39,355 nt of DNA from Candidatus Nealsoniibacteriota bacterium (GTDB lineage: Bacteria > Patescibacteriota > Minisyncoccia > Minisyncoccales > GWA2-38-27). The translations under genes and the position numbers were made by a program. Each line of letters opens with the position of its first letter. Position 1 is the stretch's first letter. The stretch is from assembly GCA_030616085.1 (NCBI GenBank), contig JAUWYA010000006.1, positions 1 to 39,355 on the forward strand, in the 5' to 3' direction. Shown in pieces: positions 1 through 39,355 of the stretch. The notes under the pieces are model-generated. The model had not been told where the DNA came from. It ran no database searches and saw only the letters and a list, made by a program, of their open reading frames with translations.

Positions 1-91
1 CTACCATGTTCTTAATAGATATCTTTTTATCTAAGATAGGCTTAATCCATCTTAATTTTTCTTCTTTTGTTGATTTGGGCATAGTTTTCAT
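1..91 (-). CDS. N-terminus of a possible transposase or HTH protein (partial)
   Basis: An open frame runs off the left edge on the minus strand. It starts at 91 (MKTMPKSTKEEK) or at the in-frame ATG at 82 (MPKSTKEEKLRWIKP). The visible 27 to 30 residues are basic and helical, and they resemble the start of helix-turn-helix/DDE transposases (IS481-like) that I recall from CPR genomes. That resemblance is from memory and the stretch is too short to be decisive. No inverted repeat or direct repeat marking an IS end is visible between 92 and 140. It could equally be a small regulator. Confidence 0.35.
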   Translation of the reverse strand, partial: MKTMPKSTKEEKLRWIKPILDKKISIKNMV

Positions 92-146
92 ATGCCCTTA
101 GATTAGCAGAAAAGTGCAATATGTGTGTATACATTACCCAAGTAAC

Positions 147-177
147 TTGACAAGTTAAACATAATAAGTAATATATT
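147..177 (+). promoter_or_regulatory. Sigma70-type promoter for the gene at 330
   Basis: A perfect TTGACA lies at 147-152. It is followed by AATATA at 17 bases or TATATT (172-177) at 19 bases. The start codon is about 150 bases downstream, so the transcript would have a leader of roughly 145 bases. I see no clear hairpin in that leader. Confidence 0.5.
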
Positions 178-329
178 TATTAGAACCTTTAAATAAGAAT
201 TTCGGTGCGTTGCCGTAATTTATATAACTTTTTGGGTTGTGCCAAGATTCGTATCTTTAATGTGGAGAATCTGCATTAAAGGAAGATAAATTTTGGCGAA
301 TTAGCGAAATGCAGAAAGGAAGGTAGAAA

Positions 330-1406
330 ATGAAAGAATTATTGGAACGACCAGAAGAAGGTCAAGCGTTGGAATTGTTAAGGTTATTTGTAAGGAGAAG
401 AGTCAGCAAGAAGATAATGCAGATGATTTTGGAGAATTCTCTATCATGGTTCAAGCAGGAACTTTGTGAGAAATTACTGTTAGTGGCAAAAGAGGAAACA
501 TCGAAGATGAAAGATGAAGACGAGCATAACACTTGTAAAACTCTTTGCTTGGCTCTTATCGCTTCTGCAACAAGAAGCGAAGACGATATAGAGGTCTTAA
601 GAAAGGCAATTTCATCTGAGAAATACCCAAGATTGAATTGCTTTATTTTGCTTGCTTCTGCAACGAAAAAGAAAGAAGATTTTAGAGCCATACTCGGGGA
701 AGTAGCTTCTTCAGATAATTTTTCAGACGAGATTAAATCTCTCGTCTGGTTGGCTAGAATAAGTGAAGAGCCCAAAACTTATATAGAAAAAGCTCGTAAG
801 AAGTTATCAGGATTGGCCAAAAATGCTAAATTAGGCTCGGAGGATTATTATTGGATTGCGGGAGCTGCAACAGATGTCGCTAGCTTCACAAATGAAGAAA
901 AGGATATTCTTTTTGTTCGTGATTGCGTCTTGAAAATGAAAGAAGATGACTATTATCTAAAAAGCTCTATCATGCTTAATTTATTTAGAGCTACAAGAGA
1001 TAAAACAGACAGTGGTTTCGCAAGAGATCTTATTTCAAAAATAGACCATTCAGATTTCAAAAAGAGGCATTTGGCAGAGTTGGCAATGCTTACTAAAGAT
1101 TCCAGTGATATCTTGGCTGCCAACCATATAGTTGGATCCGACGGGGAATCACTTTGTTATATCGCGAAAGCAACTTTGCTTTCATCAGACATTGACAGAG
1201 CGTATAGGGCAGTTTCTGGTCGAGAACGACTTCTTATGACGAGCATTGAGGAGGAAGACTCAAGCGAATTCGATGTTTTACTATCAGCAGCCATAGAAGC
1301 GAAAAGATTTGATATAGTTGAGAAGTTGATAATTGAAGCTTCAGGATACCATAAAGTCAGACATTGCATAAGAGCGTATAATAAGCTTGCGCCCATTATT
1401 GATTAG
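330..1406 (+). CDS. Hypothetical alpha-helical repeat protein
   Basis: A protein of 358 residues with no signal peptide or membrane segment, so probably cytoplasmic. Short degenerate helical units recur about every 35 to 40 residues, for example LALIASATRSEDD, FILLASATKKKEDF, LVWLARISEEP, SIMLNLFRATRDK and AELAMLTKDSSD. This pattern suggests an alpha-solenoid of HEAT/TPR-like helical pairs, which typically act as binding scaffolds. The start is well supported by a strong Shine-Dalgarno (AAAGGAAGG at 315-323) six bases before ATG. A canonical terminator follows the stop at once, so the gene is a single-gene unit. I do not recognise a named family. Its strong ribosome-binding site, unlike neighbouring housekeeping genes, fits an accessory gene. 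Confidence 0.75.
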   Translation: MKELLERPEEGQALELLRLFVRRRVSKKIMQMILENSLSWFKQELCEKLLLVAKEETSKMKDEDEHNTCKTLCLALIASATRSEDDIEVLRKAISSEKYPRLNCFILLASATKKKEDFRAILGEVASSDNFSDEIKSLVWLARISEEPKTYIEKARKKLSGLAKNAKLGSEDYYWIAGAATDVASFTNEEKDILFVRDCVLKMKEDDYYLKSSIMLNLFRATRDKTDSGFARDLISKIDHSDFKKRHLAELAMLTKDSSDILAANHIVGSDGESLCYIAKATLLSSDIDRAYRAVSGRERLLMTSIEEEDSSEFDVLLSAAIEAKRFDIVEKLIIEASGYHKVRHCIRAYNKLAPIID

Positions 1407-1415
1407 AGCAAAAGC

Positions 1416-1448
1416 AAAACCGAGAGATTTCAACTCTCGGTTTTTTTT
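1416..1448 (+). terminator. Rho-independent terminator
   Basis: Stem CCGAGAG (1420-1426) pairs with CTCTCGG (1434-1440) around a seven-base loop, extended by AAAA/TTTT, then eight Ts (1441-1448). It begins ten bases after the stop of the helical-repeat gene. Confidence 0.9.
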
Positions 1449-1481
1449 AATTTTTGAAAAAGCTGAATTTTGAAGAATTAT

Positions 1482-4244
1482 TTATATAACACTTCTCAAA
1501 TATTTTCCTGTATAACTCTCTTTGCTCTTGCTGATTTGAAAAGGTGTGCCCTCGGCTACAATATAGCCGCCTTTATCCCCGCCTTCTGGTCCAAGATCGA
1601 TACACCACTGAGCGTTACGAACAATGTCTAAATTGTGCTCGCAGCAAAGGACAGTGTTTCCCTTATTAACCAATTCTCTTAGCACATTAACCAATTTTTT
1701 AATATCATCCGGATGAAGACCAGTCGTTGGTTCATCCAAAATATATAATGTCTTGCCAAAAGATTTTCTGGAAAGCTCAGTAGCCAACTTTACTCTCTGA
1801 GCTTCACCTCCAGATAAAGAAGGCGCTGGCTGGCCAAGCTGGATATACGATAATCCGACTTGGTTTAAAGCTTTTAATTTCTGAGAAAGACTTGGCACAT
1901 CTTTAAAAAAGCTCAAAGCTTCTTCAATTGTCATATCTAAAACATCAGCAATGCTCTTGCCCTTGTATTCAATTTCAAGAGATTCTCTATTATATCTCCT
2001 GCCCTTGCATTCTTTGCATTCAACATATACATCTGGAAGAAAATACATTTCAACTTTAATCCGACCCTGGCCTTCGCATGCTTCACATCTTCCTCCTTTA
2101 GCATTAAAACTGAAACGACCAGAAGAATAACCCCTGATTTCAGCCTCCTTAGTTTTGGAAAACAGCTCCCTTATATATGAGAAAGCGCCTGTGTAAGTTG
2201 CAGGATTAGAACGAGGAGTTCTGCCGATCGGCGACTGATCAACCAAAACAACTTTATTTAGAAATTCAGCGCCTAAAATCTTCTTATGTTCGCCTGGTTC
2301 TTGTTTTGCGTGATAAAACTTTTTAAGCAATGCTTTAGCTAAAATATCATTCATTAAAGAACTTTTGCCAGAACCAGAAACACCAGTTATGCAAACAAAT
2401 TTATTAAGAGGAATCCTAACATCAATATTCTTTAAATTATGCTCTGTTGCTTCTTTGATTCTTAAGAATTTTGCCCGATCATTCGATCGGGTACCCGGTC
2501 GAATGATCGGGTGGACTTTGGATTTTCCAGAAAGATATTGTCCAGTTAAAGTCTTTGATTTCAGCAATTGCTTCGGTGTCCCTTCAAATATAATCCGCCC
2601 TCCTTGTTTCCCTGCTCCAGGCCCAACATCAATTACCCAGTCAGAAGAACGAATCGTCTGATTATCATGCTCAACAACAATTACTGAATTACCAAGATCT
2701 CTTAATTTTTTAAGTGTTTTAATCAATCTTGCTTGATCTCTAGGATGAAGACCAACCGAAGGTTCATCTAAAATGTATAAAACTCCTGTTAGTTTTGAGC
2801 CAATTTGAGTAGCTAATCTTATCCTTTGCCCTTCTCCTCCAGCTAAAGTAACGGCCTTCCTATCTAAACACAGATAATCAAGCCCAACGTCAATAAGAAA
2901 CTGCAGACGAATAAGAATTTCTTTAACTATTGGCTGAGCAATTTTAGAAAAGTCCTTCTCAAAGAACAGCTTTGCCTGACTAATTGACATTCCTACTATT
3001 TCATCAATTGATTTGTCTTCTACTTTCACTGCTAAAACTTCTGGTTTCAATCTTTTGCCTAAACATTCAGGACATTGCCTTTTTACCATATACTGTTCAA
3101 TTTCCTGGCGAGTCCAGTCAGAATTAGTTTCATGATACTTTGTCTCAAGATTAGATATTACGCCCTCAAACCCTTCACCTTTGGCTAAAGGTGAAGGGCC
3201 GTAAAGAATAATATTCAATATCTTTTTTGACAAACTCTCAACCGGTTCATTTAAAGAGAAATCATGTTTATCTGCTAAATCAGAAATTTGATGCAAAGAA
3301 CGATAAGACATAATTGCTCCTTCAGCAATAGTTAGTCTTGGATTAGGAATAAGAAGTTCTGGATCAATCCTTAATTTCTCGCCCAAACCAGTACAAACAG
3401 GACAAGCCCCGCAAGGACTGTTGAAAGAAAAAAGACGCGGCTCTAATTCCGGCAAAAAAACTCCGCACTTCTGACAAACAAAATTAGCGCTGAAAACTAA
3501 ATCGTTAACAATAACGCTCCCTTTGCCTATTTTTAAACCTATTTCTAAAGAATCTTTTAATCTTAATTTATCTATCCCGTTAGAGATATTTTTGTTTCGT
3601 GTTTTCTTTTTACTTTTAGAATCTCTAACGGGGTCTAAATCTTCATCAATTATTAATTCATCTACCACTATTTCAATATTATGATTTTTTTCCGGCGCTT
3701 TATCAACAAAATAAATATTTCCATCAGCTCTAACTCTGACAAATCCTTTTCTTTTAATCTGTTCTAAAGAATAATTTGTTGGCGCTAAAATAATAATTTT
3801 TGTTTTCTTAACAAATTTCAGAATTTGTTCAACTATTTGATTAACTGTTTGCTGCGAAATTGGCTTCCTGCACTTTGGACAATAAGGCTTTCCAATTTTA
3901 GCAAATAAAAGACGGAGATAATCATAAATCTCCGCCATAGTTCCAACTGTAGAACGAGGATTATGACCTGCTTTTCTCTGATCAATAGAAATAGCCGGGC
4001 TTATGCCTTCTATTTTTTCAACATCCGGCTTATCCATTATCCCTAAAAACTGCCTGGCGTAAGTAGATAAACTTTCAACATATCTTCTCTGACCTTCAGC
4101 ATATAAAGTGTCAAATGCTAGGGATGATTTGCCAGAACCTGAAATACCAGTAATCACTACTAATTTATTTCTTGGTATATCAACGCTAACATTCTTTAAA
4201 TTATGAACCTTAGCTCCTTTAATTTTAATAACCTCTTTTTTCAT
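1482..4244 (-). CDS. uvrA: Excinuclease ABC subunit A (UvrA)
   Basis: UvrA is the dimeric ATPase that finds bulky DNA damage and loads UvrB in nucleotide excision repair. The two ABC modules are intact. Walker A GISGSGKS lies at 33-40 and GVSGSGKSSL in the second half. Signature loops are LAGGEGQR (Ala in place of the usual Ser) and LSGGEAQR, with ILDEP Walker B motifs after each. Two C-x2-C-x19-C-x2-C zinc modules are present (CQKC...CPVC; CEAC...CKEC). At 920 residues it is slightly below the usual 940 despite extra material. Three palindromic DNA elements sit in frame in variable surface linkers, encoding about residues 205-223, 349-358 and 578-591. A weak AAGG precedes the ATG. It is transcribed alone from a promoter at 4263-4291. 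Confidence 0.97.
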   Translation of the reverse strand: MKKEVIKIKGAKVHNLKNVSVDIPRNKLVVITGISGSGKSSLAFDTLYAEGQRRYVESLSTYARQFLGIMDKPDVEKIEGISPAISIDQRKAGHNPRSTVGTMAEIYDYLRLLFAKIGKPYCPKCRKPISQQTVNQIVEQILKFVKKTKIIILAPTNYSLEQIKRKGFVRVRADGNIYFVDKAPEKNHNIEIVVDELIIDEDLDPVRDSKSKKKTRNKNISNGIDKLRLKDSLEIGLKIGKGSVIVNDLVFSANFVCQKCGVFLPELEPRLFSFNSPCGACPVCTGLGEKLRIDPELLIPNPRLTIAEGAIMSYRSLHQISDLADKHDFSLNEPVESLSKKILNIILYGPSPLAKGEGFEGVISNLETKYHETNSDWTRQEIEQYMVKRQCPECLGKRLKPEVLAVKVEDKSIDEIVGMSISQAKLFFEKDFSKIAQPIVKEILIRLQFLIDVGLDYLCLDRKAVTLAGGEGQRIRLATQIGSKLTGVLYILDEPSVGLHPRDQARLIKTLKKLRDLGNSVIVVEHDNQTIRSSDWVIDVGPGAGKQGGRIIFEGTPKQLLKSKTLTGQYLSGKSKVHPIIRPGTRSNDRAKFLRIKEATEHNLKNIDVRIPLNKFVCITGVSGSGKSSLMNDILAKALLKKFYHAKQEPGEHKKILGAEFLNKVVLVDQSPIGRTPRSNPATYTGAFSYIRELFSKTKEAEIRGYSSGRFSFNAKGGRCEACEGQGRIKVEMYFLPDVYVECKECKGRRYNRESLEIEYKGKSIADVLDMTIEEALSFFKDVPSLSQKLKALNQVGLSYIQLGQPAPSLSGGEAQRVKLATELSRKSFGKTLYILDEPTTGLHPDDIKKLVNVLRELVNKGNTVLCCEHNLDIVRNAQWCIDLGPEGGDKGGYIVAEGTPFQISKSKESYTGKYLRSVI
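2474..2511. repeat. In-frame twin-hairpin palindrome in uvrA
   Basis: A 38-base dyad with one mismatch. It also folds as two 18-base hairpins separated by TA. Hairpin one is CCCGATC-ATTC-GATCGGG; hairpin two is CCCGGTC-GAAT-GATCGGG. The tetraloops ATTC and GAAT are reverse complements. On the coding strand it encodes part of HPIIRPGTRSNDRAK, in the linker just before the second ABC module. Confidence 0.85.
3171..3198. repeat. In-frame hairpin palindrome in uvrA
   Basis: Perfect 12-base arms (CCCTTCACCTTT at 3171-3182, AAAGGTGAAGGG at 3187-3198) flank the tetraloop GGCT. On the coding strand it encodes SPLAKGEG between ILYG and FEGVI, a region variable among UvrA proteins. Confidence 0.85.
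3576..3632. repeat. In-frame 57-base inverted-repeat element in uvrA
   Basis: Perfect 12-base arms, CCCGTTAGAGAT (3576-3587) and ATCTCTAACGGG (3621-3632), bracket 33 bases. The 57-base total is exactly 19 codons. It encodes PVRDSKSKKKTRNKNISNG, an insert between the usual VDELII and LKDSLE segments of UvrA. Confidence 0.8.
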
Positions 4245-4262
4245 ACCTTGTAGAAGTAATCC

Positions 4263-4291
4263 ATTATACCTAAAATTTCAAAAGATTTCAA
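4263..4291 (-). promoter_or_regulatory. uvrA promoter
   Basis: Read on the minus strand: TTGAAA (4286-4291), 17-base spacer, TATAAT (4263-4268), about 18 bases before the uvrA ATG. I see no SOS-box-like dyad overlapping it. Confidence 0.75.
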
Positions 4292-4342
4292 TAACAAAAG
4301 AAGCTAAGCTCATTTGCCCGAGGCCCGTCCTCGGACAGTTTT

Positions 4343-4393
4343 TTAAATAAAAAGCGTGGTAATATTGATTGTTTATCAATACACCACGCTTTA
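4343..4393 (-). terminator. Two-tier terminator after the zinc-finger gene
   Basis: Perfect 10-base outer stem AAAGCGTGGT/ACCACGCTTT (4351-4360, 4383-4392) and inner stem TATTGAT/ATCAATA with a five-base loop. On the minus strand a T-rich run follows. It separates the zinc-finger gene from uvrA. A second small hairpin (CCGAGG/CCTCGG, 4314-4335) lies between it and uvrA. Confidence 0.8.
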
Positions 4394-4419
4394 TGCGATG
4401 TTATCGCAGGGTTTGAAGT

Positions 4420-4656
4420 TTAGCTGTCGAGCTCTTTTGTTTCTGTAAACTCTTTCGGCTTTGATGTTTTTGTTGATTCCAACAGAAGCTTCTTGCAGAG
4501 ATCAACACAGTCATTGCATATATAAGGCACTATGTTAATCTCGCCAAACTGTTCTCCCTCCTTTGATGAACAATTGATTCTTATGGGAGGACCTTCAATT
4601 AATTGTTGGGTTTTTGCAACTCCTTCTTTGCAGAAACTACATTTTACCTTTTTCAT
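4420..4656 (-). CDS. Stand-alone ClpX-type zinc-finger protein
   Basis: A 78-residue protein. Its ends match the zinc-binding domain of ClpX: CSFC (Cys6, Cys9) at the start and YICNDCVDLC (Cys47, Cys50) later, with the typical IEGP segment between. In ClpX the spacing between the Cys pairs is about 18; here it is 37, so about 19 residues (INCSSKEGEQFGEI region) are added. There is no AAA+ domain: the frame ends in a charged tail. In ClpX this domain dimerises and binds adaptors and substrates, so this may be a small adaptor or decoy, which is inference. It has a near-perfect promoter, an AAAGG site before ATG and a strong terminator, indicating a self-contained, well-expressed gene. Confidence 0.8.
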   Translation of the reverse strand: MKKVKCSFCKEGVAKTQQLIEGPPIRINCSSKEGEQFGEINIVPYICNDCVDLCKKLLLESTKTSKPKEFTETKELDS

Positions 4657-4733
4657 GATAAAGCCTTTCTTAAATGTTTTTCTGATTTTTGTTAATTTGC
4701 TTAACTCAAAACCTACTTACGCACATTGTCTAC

Positions 4734-4762
4734 ATTATACACCCATTGTTTAAATATGTCAA
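4734..4762 (-). promoter_or_regulatory. Consensus promoter of the zinc-finger gene
   Basis: Minus strand: TTGACA (4757-4762), exactly 17 bases, TATAAT (4734-4739). It is the closest match to the sigma70 consensus in the window. The leader is about 70 bases. Confidence 0.9.
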
Positions 4763-4818
4763 GCGTTTTGGAAAATAGACCTAATTTAAGAAGCTAAACT
4801 TCTTGTTTTTATAGAACC

Positions 4819-5028
4819 AAAAAACCTTCATAATATGAAGGCTTTGGATAATGAAGGTGCTGAGTTCCCGTTGTCACAGCACAAGCCTCTTTCTTCTTCT
4901 CAGACTTTAGGCAGGGCTTCTGAGACCCCCTTTCGAGGGAGTGATCAGCTCCTCGCGTCTACATTTATCGACGGTGAGTTATCCATTCAATATGTATGCC
5001 GTCTTCGGACTCTTCCGCCACTTCATTA
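4819..5028 (-). ncRNA. Structured small RNA of unknown class
   Basis: A self-contained RNA unit of about 210 bases. TATAAT (5036-5041) with TTGAAA (5061-5066, spacer 19) lies upstream. An intrinsic terminator closes it (CCTTCATA/TATGAAGG at 4825-4841, then six Ts on the minus strand, 4819-4824). The transcript starts AAUGAAG, complementary to CUUCAUU near its 3' end, giving a closing stem. Internal helices include GACGG/CCGUC, CGAGGAG/CUCC-CUCG, CUCAGA/UCUGAG and GUGCUG/CAGCAC. No coding frame on either strand looks real. The size and overall closed shape would suit 6S RNA, but I cannot show the 6S central bubble. The hallmark sequences of RNase P RNA, tmRNA and the SRP GGAA hairpin are absent. 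Confidence 0.65.
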
Positions 5029-5035
5029 CAATATT

Positions 5036-5066
5036 ATTATAGCATAAAATAAGATTTTAGTTTCAA
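5036..5066 (-). promoter_or_regulatory. Promoter of the small RNA
   Basis: Minus strand: TTGAAA (5061-5066), 19-base spacer, TATAAT (5036-5041). The -35 overlaps the T-run end of the terminator hairpin behind the toxin remnant, so the two units are packed tightly. Confidence 0.6.
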
Positions 5067-5084
5067 AAGGAGCTAAGCTCCTTT
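5061..5084 (-). terminator. Hairpin terminator after the toxin remnant
   Basis: AAAGGAGCT and AGCTCCTTT (5066-5074, 5076-5084) form a nine-base stem. On the minus strand TTTTG follows. It overlaps the toxin stop codon. Related but degenerate AGCTTAGCT-type hairpins occur at 4289-4302 and 4786-4803. Confidence 0.5.
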
Positions 5085-5347
5085 ACCTATAAATATCTTT
5101 ACGATGACCAACATCAATAAGCTTTATAACTTCGGGGTTCTTAAATTGAAAAATTACTCGCCAATCACGAGTAATTCTAAATGAGTAAAAACCAACTAAT
5201 GGACCGGTTAAAGGTTTGCTATGCAAAAAGGGGGTGAAAAGGATTTTGCTGAAGAAATTCTAATTGTTTGACTAATTTTTCTTGAAGATTTTTAGGAAGC
5301 CTTTTGGCCGATTTGAGAAAACCTTTACTATAGATTAATGAAATCAT
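5083..5347 (-). pseudogene. RelE/ParE-type toxin, frameshifted
   Basis: Minus-strand translation from ATG at 5347 gives MISLIYSKGFLKSAKRLP... and then hits a TAG at 5219-5221. Dropping one T from the five-T run (A5 at 5225-5229 on the plus strand) restores a full frame. This continues HSKPLTGPLVGFYSFRITRD, WRVIF and GHRKDIYR to a TAA at 5083-5085. FRITRDWRVIF and a terminal GHRKDIY are hallmark segments of RelE/ParE ribosome-dependent mRNases or gyrase poisons. The start overlaps the antitoxin stop by ATGA, the usual toxin-antitoxin coupling. The lesion sits in a homopolymer, so it may be a real inactivation, a sequencing error or a slippage site. Confidence 0.8.
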
Positions 5348-5565
5348 GAACTTTTTTGAATCTGTACAAAAAAACTTTTAGTATCTTTAAAAGTAAATCC
5401 TGCTCTCTCTTTGGAGAGCCGTAGAATTTTTTTAACAAATTCTGGCCGATATTCCCCTTCTTCATCTTTTGCTAAAGCTCCAATAAGAAAAGAGCGAAGC
5501 ATTCCCATCTCCCTTTTAAGATCGGAGACTTCCCGATTAAGTTTTTCTTCAACTTCTTGAGTCAT
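5344..5565 (-). CDS. Antitoxin partner of the RelE/ParE-like toxin
   Basis: A charged, helical 73-residue protein (MTQEVEEKLNREVSDLKREM...) with a likely N-terminal coiled-coil segment and a C-terminal FTFKDTKSFF tail that could wrap the toxin. It overlaps the toxin start by four bases. I chose the ATG at 5565 over an upstream one at 5601, because the promoter (TTGACA 5596-5601, -10 ATAATA on plus at 5573-5578) would otherwise lie in the coding region. From that promoter the mRNA is leaderless. I cannot assign it to a specific antitoxin fold (RelB, Phd or other). With the toxin broken it may remain as a relic or silence other toxins. Confidence 0.75.
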   Translation of the reverse strand: MTQEVEEKLNREVSDLKREMGMLRSFLIGALAKDEEGEYRPEFVKKILRLSKERAGFTFKDTKSFFVQIQKSS

Positions 5566-5572
5566 CGATTTT

Positions 5573-5601
5573 ATAATAATCTTTTTAAAAAACTTTGTCA
5601 A
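5573..5601 (-). promoter_or_regulatory. Promoter of the antitoxin-toxin operon (leaderless)
   Basis: Minus strand: TTGACA (5596-5601), 17 bases, TATTAT (5573-5578), seven bases before ATG at 5565. It is back to back with the plus-strand promoter at 5611-5639. Confidence 0.75.
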
Positions 5602-5610
5602 CTATTATTA

Positions 5611-5639
5611 TTGACTTCTTTAGGGAATTCTGATAACAT
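5611..5639 (+). promoter_or_regulatory. Leaderless promoter of the holin-like/secG operon
   Basis: TTGACT (5611-5616), 17 bases, TAACAT (5634-5639), six bases before the ATG at 5646. Transcription would start at or beside the A of the start codon. No Shine-Dalgarno is present. Confidence 0.65.
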
Positions 5640-5645
5640 ATATTA

Positions 5646-6008
5646 ATGCATATAGGAAAACTACTCTTTCATATTATCTCTGGGGCATTAGGTCTTTTTT
5701 TAGCTGCAAAGTTCATACCAGGAGTAGAATTTATGGGCAGTTATAAGATGCTGATGATAATTGGTGGAGCTTTAGGAATAATCAATTTCTTTATCAAGCC
5801 AATCTTAAAAGCAATCTCTCTGCCTATAAGAATACTGACTCTTGGAATTTTCAGCTTAGTAATAAATATGGCAATGGTCTGGCTAATAGAGATTCTTTTC
5901 CCAAGAGATTTAGAAATTACTGGCCTGCTTCCTCTTTTCTTAACAACAATCATAATCTGGGCCCTTAATTTCTTTTTTGGAGTATATTCTCCTAAGAAAA
6001 ACATATGA
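5646..6008 (+). CDS. Phage-holin-IV/YvlD-like membrane protein
   Basis: 120 residues with four hydrophobic segments (about 5-22, 33-58, 63-86, 92-115). The LGIINFFIKPILKAISLPI and LTLGIFSLVINMAMVWL stretches match the superfamily IV holin/YvlD family of inner-membrane proteins, found widely outside phages. The function in bacteria is not settled; membrane stress roles are suggested for YvlD. The stop overlaps the secG start by four bases (ATGA), so the two are translationally coupled. No phage genes are nearby, so I do not read it as a lysis gene. Confidence 0.8.
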   Translation: MHIGKLLFHIISGALGLFLAAKFIPGVEFMGSYKMLMIIGGALGIINFFIKPILKAISLPIRILTLGIFSLVINMAMVWLIEILFPRDLEITGLLPLFLTTIIIWALNFFFGVYSPKKNI

Positions 6009-6223
6009 ATACTATTTTACCAATTGCTCAAAGCATAATTGCTATTCTTTTAATTATCTTTATCCTTGTTCAACAAAGAGGAACTGCTTTGGGTTCTGCT
6101 TTTGGAGGCGAAGGAGGTAGTTTTTATTCTACTCGCAGAGGCATTCAGAAAAAAATCTTTTGGGCAACCATAATATTTGGAGCTCTCTTTGTTATCTCAG
6201 CTCTATTAAATCTCATTATCTAA
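6005..6223 (+). CDS. secG: Preprotein translocase subunit SecG
   Basis: A 72-residue protein with two membrane helices (about 4-22 and 51-71). Between them is the conserved loop with VQQRGTALGSAFGGEGG, characteristic of SecG. SecG supports SecYEG-mediated export. It is expressed from the leaderless promoter upstream via ATGA coupling. The next gene, an exported substrate-binding protein, starts right at its stop (TAAATG). Confidence 0.93.
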   Translation: MNTILPIAQSIIAILLIIFILVQQRGTALGSAFGGEGGSFYSTRRGIQKKIFWATIIFGALFVISALLNLII

Positions 6224-8167
6224 ATGTCTAAAAAATGGCCCACTAGATCTCAAAGAAGACAATTCTTTAAAATTCTAAGCAAAAAAGAAAAAATTACTTT
6301 TCTTGCTTTTTTTCTTTTATTTCTATTTTCCTTTAGTTTTCTTTTGCTCAATTTCTATTTCAAAAATACTGAAAAAGTTCCATCAAAAGGAGGGACTTTT
6401 ATTGAAGGAGTAATTGGCCAGCCAAGATTTATTAATCCTGTCTATGCCAACTCTGATGCTGACAGGGACTTAGTCCAACTTATCTTTTCTGGCTTAATGA
6501 AGTATGATGAAAACCTAAATATAGTTCCTGACTTAGCTGAAAGGTATGAAATTGAACAAGAAGGCAGGATCTATAAATTCTATCTAAAGGAAAATCTCCT
6601 ATGGCAGGACAAAACCCCTCTTACTGCTGATGATATAGTTTTTACAATCAGAACGATTCAAAACCCGGATTTCAAAAGCCCGCTTCAAGCAAACTGGGTA
6701 GGAATAGAAGTGGAAAAGATTAATGAATTGGAAATTAAATTTACATTAAAAAAACCCTATGGCGCTTTTATAGAAAACTGCATTTTGGGTATTTTACCAA
6801 AACACATTTGGCAAAGCGTCTCTTCAGAAAATTTTGCTTTTGAGCCATTCAACTTAGAACCAATCGGATCAGGCCCTTATAAATTAAAAAAGATAAAACA
6901 GAATGGTTCAAACCAGATAAAATATTTAATCTTAATTCAAAATCCTCTTTATCACGCTAAAAAACCATACATCTCTAAAATTGAGTTTTTATTCTTTACT
7001 AACGAAGAAGAACTGACCAAAGCGGCTCGGAAGGGAAAAATCAAAGGATTATCTCTAACTTCCTCTACTAATCTAGGAAAGAAGTGGCAAAACTATTCGC
7101 TTTTATTGCCAAGATATTTTGCAGTATTTTTCAATCAAGAAAGTTCGGAGGTCTTAAAGGAAAAAAAAGTTCGCTTGGCCTTGAATTACGGAACTAACAA
7201 GCAAGCGATTAATCAAAAATTTGTCGATTCCCCTATTTTGCCGGAGATTTATGGATTTAATGAACCGTCTCTTCAATATGAATTTGACATTGAAAAAGCT
7301 AAAAGCATTTTAGAAGAGGCTGGATTTAAAGACGAAGATGGAAACGGTTTAAGAGAAAAAATTATTACAAAAGAACCTGCTTTTAAATTCACAAGCCGCT
7401 TAACAAAAGGATCTGAAGGAAAAGAAGTAAGAGAGCTTCAAAAATGCTTGGCTGAATTTCCAGAAATATATCCTGAAGGAGAAACAAGCGGATACTTCGG
7501 TGAAAAAACAAAACAAGCAGTAATTAAATTCCAGGAGAAATATTACGAAGATATTTTACAACCCTATGGTTATACAAAAGGAACAGGAACTGTGGGCAAA
7601 AGCACCAGAGCGAAATTAAATGAAATCTGCTTTGAAGAACCAGACGAAGTTTTAGCTTTGAAGTTTTCACTAGCAACAGTTAACCAGCCCCAAATGGTTG
7701 AAAATGCTGAACTCTTAAAAGAACAATGGAGAGCCCTGGGTGCTGAAGTTGAAATTGAAACATACTCTCTTTTTCAATTAGAACAGGACTTTATCAAACC
7801 AAGAAATTATGAAAGTTTGTTCTTTGGAGAAGTCTTAGGAGCAATTCCTGACCCTTTTCCTTTCTGGCATTCCTCTCAGAAAAAAGACCCGGGATTAAAT
7901 CTAGCTTTGTACGAAAACAGCGAAGCAGATAAACTGCTGGAAGAAAATAGAAAAACGTCAGATTCGGAAATTAGAGCTGAAAAATTAGCTCTTTTCCAAG
8001 ATATCTTAATTGAAGATGTTCCTTGTGTATTTCTTTACAGCCCTGATTTTGTTTATGCAGTTTCAAAAGAAATAAAAGGGATAGAAATCAAAAAAATCAC
8101 TGATCCGTCAAAACGGTTCGTAGGAATTGAAAATTGGTATATCAAAACAAAAAGAGTATGGAAGTAG
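6224..8167 (+). CDS. Peptide-type ABC substrate-binding protein with peptidoglycan-binding insert
   Basis: 647 residues: a basic N-terminus, a single hydrophobic anchor at about 26-46, then an SBP_bac_5 (DppA/OppA-type) fold. Visible signatures are INPVYANSDADRDLVQLIFS, the TADDIVFTI segment and IGSGPYKL. Inserted at about 390-470 is a PG_binding_1-like module (KGSEGKEVRELQKCL, GYFGEKTKQAVIKFQ, GTVGKSTRAKLNEI). The SBP fold resumes afterwards (LATVNQPQMVENAELL, SLFFGEVLGAIPDPFPFWHS). No lipobox cysteine follows the hydrophobic segment, so it is probably anchored by that helix. No permease or ATPase genes are adjacent, so it may capture peptides or cell-wall fragments at the envelope or have lost transport. 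It is third in the operon with secG. Confidence 0.88.
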   Translation: MSKKWPTRSQRRQFFKILSKKEKITFLAFFLLFLFSFSFLLLNFYFKNTEKVPSKGGTFIEGVIGQPRFINPVYANSDADRDLVQLIFSGLMKYDENLNIVPDLAERYEIEQEGRIYKFYLKENLLWQDKTPLTADDIVFTIRTIQNPDFKSPLQANWVGIEVEKINELEIKFTLKKPYGAFIENCILGILPKHIWQSVSSENFAFEPFNLEPIGSGPYKLKKIKQNGSNQIKYLILIQNPLYHAKKPYISKIEFLFFTNEEELTKAARKGKIKGLSLTSSTNLGKKWQNYSLLLPRYFAVFFNQESSEVLKEKKVRLALNYGTNKQAINQKFVDSPILPEIYGFNEPSLQYEFDIEKAKSILEEAGFKDEDGNGLREKIITKEPAFKFTSRLTKGSEGKEVRELQKCLAEFPEIYPEGETSGYFGEKTKQAVIKFQEKYYEDILQPYGYTKGTGTVGKSTRAKLNEICFEEPDEVLALKFSLATVNQPQMVENAELLKEQWRALGAEVEIETYSLFQLEQDFIKPRNYESLFFGEVLGAIPDPFPFWHSSQKKDPGLNLALYENSEADKLLEENRKTSDSEIRAEKLALFQDILIEDVPCVFLYSPDFVYAVSKEIKGIEIKKITDPSKRFVGIENWYIKTKRVWK

Positions 8168-8745
8168 ATTTAAAAAACAAAACACCAGACATCCGTTATC
8201 TATATGACATAAAGGGTGTTATATATGATAAAGAGTGGCTAAAAACAGCTCCAAATCTTGAGCTCTATTATATGTATAGAGGATTAAAAAAGAAAGGAGG
8301 GTTGAGATATGATATCACTGTTATACCTTCTCAAATGCTTGGAAAAGAATTTGTCAAAACCAAAGGCCATGAACACCCCAAAAATATGGGAGAACTTTAT
8401 ATCACTCTCAAGGGCGAAGCAATATATTTAGCTCAAAAAAGAAAAGGCAAAGAAATAAAGGATGTCTTTGCAATAAAAAGTAAAAAACAGGGAGATATAA
8501 TTATTATCCCTCCTGGCTATGATCACGTTACAATCAACCCATCAAAAAAAGACTTAAAAATGGCCAATTGGGTTGCAGTAAAATGTAAAAATAAGTATCG
8601 GGCATTTGAAAAGCTTGAAGGAGCTTGCTACTATTACACTAAAAGGAACTGGATTAAAAACAAGAACTACAAAAGAGTTCCCAAACTCCGCTTTGAAAAA
8701 CCCAAAAAATCAATACCAAACAATTTAAATTTCTTAAAAGGTTAA
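8158..8745 (+). CDS. Cupin-type glucose-6-phosphate isomerase
   Basis: Interconverts glucose-6-phosphate and fructose-6-phosphate using a metal in a cupin barrel, as in archaeal-type GPI (PF06560). The metal-site motif is visible: KGHEHPKNMGELY (His, His and Glu ligands) near residue 70-82, and PPGYDHVTIN with the final His further on. At 195 residues it matches the family. I prefer ATG at 8158; an alternative at 8134 overlaps the upstream gene by 34 bases and adds nine unlikely residues. The chosen start overlaps the stop of the substrate-binding protein by ten bases, so it belongs to the same operon. Confidence 0.88.
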   Translation: MEVDLKNKTPDIRYLYDIKGVIYDKEWLKTAPNLELYYMYRGLKKKGGLRYDITVIPSQMLGKEFVKTKGHEHPKNMGELYITLKGEAIYLAQKRKGKEIKDVFAIKSKKQGDIIIIPPGYDHVTINPSKKDLKMANWVAVKCKNKYRAFEKLEGACYYYTKRNWIKNKNYKRVPKLRFEKPKKSIPNNLNFLKG

Positions 8746-8756
8746 GCTCGGCCTAA

Positions 8757-8838
8757 GCCGAGGTGGTGAAATTGGCAAACACGTACGGTTCAGAGCCGTA
8801 TACCTTACGGTTTGTGGGTTCAAATCCCACCCTCGGCA
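8757..8838 (+). tRNA. tRNA-Leu (anticodon CAG)
   Basis: Class II tRNA of 82 bases without encoded CCA. Acceptor GCCGAGG (8757-8763) pairs with CCTCGGC (8831-8837), discriminator A. D-stem GTG/CAC; anticodon stem TACGG/CCGTA with loop TTCAGAG giving CAG; variable arm of about 13 bases; T-stem GTGGG/CCCAC with TTCAAAT loop. The leader carries CTCGGC (8747-8752), a copy of the 3' acceptor strand, so a competing hairpin CTCGGC-CTAA-GCCGAG is possible. Confidence 0.96.
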
Positions 8839-8842
8839 CAAT

Positions 8843-8871
8843 AAAAAAAGCGCTCCACAATCGAAGCACTT
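8843..8871 (-). terminator. Terminator of the small membrane protein gene
   Basis: On the minus strand AAGTGCTTC pairs with GGAGCGCTT (GU pairs allowed) around a six-base loop and is followed by seven Ts. It lies just after the stop at 8880. Confidence 0.75.
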
Positions 8872-8879
8872 AAGAGAAC

Positions 8880-9119
8880 TTAAGAATTAAAAATTTTTTT
8901 CAGGAAGAAAAGAGATACAATCAGTAGTAGCATAGATCCTGTAATTCCTAATACTTCTATTACTCTTTCTCGCACAGAAAATATACCGAGCATAGAAAAT
9001 ATGGCAAGGACAATGGCAGCAACGAGTAATATGGAACCCGATCCCAATATAGCCAGCATCATTATTGTTCTCTCTATCCTCAGCATTTTTTTAGATTTAT
9101 CAAAACTATTTTCAGTCAT
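8880..9119 (-). CDS. Small two-helix membrane protein, unknown
   Basis: 79 residues with two hydrophobic segments (about 18-43 and 54-74) joined by a short charged loop (SVRERVIEV). There is no recognisable family. The start is fixed by GGAGAT seven bases upstream. It has a near-consensus promoter with an operator-like dyad and its own terminator, so it is a monocistronic accessory unit between the tRNA and the NYN gene. It resembles the 79-residue protein at 12617 only in size and topology, not in sequence. Confidence 0.75.
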   Translation of the reverse strand: MTENSFDKSKKMLRIERTIMMLAILGSGSILLVAAIVLAIFSMLGIFSVRERVIEVLGITGSMLLLIVSLFFLKKIFNS

Positions 9120-9170
9120 CGTCTTTTATCTCCTTTCTAAAAAGCAATTTATTTCATTTTTAATTTTTTT

Positions 9171-9210
9171 ATACTAAAATTAGTATAACAAATTAAATTA
9201 TGGCTGTCAA
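9171..9210 (-). promoter_or_regulatory. Promoter with overlapping operator-like dyad
   Basis: Minus strand: TTGACA (9205-9210), 17 bases, TATACT (9182-9187). The dyad ATACTAAAATTAGTAT (9171-9186; 7-base arms, 2-base spacer) covers the -10 and start region, an ideal place for a repressor. The leader to the ATG is about 55 bases. Confidence 0.7.
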
Positions 9211-9257
9211 GGATTTTTATAAAATTAGGCAAGATTTTGAAAAAAGCAAGTTAGGGC

Positions 9258-9285
9258 TTGACAAAGGTCTTGGATTTGCTAAAAT
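9258..9285 (+). promoter_or_regulatory. Promoter of the NYN gene
   Basis: TTGACA (9258-9263), 16 bases, TAAAAT (9280-9285). The predicted transcript start is near 9292, about 54 bases before the start codon. Confidence 0.7.
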
Positions 9286-9301
9286 AAATATAGTTAATCC
9301 C

Positions 9302-9345
9302 ACTGCCCTCCTTCGTTTCGGCGAACGACGGCAGTTTTTATTTTT
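9302..9345 (+). promoter_or_regulatory. Terminator-like hairpin directly before the NYN start
   Basis: ACTGCC (9302-9307) pairs with GGCAGT (9330-9335), with inner TTCG/CGAA pairing. It is followed by TTTTTATTTTT running into the ATG at 9346. There is no Shine-Dalgarno. It looks like an attenuator in the short leader. Confidence 0.5.
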
Positions 9346-9894
9346 ATGAAAAAAGCTTTTGTTTTTATCGATGGTAATAATTTTTATTTTAAATTAAAAG
9401 AATTAACATCTAAACTAGATAGTAAATATAGTTTGCTTGAGTTTAACTTTAGGAAATTTGCTGAGTGGCTTGTAGTACCTAATAATGTATTAGAGATTCA
9501 TTATTATCTTGGTGTAGTTAGGCGTAAGAGGAATGACAGCAAAAGCGAAAAATTATATGCTGACCAGCAAAGATTGTTTAGAAAATTACAAAAACAGAAT
9601 ATTATTTTTACCTTGGGACAATTAATCAGGCACCCAGATAAAAGTTATCATGAAAAAGGTGTTGATGTTCGGTTAGCCGTAGAAATGATTAGATTTGCCA
9701 GAGAAAATAAATATGATGTTGCTTATTTGGTAAGTTCAGATACTGATTTAGTGACAGCAATAGAAGAAGTTCAGTCAATTGGTAAAACTGTTCAATATGT
9801 CGGTATCCCCAAGGGACAATCATTTGGACTTTCAAAAGTATCTAATGATGTAAGGTTATTAAGGCCAGAAGAAATAGAACAATTTTTTTCTTAA
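9346..9894 (+). CDS. NYN-domain protein (LabA/DUF88-type, PIN-like nuclease)
   Basis: 182 residues. The NYN fold is shown by FIDGNNFYF (acidic Asp9) at the N-terminus, KGVDVRLAVEMIRFA in the middle and YLVSSDTDLVTAIEEV near 126-141. These supply the conserved acidic metal site of PIN-like RNases. Family members process or degrade RNA; a specific substrate cannot be given. It is followed 14 bases later by RNase J, so the pair likely forms an RNA-processing transcript together with trpS. No Shine-Dalgarno is visible; the leader contains a terminator-like hairpin. Confidence 0.88.
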   Translation: MKKAFVFIDGNNFYFKLKELTSKLDSKYSLLEFNFRKFAEWLVVPNNVLEIHYYLGVVRRKRNDSKSEKLYADQQRLFRKLQKQNIIFTLGQLIRHPDKSYHEKGVDVRLAVEMIRFARENKYDVAYLVSSDTDLVTAIEEVQSIGKTVQYVGIPKGQSFGLSKVSNDVRLLRPEEIEQFFS

Positions 9895-9907
9895 AAATTA
9901 ATATAAA

Positions 9908-11587
9908 ATGCAAAAAATGGAAAATAATCTACGAATAATTCCTCTTGGAGGATGTGAAGAAGTCGGTAGAAACATGACTGTTTTTGAGTATGGAAAAGAT
10001 ATTGTTATTTTGGATATGGGAATTCAATTTCCTGAACAAGATATGCCAGGCATTAATTATGTTATTCCAAATACAAAATATCTAAGAGGGAAAGAAAAAA
10101 ACATTAGAGCTATCATTTTCTCCCATGGACATATGGATCATATCGGAGCAGCTCCATTATTATTAGACAAATTAGGCAATCCCCCAATCATTGGCAGACC
10201 ATTCACTATAGAATTAATTAAGTTCCGCCAGGAAGATTACTCTTCAGGAAGTTCTAAAAGACTTAAAATAACTTATATAAAAAACATTAAAGATGAAATT
10301 AAACTCGGCGCTTTTACTATTAAGTTTTTCCAGGTTGATCATGCAATTATGGACGCGATAGGAATAATAATTCATACTCCATCAGCAACTGTTATCCACC
10401 CAGGCGACTGGATGATTGAACACAAACCTATTGGAAGAAAAAAAATAGAGTATAGACAATTGTCTAAGCTTCCAAAACCAACTGTTTTAATGCTTGAAAG
10501 CATAGGTTCAACTAATACTGAAAAACCAATAACTGAAAAACAAATGTTTGATAATTTGGAAAGATTAATTAAAAATGCGCCTGCTAGAGCTATTATTGCC
10601 ACGTTTTCCTCGCAGGTTCAAAGAATTAAGCAAATTTTAGAATTTGCTTCTAAAGTTGACAAGAAAGTTGCTTTAGACGGGTTTTCTATGAAAATGAGTG
10701 TAGAAATTGCTAGAAAGTTAGGATATGTAAAAACGGGGAAAGGAACAATAATTCCAATAAATAAAATAAATGATTATCCAGATAGAAAAATCATTGTCTT
10801 ATGCACCGGAGCGCAAGGAGAAGAAAATGCTGTTCTTCCCAGAATTGTTAATGGAGAACATAAATTTATTAAAATAAAGAAAAATGATACTATTATCTTT
10901 TCATCTTCAGTCGTTCCGGGCAATGAAAGAACTGTTCAGCGCCTTAAAGACAATCTTTATAGATTATCTGATAATGTAATTCATAGCGATGTTATGGATG
11001 TTCATACTTCCGGACACAGCAATATTAAAGATATTCAGGAAATTATAAGGCAAATTAATCCAACCTATTTCATTCCTGTTTACGCTAATCATTTTATGCT
11101 GAAAGAAGCTGCTAAAATAGCGTATAAAATGGGAATTGCAAAAGATAAGATTATTGTTCCAGATAACGGCTTTGTCATAGAAGTTAATAAACAAAGCATT
11201 AAAGTAGATAAGAAAAAAGTGCCTACTAACTATATATTTGTTGATGGTTCAGGTGTTGGAGATGTAGGAGAAATAGTTTTAAATGATCGCAGAAAATTAG
11301 CAGAAGATGGAATGTTTGTGATTGTAGCAGTTGTGGACAAAAAGACTGGTCAAGTTAAGGGTTCTCCTGATATAATATCTAGAGGGTTCATATATCTAAG
11401 AGAATCAAAGGAATTGCTTGCCCAAACCAGAAGAAAAGTAGTCAATATTGTGAATAAAACAACAGGAAGCGACCAAGCTGTTAACTGGACTCATGTTAAA
11501 GATGAAATCAGAAATAAAATTGGCCAATTCCTCTTTTCTAAAACCGAAAGAAGACCAATCATATTATCAGTTATAATTGAAGTTTAA
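9908..11587 (+). CDS. rnj: Ribonuclease J
   Basis: 559 residues, the usual size for RNase J, a 5'-3' exo/endoribonuclease of the metallo-beta-lactamase beta-CASP family. The motifs are visible: HGHMDHIG (73-80), the VDHAIMDAIG segment, HPGDW, a beta-CASP region with IIATFSSQVQRI, and HTSGHSNIKDIQEII. The C-terminal RNase J domain follows (FVDGSGVGDVGEIVLNDRR, SRGFIYLRES). The start may be Met1 or Met4; neither has a Shine-Dalgarno. It sits two bases before trpS. It probably handles mRNA decay and rRNA maturation. Confidence 0.95.
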   Translation: MQKMENNLRIIPLGGCEEVGRNMTVFEYGKDIVILDMGIQFPEQDMPGINYVIPNTKYLRGKEKNIRAIIFSHGHMDHIGAAPLLLDKLGNPPIIGRPFTIELIKFRQEDYSSGSSKRLKITYIKNIKDEIKLGAFTIKFFQVDHAIMDAIGIIIHTPSATVIHPGDWMIEHKPIGRKKIEYRQLSKLPKPTVLMLESIGSTNTEKPITEKQMFDNLERLIKNAPARAIIATFSSQVQRIKQILEFASKVDKKVALDGFSMKMSVEIARKLGYVKTGKGTIIPINKINDYPDRKIIVLCTGAQGEENAVLPRIVNGEHKFIKIKKNDTIIFSSSVVPGNERTVQRLKDNLYRLSDNVIHSDVMDVHTSGHSNIKDIQEIIRQINPTYFIPVYANHFMLKEAAKIAYKMGIAKDKIIVPDNGFVIEVNKQSIKVDKKKVPTNYIFVDGSGVGDVGEIVLNDRRKLAEDGMFVIVAVVDKKTGQVKGSPDIISRGFIYLRESKELLAQTRRKVVNIVNKTTGSDQAVNWTHVKDEIRNKIGQFLFSKTERRPIILSVIIEV

Positions 11588-11589
11588 TT

Positions 11590-12567
11590 ATGCGAATTTT
11601 ATCTGGTATTCAACCAACCGGTTCAATACATATAGGGAATTATTTAGGAGCTATCAAGCAATGGATTGATTTCCAAGAAAAAAACGAATGCATTTTTTTC
11701 ATTGCTGACTTACACTCTTTAACTATTCCTTACAAACCAGAAGAATTACAAAAGAACATCTTTGAAGCAGCTATTGCCCATTTAGCAGTCGGTATTGACC
11801 CTCAAAAAAGTGTTTTCTTCGTCCAATCACATATCAAAGAACATACTGAACTTTGCTGGCTTTTAAATACTGTATGTCCAGTTGGCGAACTTCAAAGAAT
11901 GACTCAATATAAAGAAAAAGCCAAACAATTTAAAGGAAATGTTAATACTGGCCTTTTAGTTTATCCTGTTTTGCAAGCAGCTGATATTTTACTTTACAAA
12001 ACACAAGGAGTGCCGGTAGGTAAAGACCAGGTACAGCATATTGAATTAGCTAGAACAATTGCTAGGAAATTCAACCAAAAATTTGGTAAAGTATTTCCAG
12101 AGCCAAAAGCCCTGCTTCCTAAATTAGGGGCTAAAATAATGGCTTTGAACAATCCTAAGCAAAAAATGTCAAAATCTTTAGGGCCTCAAAGCTATGTTTC
12201 TCTTTTTGAAGATTCAAAGGAAATCAAGAAAAAAGTAATGTCAGCAGTAACTGATACTGGAAAAGTAATAAAGTACGACCCGAAAAGAAAACCTGGCGTT
12301 TCAAACCTTTTAACAATTTACAGTTTGTTCAGCAATAAATCAATCAAAGAATTAGAAAAGAAATTTAAAGACAAGGGCTATGCTCAGCTCAAAAAATCTC
12401 TGACTCAGCTTTTAATTGATTCTCTAGATCCTTTCCGTAGAAAAAGAAAAGAACTTCTTACCAGAGAAGTTTTTGTAAAAGAAACTCTTAAACTAAGTGC
12501 AAAAAGAGCTCAACCCATTGCCTCATCCACAATCTCTGAAACCCGCGCCAAAATGGGCTTAGTTTAA
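11590..12567 (+). CDS. trpS: Tryptophanyl-tRNA synthetase
   Basis: 325 residues, class I aminoacyl-tRNA synthetase that charges tRNA-Trp. ATP-binding HIGN lies in PTGSIHIGNYLGA near the N-terminus and KMSKS near residue 193. The tryptophan-site segment GELQRMTQYKEKAK and the GVPVGKDQVQHIELAR motif are also clear. It starts two bases after the RNase J stop. Its last 42 codons have a diverged second copy at 14191-14317, beyond the accessory genes (12617-14111), and the likely original trpS terminator follows that copy rather than this gene. Confidence 0.97.
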   Translation: MRILSGIQPTGSIHIGNYLGAIKQWIDFQEKNECIFFIADLHSLTIPYKPEELQKNIFEAAIAHLAVGIDPQKSVFFVQSHIKEHTELCWLLNTVCPVGELQRMTQYKEKAKQFKGNVNTGLLVYPVLQAADILLYKTQGVPVGKDQVQHIELARTIARKFNQKFGKVFPEPKALLPKLGAKIMALNNPKQKMSKSLGPQSYVSLFEDSKEIKKKVMSAVTDTGKVIKYDPKRKPGVSNLLTIYSLFSNKSIKELEKKFKDKGYAQLKKSLTQLLIDSLDPFRRKRKELLTREVFVKETLKLSAKRAQPIASSTISETRAKMGLV

Positions 12568-12572
12568 TTAAA

Positions 12573-12609
12573 AATAAAAAAACCATCTCTATATCTTCAG
12601 AGATGGTTT
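12573..12609 (-). terminator. Bidirectional terminator between trpS and the two-TM gene
   Basis: AAACCATCTCT (12580-12590) and AGAGATGGTTT (12599-12609) form a perfect 11-base stem with an eight-base loop. The T-run is best on the minus strand, so it chiefly ends the gene at 12617; it can also stop trpS read-through. Confidence 0.85.
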
Positions 12610-12616
12610 CTGTTTG

Positions 12617-12856
12617 TTAGCACCCATTTTTACAATCACGAGAGGAAATATACAACAACGTGAGCAAAGATATAAATAGGTAACCGAATAAACGATCGCT
12701 CATTACTATTCCTATACGCGCCGAATAGTCCAGTAACGTAAATAAACCAATCAAAACACCGAATGATAATACGAGAACACACATAGAAACCAAGAGCATA
12801 ATGAAAGATCCCAAAATAATCCATCCTACCTTTTTTATTATATTTCTTACATTCAT
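12617..12856 (-). CDS. Small two-helix membrane protein in the trpS cassette
   Basis: 79 residues: basic start (MNVRNIIKKVG), membrane segments at about 10-42 (long, possibly two) and 55-70, and a Cys-containing tail (SRDCKNGC). The start is supported by AAAGGA about eight bases upstream. Promoter (12922-12949) and terminator are its own. I recognise no family. It lies inside the segment bounded by trpS and the displaced trpS tail. A small hydrophobic protein next to a Panacea pair could be part of a defence or toxin unit, but it is divergently transcribed and this is only a guess. Confidence 0.7.
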   Translation of the reverse strand: MNVRNIIKKVGWIILGSFIMLLVSMCVLVLSFGVLIGLFTLLDYSARIGIVMSDRLFGYLFISLLTLLYISSRDCKNGC

Positions 12857-12921
12857 TCCTTTCCCTTTCAGTTTTAAAAGACCTTAAATTTCTAATTTTT
12901 CACTAAATATCACTATTTATA

Positions 12922-12949
12922 ATTATATTCATTTACTGAATCCTGTCAA
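12922..12949 (-). promoter_or_regulatory. Promoter of the two-TM gene
   Basis: Minus strand: TTGACA (12944-12949), 16 bases, TATAAT (12922-12927). Confidence 0.7.
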
Positions 12950-12954
12950 TGACA

Positions 12955-13156
12955 AAGGCATGTATGCCTTGACGGCAAATAATATATTAAAATGGGGTAT
13001 CTGCATCCAGTTCCTTGAAAACTTGACAAGATTAAAAGATTGTGATAGTTTAACATATCAAGAGTTATCCACTTGACAAATTTTTTCGCTGGAAGTTATG
13101 CACAGGGTAATTTATATGAATATTCATTATAATAAACTAATAATAAAGGTTTTGCT
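12955..13156 (+). promoter_or_regulatory. Regulatory region upstream of the Panacea gene
   Basis: This stretch without genes holds an operator-like dyad AAGGCATGTATGCCTT (12955-12970), three TTGACA/TTGACG boxes (near 12970, 13023 and 13073-13078), and TATAAT at 13128-13133. AAAGG (13146-13150) lies six bases before the ATG at 13157. Two DnaA-box-like nonamers, TTATCCACT (13065) and TTATGCACA (13096), are in the same orientation. The density of signals fits an autoregulated unit, but which promoter is used cannot be told. Confidence 0.5.
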
Positions 13157-13699
13157 ATGAAAATACCTCTTCCCAAATTAAAGGCAATGGTGTTGTTTTT
13201 TGCGTCTAATACGGACAAAAGATTATTAGGAAAGACAAAATTAATGAAATTATTTTACTTTGCCGATTTTGGTCATGTAAAAGAATATGGCGTGCCAATT
13301 ACATGGGATATATATGTAAAATTGGAACATGGGCCTATCCCCACAATTATTAAAAATATGGTAGATTCCGTAGAAGATGACATAGATAATTCATTTCTAT
13401 CAGATACAATATCAGTCAAAAAATCTGAAGGAAATTATTTATATAGAATTGTTCCATTAAGAAATTTTACGGAAAATGATGAAAGATATTTTTCAGAAAA
13501 TGAACTTCTTATATTGAAAAACGTGTGCCTAAGATTTGGAGATAAAAATACTAAAGAAATAGTAGAAGCCTCTCACAAAGAATCTGCTTGGCTCAAAGGT
13601 CATCTAAGACAAAACATACCCTATTCTTTAGCTACTGGAGATAGCGATTGTAAGGTGTCTAAAGAAGATGTTGAATTGCTTTTAGGAATTTATGGATAA
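13157..13699 (+). CDS. Panacea (SocA/DUF4065) domain protein, likely antitoxin
   Basis: 180 residues. The N-terminal half matches the Panacea domain: KTKLMKLFYFADFGHVKEYG, then WDIYVKLEHGPIP (the YxxxxxGP core) and an ensuing helical region ending SWLKGH-like (ESAWLKGHL). Panacea domains act as the interchangeable antitoxin of PanAT toxin-antitoxin pairs; SocA is a ClpXP adaptor-type antitoxin. Here it overlaps the next gene by eight bases, the expected tight coupling. A good Shine-Dalgarno (AAAGG) supports the start. Antitoxin function is inferred from family and layout; a regulatory or phage-derived role is possible. Confidence 0.8.
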   Translation: MKIPLPKLKAMVLFFASNTDKRLLGKTKLMKLFYFADFGHVKEYGVPITWDIYVKLEHGPIPTIIKNMVDSVEDDIDNSFLSDTISVKKSEGNYLYRIVPLRNFTENDERYFSENELLILKNVCLRFGDKNTKEIVEASHKESAWLKGHLRQNIPYSLATGDSDCKVSKEDVELLLGIYG

Positions 13700-14111
13700 A
13701 AGATATGCCCAATTCGGCAGTATTTTTAGACACAACGAAAAAGAGTATGTTTATTTAGTTCATACCGAAGAAATTTTATATTCAGCCCTTATAGTTGATA
13801 TCCAGGGAAGCGAAGCTCTTAAAAAAAGAGTAGAATATATAATAAAAAACAAGGGAACCCCCTTGGTAAATAGATTATTAGACGATAAGATATATTGTTT
13901 TGTGGAACTTAGAACAGAAGAAGTTAAGAATAGATTAGCACTTTTTACAAAAACAGGTGAAGATACCCCTCTGGAAAATTGTCTTCCTATAAATCCAATA
14001 GGAGAACTTGAGGAAGAAGACTTAAAAGAAATTAAACAACATATTGAAAGTAGCAATGGAGTTCCGAAAGAACTTAAAGAAAAGATGAAAAGTATAGTTA
14101 TTGAATCATGA
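13692..14111 (+). CDS. Unknown partner of the Panacea protein, candidate toxin
   Basis: 139 residues starting inside the last codons of the Panacea gene. The N-terminal two thirds look like a compact beta fold (FGSIFRHNEKEYVYLVHTEE, LYSALIVD, YCFVELRTEEVKNRLALF), reminiscent of small SH3-like barrels such as MazF/PemK. The motif match is weak and I do not assign the family. The C-terminal third is acidic and helical (EELEEEDLKEIKQHI). By position it would be the toxin of a PanAT pair. No membrane segment or signal peptide is seen. It is followed 76 bases later by the displaced trpS tail. Confidence 0.7.
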   Translation: MDKRYAQFGSIFRHNEKEYVYLVHTEEILYSALIVDIQGSEALKKRVEYIIKNKGTPLVNRLLDDKIYCFVELRTEEVKNRLALFTKTGEDTPLENCLPINPIGELEEEDLKEIKQHIESSNGVPKELKEKMKSIVIES

Positions 14112-14187
14112 GACTACAACCCCCTGAAAAATCCCGATTCTTTGGCCTTCTAAATCGCGCCGTTCGCAAAGGCGAACAAGTATAAAT

Positions 14188-14317
14188 CAAAAAAAGAAAA
14201 GAACTCCTCTCAAGAGAAGTCTTTGTTAAAGAAACTCTTAAAGTAGGGGCTAAAAGAGCTCAACCCATTGCCTCATCCACTATTTCTGAAACTCGCACCA
14301 AAATGGGACTAAAATAG
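14188..14317 (+). pseudogene. Displaced second copy of the trpS 3' end
   Basis: Positions 14191-14317 align without gaps to 12441-12567, the last 42 codons of trpS (constant offset 1750). By hand count 107 of 127 columns match. The frame is still open and encodes KRKELLSREVFVKETLKVGA... to a TAG; protein differences are few and conservative (T to S, LSA to VGA, A to T, V to K). There is no start codon or upstream part, so it is a remnant. The bases just before hold a hairpin GTTCGC-AAAG-GCGAAC (14162-14177). A perfect terminator overlaps its stop. Confidence 0.92.
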
Positions 14318-14336
14318 CCGGCCGGCTATTTTTTTT
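14312..14336 (+). terminator. Terminator behind the displaced trpS tail
   Basis: Perfect palindrome AAATAGCCGGCCGGCTATTT (14312-14331) merging into eight Ts. It contains the remnant's TAG. Probably the original trpS terminator. It also overlaps the stop codon of the phosphomannomutase gene on the other strand. Confidence 0.85.
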
Positions 14337-15729
14337 ATCCGCTTTTCCATTTTTTGCCGATTTCCGGATATTGGTTTAGATATTTTTTAACAATTTTCTG
14401 GAACTCTTCCAACCTCTCTTTAGTTTTTGCTTCAAAGCCCAAAACCAAAACCGGAAGATTAGAAGAAGCCCTGATTAGAAACCAGCCGTCTGGAAACTGA
14501 ACCCTGGCTCCATTAACATCAATGACATTTTCTTTACCAAAATCCTTTTTAATTTGCTCAACTAGTTTCTCCACTGTTTTATATTTTATCTCATCAGCAC
14601 AGTTAACATGAATAGTGGGAGTCTTGAAATACTGAGGTGTAGTTTTCATAACCTCTGAAAAAGACTTGTCTTGGCCCGAAAGATATTCCAATAATTTTAA
14701 AGAGGCAAAAACCGCATCGTCATAATCATAATAGCCATAGCGATAAAATATATGACCACTACCCTCTCCACCCAAAACAGCATCCACTTCTTTGCTTTTC
14801 TGTTTAATATATGAATGGCCGGTTTTCCAAATGATCGGCTTGCCACCATTGCTCTCAATATCCTCAAATAATCCTTGGGTTGCTTTGACGTCAAAAACTA
14901 TGGCTGAACCTGGTTTTTCTTTCAAGGCCTGACGAGCTAAAATAATCAAAACCTGATCAGGAAAAACATTCTCTCCTCTTTCATTGCAAAAGCCGACTCG
15001 ATCACCGTCTCCGTCATAACTAAGACCTATATCAGCTTTCTCTTTTTTAACTTTCTCTGACAAAGCCTTCTGAGCTTTCACTAAAGTAGGGTTAGGCTCA
15101 TGGTTAGGAAAAGAAAAATCTATATCGCAAAATTGTTCAATCACCTGACAACCTGCTTCTCCTAAAATTTGAGGGGCGATCAGCCCGGCCGTGCCATTGC
15201 CACAATTAATCACTACTTTTAACTTTTTCTTTAAATTAATCTTTGACAATACCTCTTTTTTGTAATCTTCAAATATGCCTTCGTATTTTCTCAACTTGCC
15301 CTGACCAGAAATAAAATCGTTGTTTAAAATAATTTCGTATATTTCTTTTACACCCTCGGGCAACAAAGTGGTAGAAAAATCATAAGCCAGCTTAAAACCG
15401 CTCCAACCGTTAGGATTATGAGAAGCAGTAATCATAGCTCCGCCCTTTATTTTCAAATGATACTGGGAAAAATAAAGAACCGGCGAAATGACCATGCCAA
15501 TTTCAACCACATTAATTCCGGAAAAAAGCAGGCCTTTGATAAAACTATTTTTTAGCATTTCCGAATACTCGCGAGCATCAAAACCAACTACTGCCTCTTT
15601 TAGCCCCCTCCTTTTAAGAAAAACGGCAAAACCTTTAGCAATAATTTCAGAGCTCTTTTCATTCAACTCCTTATCATTAACCCGGCCCCTAATATCATAT
15701 TCTCGGAACATTGTTTTTTCAATTTCCAT
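14335..15729 (-). CDS. Phosphomannomutase/phosphoglucomutase
   Basis: 464 residues of the alpha-D-phosphohexomutase family, moving phosphate between C1 and C6 of mannose or glucose for glycan precursors. The catalytic serine loop TASHNPNGWSGFK (about 100-112), metal loop SYDGDGDRVGF (about 238-248), sugar loop GEGSGH and phosphate loop RASSNLPVLVLG near the C-terminus are all present. Which sugar is preferred cannot be read. It converges with the trpS tail and diverges from ychF. On the minus strand TATAAT at 15773-15778 gives a short leader. It could supply precursors for the O-antigen-ligase-like protein at 30186. Confidence 0.93.
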   Translation of the reverse strand: MEIEKTMFREYDIRGRVNDKELNEKSSEIIAKGFAVFLKRRGLKEAVVGFDAREYSEMLKNSFIKGLLFSGINVVEIGMVISPVLYFSQYHLKIKGGAMITASHNPNGWSGFKLAYDFSTTLLPEGVKEIYEIILNNDFISGQGKLRKYEGIFEDYKKEVLSKINLKKKLKVVINCGNGTAGLIAPQILGEAGCQVIEQFCDIDFSFPNHEPNPTLVKAQKALSEKVKKEKADIGLSYDGDGDRVGFCNERGENVFPDQVLIILARQALKEKPGSAIVFDVKATQGLFEDIESNGGKPIIWKTGHSYIKQKSKEVDAVLGGEGSGHIFYRYGYYDYDDAVFASLKLLEYLSGQDKSFSEVMKTTPQYFKTPTIHVNCADEIKYKTVEKLVEQIKKDFGKENVIDVNGARVQFPDGWFLIRASSNLPVLVLGFEAKTKERLEEFQKIVKKYLNQYPEIGKKWKSG

Positions 15730-15753
15730 AGTGTTTTAGATTAAAATATTGAA

Positions 15754-15782
15754 TTGACTTTCATGTAAATCTATTATACCAT
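15754..15782 (+). promoter_or_regulatory. Leaderless promoter of ychF
   Basis: TTGACT (15754-15759), 17 bases, TACCAT (15777-15782), six bases before the ATG at 15789. The overlapping ATTATA (15773-15778) is a minus-strand TATAAT for the divergent phosphomannomutase gene. Confidence 0.55.
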
Positions 15783-15788
15783 AGATTT

Positions 15789-16613
15789 ATGAGTTTTTCA
15801 GTAGGTATTATTGGTCTTCCAAACGTTGGAAAGTCCACCTTGTTCAAAGCTCTAACCAAGAAAAGAGTTGATATTGCTGATTATCCTTTTACTACTATTG
15901 ATCCTAATATAGGCATGGTAACTGTGCCTGATAAAAGATTAAAGCAAATTGCTTCAATCATCCAGCCAAAAAAAACTATTGAAACTGTTATTAAGTTTGT
16001 TGACATTGCCGGTCTTGTCAAAGGCGCTCACAAAGGAGAAGGAATGGGAAACCAATTCTTATCACATATTAGACCGTGCGATGCAGTAATAGAGGTAGTC
16101 AAAGCTTTTGGCGATTCTAATCCAGAACAGGACATTGAAATAATCAAAAATGAGTTATTGATGAAAGACCAAGAGCTTGAAAATAATGTTTTAAGCTCAA
16201 AGCCGAAAATATATTTATTTAACATTAAAGAAGATAATACAAATTTACCTGAAATTGAAAATAGCTTGGCAATTGATTTAAAAACAGAGTCAGAAATAAA
16301 TGATTTGTCTCCAGAAGAAATTGAAGAATTAAAAATCCAATCAAAGCTTGACGAGTTAATCCTGGCTTGTTACAATATCTTAGACCTAATTACTTTCTTT
16401 ACTACGACCGGAGGAAAAGAAGTCAGGGCTTGGACTATAAAAAAAGGCTCTGATGTTATTGCAGCCGCAACTAAAGTTCATACTGATTTTGCTGAGAAGT
16501 TTATCAAAGCAGAAGTGATTTCCTGGCAAAAATTAGTTGAATCCGGTTCTCATGTCATAGTTGGAAAAGAATATATTGTTCAAGACGGAGATATAATTGA
16601 GTTCAAGATTTAA
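15789..16613 (+). CDS. ychF: YchF/Obg-like ATPase lacking the helical arm
   Basis: A ribosome-associated P-loop ATPase of the OLA1/YchF family. GLPNVGKST (9-17), PFTTIDPNIG, DIAGLVKGAHKGEG and NIKED (the altered NKxD giving ATP preference) mark the G domain. The C-terminal TGS domain (about 190-274) ends with the conserved VGKEYIVQDGDIIEFKI. Total length is 274 residues against about 360 in typical YchF. The coiled-coil A domain normally inserted after IKNELLMKDQELE is missing: only about ten residues bridge to SKPKIYLFNI. No frameshift is seen, so this looks like a true in-frame reduction. It is leaderless. Confidence 0.92.
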   Translation: MSFSVGIIGLPNVGKSTLFKALTKKRVDIADYPFTTIDPNIGMVTVPDKRLKQIASIIQPKKTIETVIKFVDIAGLVKGAHKGEGMGNQFLSHIRPCDAVIEVVKAFGDSNPEQDIEIIKNELLMKDQELENNVLSSKPKIYLFNIKEDNTNLPEIENSLAIDLKTESEINDLSPEEIEELKIQSKLDELILACYNILDLITFFTTTGGKEVRAWTIKKGSDVIAAATKVHTDFAEKFIKAEVISWQKLVESGSHVIVGKEYIVQDGDIIEFKI

Positions 16614-16619
16614 GAACCT

Positions 16620-16671
16620 GCCTTCGACAGAACCTTGATTCGCTATTGTATAAATATATAATCTTGAATTA
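16620..16671 (+). promoter_or_regulatory. rpsF promoter within a duplicated promoter module
   Basis: TTGATT (16635-16640), 16 bases, TATAAT (16657-16662), 18 bases before rpsF. The surrounding 52 bases resemble 32524-32577 (minus), the promoter of the O-antigen-ligase-like gene. They share GCCTTC, ACCTTGATTCGCTA and ATATATAATCTTGAATTA. Confidence 0.75.
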
Positions 16672-16680
16672 ACAATCAAT

Positions 16681-17079
16681 ATGAAAAATTACGAATTAAC
16701 TTATTTAATTTCATCAGATGTTTCTGGAGAAGAATTAAAAAATCTTTCTGAAAAGATAAAAAGTTTTGTTCAGGAAGAAGAAGGCGCTATAAAAAAAACA
16801 ACAGAACCATCTAAAACAAAACTTGGATACCAAATAAAGGAAAAAGGGGAAGCGTTTTCATGTATTCTGAATTTTTCTTTAAATCCTGAAAAAATAGCGG
16901 ATTTAGAAAAGAAATTAAAAGCAGAAAACCAAATTCTCCGTTATATGATTTTAAATAAAGATCTTTTTGAAAAGATCCTTTATCCAAAACGAACCAGTCC
17001 TAAACTGGAAACAAAAGAATCTGAAAAGGTCGAATTAAAAGAAATAGACAAAAAAATAGAAGAAATTTTAAAAGAGTAA
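16681..17079 (+). CDS. rpsF: 30S ribosomal protein S6
   Basis: 132 residues. The N-terminal 95 have the S6 fold: MKNYELTYLIS start, TKLGYQIKEKGEAFSCIL and LKAENQILRYMILNK. The C-terminus has a charged, Lys/Glu-rich extension (about 105-132). S6 binds S18 on the 30S platform, and rpsR lies two genes downstream in the classic rpsF-ssb-rpsR order. No Shine-Dalgarno precedes the ATG. Confidence 0.93.
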   Translation: MKNYELTYLISSDVSGEELKNLSEKIKSFVQEEEGAIKKTTEPSKTKLGYQIKEKGEAFSCILNFSLNPEKIADLEKKLKAENQILRYMILNKDLFEKILYPKRTSPKLETKESEKVELKEIDKKIEEILKE

Positions 17080-17159
17080 GCGATACCAATAATACTGATC
17101 TTCATACCAATGATACGAATATTAGTATAATTAGTATGCAATTCGTATATTAGTATCGC
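17080..17159. repeat. Nested palindromic element between rpsF and ssb
   Basis: Outer arms GCGATACCAATAATAC (17080-17095) and GTATATTAGTATCGC (17145-17159), and inner arms ATACGAAT (17113-17120) and ATTCGTAT (17140-17147), form one long A/T-rich hairpin, with repeated TTAGTAT/ATACTAA words. It fills the whole gap, begins immediately after the rpsF stop and ends seven bases before ssb. Confidence 0.75.
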
Positions 17160-17166
17160 TATTATA

Positions 17167-17625
17167 ATGAATTTCAACAAAGTAGTTCTTATTGGTCGTC
17201 TTACCAAAGATCCAGAAACAAAAACCATTCCTTCGGGTCATATGGTTTGCAGTTTTGGATTGGCAACCAACAGAGTGTGGACTGACCGACAAACAAACCA
17301 AAAACAAGAAAAAGTGGAATTTCATAATATTGTTCTATGGAGAAAATTGGCTGAAATCGCTTCCCAATATCTGCGCAAAGGAAGTTTAGTTTTAATTGAA
17401 GGAAGAATCCAAACAAGATCTTGGGAAGACCAAACAGGCAATAGAAAATACAGAACAGAAATTATTGCTGAAAACATACAATTAGCGCCAAGAAGTTTTT
17501 CTCCAATGAAACAAAATCATCCGCAAACACAAGAAGGACGAGAAGATATTCCAATTATTGAAGAAGATAAACACCAAGACAAGGAACAAGATAAAGAAAT
17601 CCGGGTAGAAGACATACCTTTATAA
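17167..17625 (+). CDS. ssb: Single-stranded DNA-binding protein
   Basis: 152 residues. OB fold in 1-110 (NKVVLIGRLTKDPETK, FHNIVLWRKLAEIASQYL, LIEGRIQTRSWED). A polar Gln/Glu/Asp-rich linker follows, then a short acidic tail ending VEDIPL, a variant of the DDIPF tip that recruits SSB partners: Leu replaces the usual Phe. It protects single strands in replication, recombination and uptake. TTATAAT overlaps the start codon region, so a leaderless internal start of transcription is possible. rpsR follows four bases after the stop. Confidence 0.95.
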   Translation: MNFNKVVLIGRLTKDPETKTIPSGHMVCSFGLATNRVWTDRQTNQKQEKVEFHNIVLWRKLAEIASQYLRKGSLVLIEGRIQTRSWEDQTGNRKYRTEIIAENIQLAPRSFSPMKQNHPQTQEGREDIPIIEEDKHQDKEQDKEIRVEDIPL

Positions 17626-17629
17626 AATT

Positions 17630-17827
17630 ATGGATTGTTATTTTTGCCAAAGAAATATCAGAGAAATTGATTTTAGAAATACAGAGCTTCTTAAGAGGTT
17701 CGTTTCTGGCTTGGGCAAAATCAAAGCCAAAAAAAGAACCGGAGTATGTTCTAAACACCAGAGACATCTGGCAAAAGCAATAAAAAGAGCCCGACATATT
17801 GGATTATTGTCAGCTACGACTAAATAA
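17630..17827 (+). CDS. rpsR: 30S ribosomal protein S18
   Basis: 65 residues, close to the usual size. The S18 core is clear: CYFCQRNIREIDFRNTELL, then RTGVCSKHQRHLAKAIKRAR HIGLL. Cys3, Cys6 and Cys44/His47 could bind zinc in the style of zinc-containing S18. It ends the rpsF-ssb-rpsR operon, with a strong terminator directly after. Confidence 0.94.
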   Translation: MDCYFCQRNIREIDFRNTELLKRFVSGLGKIKAKKRTGVCSKHQRHLAKAIKRARHIGLLSATTK

Positions 17828-17830
17828 AAA

Positions 17831-17880
17831 AACTAAATTAAGTTTACTTCTACGAGATTAAACTTAGTTTAGTTTTTTTA
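17831..17880. terminator. Bidirectional terminator between rpsR and recA
   Basis: AACTAAATTAAGTTTA (17831-17846) pairs with TAAACTTAGTTTAGTT (17858-17873), one mismatch, followed by seven Ts on plus; A-rich flank gives Ts on minus. The recA stop codon lies in its end. Confidence 0.88.
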
Positions 17881-18864
17881 TACTTGTTCAATAACAGCTT
17901 TTTTGAGCTTTTTCATTATCTGAGGATTCTCTTTCAAAAATGCCTTTGCTCCCTCCATCCCCTGTCCTAATTTCTGGTTATCATATTGATACCAGCTTCC
18001 TGACTTTTTGATAATATCATTCTTTAATCCGAAATTCAAAAGATCTGCTATATATGATATTCCTTCATTATAATAAATATCAAATTCAGTAATCTTAAAA
18101 GGAGCAGCCACTTTATTCTTAACTATTTTTGCCTTAATCCTGCTTCCAATAATCTCATCTCCGTGCTTTATCTGGGCAACTCTTCTTAAATTAATCCTTA
18201 CTGAAGAATAAAATTTAAGAGCCAAACCTCCTGGTGTAGTTTCTGGATTTCCCCAAACTACGCCTATTTTCATTCTGGTTTGGTTCAAGAATACAACAGA
18301 GGTTTTGGTTTTAGCAACAATTGAAGCTAACTTTCTAAGAGCGGCAGACATTAATCTTGCCTGGAGCCCTATTTGAAGATCACCTATTTCTCCAGCAATT
18401 TCAGCTTTAGGAGTTAAAGCGGCTACTGAATCAATAATAATAACATCTATTTTGCTTGATCTAATCAAGCTTTCAACAATTTGCAAGGCCTGTTCTCCTG
18501 AATCTGGCTGAGAAATTAAAAGATCGTTAATATTTACTCCAATTCTCTTGGCATATTCAGGATCCAAGGCATGCTCTGCATCTATAAAAGCGGCTACTCC
18601 GCCTTTTTTTTGAGCCTCAGCGCAGATATGTAATGCCAACGTACTTTTCCCTGTAGATTCAATCCCATAAATCTCAATTACTCTTCCTCTAGGGATTCCA
18701 CCTATTCCTAGAGATCTATCCAAAGAAACAGAACCAGTAGAAATAGCGTTTACATCAACATGACCTACTTCTCTAAGCTTCATAATCGCGCCTTCGCCAA
18801 AACGCTCTTTAATTTCATCTATTGTTTCTTGTAGATCGTTTTTTTCTTCTTTTTCTTTTGCCAT
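17878..18864 (-). CDS. recA: Recombinase RecA
   Basis: 328 residues, slightly short for RecA (about 350) because the acidic C-terminal tail is reduced. Walker A GIESTGKS (67-74), [14 protein letters not shown] Walker B region, [10 protein letters not shown] and [17 protein letters not shown] are present. The L1 loop reads [13 protein letters not shown] instead of GEMGDSHVGLQAR. It catalyses strand exchange for repair and for integration of imported DNA, and the DprA gene in this window encodes its usual loader in transformation. A TTGATT-16-TATTAT promoter ends five bases before ATG, so the mRNA is effectively leaderless. No SOS-type dyad is seen. Confidence 0.97.
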
Positions 18865-18869
18865 ATTCT

Positions 18870-18897
18870 ATAATAACATATCACTACCAGAAATCAA
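18870..18897 (-). promoter_or_regulatory. Leaderless recA promoter
   Basis: Minus strand: TTGATT (18892-18897), 16 bases, TATTAT (18870-18875), five bases to the ATG (18864). Confidence 0.6.
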
Positions 18898-18912
18898 CAA
18901 CCCTTTGTGAAT

Positions 18913-18936
18913 AAAAAAAACACCCAAACATGGGCT
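18913..18936 (-). terminator. Terminator of ftsK
   Basis: On minus CCCA-TGTT-TGGG, extended weakly by flanking A/T pairs, is followed by eight Ts. It lies 24 bases after the ftsK stop. Confidence 0.55.
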
Positions 18937-18960
18937 TTTTTGTTTAAAAAGATTAATTCC

Positions 18961-21195
18961 TTAAACTTTTTCCCATTCGCCTTTATCTTCAGGATTATCT
19001 TTCTCCATGCTTTCTATATTTTCTGCTGTTTCCACATTTCCATAAACCTCCCGCGCTCTTGCTCCTTCGCCAGGTCCAACCACTCCCCGCTCTTCTAAAA
19101 TATCAATCAATCTGGCTGCTCTGGCATAACCAATTCGCAGTCTCCTCTGAAGCAAAGAAGCAGAGGCCTTATTTGCTTCAATCACCAATCTTTTTGCTTC
19201 TTCATAAAGCAAATCCTCTTGATCATATGAAACCCCAGCGCTTTGTTCCTGCCTTTCTGAATCTCTTTCTAATTCCTGAATTAACCCAGTTTCCATTTCT
19301 TTTTGCGGCTCCAATTCTTCTTTTTTTGACATTATATGCTTGACTACTTTTCTAACTTCTTTTTCAGAAACATAAGAACCTTGAATTCTCTTTGGCTTGG
19401 CTATTTCAGCTGAAACATAAAGCAAATCTCCTAAACCAAGAAGTTTCTCAGCTCCAGCTGTGTCCAGAACTGTTCGGGAATCAACTTGGGAAGCAACTTG
19501 AAAAGTAATCCGCGACGTTATGTTTGCTTTAATTAAACCGGTAATTACTTCCACTGACGGCCGCTGGGTAGCCACTATCAAATGAATGCCAACTGCTCTT
19601 GCCATCTGAGCTAAACGAACGATCCCTGCCTCAATCTCTCTCCCTTTAGCTGCCATCAAATCAGCCAGCTCATCAATAATCAGAACAATAAACGGCAAAG
19701 GAGGACTACCATCTTTTAAAGTCAACTCGTTGAAAGAAGCAATATCTCTTGCCTTGGCTTCTGATAATACATCAAACCTTCTTTCCATTTCATCGGTCAG
19801 CCATTTTAAAGCGCTAATAGTTTGCTTAGCACTATAAATTACTGGGCATAAAAGATGGGGAAGATTATTATAAACTGGGAACTCAACTCTTTTTGGATCA
19901 ACCAAAATAAATCTCAGGTTTTCTGGACTAGCGCTTTTGAAAGAAGTGCTGGGCTGATAAAGCAAGCTTAAAATTAAAGAATTGAGAAAAATGGTCTTAC
20001 CTGTTCCGGTACTGCCAGCCACCAAAAGATGAGGCATTCTGGCTAAATCAGTATAAACTGGAAGACCAGAAACATCTCTGCCTAAAGCAAGCACTAAACT
20101 TGACAAAGATTTTTGGAAATCAGGACCTTCAATTAAGTTTCTCAGTCTAACCTGAGCCCGAGCTTTATTAGGAATTTCAATGCCAACTAACGACCTGCCT
20201 GGAATAGGAGCTTCAATTCTAATCGGATGGCTAGCCAAAGCCAGAGACAAATCATTAGACAGGCCAGTGATTTTAGATAGCTTTACTCCCTCAGCCGGCT
20301 TCAAAGTATATTGCGTGACAGTCGGACCAATGTTTACTTCCGACATTACCACTTCAATATTAAAGTTCTCTAATGTCTTTTTAATAACTGCTGAATTTAC
20401 TTTGGTATCACCGCTGGTAGGAGCACCGCGATCCGGCTCTAAAAGATTAAATGGAGGAGGTTGATAAGAAAAAGTTCTATTACCATCTACTGATTTTGTC
20501 TCTAATTTCATACCCGCCAACACAGAACTTTCATCTTGCTTTAGTTCTTTTGAAGCAGAATCAGGAATCTCTTTAATTTTAAACTTAGGCATAAAGATTC
20601 TTTTAATAATAGATGGTTTAACAGGAGCTTCTTCTTTATCCAGGGCTTGAGGAGATTCAAGAGCTTCCTTTTTACGAGGTTTACCTAAGAAGTGCCAGAA
20701 AATTAAACTTCCAATAACAATTAAAGCTAAAAATATAATTTGGGCTGCCCAAAATCCAAAATACTTTAGAAGAGGCCAGGATAAAAGATAGCCCAGCCAG
20801 CCGCCTTTCATAGATTCTGGATTAAAACCAGCCGAAATCCCGGTTATTCCAAAGATTAAAAGCAAACCAGCTAAAATTACTGGCCAAAAGGTTTTTCTTC
20901 CTTTTTTAAAAAACTTCTCGTCGCCTTTTGCAAATAAAAGCGCTAATCCTCCCAAAATAAATATTAAAGGGATTAAAAAAACTGTTTCTCCAACTAAGAA
21001 CCTGCCCGCTTTCATAAAGTAAAGGCCTGCTTTTCCAGCTTTGTCAAAAAAACTTAAACCAGCAATTACTGCTATTAAAATCATTAAAACTCCGAAAATC
21101 ATTTGCTTTATCTCAACAGGCAAAGCAAAACGACCACGCCTTTTTTCTCGTTTTTCAAATTTCTTCTTAAATTTTCTCTTTTTTCTCTTAGACAT
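18961..21195 (-). CDS. ftsK: DNA translocase FtsK/SpoIIIE
   Basis: 744 residues. The N-terminus is very basic (MSKRKKRKFKKKFEKREKRR), followed by four membrane helices between about 28 and 175. A linker follows, then the RecA-like motor with Walker A VAGSTGTGKT (about 388-397), IIDELADLM Walker B and IVATQRPSVEVITG. A C-terminal winged-helix gamma domain (ASASLLQRRLRIGYARAARLIDILEERGVVGP) reads polar DNA motifs. It pumps chromosome DNA at the septum. Originally it was probably the direct neighbour of rpoC, since a copy of the rpoC end lies 41 bases before its start. Confidence 0.96.
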   Translation of the reverse strand: MSKRKKRKFKKKFEKREKRRGRFALPVEIKQMIFGVLMILIAVIAGLSFFDKAGKAGLYFMKAGRFLVGETVFLIPLIFILGGLALLFAKGDEKFFKKGRKTFWPVILAGLLLIFGITGISAGFNPESMKGGWLGYLLSWPLLKYFGFWAAQIIFLALIVIGSLIFWHFLGKPRKKEALESPQALDKEEAPVKPSIIKRIFMPKFKIKEIPDSASKELKQDESSVLAGMKLETKSVDGNRTFSYQPPPFNLLEPDRGAPTSGDTKVNSAVIKKTLENFNIEVVMSEVNIGPTVTQYTLKPAEGVKLSKITGLSNDLSLALASHPIRIEAPIPGRSLVGIEIPNKARAQVRLRNLIEGPDFQKSLSSLVLALGRDVSGLPVYTDLARMPHLLVAGSTGTGKTIFLNSLILSLLYQPSTSFKSASPENLRFILVDPKRVEFPVYNNLPHLLCPVIYSAKQTISALKWLTDEMERRFDVLSEAKARDIASFNELTLKDGSPPLPFIVLIIDELADLMAAKGREIEAGIVRLAQMARAVGIHLIVATQRPSVEVITGLIKANITSRITFQVASQVDSRTVLDTAGAEKLLGLGDLLYVSAEIAKPKRIQGSYVSEKEVRKVVKHIMSKKEELEPQKEMETGLIQELERDSERQEQSAGVSYDQEDLLYEEAKRLVIEANKASASLLQRRLRIGYARAARLIDILEERGVVGPGEGARAREVYGNVETAENIESMEKDNPEDKGEWEKV

Positions 21196-21235
21196 ATTTA
21201 TGATGAGCTAGTCCCGAACTACTCTGCAACTGTTA

Positions 21236-21287
21236 TTTTATTTTACCATTTTAAGCTACTTTCTAAAACCAGTGCTTACTGGAATAA
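21236..21287 (-). pseudogene. Displaced second copy of the rpoC 3' end
   Basis: Aligns without gaps to 22919-22970 (constant offset 1683); by hand count 46 of 52 columns match. The minus strand encodes IPVSTGFRK followed by TAG, against IPAGTGFRK-TAG in rpoC, and shares the following TTAAAATGGTAAAATAAAA. It begins right at the stop of the retropepsin-like gene, so rpoC's tail is on both sides of the segment 21288-22916. Confidence 0.88.
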
Positions 21288-21749
21288 TTAATTTGAATTT
21301 TTATTATAAATAGATTTTTCGAAATCTTCACTTTTTCTAGAAATAAAGATTGTATTTTTATTCTTGTTATCAAAAATTACAAAGAAATAAGAAAAAATTG
21401 GATTACGTCCTAACACACGAGGCGTATCATTTTTTTCTGAAAAAGCAACCTCTACTTTTAATTTCTCTTCTCCTATTTTAATAACAGCAGGGTGTAAAAA
21501 AGCTGGAAATTTATCTCCGCTTATGCTCCCGACATCAATCTTCTTTCCTTCACCAAGAGAAAACCCCAATAATTCTGCATCGCTTTTCGTAAAAAGGGAA
21601 ACTTCGGCTCCAGAATCAACCAAAACTAAAAAAGAGAATTCTTCATTAGAATTCTTTTTGAATAAACTTATATCTATTGCTGGAAAGGTATTTACTTTTC
21701 CTCCTTCTAAAAAAAGCTTAAATCCGTAAGGAAAAATGTATTTTTTCAT
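21288..21749 (-). CDS. Retropepsin-like aspartic protease
   Basis: 153 residues. The clan AA signature is visible: FLVLVDSGAEVSLF (catalytic Asp in DSGA) and, near the end, RVLGRNPIFSYFFVIFD (the second conserved LGR segment with a following beta hairpin). One copy per chain means it would work as a homodimer. There is no signal peptide, so it is cytosolic. The ATG overlaps the stop of the preceding 69-residue gene (ATGA). The substrate is unknown. It lies in the cassette behind rpoC, and its stop abuts the displaced rpoC tail. Confidence 0.8.
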   Translation of the reverse strand: MKKYIFPYGFKLFLEGGKVNTFPAIDISLFKKNSNEEFSFLVLVDSGAEVSLFTKSDAELLGFSLGEGKKIDVGSISGDKFPAFLHPAVIKIGEEKLKVEVAFSEKNDTPRVLGRNPIFSYFFVIFDNKNKNTIFISRKSEDFEKSIYNKNSN

Positions 21750-21955
21750 AAAAAATAAACAAAAACTTCTTCTTTGGGCACAAAGAGTAATAAGATATCT
21801 TTTGTTGATTTTTCCGGAAATAGTTTTTTTGCTTTTTCAAATGCCTCTTTTGAAGACTCTCCTTCGGCAACCACCTTTCCATCCACAATAGCTAAATCTT
21901 TCCCCCTGAACTTGAAAAAGTCAATAACCGGAATTTTATTTTGTTCTTCTTTCAT
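21746..21955 (-). CDS. DUF5678-like small protein paired with the protease
   Basis: 69 residues from ATG at 21955 (an in-frame TTG precedes it but is less likely). The core FFKFRGKDLAIVDGKVVAEG followed by SSKEAFEKAKKLFP and a hydrophobic beta end resembles the DUF5678 fold (beta hairpin, helix, strand). TATAAT (21963-21968) lies seven bases before the ATG, so it is leaderless. Four-base overlap with the protease gene indicates coupled, stoichiometric expression. It may be the substrate, inhibitor or specificity partner of the protease; this is inference. Confidence 0.7.
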   Translation of the reverse strand: MKEEQNKIPVIDFFKFRGKDLAIVDGKVVAEGESSKEAFEKAKKLFPEKSTKDILLLFVPKEEVFVYFL

Positions 21956-21962
21956 CAATTTT

Positions 21963-21968
21963 ATTATA
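21963..21968 (-). promoter_or_regulatory. Leaderless -10 box of the DUF5678/protease pair
   Basis: Perfect TATAAT on the minus strand seven bases before the ATG. No convincing -35 box is visible; the sequence upstream is nearly all A/T. Confidence 0.55.
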
Positions 21969-22012
21969 ACTTATTTTAAAAATAAAATAAAGATTTTTTA
22001 ACTCTTAGCCCG

Positions 22013-22051
22013 CGGATCAGTTTGGGCTGGTTGACATCCGATATCAACCAC
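22013..22051. other. Two small hairpins downstream of the prepilin gene
   Basis: GGTTGA/TCAACC (22031-22051, nine-base loop) and CCC/GGG within AGCCC...GGGCT (about 22007-22030) sit in the gap behind the prepilin stop. Neither has a T-run on the minus strand, so they are not convincing terminators. Confidence 0.35.
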
Positions 22052-22055
22052 AATA

Positions 22056-22916
22056 TTATTCTCCTGTCAGCAATCCTCTCTCCCTCGCTCCTTCCGCGTA
22101 TAGCTTTTTAATCTGCGCTGAAGAAAGTGCTTGTTCATAGATACGGACGTCGTCGATGAGACCAGTCATAGCATGATTGGCACCACACCAGTTAGCATCA
22201 TATATTCCTAAATTAATCTTAGAGATGTTGCCATAAGAACCTGAAAGATTAGATGCGCTCTGAAATAGTTTACTATCTATGTATATCCGATGAGTTTGAG
22301 TTGGCAGGTCAAAAGTATAAACAAAATGATGCCACGAATTATCTGCGGGCACAGATACTGCTATTGGCGTATTTACTCCGGAGTCATTAGCAATATAAGC
22401 ATTGCCGTAATTTCTTATCCAAAATCCACTACAACATCCTGGTACACTGTACTGTGTTCTTAATCTAACAATTGTTCCATTATTACTGATTTTCAGCCAA
22501 GCCATAAAACTAAATCTATCCTGAGGCAAATTATATATCGGATTTGACGAAGTTATGTTCTTGTAGGCCCCGGTCGGACAGGGCGTAGAAGCGGTTTTCG
22601 CGGACGGAAGATAATTAAGGCACTTGCCGTTTATTCCATCATCCCAAATCACATTACTACCAATTGCGCCAATGTCTAAAATGTTATCATAGCCGCTACT
22701 GTCTCCTGCTGTTCCTCCGCTTCCCTCGTTAAAATCCCATATACCTACTGCATAAGCGCCTAAAGCATGATGCACGCTCGCAGCAAACTGAAGTCCTTTG
22801 GCTGTTTTGGCTTTATCTCTGGCTGACTTGGTAGCTACTAATACAATACTGGCTATAATTCCAATAATAGCTATCACTACCATTAACTCAATAAGAGTGA
22901 AGGATTTCTGCTTCAT
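22056..22916 (-). CDS. Type IV prepilin-like protein with LamG domain
   Basis: 286 residues. The class III prepilin signal is textbook: MKQKSFTLIELMVVIAIIGI, cut before Phe6 with Glu at mature position 5, then a long hydrophobic helix. From about 55 to 280 follows a concanavalin/LamG-like lectin fold (GIWDFNEGSGGTAGDSSG, FSFMAWLKIS, WHHFVYTFD, RIYIDSKLF, GLIDDVRIYEQALSSAQIKKLY). It contains several Cys (disulfides likely outside the cell). It should be a minor pilin or pseudopilin displaying a sugar-binding head, perhaps for host attachment or DNA uptake. It starts 22 bases after the rpoC stop and is part of the inserted cassette. No assembly genes are in the window. Confidence 0.9.
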   Translation of the reverse strand: MKQKSFTLIELMVVIAIIGIIASIVLVATKSARDKAKTAKGLQFAASVHHALGAYAVGIWDFNEGSGGTAGDSSGYDNILDIGAIGSNVIWDDGINGKCLNYLPSAKTASTPCPTGAYKNITSSNPIYNLPQDRFSFMAWLKISNNGTIVRLRTQYSVPGCCSGFWIRNYGNAYIANDSGVNTPIAVSVPADNSWHHFVYTFDLPTQTHRIYIDSKLFQSASNLSGSYGNISKINLGIYDANWCGANHAMTGLIDDVRIYEQALSSAQIKKLYAEGARERGLLTGE

Positions 22917-22938
22917 TGTTTTATTTTACCATTTTAAA

Positions 22939-25900
22939 CTACTTTCTAAAACCAGTTCCAGCAGGAATAAGTTTTCCAATTATCACATTTTCTTTCAAAC
23001 CGCGCAATTTATCTTTCTTGCCTTCTAAAGCTGCTCTGATTAAAACTCTGGATGTTTCTTGGAAAGAAGCAGCCGATAAAAAGGAATCAGTAGTCAAGGC
23101 TACCCTGGAAATTCCCAATAAAATAGTAGCTGCTTTTGCTGTTTTCTTTTTCTCTTTTTTCAGCTTAATATTTTCCTCAAGAAGCTCAGACTCCTCAATA
23201 ATCTCTCCGACTGCAAAATTACTATCTCCTGCATCTTTAATTTTTACTCGGGAAAACATCTGACGAATTATCACTTCAATATGTTTATCATGGATAACTG
23301 CTCCTTGGGAAACATAAATCCTTTGAATCTCTTTAGAAATATAGCGCTGGGTTTCTTCTTTGCCCCTGAGTTTAAACAATTCTTTTAAATCTAAACTTCC
23401 TTCGCAAAGCTGCTGTCCTTTCTTTATGTCCTGACCCTTTTCTACGAAAATTGCTGTTTTGGCAGGTATCTTATACTCAATAATATCATCAGCTTTTTTG
23501 CCATTAACTTTTGCTCTAATAGTTCTATCCGGAGTAATTTCCAAAATCTTTCCTTCATCCTTGGAAATCTCTGCTTTTCCCCCAGGTATCCTTGCTTCAA
23601 AAATCTCTTGAACCCGGGGAAGACCAAAAGTAATATCGCTTCCACCAGCCACTCCTCCAGTATGAAAAGTTCTCATTGTTAATTGAGTGCCTGGCTCTCC
23701 TATTGCTTGAGCAGCAATAATTCCTACTGCTGATCCTTTTTTTACCAATTGATTTGCGCCAAGATCCCAGCCATAACATTTCTGGCAAATTCCCCGAACT
23801 GACTTACAGCTTATTGGAGAACGAACTTTAACCTTTTCAATTCCTTGCTCTGTTATTTTCCTTACTGTTTGCCAGTCAATCATTTCACCTTTTTTAACAA
23901 TGCCTTTTATGCCTTCCAAAGCTACTCTGCCGACAATCTTAAAAGCAAAATCCTGACCTAATTCATCAGCATCTTTCTTGAATATCTCAAATCCTTCCTG
24001 GTCTTTGCAATCTTCTTCAAAAACAACTACCTCATGGGAAACATCAACCAAGCGGCGAGTCAAATAACCAGCTGTTGACGTTCGTAAAGCAGTATCAGCT
24101 GTTCCTTTTCTTGCTCCATGAGTAGAAATAAAATATTCTAAAACATCAAACCCTTCCTTAAATGAACTTTTTACCGGCAGTTCAATAATCTGGCCGGCTG
24201 GATTAATTACTAAACCTTTCATTCCTGCCATTTGAACAGGCTGAGCCCAAGACCCTCTTGCTCCTGAATCAACCATTGAAAATATTGAACCCATCTCAGG
24301 CAGTGTTTTTGGCACTAATTTCTCAATTTCAGATTTTGCTTTTGTCCAAACCTCAATTACTTTACTGCTTTTTTCTTCTTTAGAAAGCAAACCTCTTCTA
24401 AAGTGGCTGTCAATCATTTCTATTTCTTTTTCAGCCGCTTTAATGATTCCTTCTTTCTCCGGAGGAACAATTAAATCGTCCATTCCCCATGTTATTCCAG
24501 AAATTGTGGCTGATTCAAATCCTAGCTTCTTAATTTTATCTAATGTCTCTTCAATTACCTCCTGTTTATATTTTGAAATAATTCCACCAACTATTTTTTC
24601 TAATTTCTTTGAATCCATTGTATTATCAACAAAAACATAGTCATCTGGCAAGGTCTCGTTGAATAGAATCCTGCCTACGGTTGTTTCCCTAATTTCATCT
24701 TTAACTGGAACCTTTATTTTAGCTCTTAAATCAATGTCTCCGTATTCATAAGCTATAATTGCCTCCTCTGGACTAGAAAAATTCTTTCCCTCTCCTTTTG
24801 CTTCTTTTTTTATCTTAGTAATCCAATAACAACCAAGAATAATATCCTGGGTAGGAGCTATAACAGGAACTCCAGTAGCTGGCTTTAATAAATTAAGAGA
24901 AGAAAGCATGATTGTTTTTGCTTCTTCTTGAGCTTCTTTGCTTAAAGGCACATGAACCGCCATCTGGTCGCCGTCAAAGTCAGCATTAAACGCCTTGCAA
25001 GTCATAGGATGAATTTCAATTGATTCTCCTTCAATCAAAACTGGCTGAAATGCCTGTATTCCTAAACGGTGAAGAGTAGGTGCGCGATTAAGCAAAACAA
25101 GCTTATCCTTAACCACTTCCTCTAAAATTGCCCAAACCTCATCTGTTTCTTGTTCAATCAGCTTTGAAGCTCCGCGAACATTATATGCAAGCTCTTTATC
25201 TAAAATTCTTTTAATAACAAAGGGCTTGAACAGCTCCAAAGCCATTTTTTTAGGAAGACCGCACTGATGAAGTTTTAATTGAGCTCCAACTACAATCACT
25301 GATCTCCCTGAATAATCAACCCTCTTGCCTAAAAGATTCTGACGAAACCTGCCTTGTTTTCCTTTAAGCATATCAGCTAATGATTTTAGCAGCCTTCGAC
25401 CACCAGTCGTAGCAGTGGTCAAAATACCTTTCCTCATTCCATTATCAATCAACGCGTCAACTGCCTCCTGAAGCATTCTTTTCTCATTTCTAACAATTAC
25501 TTCTGGAGCTGAAATCTCTAATAAATATTTTAATCTATTGTTTCTATTAATAACTCTTCTATATAAGTCGTTTAAATCAGAAGAAGCATAACGGCCTCCA
25601 TCCAGCTGAACCATTGGCCTTAAATCAGGAGGCAAAACAGGGATAACAGTCAAAAACATCCATTCCGGCCTAATTCCTGATTTAATCAATCCCTGCAAAA
25701 ACCTCAAACGTCTTAGAATCTTTCTCCGAGATATTGCTGTTGTTTTTTCTTCTTCTTTCTTTAATTTCTGTATTTCTTTTTTAACATCAAACTTCTCAAA
25801 AATCTTTCTTAAGGTCTCAGCTCCGGTCCCAGCTTCAAAAACTTCACCGTATTTCAAAGAATAATCATAATATTCAATTTCAGAAAATACTCTTAACGGC

Positions 25901-26514
25901 TTAATCTCTGAAATTTCCTCCTTTGCCCTGCTCCTTGCTGCTTTCAATTCCTCCAAGCCGATCTTCAGCTCTTTTTTGTTTGCAACCTTGCGGGGAGTCT
26001 CTCGCTTCGCTTGATCCAGTGTTTCTTGTTTCTTGTTTCTTGTTTTAATTTTGTATTCTTTCTCAATTTCTTCCAAAACTCTTTTTTTTGCCTCTTCATT
26101 AACGCTAGTCACAATATAAGCGGCAAAATAAATTACTTTTTCCAACTGCTGCATAGGAATATCTAAAACCATTCCTATTCTTGAAGGAAGCCCTCGCAAA
26201 AACCAGATATGAGAAACAGAACAAGCTAATTTGATATGGCCCATCCTTTCTCGCCTTACTGCCGATTTTGTCACCTCAACCCCGCACCTGTCACAAATCA
26301 TTCCCTTATAGCGAATCCTTCTGTACTTGCCGCAATAGCACTCATAATCTTTTGCTGGACCAAATGTCTTCTCGCAAAACAGCCCGTCTTTTTCCGCTTT
26401 CTGCGTCCTATAATTAATGGTTTCTGGTTTAGTAACCTCGCCGTGGCTCCAATTTAAAATCTCCTCTGGCGAGGCAAGTTTTATTCTTATTGCTTCTAAA
26501 TCTGTAACCCTCAT
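22939..26514 (-). CDS. rpoC: RNA polymerase beta' subunit
   Basis: 1191 residues. Zinc ribbon CYCGKYRRIRYKGMICDRCG near the start, catalytic NADFDGDQMAVHVPL, the trigger-loop/bridge region (GARKGTADTALRTSTAGYLTRR) and the second zinc site (CKSVRGICQKCYGWD) are present. A low-complexity insert KTRNKKQETLDQAKRETPRK lies near residue 160-180, encoded by DNA with three TTGTTTC-type repeats. It overlaps rpoB by four bases, and an AAAGGAGAC site lies ten bases before its ATG. Its last nine codons have a displaced copy beyond the downstream cassette. Confidence 0.97.
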   Translation of the reverse strand: MRVTDLEAIRIKLASPEEILNWSHGEVTKPETINYRTQKAEKDGLFCEKTFGPAKDYECYCGKYRRIRYKGMICDRCGVEVTKSAVRRERMGHIKLACSVSHIWFLRGLPSRIGMVLDIPMQQLEKVIYFAAYIVTSVNEEAKKRVLEEIEKEYKIKTRNKKQETLDQAKRETPRKVANKKELKIGLEELKAARSRAKEEISEIKPLRVFSEIEYYDYSLKYGEVFEAGTGAETLRKIFEKFDVKKEIQKLKKEEEKTTAISRRKILRRLRFLQGLIKSGIRPEWMFLTVIPVLPPDLRPMVQLDGGRYASSDLNDLYRRVINRNNRLKYLLEISAPEVIVRNEKRMLQEAVDALIDNGMRKGILTTATTGGRRLLKSLADMLKGKQGRFRQNLLGKRVDYSGRSVIVVGAQLKLHQCGLPKKMALELFKPFVIKRILDKELAYNVRGASKLIEQETDEVWAILEEVVKDKLVLLNRAPTLHRLGIQAFQPVLIEGESIEIHPMTCKAFNADFDGDQMAVHVPLSKEAQEEAKTIMLSSLNLLKPATGVPVIAPTQDIILGCYWITKIKKEAKGEGKNFSSPEEAIIAYEYGDIDLRAKIKVPVKDEIRETTVGRILFNETLPDDYVFVDNTMDSKKLEKIVGGIISKYKQEVIEETLDKIKKLGFESATISGITWGMDDLIVPPEKEGIIKAAEKEIEMIDSHFRRGLLSKEEKSSKVIEVWTKAKSEIEKLVPKTLPEMGSIFSMVDSGARGSWAQPVQMAGMKGLVINPAGQIIELPVKSSFKEGFDVLEYFISTHGARKGTADTALRTSTAGYLTRRLVDVSHEVVVFEEDCKDQEGFEIFKKDADELGQDFAFKIVGRVALEGIKGIVKKGEMIDWQTVRKITEQGIEKVKVRSPISCKSVRGICQKCYGWDLGANQLVKKGSAVGIIAAQAIGEPGTQLTMRTFHTGGVAGGSDITFGLPRVQEIFEARIPGGKAEISKDEGKILEITPDRTIRAKVNGKKADDIIEYKIPAKTAIFVEKGQDIKKGQQLCEGSLDLKELFKLRGKEETQRYISKEIQRIYVSQGAVIHDKHIEVIIRQMFSRVKIKDAGDSNFAVGEIIEESELLEENIKLKKEKKKTAKAATILLGISRVALTTDSFLSAASFQETSRVLIRAALEGKKDKLRGLKENVIIGKLIPAGTGFRK

Positions 26515-29500
26515 GATTTTTTGTCTCCTTTGGATTTCTCTTTAATCTCAACGCTTAATCCTAAAGATTTAAGCTCATTCACGAGCAAATTAAACGACGC
26601 TGGTATGTTTGGAGATTTAATCTTTTCGCCTTTCAAAATCGCTTCATAGGTTGCTGCCCTTCCTAAAACATCATCTGACTTTATAGTCAGCATTTCCTGC
26701 AAAATATTAGCAGCTCCATATCCTTCTAAAGCCCACACTTCCATTTCCCCAAATCTCTGGCCTCCAAACTGGGCTTTACCGCCCAAAGGCTGCTGGGTAA
26801 TCAGAGAATAAGGCCCAATTGAACGCATATGAATCTTATCTTCAACCATATGAATAAGCTTCATCATATATATATAGCCAACTGTAATTTTTTCTGGGAA
26901 TGGAAATCCGGTTCTTCCGTCATATAAAGTAAGTTTTCCATCTTCGGAAAAACCAGCATTTTTCAATTCATTCTTAATATCTGTTTCCGTGGCTCCTGCC
27001 ATAGCAGGCGATACTGCCACATAATTTAACTTTTGGGCAGCCAGGCCGAGATGAGTTTCTAATATCTGGCCAAGATTCATTCTTGAAGCAACACCCAAAG
27101 GATTAAGAATAATATCCACTGGTGTTCCATCTTCTAAAAATGGCATCTCTTCTTCAGGCACAACCTTAGAAATTACTCCTTTGTTTCCATGACGGCCAGC
27201 TAACTTATCTCCTGCTTGAATCTTTCTAACCACTGCTATCTTAACCTCAACTTTCTTAAGAACTCCTGGCTCCAACTTATGTCCTTCTTCTCTGGAGAAA
27301 ACTTTTACTCCAACCACTCTTCCTCTTCTTCCATGCTGCATAAGCAAAGAGCTATCTTTAACATCTCTTGCCTTTTCTCCAAAGATTGCCCGCAAGAGCC
27401 GCTCTTCAGCAGTCAAGCCAGCTTCCCCTTTCGGTGAAATCTTGCCAACTAAAATATCATTAGGCCCAACTTCAGCCCCTATTCTAATAATTCCCTCCTC
27501 ATCTAAGTCCTTTAATTTCTCTTCAGAAACATTAGGAATGTCGCAGGTAGTAATTTCTGGACCTAATTTTGTCTCTCTGACATCGCAGGTGAATTTCTCA
27601 ATATGGATTGAACTATAGAAATCATCTTTAACCAATCTCTCCGATATTATAATTGCGTCTTCAAAATTAGCTCCTTGCCAGGAAATAAAAGCAACTAAAA
27701 CATTCTGGCCCAAAGCCAGCCTTCCTTGAGAAATTGCTCCGCCATCTGCCAAAACATCTCCTTTCTTAACTTTTTGCCCTTTTGCAACAACTGGTCTTTG
27801 ATGAAAACAAGTATATTGGTTGGTTCTGACAAAGGTCTTTAAATTGTAGGTCTTTTTCCCAACTACAATATGCCCGGCATCTACCTCTATGACTCTGCCG
27901 TCCTCTTCAGCAATTACTTCCTGTCCTGAATCCCGAGCCACTCTCTCCTCCACGCCCGAGCAGACTAAAGGCACCTCTGGTCTTATCAAAGGCACTGATT
28001 GCCGCTGCATATTTGAACCCATTAGGGCTCGGTTAGCATCATCATTTTGCAAAAATGGAATAAGAGAAGTCCCGATAGAAAAGCACTGTTCAGTAGAAAC
28101 ATCAATAAAGTCAATCTTGTCTCTGTCAATCAAGCCTGGCTCTCCCTTTATTCTGGCCTCAACTTTCTTAGGAACAATCCTGTTTTTAGCGTCAATAGCA
28201 ACACCGCAATGAGCAATATTATGCCTTTCTTCTTCAAAAGCGTTAAGATACTGAACTTTAGATGTAACTTTTCCTTTGTCTACTTTAAAGTAAGGCGTCT
28301 CAATAAACCCGTATGGATTAACTTTAGCATAAGTGGCTAAGTGATTAACTAATCCAATATTAGGGCCTTCTGGCGTTTGAATTGGACAAACTCTTCCATA
28401 ATGAGAAGGCTGAACGTCTCTTACTTCAAATCCCGCTCTTTCTCTGGTTAAACCTCCTGGGCCAGTGGCTGACAATCTTCTCTTATGCTCTAATTCAGCC
28501 AAAGGATTTTCATTGTCCATAAACTGACACAGCTGAGAAGAAGTAAAGAATTCTTTTACAACTCCCATAACCGGCCTGGGATTAACTATTTGGGCCGGGG
28601 TTAAATCATGAACATCTAAAGTGGACATCCTGTCTTTGACAATCCTTTCCATCCTCATTAAACCTACTCTAACTCTGTTCTGAAGAAGTTCAGCAACAGT
28701 CCTTACTCTTCTATTCCCTAAATGATCAATTTCATCTGCTTTTGCCTCAGGATCACTATTCAACCTAATAATCTCTTTAACAACCTCTATTAAATCTTCT
28801 GGCTTCAAAACCCTGTCTTCTGGCTTAATCTCTTTTGGCTTGCCTGGTTTCAACGCTGGCAAGCGCTGATACATTCTCCATCTTCCAACTTTGGATAAAT
28901 CATATCTTTCAAAGTTAAAGAACACGCTCTCAATCAATTCTCTAGCTGTATCAGGAGTTACCAAGTCACCTGGCCTTAAACGTCTGTAAATTTCCACTAA
29001 AGCTTCTTCCTGGTTTTGTGCTGCATCTTTCTTTAAGGTTTCTTCAATGAAATCACCAAACATACTTTTCATCTGCTTGTTATCTAATCCGCAAAGCGCT
29101 CTTAATAAAGTGGTTGCAGCCACTTTTCTCTTTCTATCAATCTTTACTCCAATAAAGTTGCCGGCATCAGTTTCAAATTCAAGCCAAGCTCCTCGGTTAG
29201 GAATAATTTTAGCGCCAAAGCGTTTTCTTCCTCTGGATGTTTGGCTATTGAAAAAAGCTCCTGGAGAACGAATAAGCTGGGCAATAGCCACTCTTTCAAT
29301 TCCATTAACAACAAAAGTTCCCCTTTCAGTCATCAAGGGGAAATCAGTTAAGAAAACTTCCTGTTCTCTGCTCTTTTTGGTTTTAAGATTAACTAACTTT
29401 GCTTTAACTCTTAAAGATGCTTCAAAAGAATCATTATTTTCCTTTGCCTCCAAATCCGTTTTATACTTTGGCTTATCCAATTTATAGTCTAAAAACCAGA

Positions 29501-29660
29501 TCTCTAGTTCTTTGCCTGTATGATCTCTGATAGGGAAAATCTCAGAAAACAGTTCTTTTAATCCCTCCTGCCAAAACCACTGCCAGCTCTCTTTCTGAAG
29601 ATTCAGCAAGTAGGGCAGGCTTAAAGAAACTTTTGACTTAGAGAAGTTCTTAGTTTTCAT
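26511..29660 (-). CDS. rpoB: RNA polymerase beta subunit
   Basis: 1049 residues. [19 protein letters not shown], the rifampicin region ([20 protein letters not shown]), [17 protein letters not shown], the [10 protein letters not shown] segment, [15 protein letters not shown] and the C-terminal [20 protein letters not shown] clamp are clear. In E. coli numbering Asp516, His526 and Ser531 are kept, while positions 512 and 533 are Cys and Thr. The start has no Shine-Dalgarno: a terminator-like hairpin and T-run touch the ATG. Transcription comes from 30072-30100 through a structured leader of about 400 bases. Confidence 0.97.
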
Positions 29661-29694
29661 GAAAAAAACAAAAGGACTCTAAAAGTTTTAGAGT
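29661..29694 (-). promoter_or_regulatory. Terminator-like hairpin (attenuator candidate) directly before rpoB
   Basis: On the minus strand ACTCTAA-AACTT-TTAGAGT (29676-29694) is followed by CCTTTTGTTTTTTTC and then the ATG. The hairpin plus T-run is a standard intrinsic terminator shape placed inside the rpoBC leader, so some control of read-through is expected. Confidence 0.65.
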
Positions 29695-29739
29695 AAAATT
29701 ATGCTTGATTACTTAAAAAGAATAAAGAAACAAAATTAA

Positions 29740-30006
29740 GTACCCTCTCTTCAAATACAATACTGTATTGGAAGCTCTTAATGAAGATGAACTCAAGGCG
29801 CGACAACGAAAGGTACTTTTAAGTACATTGAGGAGGAGCAACGAAGAGATCGCTTCATTAAGAGCTTCTCTTTAGAGCCAGAGTATTTATTCTTCTGGCG
29901 TTGTTGCTCGTCGCTTATGTATCACAAGGACACACTTCGCTCCTCGCGCCTAGCCAGAAGAATAAATCTTTCTGGCCAATGCAGTGTTGTATTTGAAGAG
30001 CGGGTA
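29740..30006 (-). ncRNA. Multibranched structured element in the rpoBC leader
   Basis: The ends form a 32-base stem: GTACCC...ACTGTATTGG (29740-29771) against CCAATGCAGTG...GGGTAC (29975-30006) with three non-identical positions. Inside, GAAGCTCTTAATGAAG (29771-29786) pairs perfectly with 29853-29868, and ATTTATTCTTCTGGC (29885-29899) with GCCAGAAGAATAAAT (29953-29967). Smaller helices sit inside each arm. The result is a three-way junction of 267 bases. It lies between a strong minus-strand promoter and the rpoB attenuator-like hairpin, so I read it as a leader RNA. Two pairs are G-U only if the plus strand is the RNA, which argues the other way. Confidence 0.6.
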
Positions 30007-30071
30007 CAGTAAAAGAGATATTCCAAAATTAAAATACCTCTGAATTAATATTCAAATATTCACTAATTTAA

Positions 30072-30100
30072 ATTCTAATCTTTTTTGAAAAACTTGTCAA
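30072..30100 (-). promoter_or_regulatory. rpoBC promoter
   Basis: Minus strand: TTGACA (30095-30100), 17 bases, TAGAAT (30072-30077). Predicted leader to rpoB about 405 bases. The -35 overlaps the near arm of the inverted repeat at 30096-30180. Confidence 0.8.
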
Positions 30101-30180
30101 CCCCGTAGAAGAATTTCGGAAGATTTTTTCAAAGAAAAATCAAATTTATGAAATAATCCGAAATTTCTCTACAGGGTCAA
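30096..30180. repeat. Long imperfect inverted repeat between the ligase/TPR gene and the rpoBC promoter
   Basis: CCCCGTAGAAGAATTTCGGA (30101-30120) and TCCGAAATTTCTCTACAGGG (30157-30175 region) pair with small bulges. An inner GATTTTTTC/GAAAAATC hairpin lies between. On minus GTTTTTC follows, so it may terminate the upstream gene while carrying the -35 of rpoBC. Confidence 0.65.
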
Positions 30181-30185
30181 TAGCT

Positions 30186-32525
30186 TTAGTCTTCTTCCTC
30201 AATCGGAACAACAGGCGGCTCTTCTTCAACTATTCCTTTTAATGCCTTTTCTCCAGCCCTTAAATTGTTTAAAATCGCAATCACTAATGAATGGTCAGGG
30301 TTTGCATCTAGAATCTTCTCAAATGTTTTGATAGCCAATTGCTTTTCTCCTAATTCATCGTAGGTCAAGCCCAAAAAGTACAAAGCATTAGCATAATCAG
30401 GGTTTAGCAAAATCGCTCTTTCAAATTCAGCTCTGGCCTTTTCATAATCTTGGCTCTGAAAATAGACCAATCCCAATTGAAAAGCCAAACCAACATCATA
30501 AGGAGCAAAAGTTCTTGCTTTTTCAAGCTGAGTAATCATTTCTGCTCCTTTTCCCTGAGCTTGATAAACCATTGCTAATTGAAAATGGGCTGGGGCATAA
30601 TCAGATTTCATTTCAATCGCTTTGTTAAACTGATTTTCAGCTTCAACAAGAAGCTCATTTTGCTCTTCTTTTTCTTCGTCTGCAATTAATAAAGAGGCCT
30701 CTCTCAAAAGAACAATTCCTATTTGCGTTGGGAAGAATGGATTAATCGGCTCAAGTTCTGATGCCTTTTCATATGATTCTACTGCCCATTCCTTTGTTCC
30801 TCCGACCATTCCAATCAGATTCTGATACACAGATCCGCGAGCTGACCAATTAACCACATTTTTAGGATTGATTTCAACAGCTGTCTTAGCTGAATTCACA
30901 GCGTTATTAATTAGAATCTGAACTTGCCTGGTAACCTCTGCCTCGGATAAATCTGTTCTTGCTGATATTTCATTTATGTTCTGAAGATAAATCTGGGATA
31001 ATTCCCGCCAATACAAATCTACTCCCGGACTTACTCTGGCTGCATCTTCAAAATGCTCCATGGTCTTAATACTTTCTTCTTCCTGCCAATCTTTCATTCC
31101 TTTTAAATAACTTGCAGCGCCAACATATCTCTGACCCTCAAGAATAAGAGTGCCTAAACCAAAAATGAAAATCAAAGTAAAAGCAAAAGTAATGCCAAGA
31201 GTTACTAAAGAAGAAGGTTTTAGCAAAACTTCTTTTCTAACAGGAGAAAACAAGGAAACAAAACTAGCCATTAATAAAAACCAGACAAAATCCAAAGAAA
31301 GACTTGATTGATATAAGAAATACGCAACGCTTACAGTCAGGAAACTGATAAAAATCCCTAAACCTAATGTCCAATAAGGCCCCTGACCTTCTTCTTGCTT
31401 TTTGGTAAATAAAAACTTTATTCCATAAAAGATAAAAAATCCAAGCAAAGCGAAAAATGATAATATTCCTAAAACCCCTGTAGTGGCTAACATAGTCATC
31501 ATCTTTGAACTTGCCCAATCAAACCTTAAATTCCAAAAACTACCCTGGTTAAAAGCAATATCCTTATACTTTGAGAAATTATAAATAAAAGTACCGGGTC
31601 CTGAACCAATAACTGGGTCTTGCTTTAATGTATTCCAAGCAATATCAAAACTTGCCCGATGAGTTAAGAAAACCTCAATCGGTCTATCCGGAGTTCCAGG
31701 AATCTGAAACCTGAAAAAACTAAAAAGCAAAGCCAAAGCCAAAAAAAACATTGGTAAAACTAACCAACGGTTGTCAAAAACATCTCTTCTCTGAGTACCA
31801 AAAGCAATAACTAAAGCTGAGCCCACTATTACCAGCCACCATGCAACCTGAAAATTTATGAAAAGCAGCAAAACAGCCAAAAGCACAATAGCAGCAATAG
31901 AAAACACTCTTAAATATTTTCCTTTGCCAATAATTAAAAAGATTATAACCAAAGGCAGTAAAATAGCCGCGAAAACAGCCAAACTATTCACTCCACCAAT
32001 CGTATTAAAAGAAACTGCTTTAGTGAAATCAATAGGAATCAAAAACTTGCCGAAGAGTTGAAGCAAACCATAAAGCATTGCTAAAAAAGCGGAAGTCACT
32101 AGCGAAACTATCAGATAAAAAATCTCTTTCTTCTCAAAGATATTAATTACTAAAAAATAAAACAAGACCAGACCTAATAAACTAAGCAAACTTTCTGAAT
32201 TAACCTGAGGCCATCCCCAAAAACTTCCATATCTCCATAAAGAGAAGATTGTTGAAGCAGTATAAACTAAGAATAAAGCTGCTAAAGGAATGTGAACCAA
32301 GCTTAGGCTGAAATTGGCTTTGCCTGAGATTAGGATCTTCAGCATCCAGGCAAATAAAGAAACAAAGACCAAAACAATCAATAAGGCCTGCTTATTAAAG
32401 TCAAGCACATTTGCTGTCCAAGGCAGAAATAAGATAGGAAGCAAAAATGCCAAAAGATAAATACTTATTTTAGAAACCTTTTCGCAGGTTTCAACTATTT
32501 CCGAAGATTTTTGTATGTTTTCCAT
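30186..32525 (-). CDS. O-antigen ligase/polymerase-like membrane protein with TPR tail
   Basis: 779 residues. About twelve membrane helices between 20 and 465, including the Wzy_C-type region (HRASFDIAWNTLKQDPVIGS and GPGTFIYNFSKY, with the large periplasmic loop). The C-terminal third (about 480-760) is soluble and contains TPR units (YAPAHFQLAMVYQAQGKGAE, VGLAFQLGLVYFQSQDYEKA, YANALYFLGLTYDELGEKQL). It ends in an acidic, Pro-rich tail (EEEPPVVPIEEED). The family transfers or polymerises lipid-linked glycans at the membrane, so it may glycosylate surface proteins or build surface polysaccharide. It is leaderless from a promoter that duplicates the rpsF promoter module. Confidence 0.88.
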   Translation of the reverse strand: MENIQKSSEIVETCEKVSKISIYLLAFLLPILFLPWTANVLDFNKQALLIVLVFVSLFAWMLKILISGKANFSLSLVHIPLAALFLVYTASTIFSLWRYGSFWGWPQVNSESLLSLLGLVLFYFLVINIFEKKEIFYLIVSLVTSAFLAMLYGLLQLFGKFLIPIDFTKAVSFNTIGGVNSLAVFAAILLPLVIIFLIIGKGKYLRVFSIAAIVLLAVLLLFINFQVAWWLVIVGSALVIAFGTQRRDVFDNRWLVLPMFFLALALLFSFFRFQIPGTPDRPIEVFLTHRASFDIAWNTLKQDPVIGSGPGTFIYNFSKYKDIAFNQGSFWNLRFDWASSKMMTMLATTGVLGILSFFALLGFFIFYGIKFLFTKKQEEGQGPYWTLGLGIFISFLTVSVAYFLYQSSLSLDFVWFLLMASFVSLFSPVRKEVLLKPSSLVTLGITFAFTLIFIFGLGTLILEGQRYVGAASYLKGMKDWQEEESIKTMEHFEDAARVSPGVDLYWRELSQIYLQNINEISARTDLSEAEVTRQVQILINNAVNSAKTAVEINPKNVVNWSARGSVYQNLIGMVGGTKEWAVESYEKASELEPINPFFPTQIGIVLLREASLLIADEEKEEQNELLVEAENQFNKAIEMKSDYAPAHFQLAMVYQAQGKGAEMITQLEKARTFAPYDVGLAFQLGLVYFQSQDYEKARAEFERAILLNPDYANALYFLGLTYDELGEKQLAIKTFEKILDANPDHSLVIAILNNLRAGEKALKGIVEEEPPVVPIEEED

Positions 32526-32577
32526 AATTCAAGATTATATATTTAACCTTAGCGAATCAAGGTTTTCGCTGAAGGCA
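32524..32577 (-). promoter_or_regulatory. Promoter of the ligase/TPR gene, copy of the rpsF promoter module
   Basis: Minus strand: TTGATT (32555-32560), 15 bases, TATAAT (32534-32539), eight bases before ATG. The -35 lies in the loop and arm of a small hairpin (AGCGAA/TTCGCT). The module resembles 16620-16671. Confidence 0.75.
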
Positions 32578-32628
32578 AAGTTCTTATATTTTTATTTTAT
32601 TATTTTTTTTAAGAAACGTCAACCTTTT

Positions 32629-32756
32629 AAATCCAAATGTCAAAATCCAAAGATTCAAATCAAATCCAAAGCTCAAATATCAAAAAAGAATAATAATGTT
32701 TTGGATTTTGGATTTTGGGCTTGATTTGACATTTGTTATTTGGATTTTGGATTTTT
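32629..32756. repeat. A/T-rich long inverted repeat (TTTGGATTT family)
   Basis: The left half is rich in AAATCCAAA and CAAATCAAATCC words (32629-32690). The right half has the complement (32699-32756: TTTGGATTTTGGATTTTG, GATTTGACATTTG). The halves fold back on each other imperfectly. It fills the gap between yraN's stop and the ligase/TPR promoter. Confidence 0.7.
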
Positions 32757-33177
32757 AAGCACTGATATTCTCATAATGCTCAATCCGTTTAACTTGCTTA
32801 TTTTCATCAAGTACAATACACACGGCATCTATTCTAAAATCCATACCCGTCTTGCCGCGAGGCAGGCCGCGAGGCAGATCATAATTCTTTTTCATCATAT
32901 ATACCTGGGCATTTCTAATTAATCTACGTAATTTGTCGCGATTGATAGCGTCTTCAGGAATTCCAAACTGCTCACCTGTTCTTGTTTTAACTTCCACAAA
33001 AACTAAATTATCTTTATGTTGAATCCTGTCTGCCGGCGGGCAAGCAATCAAATCAATTTCAGCATACTTGTTTTTATAATTTTGGTCAATAATAATATAA
33101 CCTTTTTTCTCTAAATACTCTTTTGCAATACTTTCTCCTAAATATCCTATTTCAAGATTATATTTCTTCATACTCAT
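32755..33177 (-). CDS. yraN: YraN/UPF0102 endonuclease-like protein
   Basis: 140 residues, PD-(D/E)XK-like UPF0102 family. GYLGESIAKEYLEKKGY opens the fold and the nuclease-like core is AEIDLIA...LVFVEVKTR (Glu/Asp and Glu-x-Lys). The usual loop between these is lengthened by CPPADRIQ, encoded by a degenerate palindrome (33028-33046). A second insert LPRGLPRGK (101-109) comes from a tandem hairpin element. The role is not established; its place beside comM, dprA and comF supports DNA processing during uptake. It starts 16 bases after comM's stop, separated by a palindrome. Confidence 0.88.
   Translation of the reverse strand: MSMKKYNLEIGYLGESIAKEYLEKKGYIIIDQNYKNKYAEIDLIACPPADRIQHKDNLVFVEVKTRTGEQFGIPEDAINRDKLRRLIRNAQVYMMKKNYDLPRGLPRGKTGMDFRIDAVCIVLDENKQVKRIEHYENISA
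32851..32877. repeat. Tandem mini-hairpin element inside yraN
   Basis: Two copies of a unit on the coding strand (CTGCCTCGCGG, then CCTGCCTCGCGG), each with a GCC-TCGC-GGC mini-hairpin. In frame it encodes LPRGLPRGK, a duplication not expected in the family. Confidence 0.7.
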
Positions 33178-33202
33178 TTAGGATAGGCCAGGCCTATCCT
33201 AA
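33178..33202. repeat. GGCC palindrome at the comM/yraN junction
   Basis: Perfect 12-base arms around a central A (33190). It contains comM's last codons and TAG stop and reaches the base before yraN's ATG. The 17-base core GATAGGCCAGGCCTATC recurs inside comF at 35830-35846. Confidence 0.85.
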
Positions 33203-34738
33203 CTCATAATTCTCTCTTTTGACTCTATATTGTAAAGCTTCTGCCATATGATTAACATTTATATTTTCTGCGGCTTCTAAATCAGCGATAGTCCGGGCAA
33301 CTTTTATCATTTTAAAATAAGAACGGGCTGAAAGATGAAAATTCATTACTGCTTGATTAAGAATTTGTTTTACTTCCTTTGAAAGAAAACAATATTTTTT
33401 AACATGTTCATTTTTCATTTCTGCATTTGTATAAATCTTATCGTTTAAAAATCTTTTTCTTTGCACTTCTCTTGCTTTTATTATTCTTTCTCTTATTCTA
33501 TTTGATGATTCTAAAAATTCTCGTGATTTTTGATCACTTGAAAGGTCTCTAACATCCACTACTGGAACTTCTACATGAAGATCAATACGATCTAAAATTG
33601 GACCTGAAATTCTTTTTCTATATCTTTTAATTTCTCTTTGAGTACAAATACAAGCCTTTTTAGGGTGATACAAATAACCACAGGGGCAGGGATTAGCTGA
33701 AGCAACCAATATAAATCTTGAAGGATATTTAACTCTTGCTTGGCTTCTGGAAATCGTCAGATGTCCATCTTCCATTGGCTGTCTTAACGCCTCCATAACT
33801 GAACGAGGAAATTCGGTAAATTCATCTAAAAATAATACTCCGCGATGAGCTAAGCTTATTTCACCTGGTTGAGGCTTTGTTCCCCCGCCAATAAGCCCTG
33901 GCTGGGAAATCGTATGATGAGGAGACCTAAAAGGACAAACTGTAATAAGTGATCCTTCTGGCGGGATATTTCCTGAAGCAGAATAAATTTTTGTAACCTC
34001 AAGCGACTCTTCCTCCTGAAGCTTTGGCAAAATTCCCGGAAGAGCCCGGGCCAACATTGTTTTCCCAGCTCCAGGACTGCCAATCATAAAAAGATTATGC
34101 CCACCAGCAGCTGAAATTTCTGCTGCTCTTTTTGTCTGCTCTTGACCTAAAATTTCAGCCATATCAAATTCAGCTTTTTCCTCTCTATTACTATTTTCTT
34201 CTTTATGATATTGAGCTGGTCTGATTTGAATTTTTCCTAAAACATGAGCCAATAATTGATTAAGGCTCTCTACTGGATAAACATTAATGCCCTTTATTAT
34301 GGCTGCTTCATTTGCAGATGCCTTTGGCACAAATATGCTTTCAATTCCTTTTTCTTTTGCAAATAACGACAGCAATAATGCTCCTTTTGTATGACGAAGA
34401 GTCCCGTCTAAAGAAAGCTCTCCAAAAAATAAGCTCTTTTTTGGAATTTCACATTTTATAACTGAACCCAAAATACCAACAGCAATAGGTAAGTCATAAT
34501 AAGAGCCTTCTTTAGGAACATCTGCTGGAGCTAAATTTACAATAATTCTCCGAGTTGGCATTTCGATGCCTGAATTAACAATTGCTGTTTTTACTCTTTC
34601 TTTGCTTTCATCAACTGATTTGCTTGGCAAACCAACAATATCAAAAACAGGCAATCCTCTGTTTGCTATATTAACCTCTACATCCACGCCTATCGTTTCC
34701 AAACCCAAGTTTGTTGCTGATGAAACTTTAATGAACAT
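33194..34738 (-). CDS. comM: ComM/YifB Mg-chelatase-like AAA+ protein
   Basis: 514 residues from MFIKVSSATN (34738); an upstream ATG at 34756 would deepen the overlap with dprA. The N-terminal Lon-protease-like domain (VDESKERVKTAIVNSG, INLAP-type segment) is followed by an AAA+ core with Walker A IGSPGAGKTMLARALPGILP, LFLDEF Walker B and SANPCPCG. A C-terminal helical domain follows. A Cys-rich loop (CPCGYLYHPKKACIC) is typical. ComM is a hexameric helicase that extends branch migration during natural transformation. It overlaps dprA by 11 bases, forming a competence operon with dprA and comF upstream and yraN downstream. Confidence 0.94.
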   Translation of the reverse strand: MFIKVSSATNLGLETIGVDVEVNIANRGLPVFDIVGLPSKSVDESKERVKTAIVNSGIEMPTRRIIVNLAPADVPKEGSYYDLPIAVGILGSVIKCEIPKKSLFFGELSLDGTLRHTKGALLLSLFAKEKGIESIFVPKASANEAAIIKGINVYPVESLNQLLAHVLGKIQIRPAQYHKEENSNREEKAEFDMAEILGQEQTKRAAEISAAGGHNLFMIGSPGAGKTMLARALPGILPKLQEEESLEVTKIYSASGNIPPEGSLITVCPFRSPHHTISQPGLIGGGTKPQPGEISLAHRGVLFLDEFTEFPRSVMEALRQPMEDGHLTISRSQARVKYPSRFILVASANPCPCGYLYHPKKACICTQREIKRYRKRISGPILDRIDLHVEVPVVDVRDLSSDQKSREFLESSNRIRERIIKAREVQRKRFLNDKIYTNAEMKNEHVKKYCFLSKEVKQILNQAVMNFHLSARSYFKMIKVARTIADLEAAENINVNHMAEALQYRVKRENYELG

Positions 34739-35585
34739 AATATTTCCCATTCTCAATAAATATAAGGTTTTTTAATTGCATTAAAGACATTGTAGTTCCT
34801 ATTTTAGCAGATGAAATTTCTAATGATCTAGATAATACATCTATTTCCATTGGTTCTTGTTGTAATTTTTGAATGATGCGTTGTTCTAAATCATTTAATG
34901 AATTGTCAAATTCTTTTTTATTAATTATTTTTCTTTTTATATCATAATATTCCAATACATCCCCTGCGCATGTCACCACGCTTACTCCATCTTTAATTAA
35001 TTGACAAATGCCTTCTGAAAGAACACTAGTCAAGGGTCCTGGAACAGCAAAAACTTTTCTTTTATATTTCTTAGCAAGATTAGCTGTAATAAGAGAACCG
35101 CTTTTTAATCCTGCTTCAATAACCATTGTTGCTTTAGATAAACCTGCTATAATTCTATTTCTTTTCGGATAAGTCCAAAAAGCTGGAAGAGAATCTCCTT
35201 CAAATTCAGAAACAATAAGTCCATTATTTTCTAATATATCCACATATAATTTTGTTTGGTATTCTGGATGAATTCTCTCAATTCCGCAAGGCATTATTGC
35301 AATTGTCCTTGCCCCAACATCTAAAGCTGTTTTATGAGCTGTTGCATCAATTCCATACATAAACCCAGAAACAATTGTTATTCCTCTACTAGCTATTTCA
35401 GAAATTAATTTGTTAGTAATTTGCTGACCATAACTTGTCATTCTTCTTGAACCAACAACTGCCAAGCAATTTTCAAAAATTTTCTTATCCCAATTTCCCT
35501 TGTAATATAATTGCTTTGGAGGATCATTAATCTTTTTTAACAATTTCGGATATTGTGGATCATCAAATTTAATTATACCCTGCAT
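34728..35585 (-). CDS. dprA: DNA-processing protein DprA
   Basis: 285 residues. The Rossmann-like core shows VVGSRRMTSYG, IVSGFMYGIDATAHKTAL, PCGIERIHPE, YPKRNRIIAGLS and GSLITANLAKKYKRKVFAVPG. The N-terminus lacks the long SAM-like domain of some homologues, and the C-terminus carries a small winged helix (SLNDLEQRIIQKL, LSRSLEISSAKIGTTMSLMQL). DprA protects imported single strands and loads RecA. It follows comF after a 123-base A/T-rich inverted repeat and overlaps comM. Confidence 0.95.
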   Translation of the reverse strand: MQGIIKFDDPQYPKLLKKINDPPKQLYYKGNWDKKIFENCLAVVGSRRMTSYGQQITNKLISEIASRGITIVSGFMYGIDATAHKTALDVGARTIAIMPCGIERIHPEYQTKLYVDILENNGLIVSEFEGDSLPAFWTYPKRNRIIAGLSKATMVIEAGLKSGSLITANLAKKYKRKVFAVPGPLTSVLSEGICQLIKDGVSVVTCAGDVLEYYDIKRKIINKKEFDNSLNDLEQRIIQKLQQEPMEIDVLSRSLEISSAKIGTTMSLMQLKNLIFIENGKYYVH

Positions 35586-35587
35586 GA

Positions 35588-35706
35588 TTAATTTTGAATT
35601 TCTAATTTTGAATTTTGAATCAAATTCGAATTTTTAATGTTTTAATGTTTCGATATTTTAAAATTAAATCATTTAAAATTTATTCGAAATTCGAAATTGA
35701 AAATTA
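35588..35706. repeat. A/T-rich inverted repeat between comF and dprA
   Basis: TTTTGAATTTCTAATTTTG-type words on the left and ATTCGAAATTCGAAATTG on the right are complementary and fold on each other with a central A/T loop (AAATTAAATCATTTAAAATT). It fills the gap between the two competence genes. A different word family from that at 32629. Confidence 0.65.
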
Positions 35707-35708
35707 GT

Positions 35709-36431
35709 TTAAGGGGTTCTCGCAAGGGTAAATCCCCAAACTTTTTGAACCCCTGCTTTTTTTAAAATTTTGCAGCATTCTTTCATTGTAGCTCCGGTTG
35801 TAAAAACATCATCAACCAATAAAACCTGTGATAGGCCAGGCCTATCATAAAACTTAAAGCAGTTCTTTACATTTTTTAAACGTTCTTCTTTACTTAATTT
35901 TGCTTGATCTTCAGTATCAACAACTTTCTCTAACAAAGATATAAATCTGGTCTCGACCTTTTTGGCTAATTCTCTGGCAATAAGTTTTGCCTGGTTAAAT
36001 CCTCTTCTTTTTTCCTTTTTTATATACATTGGGACATAAGTAATATATGTATTGCCAGAAGATAGAAAAGACAAAAACGAATAAAACCTATTTATATCTC
36101 TTGCTATTAATTTAAATGAATTCTCTACACATTCATGAATGATATGGGTTGAACCATCGTATTTAATCTTATAAACTAACTTCTTAATTAATGCTTCGTA
36201 GTCCCACATACTTATCAAGCCGTCTAAACCATACTTTTTAATGCAATTCTGATGGATTTCTCCAGAAAAACTTGAATTACAGCAATTTGGACAAACTGGC
36301 ATAGCTTCTGAAACAAAGACGCTACATTTATCACAAATATATTTTCCTTCTCTCCTGCAATTTATACAAACCTTGGGGAATAAAATGTCTAATAATATAT
36401 TTTTAGTTTTGGTTGTTATAATCTTATTCAT
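35709..36431 (-). CDS. comF: ComF family protein
   Basis: 240 residues from MNKIITTKTKN (36431). An earlier in-frame ATG lies in the preceding gene and would add an unlikely Asn/Gln stretch. An N-terminal zinc ribbon (CINCRREGKYICDKC, CPNCC) is followed by a phosphoribosyltransferase-like domain with YVPMYIKKEKRRGFNQ and the PRPP loop VLLVDDVFTTGATM. ComF assists DNA uptake and transformation. A palindrome encoding DRPGL lies just before the PRPP loop (residues 195-201). It starts four bases after the stop of the large surface protein. Confidence 0.92.
   Translation of the reverse strand: MNKIITTKTKNILLDILFPKVCINCRREGKYICDKCSVFVSEAMPVCPNCCNSSFSGEIHQNCIKKYGLDGLISMWDYEALIKKLVYKIKYDGSTHIIHECVENSFKLIARDINRFYSFLSFLSSGNTYITYVPMYIKKEKRRGFNQAKLIARELAKKVETRFISLLEKVVDTEDQAKLSKEERLKNVKNCFKFYDRPGLSQVLLVDDVFTTGATMKECCKILKKAGVQKVWGFTLARTP
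35829..35847. repeat. GGCC palindrome inside comF
   Basis: TGATAGGCC and GGCCTATCA around a central A, sharing a 17-base core with the comM/yraN junction palindrome. In frame it encodes DRPGLS before the PRPP-binding loop. Confidence 0.85.
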
Positions 36432-36435
36432 AATT

Positions 36436-39355
36436 CTATTCAACGGGTTCAGGCTCGGGTTCTGGTTCTGGTTCTGGTTCTGGAGGCAAAGGATACTCGC
36501 ATGTTCCGTCATCTGTATTGGCATCATGACTATAGTTGGTTGCTTCTGAATCCATACAACCTAATATTTCATATTCACAAGAGTTATCATCTGTATTTGC
36601 CTCAGAGCTATAATTTAATGCATTGCTGTCTGTACATCCTAATACCTCGTATTCACATAAACCATCATCTTGGTTTGCTTCAAAATTATAATTTAGAGCA
36701 GTAGAATCCATACATCCTGGTATATCTATGGGTTCTGCCCCGTCATCCGACGGGGCAGTCGGGTCGGATGACCCGACTGGTTCTGACTCAGGCTCCGGTT
36801 CAGGCTCAGGCTCAGGTTCTGCCCCGTCATCCGACGGGGCAGTCGGGTCGGATGACCCGACTGGTTCTTCATCTAGGGCTTGTTCATTAATATTACATTC
36901 TTCATCATACCAATATAAATTTTGGTTCTCACATAATGTTTGATCTGTACACAAATTCAAGTGTTCTGCATCACAGTATTCAGAAATCACGTCTGTAATA
37001 ACCATTTGTCCATTAAGATATTCTATTTGGTCGCATTCTGCTTTTACTCTTTTCATTTCTCCATTTTCAATCCAAGTACAATATATATCACCAGTTACTG
37101 CGTCAACCATTTCCATTCTTTCAATTCTTACTGTTTTAGCAAATAATTTCTCTGTAATAATCTCTCTGACTTGAGCAATGCCATTTTCTATGAAAAACCC
37201 GAGCGAAGCGAAAGCTTGCTTTACTTTACCTACGAAATCTCCAAATATGCCAAATATACCTGAATCCCAAGCTTCTTCTGTAGATTCGGTGGTGGCAGAT
37301 ATTACTGAACCATTTTCATCTAAAACCCATGTCCCTGTCTCGCCAAAAGCAGGCGCTGTTGATTCAGTAGTAGTAGAGAGAATATCTAATATTGAAGTAA
37401 TCTGCTCCTGCTGTTCCTGGATTGCTTTTGTTAAAATAGCCGTAATTCTCTTATAATCAATCCCATCAGGAAGTCCTTCTCTATCATAAGTTGTAACTTC
37501 AGGAATAAGCTCATGCATTTCTTCTGCAATAAAGCCCGCCCGTGTTAATTGAAAATCTGGCTTAAACTCTTTTTTATATCGGAAGGTTACGGGTCTTAAC
37601 TGCATTACCGTATCAATTCCATAAGTTAGCTCTTTTATATCTGTTTTTATCTTAATAGAAGAAGCATCGCAGGTGCCATCGGTTTCATCTGAAAAAACAT
37701 TATCTGATGTTATACAAATAACACTGTCTTCACTTAAATTCTGGTCAAGAAGAACATCAAGATTACCTTCAGGGGTCGGATCCCCGATGCCGACCTTATC
37801 TCCAAAATAGACTGTTCCTGCATTTGTATAAATTGCATAATTAGTTCCTCCTACTGTTTGAGCATCAATCAACAATCCATAGTTAGTTACTACTGTTCCT
37901 GTTGTTTTTGTTGTTGATCGTGCATATAGAGCAGCTGCAGATATTATCCCTCCTGTGTTTGCTCCAACTACTCCACTCACCCCATACGCAAGTCCTATTG
38001 TTGGAACATATGGTGATACTATTGTTGCTTGTCCAAGAACTCCACCTAATGCTACTACTGCTCCAGCAGATTGAGATTGACCACTTCCAAAATATCCTAA
38101 AGTCTGCGATTGATTCCCTGTTGTATGAGTACTGACTGCGCTTGAACCTATTCCTATAGTAGATGTTATCGCATCAGTTTGAGTTACAGCAAAGTAACCT
38201 CCAAAATTACTTGTTCCTCCTGTGAATGTTTTAGCAACACCTAATTTTTTAGTTGCATTTGGTGCTACACCTATCCCTACGTTTCCACCCATCGTTATGT
38301 CTCCACTGCTATCTGCTTTAAATATATCTCCATTAGTGCTTTCGTCAGTAGAGATATAAAAATAGTTACTTCCAGCAGTAGAAGAATTTGTTGTTATTTC
38401 AAGTATAGCGTCTGGCGTAATATCTCCTATTCCTACATTGCCAGAACTTCCCTCAACAAACAATGCTCCATCAGCCCCTGCTGAGAGTTTAATATCAACA
38501 TCTCCATCATCTCCAAGTACTATAGTATCTTGACTAGAAGATTCATGAGTAAATGCAATCATCTGTTCTCCACCTGCGTAAACTTCTATGGCATCGTTTA
38601 TAAAATTTATATAAGTGTAAATAGAACCTTCACCAGAAAAATCGTCATTATGATAGATATATTGGTCTAAACCAATGTTTCCTGCTACATCTAATTCATA
38701 ATCAGGCGTTGTCGTCCCGATGCCCACATTCCCAGCATTATCCACGATAAATACGTCTCCTCTTTTTCCTCCCCCATCTCCGCTTGGTGTTGAAAGCATA
38801 AATAAGTCACTGCCCCCTGAACTTATTACTTCTAATATGGCATCTGGGCTGGTTATCCCAATGCCGAGACGATTATTACTATCATCCCAATAGAAGTTGG
38901 TATTATCTTGGGTTAATGTTGATCTATCTGAGAATACTACTGATCCTGCTGTTAGGGATGTTCCATATGTTCCTGTAATAGTACCTGTAGTAGTTAGGTT
39001 TTCATCGCCTAATGATATATCTCCTCCTGAAGCATAGATGTTTAGGTCTCCTGAACTGTCTGTGTAAAGAGTGGAGTAGAGGGAATCATCTGTATATGTT
39101 AATGCTAATTGGGCAGTGGCTGTATTTATGATTTCTAACTTGTAGTCAGGGCTTGTGTCTCCTATGCCGACGTTGCCAGTACTATCAACTGTCATAATAT
39201 CTCCATCAGCAGAGTCAGTAATCATAAAGAAGCTGCTTGCTGTGCCACTGCTTGTTATTTCTAATATGGCGTCTGGACTGCTGTCATATATCCCTGTTTT
39301 AGCATTAATAGTGAATGACTGACTGTTTCTGGCATCATTAAATGTTCCATAGATT
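36436..39355 (-). CDS. Large surface fibre protein with S74 chaperone domain (partial)
   Basis: At least 972 residues; the frame is open to the right edge, so the N-terminus is missing and the ATG at 39225 is internal. The body has repeats of the form GNVGIGxxxPDxxLEI with beta-rich spacers, typical of trimeric fibres. A Peptidase_S74 intramolecular chaperone follows (SSIKIKTDIKELTYGIDTVM, RAGFIAEEMHELIPEVTTY, DYKRITAILTKAIQEQQEQI), which in phage and bacterial fibres helps trimerise and cuts itself off. Unusually more sequence follows: a Cys-containing region, EPEP linkers with a duplicated 28-residue block, and three Cys-rich repeats (GCMDSTALNYNFEANQDDGL type). It is probably exported for attachment. 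Confidence 0.88.
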   Translation of the reverse strand, partial: IYGTFNDARNSQSFTINAKTGIYDSSPDAILEITSSGTASSFFMITDSADGDIMTVDSTGNVGIGDTSPDYKLEIINTATAQLALTYTDDSLYSTLYTDSSGDLNIYASGGDISLGDENLTTTGTITGTYGTSLTAGSVVFSDRSTLTQDNTNFYWDDSNNRLGIGITSPDAILEVISSGGSDLFMLSTPSGDGGGKRGDVFIVDNAGNVGIGTTTPDYELDVAGNIGLDQYIYHNDDFSGEGSIYTYINFINDAIEVYAGGEQMIAFTHESSSQDTIVLGDDGDVDIKLSAGADGALFVEGSSGNVGIGDITPDAILEITTNSSTAGSNYFYISTDESTNGDIFKADSSGDITMGGNVGIGVAPNATKKLGVAKTFTGGTSNFGGYFAVTQTDAITSTIGIGSSAVSTHTTGNQSQTLGYFGSGQSQSAGAVVALGGVLGQATIVSPYVPTIGLAYGVSGVVGANTGGIISAAALYARSTTKTTGTVVTNYGLLIDAQTVGGTNYAIYTNAGTVYFGDKVGIGDPTPEGNLDVLLDQNLSEDSVICITSDNVFSDETDGTCDASSIKIKTDIKELTYGIDTVMQLRPVTFRYKKEFKPDFQLTRAGFIAEEMHELIPEVTTYDREGLPDGIDYKRITAILTKAIQEQQEQITSILDILSTTTESTAPAFGETGTWVLDENGSVISATTESTEEAWDSGIFGIFGDFVGKVKQAFASLGFFIENGIAQVREIITEKLFAKTVRIERMEMVDAVTGDIYCTWIENGEMKRVKAECDQIEYLNGQMVITDVISEYCDAEHLNLCTDQTLCENQNLYWYDEECNINEQALDEEPVGSSDPTAPSDDGAEPEPEPEPEPESEPVGSSDPTAPSDDGAEPIDIPGCMDSTALNYNFEANQDDGLCEYEVLGCTDSNALNYSSEANTDDNSCEYEILGCMDSEATNYSHDANTDDGTCEYPLPPEPEPEPEPEPEPVE
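36731..36868. repeat. Duplicated twin-hairpin block in the surface protein gene
   Basis: Two identical 54-base copies (36731-36784 and 36815-36868; period 84 bases, 28 codons). Each has two adjacent eight-base-stem hairpins: GCCCCGTC-ATCC-GACGGGGC and GTCGGGTC-GGAT-GACCCGAC, with tetraloops that are reverse complements. They encode VGSSDPTAPSDDGAE between EPEP tracts. Confidence 0.9.

Follow-up and report, generated by a model that had tools for sequence, protein, structure and literature searches.

The supply of RNA polymerase is a core growth control. In E. coli, rpoBC expression passes an attenuator located between rplL and rpoB, within the rplJL-rpoBC unit (Barry et al. 1980; Steward and Linn 1992, both as cited in PMC1242208), and an rpoBC leader has been predicted in cyanobacteria (cluster 245 in PMC1242208). 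No report on the regulation of RNA polymerase supply in Patescibacteria (CPR) was found, nor, among open-access papers, any title or abstract describing an rpoB leader in this group or the palindromic repeats described below, here termed Y-elements. The locus studied here resembles the E. coli attenuator and the cyanobacterial leader in having a terminator-like structure immediately upstream of rpoB, which could lower the transcription of rpoBC relative to that upstream. By contrast with E. coli, the site does not lie between rplL and rpoB, and the putative attenuator stands in a leader of its own with a near-consensus promoter, its hairpin sequence being of a CCCTAA/TTAGGG type particular to this class of bacteria.

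The window, that is the whole 39,355-nt stretch analysed, corresponds to contig C17 in a Patescibacteria genome of 740 kb, and the best sequence relatives of its rpoB are labelled Nealsonbacteria or Paceibacterota. The intergenic stretch 29661-30185 is bordered by the minus-strand rpoB on one side and on the other by a gene for a TPR protein, not rplJL, in agreement with the original prediction that rpoB stands alone. The near-consensus promoter that had been proposed before rpoBC is borne out as well, as is the lack of a Shine-Dalgarno sequence before rpoB, but the latter is the norm in this genome, where SD-like motifs precede 18.6% of genes compared with 19.9% in shuffled sequences. The features of the locus are collected in Table 1.

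Table 1. Features of the rpoBC locus, in coordinates of the window
Feature	Position	Strand	Basis or remark
rpoC	22939..26514	-	3' of rpoB; Pfam Rpb1 domains
rpoB	26511..29660	-	1049 aa; Pfam Rpb2 domains
T-rich tract CCTTTTGTTTTTTTC	29661..29675	-	directly before rpoB ATG
Attenuator-like hairpin 2, ACTCTAAAA-C-TTTTAGAGT	29676..29694	-	terminator score 18.0
Y-element, mobile strand-symmetric palindrome	29740..30007	.	outer stem and two inverted arms; 268 nt
Y-element outer stem, other arm	29740..29771	.	inverted-repeat pairing
Y-element arm 2, inverted paralogue of arm 1	29771..29868	+	covariance model R1, 70.2 bits, opposite strand (arm among the model-building sequences)
Y-element arm 1, conserved tandem-GA tip (GCGCGAGGAGCGAAG...GCGACGAGCAAC)	29885..29967	-	covariance model R1, 87.3 bits (arm among the model-building sequences)
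Y-element outer stem, one arm (GTACCCGCTCTTC... on rpoB-sense strand)	29976..30007	.	inverted-repeat pairing; 31/31 match to the C4 remnant
First leader hairpin, AGAGGTATTTT-AATTTT-GGAATATCTCT then TTTT	30014..30041	-	same hairpin in G006 and G007
rpoB promoter, TTGACA-17-TAGAAT	30072..30100	-	11/12 consensus matches
Member of high-copy palindrome family (CCCCGTTAGA...TCTAACGGGG)	30100..30177	.	separate family; touches the -35 box

Two hairpins lie between the promoter and rpoB. The first, which had been overlooked, is common to the close rpoB relatives G006 (locus L156) and G007 (locus L157), reading AGAGRTATTTT...ATATCTCT followed by TTTT in these two and the window, and a comparable one is present in G005. 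Hairpin 2 ends 15 nt before the rpoB ATG, and comparison with CCCTAAAATTTTAGGG of G006 shows a C-G to T-A exchange matched on both sides. The terminator hairpin and T-run of the original prediction are present, with the correction that the run ends one base short of the ATG. Because the hairpins are A/T-rich and the T-tract is interrupted by CC and G, termination may be weak. With the Y-element removed, the leader measures 143 nt, within the range of its relatives and the norm for the family. In G007, the rpoB frame lies directly behind the first hairpin, with hairpin 2 absent and with ATT aligned at the expected start in place of ATG, an arrangement that may be an assembly fault.

Conservation of the leader was assessed on 80 rpoB loci fetched from related genomes. 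In most of them a near-consensus promoter is followed by A/T-rich sequence and, near the ATG, by a hairpin with its T-run. A promoter with at least 10/12 matches, 60-260 nt before rpoB, is present in 69% of 131 upstream regions of relatives, compared with 4% of shuffles and 5% of antisense controls, and most often lies 90-220 nt before the ATG. At the order level 72% of relatives have a near-consensus promoter before rpoB, and at the class level 66%, against 5.6% for other genes of the same loci. Hairpins with a terminator score of at least 14 precede rpoB in 47% of cases on the sense strand, 14% on the antisense strand and 17% in shuffles; in an even sample of the class, a score of at least 18 is reached in 20% versus 3%. 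The hairpin type among relatives is CCCTAA...TTAGGG with a T-run, the consensus of the leader alignment being TTTACCCTAA..TTAGGGTnTTTTTTnTTTT, and the CCCT..AGGG motif occurs in 31 of 77 leaders where 4.6 were expected, and in 18 of 60 of the even class sample where 2.0 were expected. Promoter combined with terminator or CCCT..AGGG hairpin is found before rpoB in 54% of cases at the order level and 41% at the class level, compared with 1.4% for other genes, the control set being 78 genes of the same loci taken from simple open-reading-frame calls.

About half of the relatives have no hairpin passing the terminator score, in part because the hairpin finder is crude: a stricter scorer overlooked obvious hairpins and was replaced, and both scorers gave sense-strand enrichment. 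In the genome under study itself, 16-21% of genes reach a score of at least 14 and other palindromes are abundant, so that a hairpin alone is no proof, and it is its recurrent place behind the promoter that counts. RNAalifold returned only 3 pairs on the leader alignment because loop lengths vary, and pair conservation was judged by eye. Leader ATGs are depleted (32 seen, 73 expected from shuffles), which argues against a leader peptide; no short ORF of the trp-type peptide attenuator was found, the window's leader minus the Y-element having no ATG by eye. The window's leader matched no known riboswitch or ribosomal leader at gathering score in Rfam 15, and the weak E-value matches were mostly to miRNA-type hairpins, far below their gathering scores. 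Judged by this sequence comparison, promoter and hairpin are a true rpoB leader conserved across the class, and the dedicated leader with a terminator-like hairpin that had been predicted is upheld by its conserved position. Such a class-wide leader offers a concrete, testable site for the control of rpoBC, which here stands apart from the ribosomal operon.

Within the window's leader lies the Y-element, in which the three-way junction and 32-base closing stem of the original prediction are recovered, the length being 268 nt and not 267. Its 32-nt outer stem arms are 91% complementary, while the inner arms (29771-29786 with 29853-29868, and 29885-29899 with 29953-29967) are both 100% complementary. 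The whole intergenic region folds in the rpoB sense at -177 kcal/mol (z = -11.3, 0/100 shuffles as good). As the plus strand does so just as well (-168, z = -11.8), the fold by itself names no strand. Six copies, full-length or nearly so, can be aligned as a single family with conserved tips and differing stems, and within each copy the arms are inverted paralogues on opposite strands. Eleven arms, read on the G/A-rich strand, share the core AGGCGCGA.GA..GAA - apical stem - GA.GA.GAGCAAC.AAGA, an alignment that suggests tandem G.A pairing in the tips. In the consensus arm fold, 17 of 25 pairs show changes on both sides, a count that overstates the number of independent events since the alignments include related arms; the changes include G-C to C-G exchanges where single pairs separate the G/A steps. 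Nearly every copy has a long, well-paired outer stem, but its sequence varies, and many stems hold TTCGAATCC-like words of the kind found at tRNA gene 3' ends (a comparison made by eye). In L198, L199, L205, L206, L208, L247-L250 and others, tRNA-3'-end-like words (GTTCGAATCC...) end the outer stems on both sides, facing outward. A derivation of the outer stems from the genome's own tRNA genes was considered and rejected, none being identical by eye.

In the window's own genome, a covariance model of the Y-element arm (R1) finds seven arms at E < 1e-12 and one truncated arm. Within the order it detects the arm in 36 of the 247 genomes, and in a class-wide draw of 286 genomes it does so in 31, with many families of the class represented; typically a plus arm comes first, with a minus arm about 25 nt further on. 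The own genome holds three diverged full copies (contigs C20, C1 and C27) with common inner tips and differing outer stems. A stem remnant at C4:11086-11134 (L003), a 49-nt palindrome with 31/31 identity to the window's outer stem, lies directly behind a -10-like box and directly before an rpmB-like start (gene read by eye); from its sequence, it is probably what is left of a copy after loss of the core between two ATTG repeats. In G001, of the same genus, a full-length copy of 92% identity lies between htrA and a tRNA-Arg gene (genes read from sequence), and the orthologous htrA site of the own genome contains no Y-element. Despite a stated completeness of 96%, G001 gave no rpoB match at all, so the window's insertion site has no counterpart for comparison within the genus and the nearest empty site is that of G006, which reads TTTTGGTACTTG where the window's Y-element follows the first hairpin. 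The copies on C17 and C4 and that of G001 carry GTAC at each end, and G006 has GTAC at the matching position. G187 contains four copies in different places, 98-99% identical over about 230-265 bp, pointing to recent spread, and these show no obvious target duplication of the GTAC type. Elsewhere Y-elements adjoin unrelated genes, lying for example next to htrA, after groEL or before a radical-SAM gene; no copy was found inside a gene, and the orientable copies show no preference relative to neighbouring genes (4 sense, 5 antisense).

Taken together, these observations make it fairly probable, on sequence grounds, that the region is an rpoBC leader with its own promoter, most likely attenuating, into which the 268-nt Y-element has inserted as a mobile passenger. 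The conservation in position of leader and terminator-like hairpin across the class makes attenuation of a stand-alone rpoBC a sound reading. According to this proposal, transcription of rpoBC would start at a strong promoter of its own and run through a short leader that is poor in ATG and ends in an intrinsic-terminator-like hairpin directly before rpoB; a share of polymerases would stop at hairpin 2, and readthrough would set the level of rpoBC with no leader peptide involved. The Y-element would have entered just behind the first hairpin, leaving promoter and hairpins intact, as a passenger rather than a sensor, and its long stem in the RNA may be cut by a double-strand RNase. The original prediction had instead joined the junction and the hairpin into one regulatory RNA leader sensing polymerase or ribosome supply, for which the location of the junction between promoter and rpoB and a rpoB-sense fold far beyond chance would speak. 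This is extremely improbable given the equally good fold of the plus strand, the neutral orientation of the element with its arms as inverted copies on opposite strands, and its occurrence at unrelated genes together with its absence from all 80 rpoB loci of relatives, the one weak arm match among them (L054, 24.5 bits) lying away from the rpoB upstream region. Absence before rpoB in relatives, or scattered copies with target duplications, had been named beforehand as outcomes that would speak against a role in rpoBC control; absence and scatter were both observed, and target duplications were not clear beyond the shared GTAC. Thus the observation behind the original prediction was right and its interpretation half right: the hairpin belongs to the conserved rpoB leader, and the three-way junction does not.

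Two further explanations concern the hairpin itself. It could serve as an mRNA 5' stabiliser or translation element, the hairpin and U-rich tract loading ribosomes (e.g. via S1) in genomes that do not rely on SD sequences, which would suit the T-rich tract adjoining the ATG, the enrichment of TTTTTGTTTG-type words in relatives' leaders and the absence of an SD signal in this genome. A general translation element would, however, sit poorly with the presence of such a hairpin in only about 4% of other genes of the same loci, with a hairpin-to-ATG distance varying from about 8 to 90 nt, and with the immediate T-run, an intrinsic-terminator signature enriched on the sense strand only, and this explanation appears unlikely. 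Alternatively, the leader promoter could drive a small RNA of its own that ends at the hairpin, rpoB being expressed mainly in some other way. In many species, promoter and terminator-like hairpin do delimit a transcript of about 100-190 nt, but the leader is little conserved outside promoter, hairpin and A/T-rich stretches, and the hairpin usually lies less than 40 nt from rpoB, making a separate small RNA very unlikely. Attenuation within the leader remains the preferred reading.

Regarding the nature of the Y-element, bacterial MITEs such as RUP and NEMIS are 70-300 bp long with terminal inverted repeats of 15-30 bp (PMC3733652). Like these, the Y-element occurs as dispersed, non-coding, intergenic copies with long terminal inverted repeats, about 230-290 bp in the copies measured. 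Unlike these, it combines conserved inner tips with an outer stem that varies from one subfamily to another, preserves its three-way-junction fold through paired changes, and is accompanied by neither a parent transposase (candidate examined: Y1) nor a clear target duplication. REP dimers inside 41-bp palindromes have been described in H. neapolitanus (PMC3733652), and the Y-element resembles such REP/BIME palindromes in consisting of two inverted hairpin units in intergenic DNA. It differs in that its arms measure about 80 nt and have tandem G/A tips, and, by inspection, it has no GTAG- or CGTC-tagged hairpin of 20-40 bp. Genomes of the class often carry Y1 transposase genes whether or not a Y-element is present, Y1_Tnp occurring in 22 of 31 Y-element-bearing genomes (71%) and in 188 of 286 overall (66%); with no association between the two, a Y1/RAYT transposase was rejected as the mobiliser.

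The inverted terminal repeat of the parvovirus AAV is palindromic and folds into a stem that bears two arms. The Y-element is like it in geometry only, with tip words that recall its GAGC-like ones, and unlike it has no Rep gene or viral context. A viral origin was rejected: a tip word occurs in five IMG/VR contigs without Y-like context and was judged a chance match. Tentatively, and with somewhat less than even confidence, we propose that Y-elements may form a distinct class of Patescibacteria mobile DNA recognised as a folded single strand, with two inverted arms whose tips alternate Watson-Crick and tandem G.A pairs; arm and outer stems would change freely in sequence yet keep their pairing, as though movement involved copying one strand anew from the other, many outer stems being tRNA-3'-end-like. 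With its occurrence in many families of the class, the Y-element offers a case of structured mobile DNA, and illustrates how a mobile palindrome can sit in the leader of a core gene and pass for a riboregulator.

Other palindrome families occur at the locus and elsewhere in the genome. The palindrome abutting the -35 box, overlooked in the original prediction, belongs to a family with about 81 paired copies in 740 kb, and copies of it also lie before rpoB in L171, L174 and L182. A further family, TGGCGGTATCGGATACCGCCA, has roughly 20 copies in the own genome (e.g. C1:47970-48022 and C29:15045-15093). In the loci L161, L171, L173 and L182 of other genomes, further palindromes have inserted behind the hairpin and ahead of the rpoB ATG, and the leader thus seems to be a repeated landing place. 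Elsewhere in the window, a ComM-like Mg-chelatase gene adjoins dprA (33194-35585), pairing two natural-competence genes.
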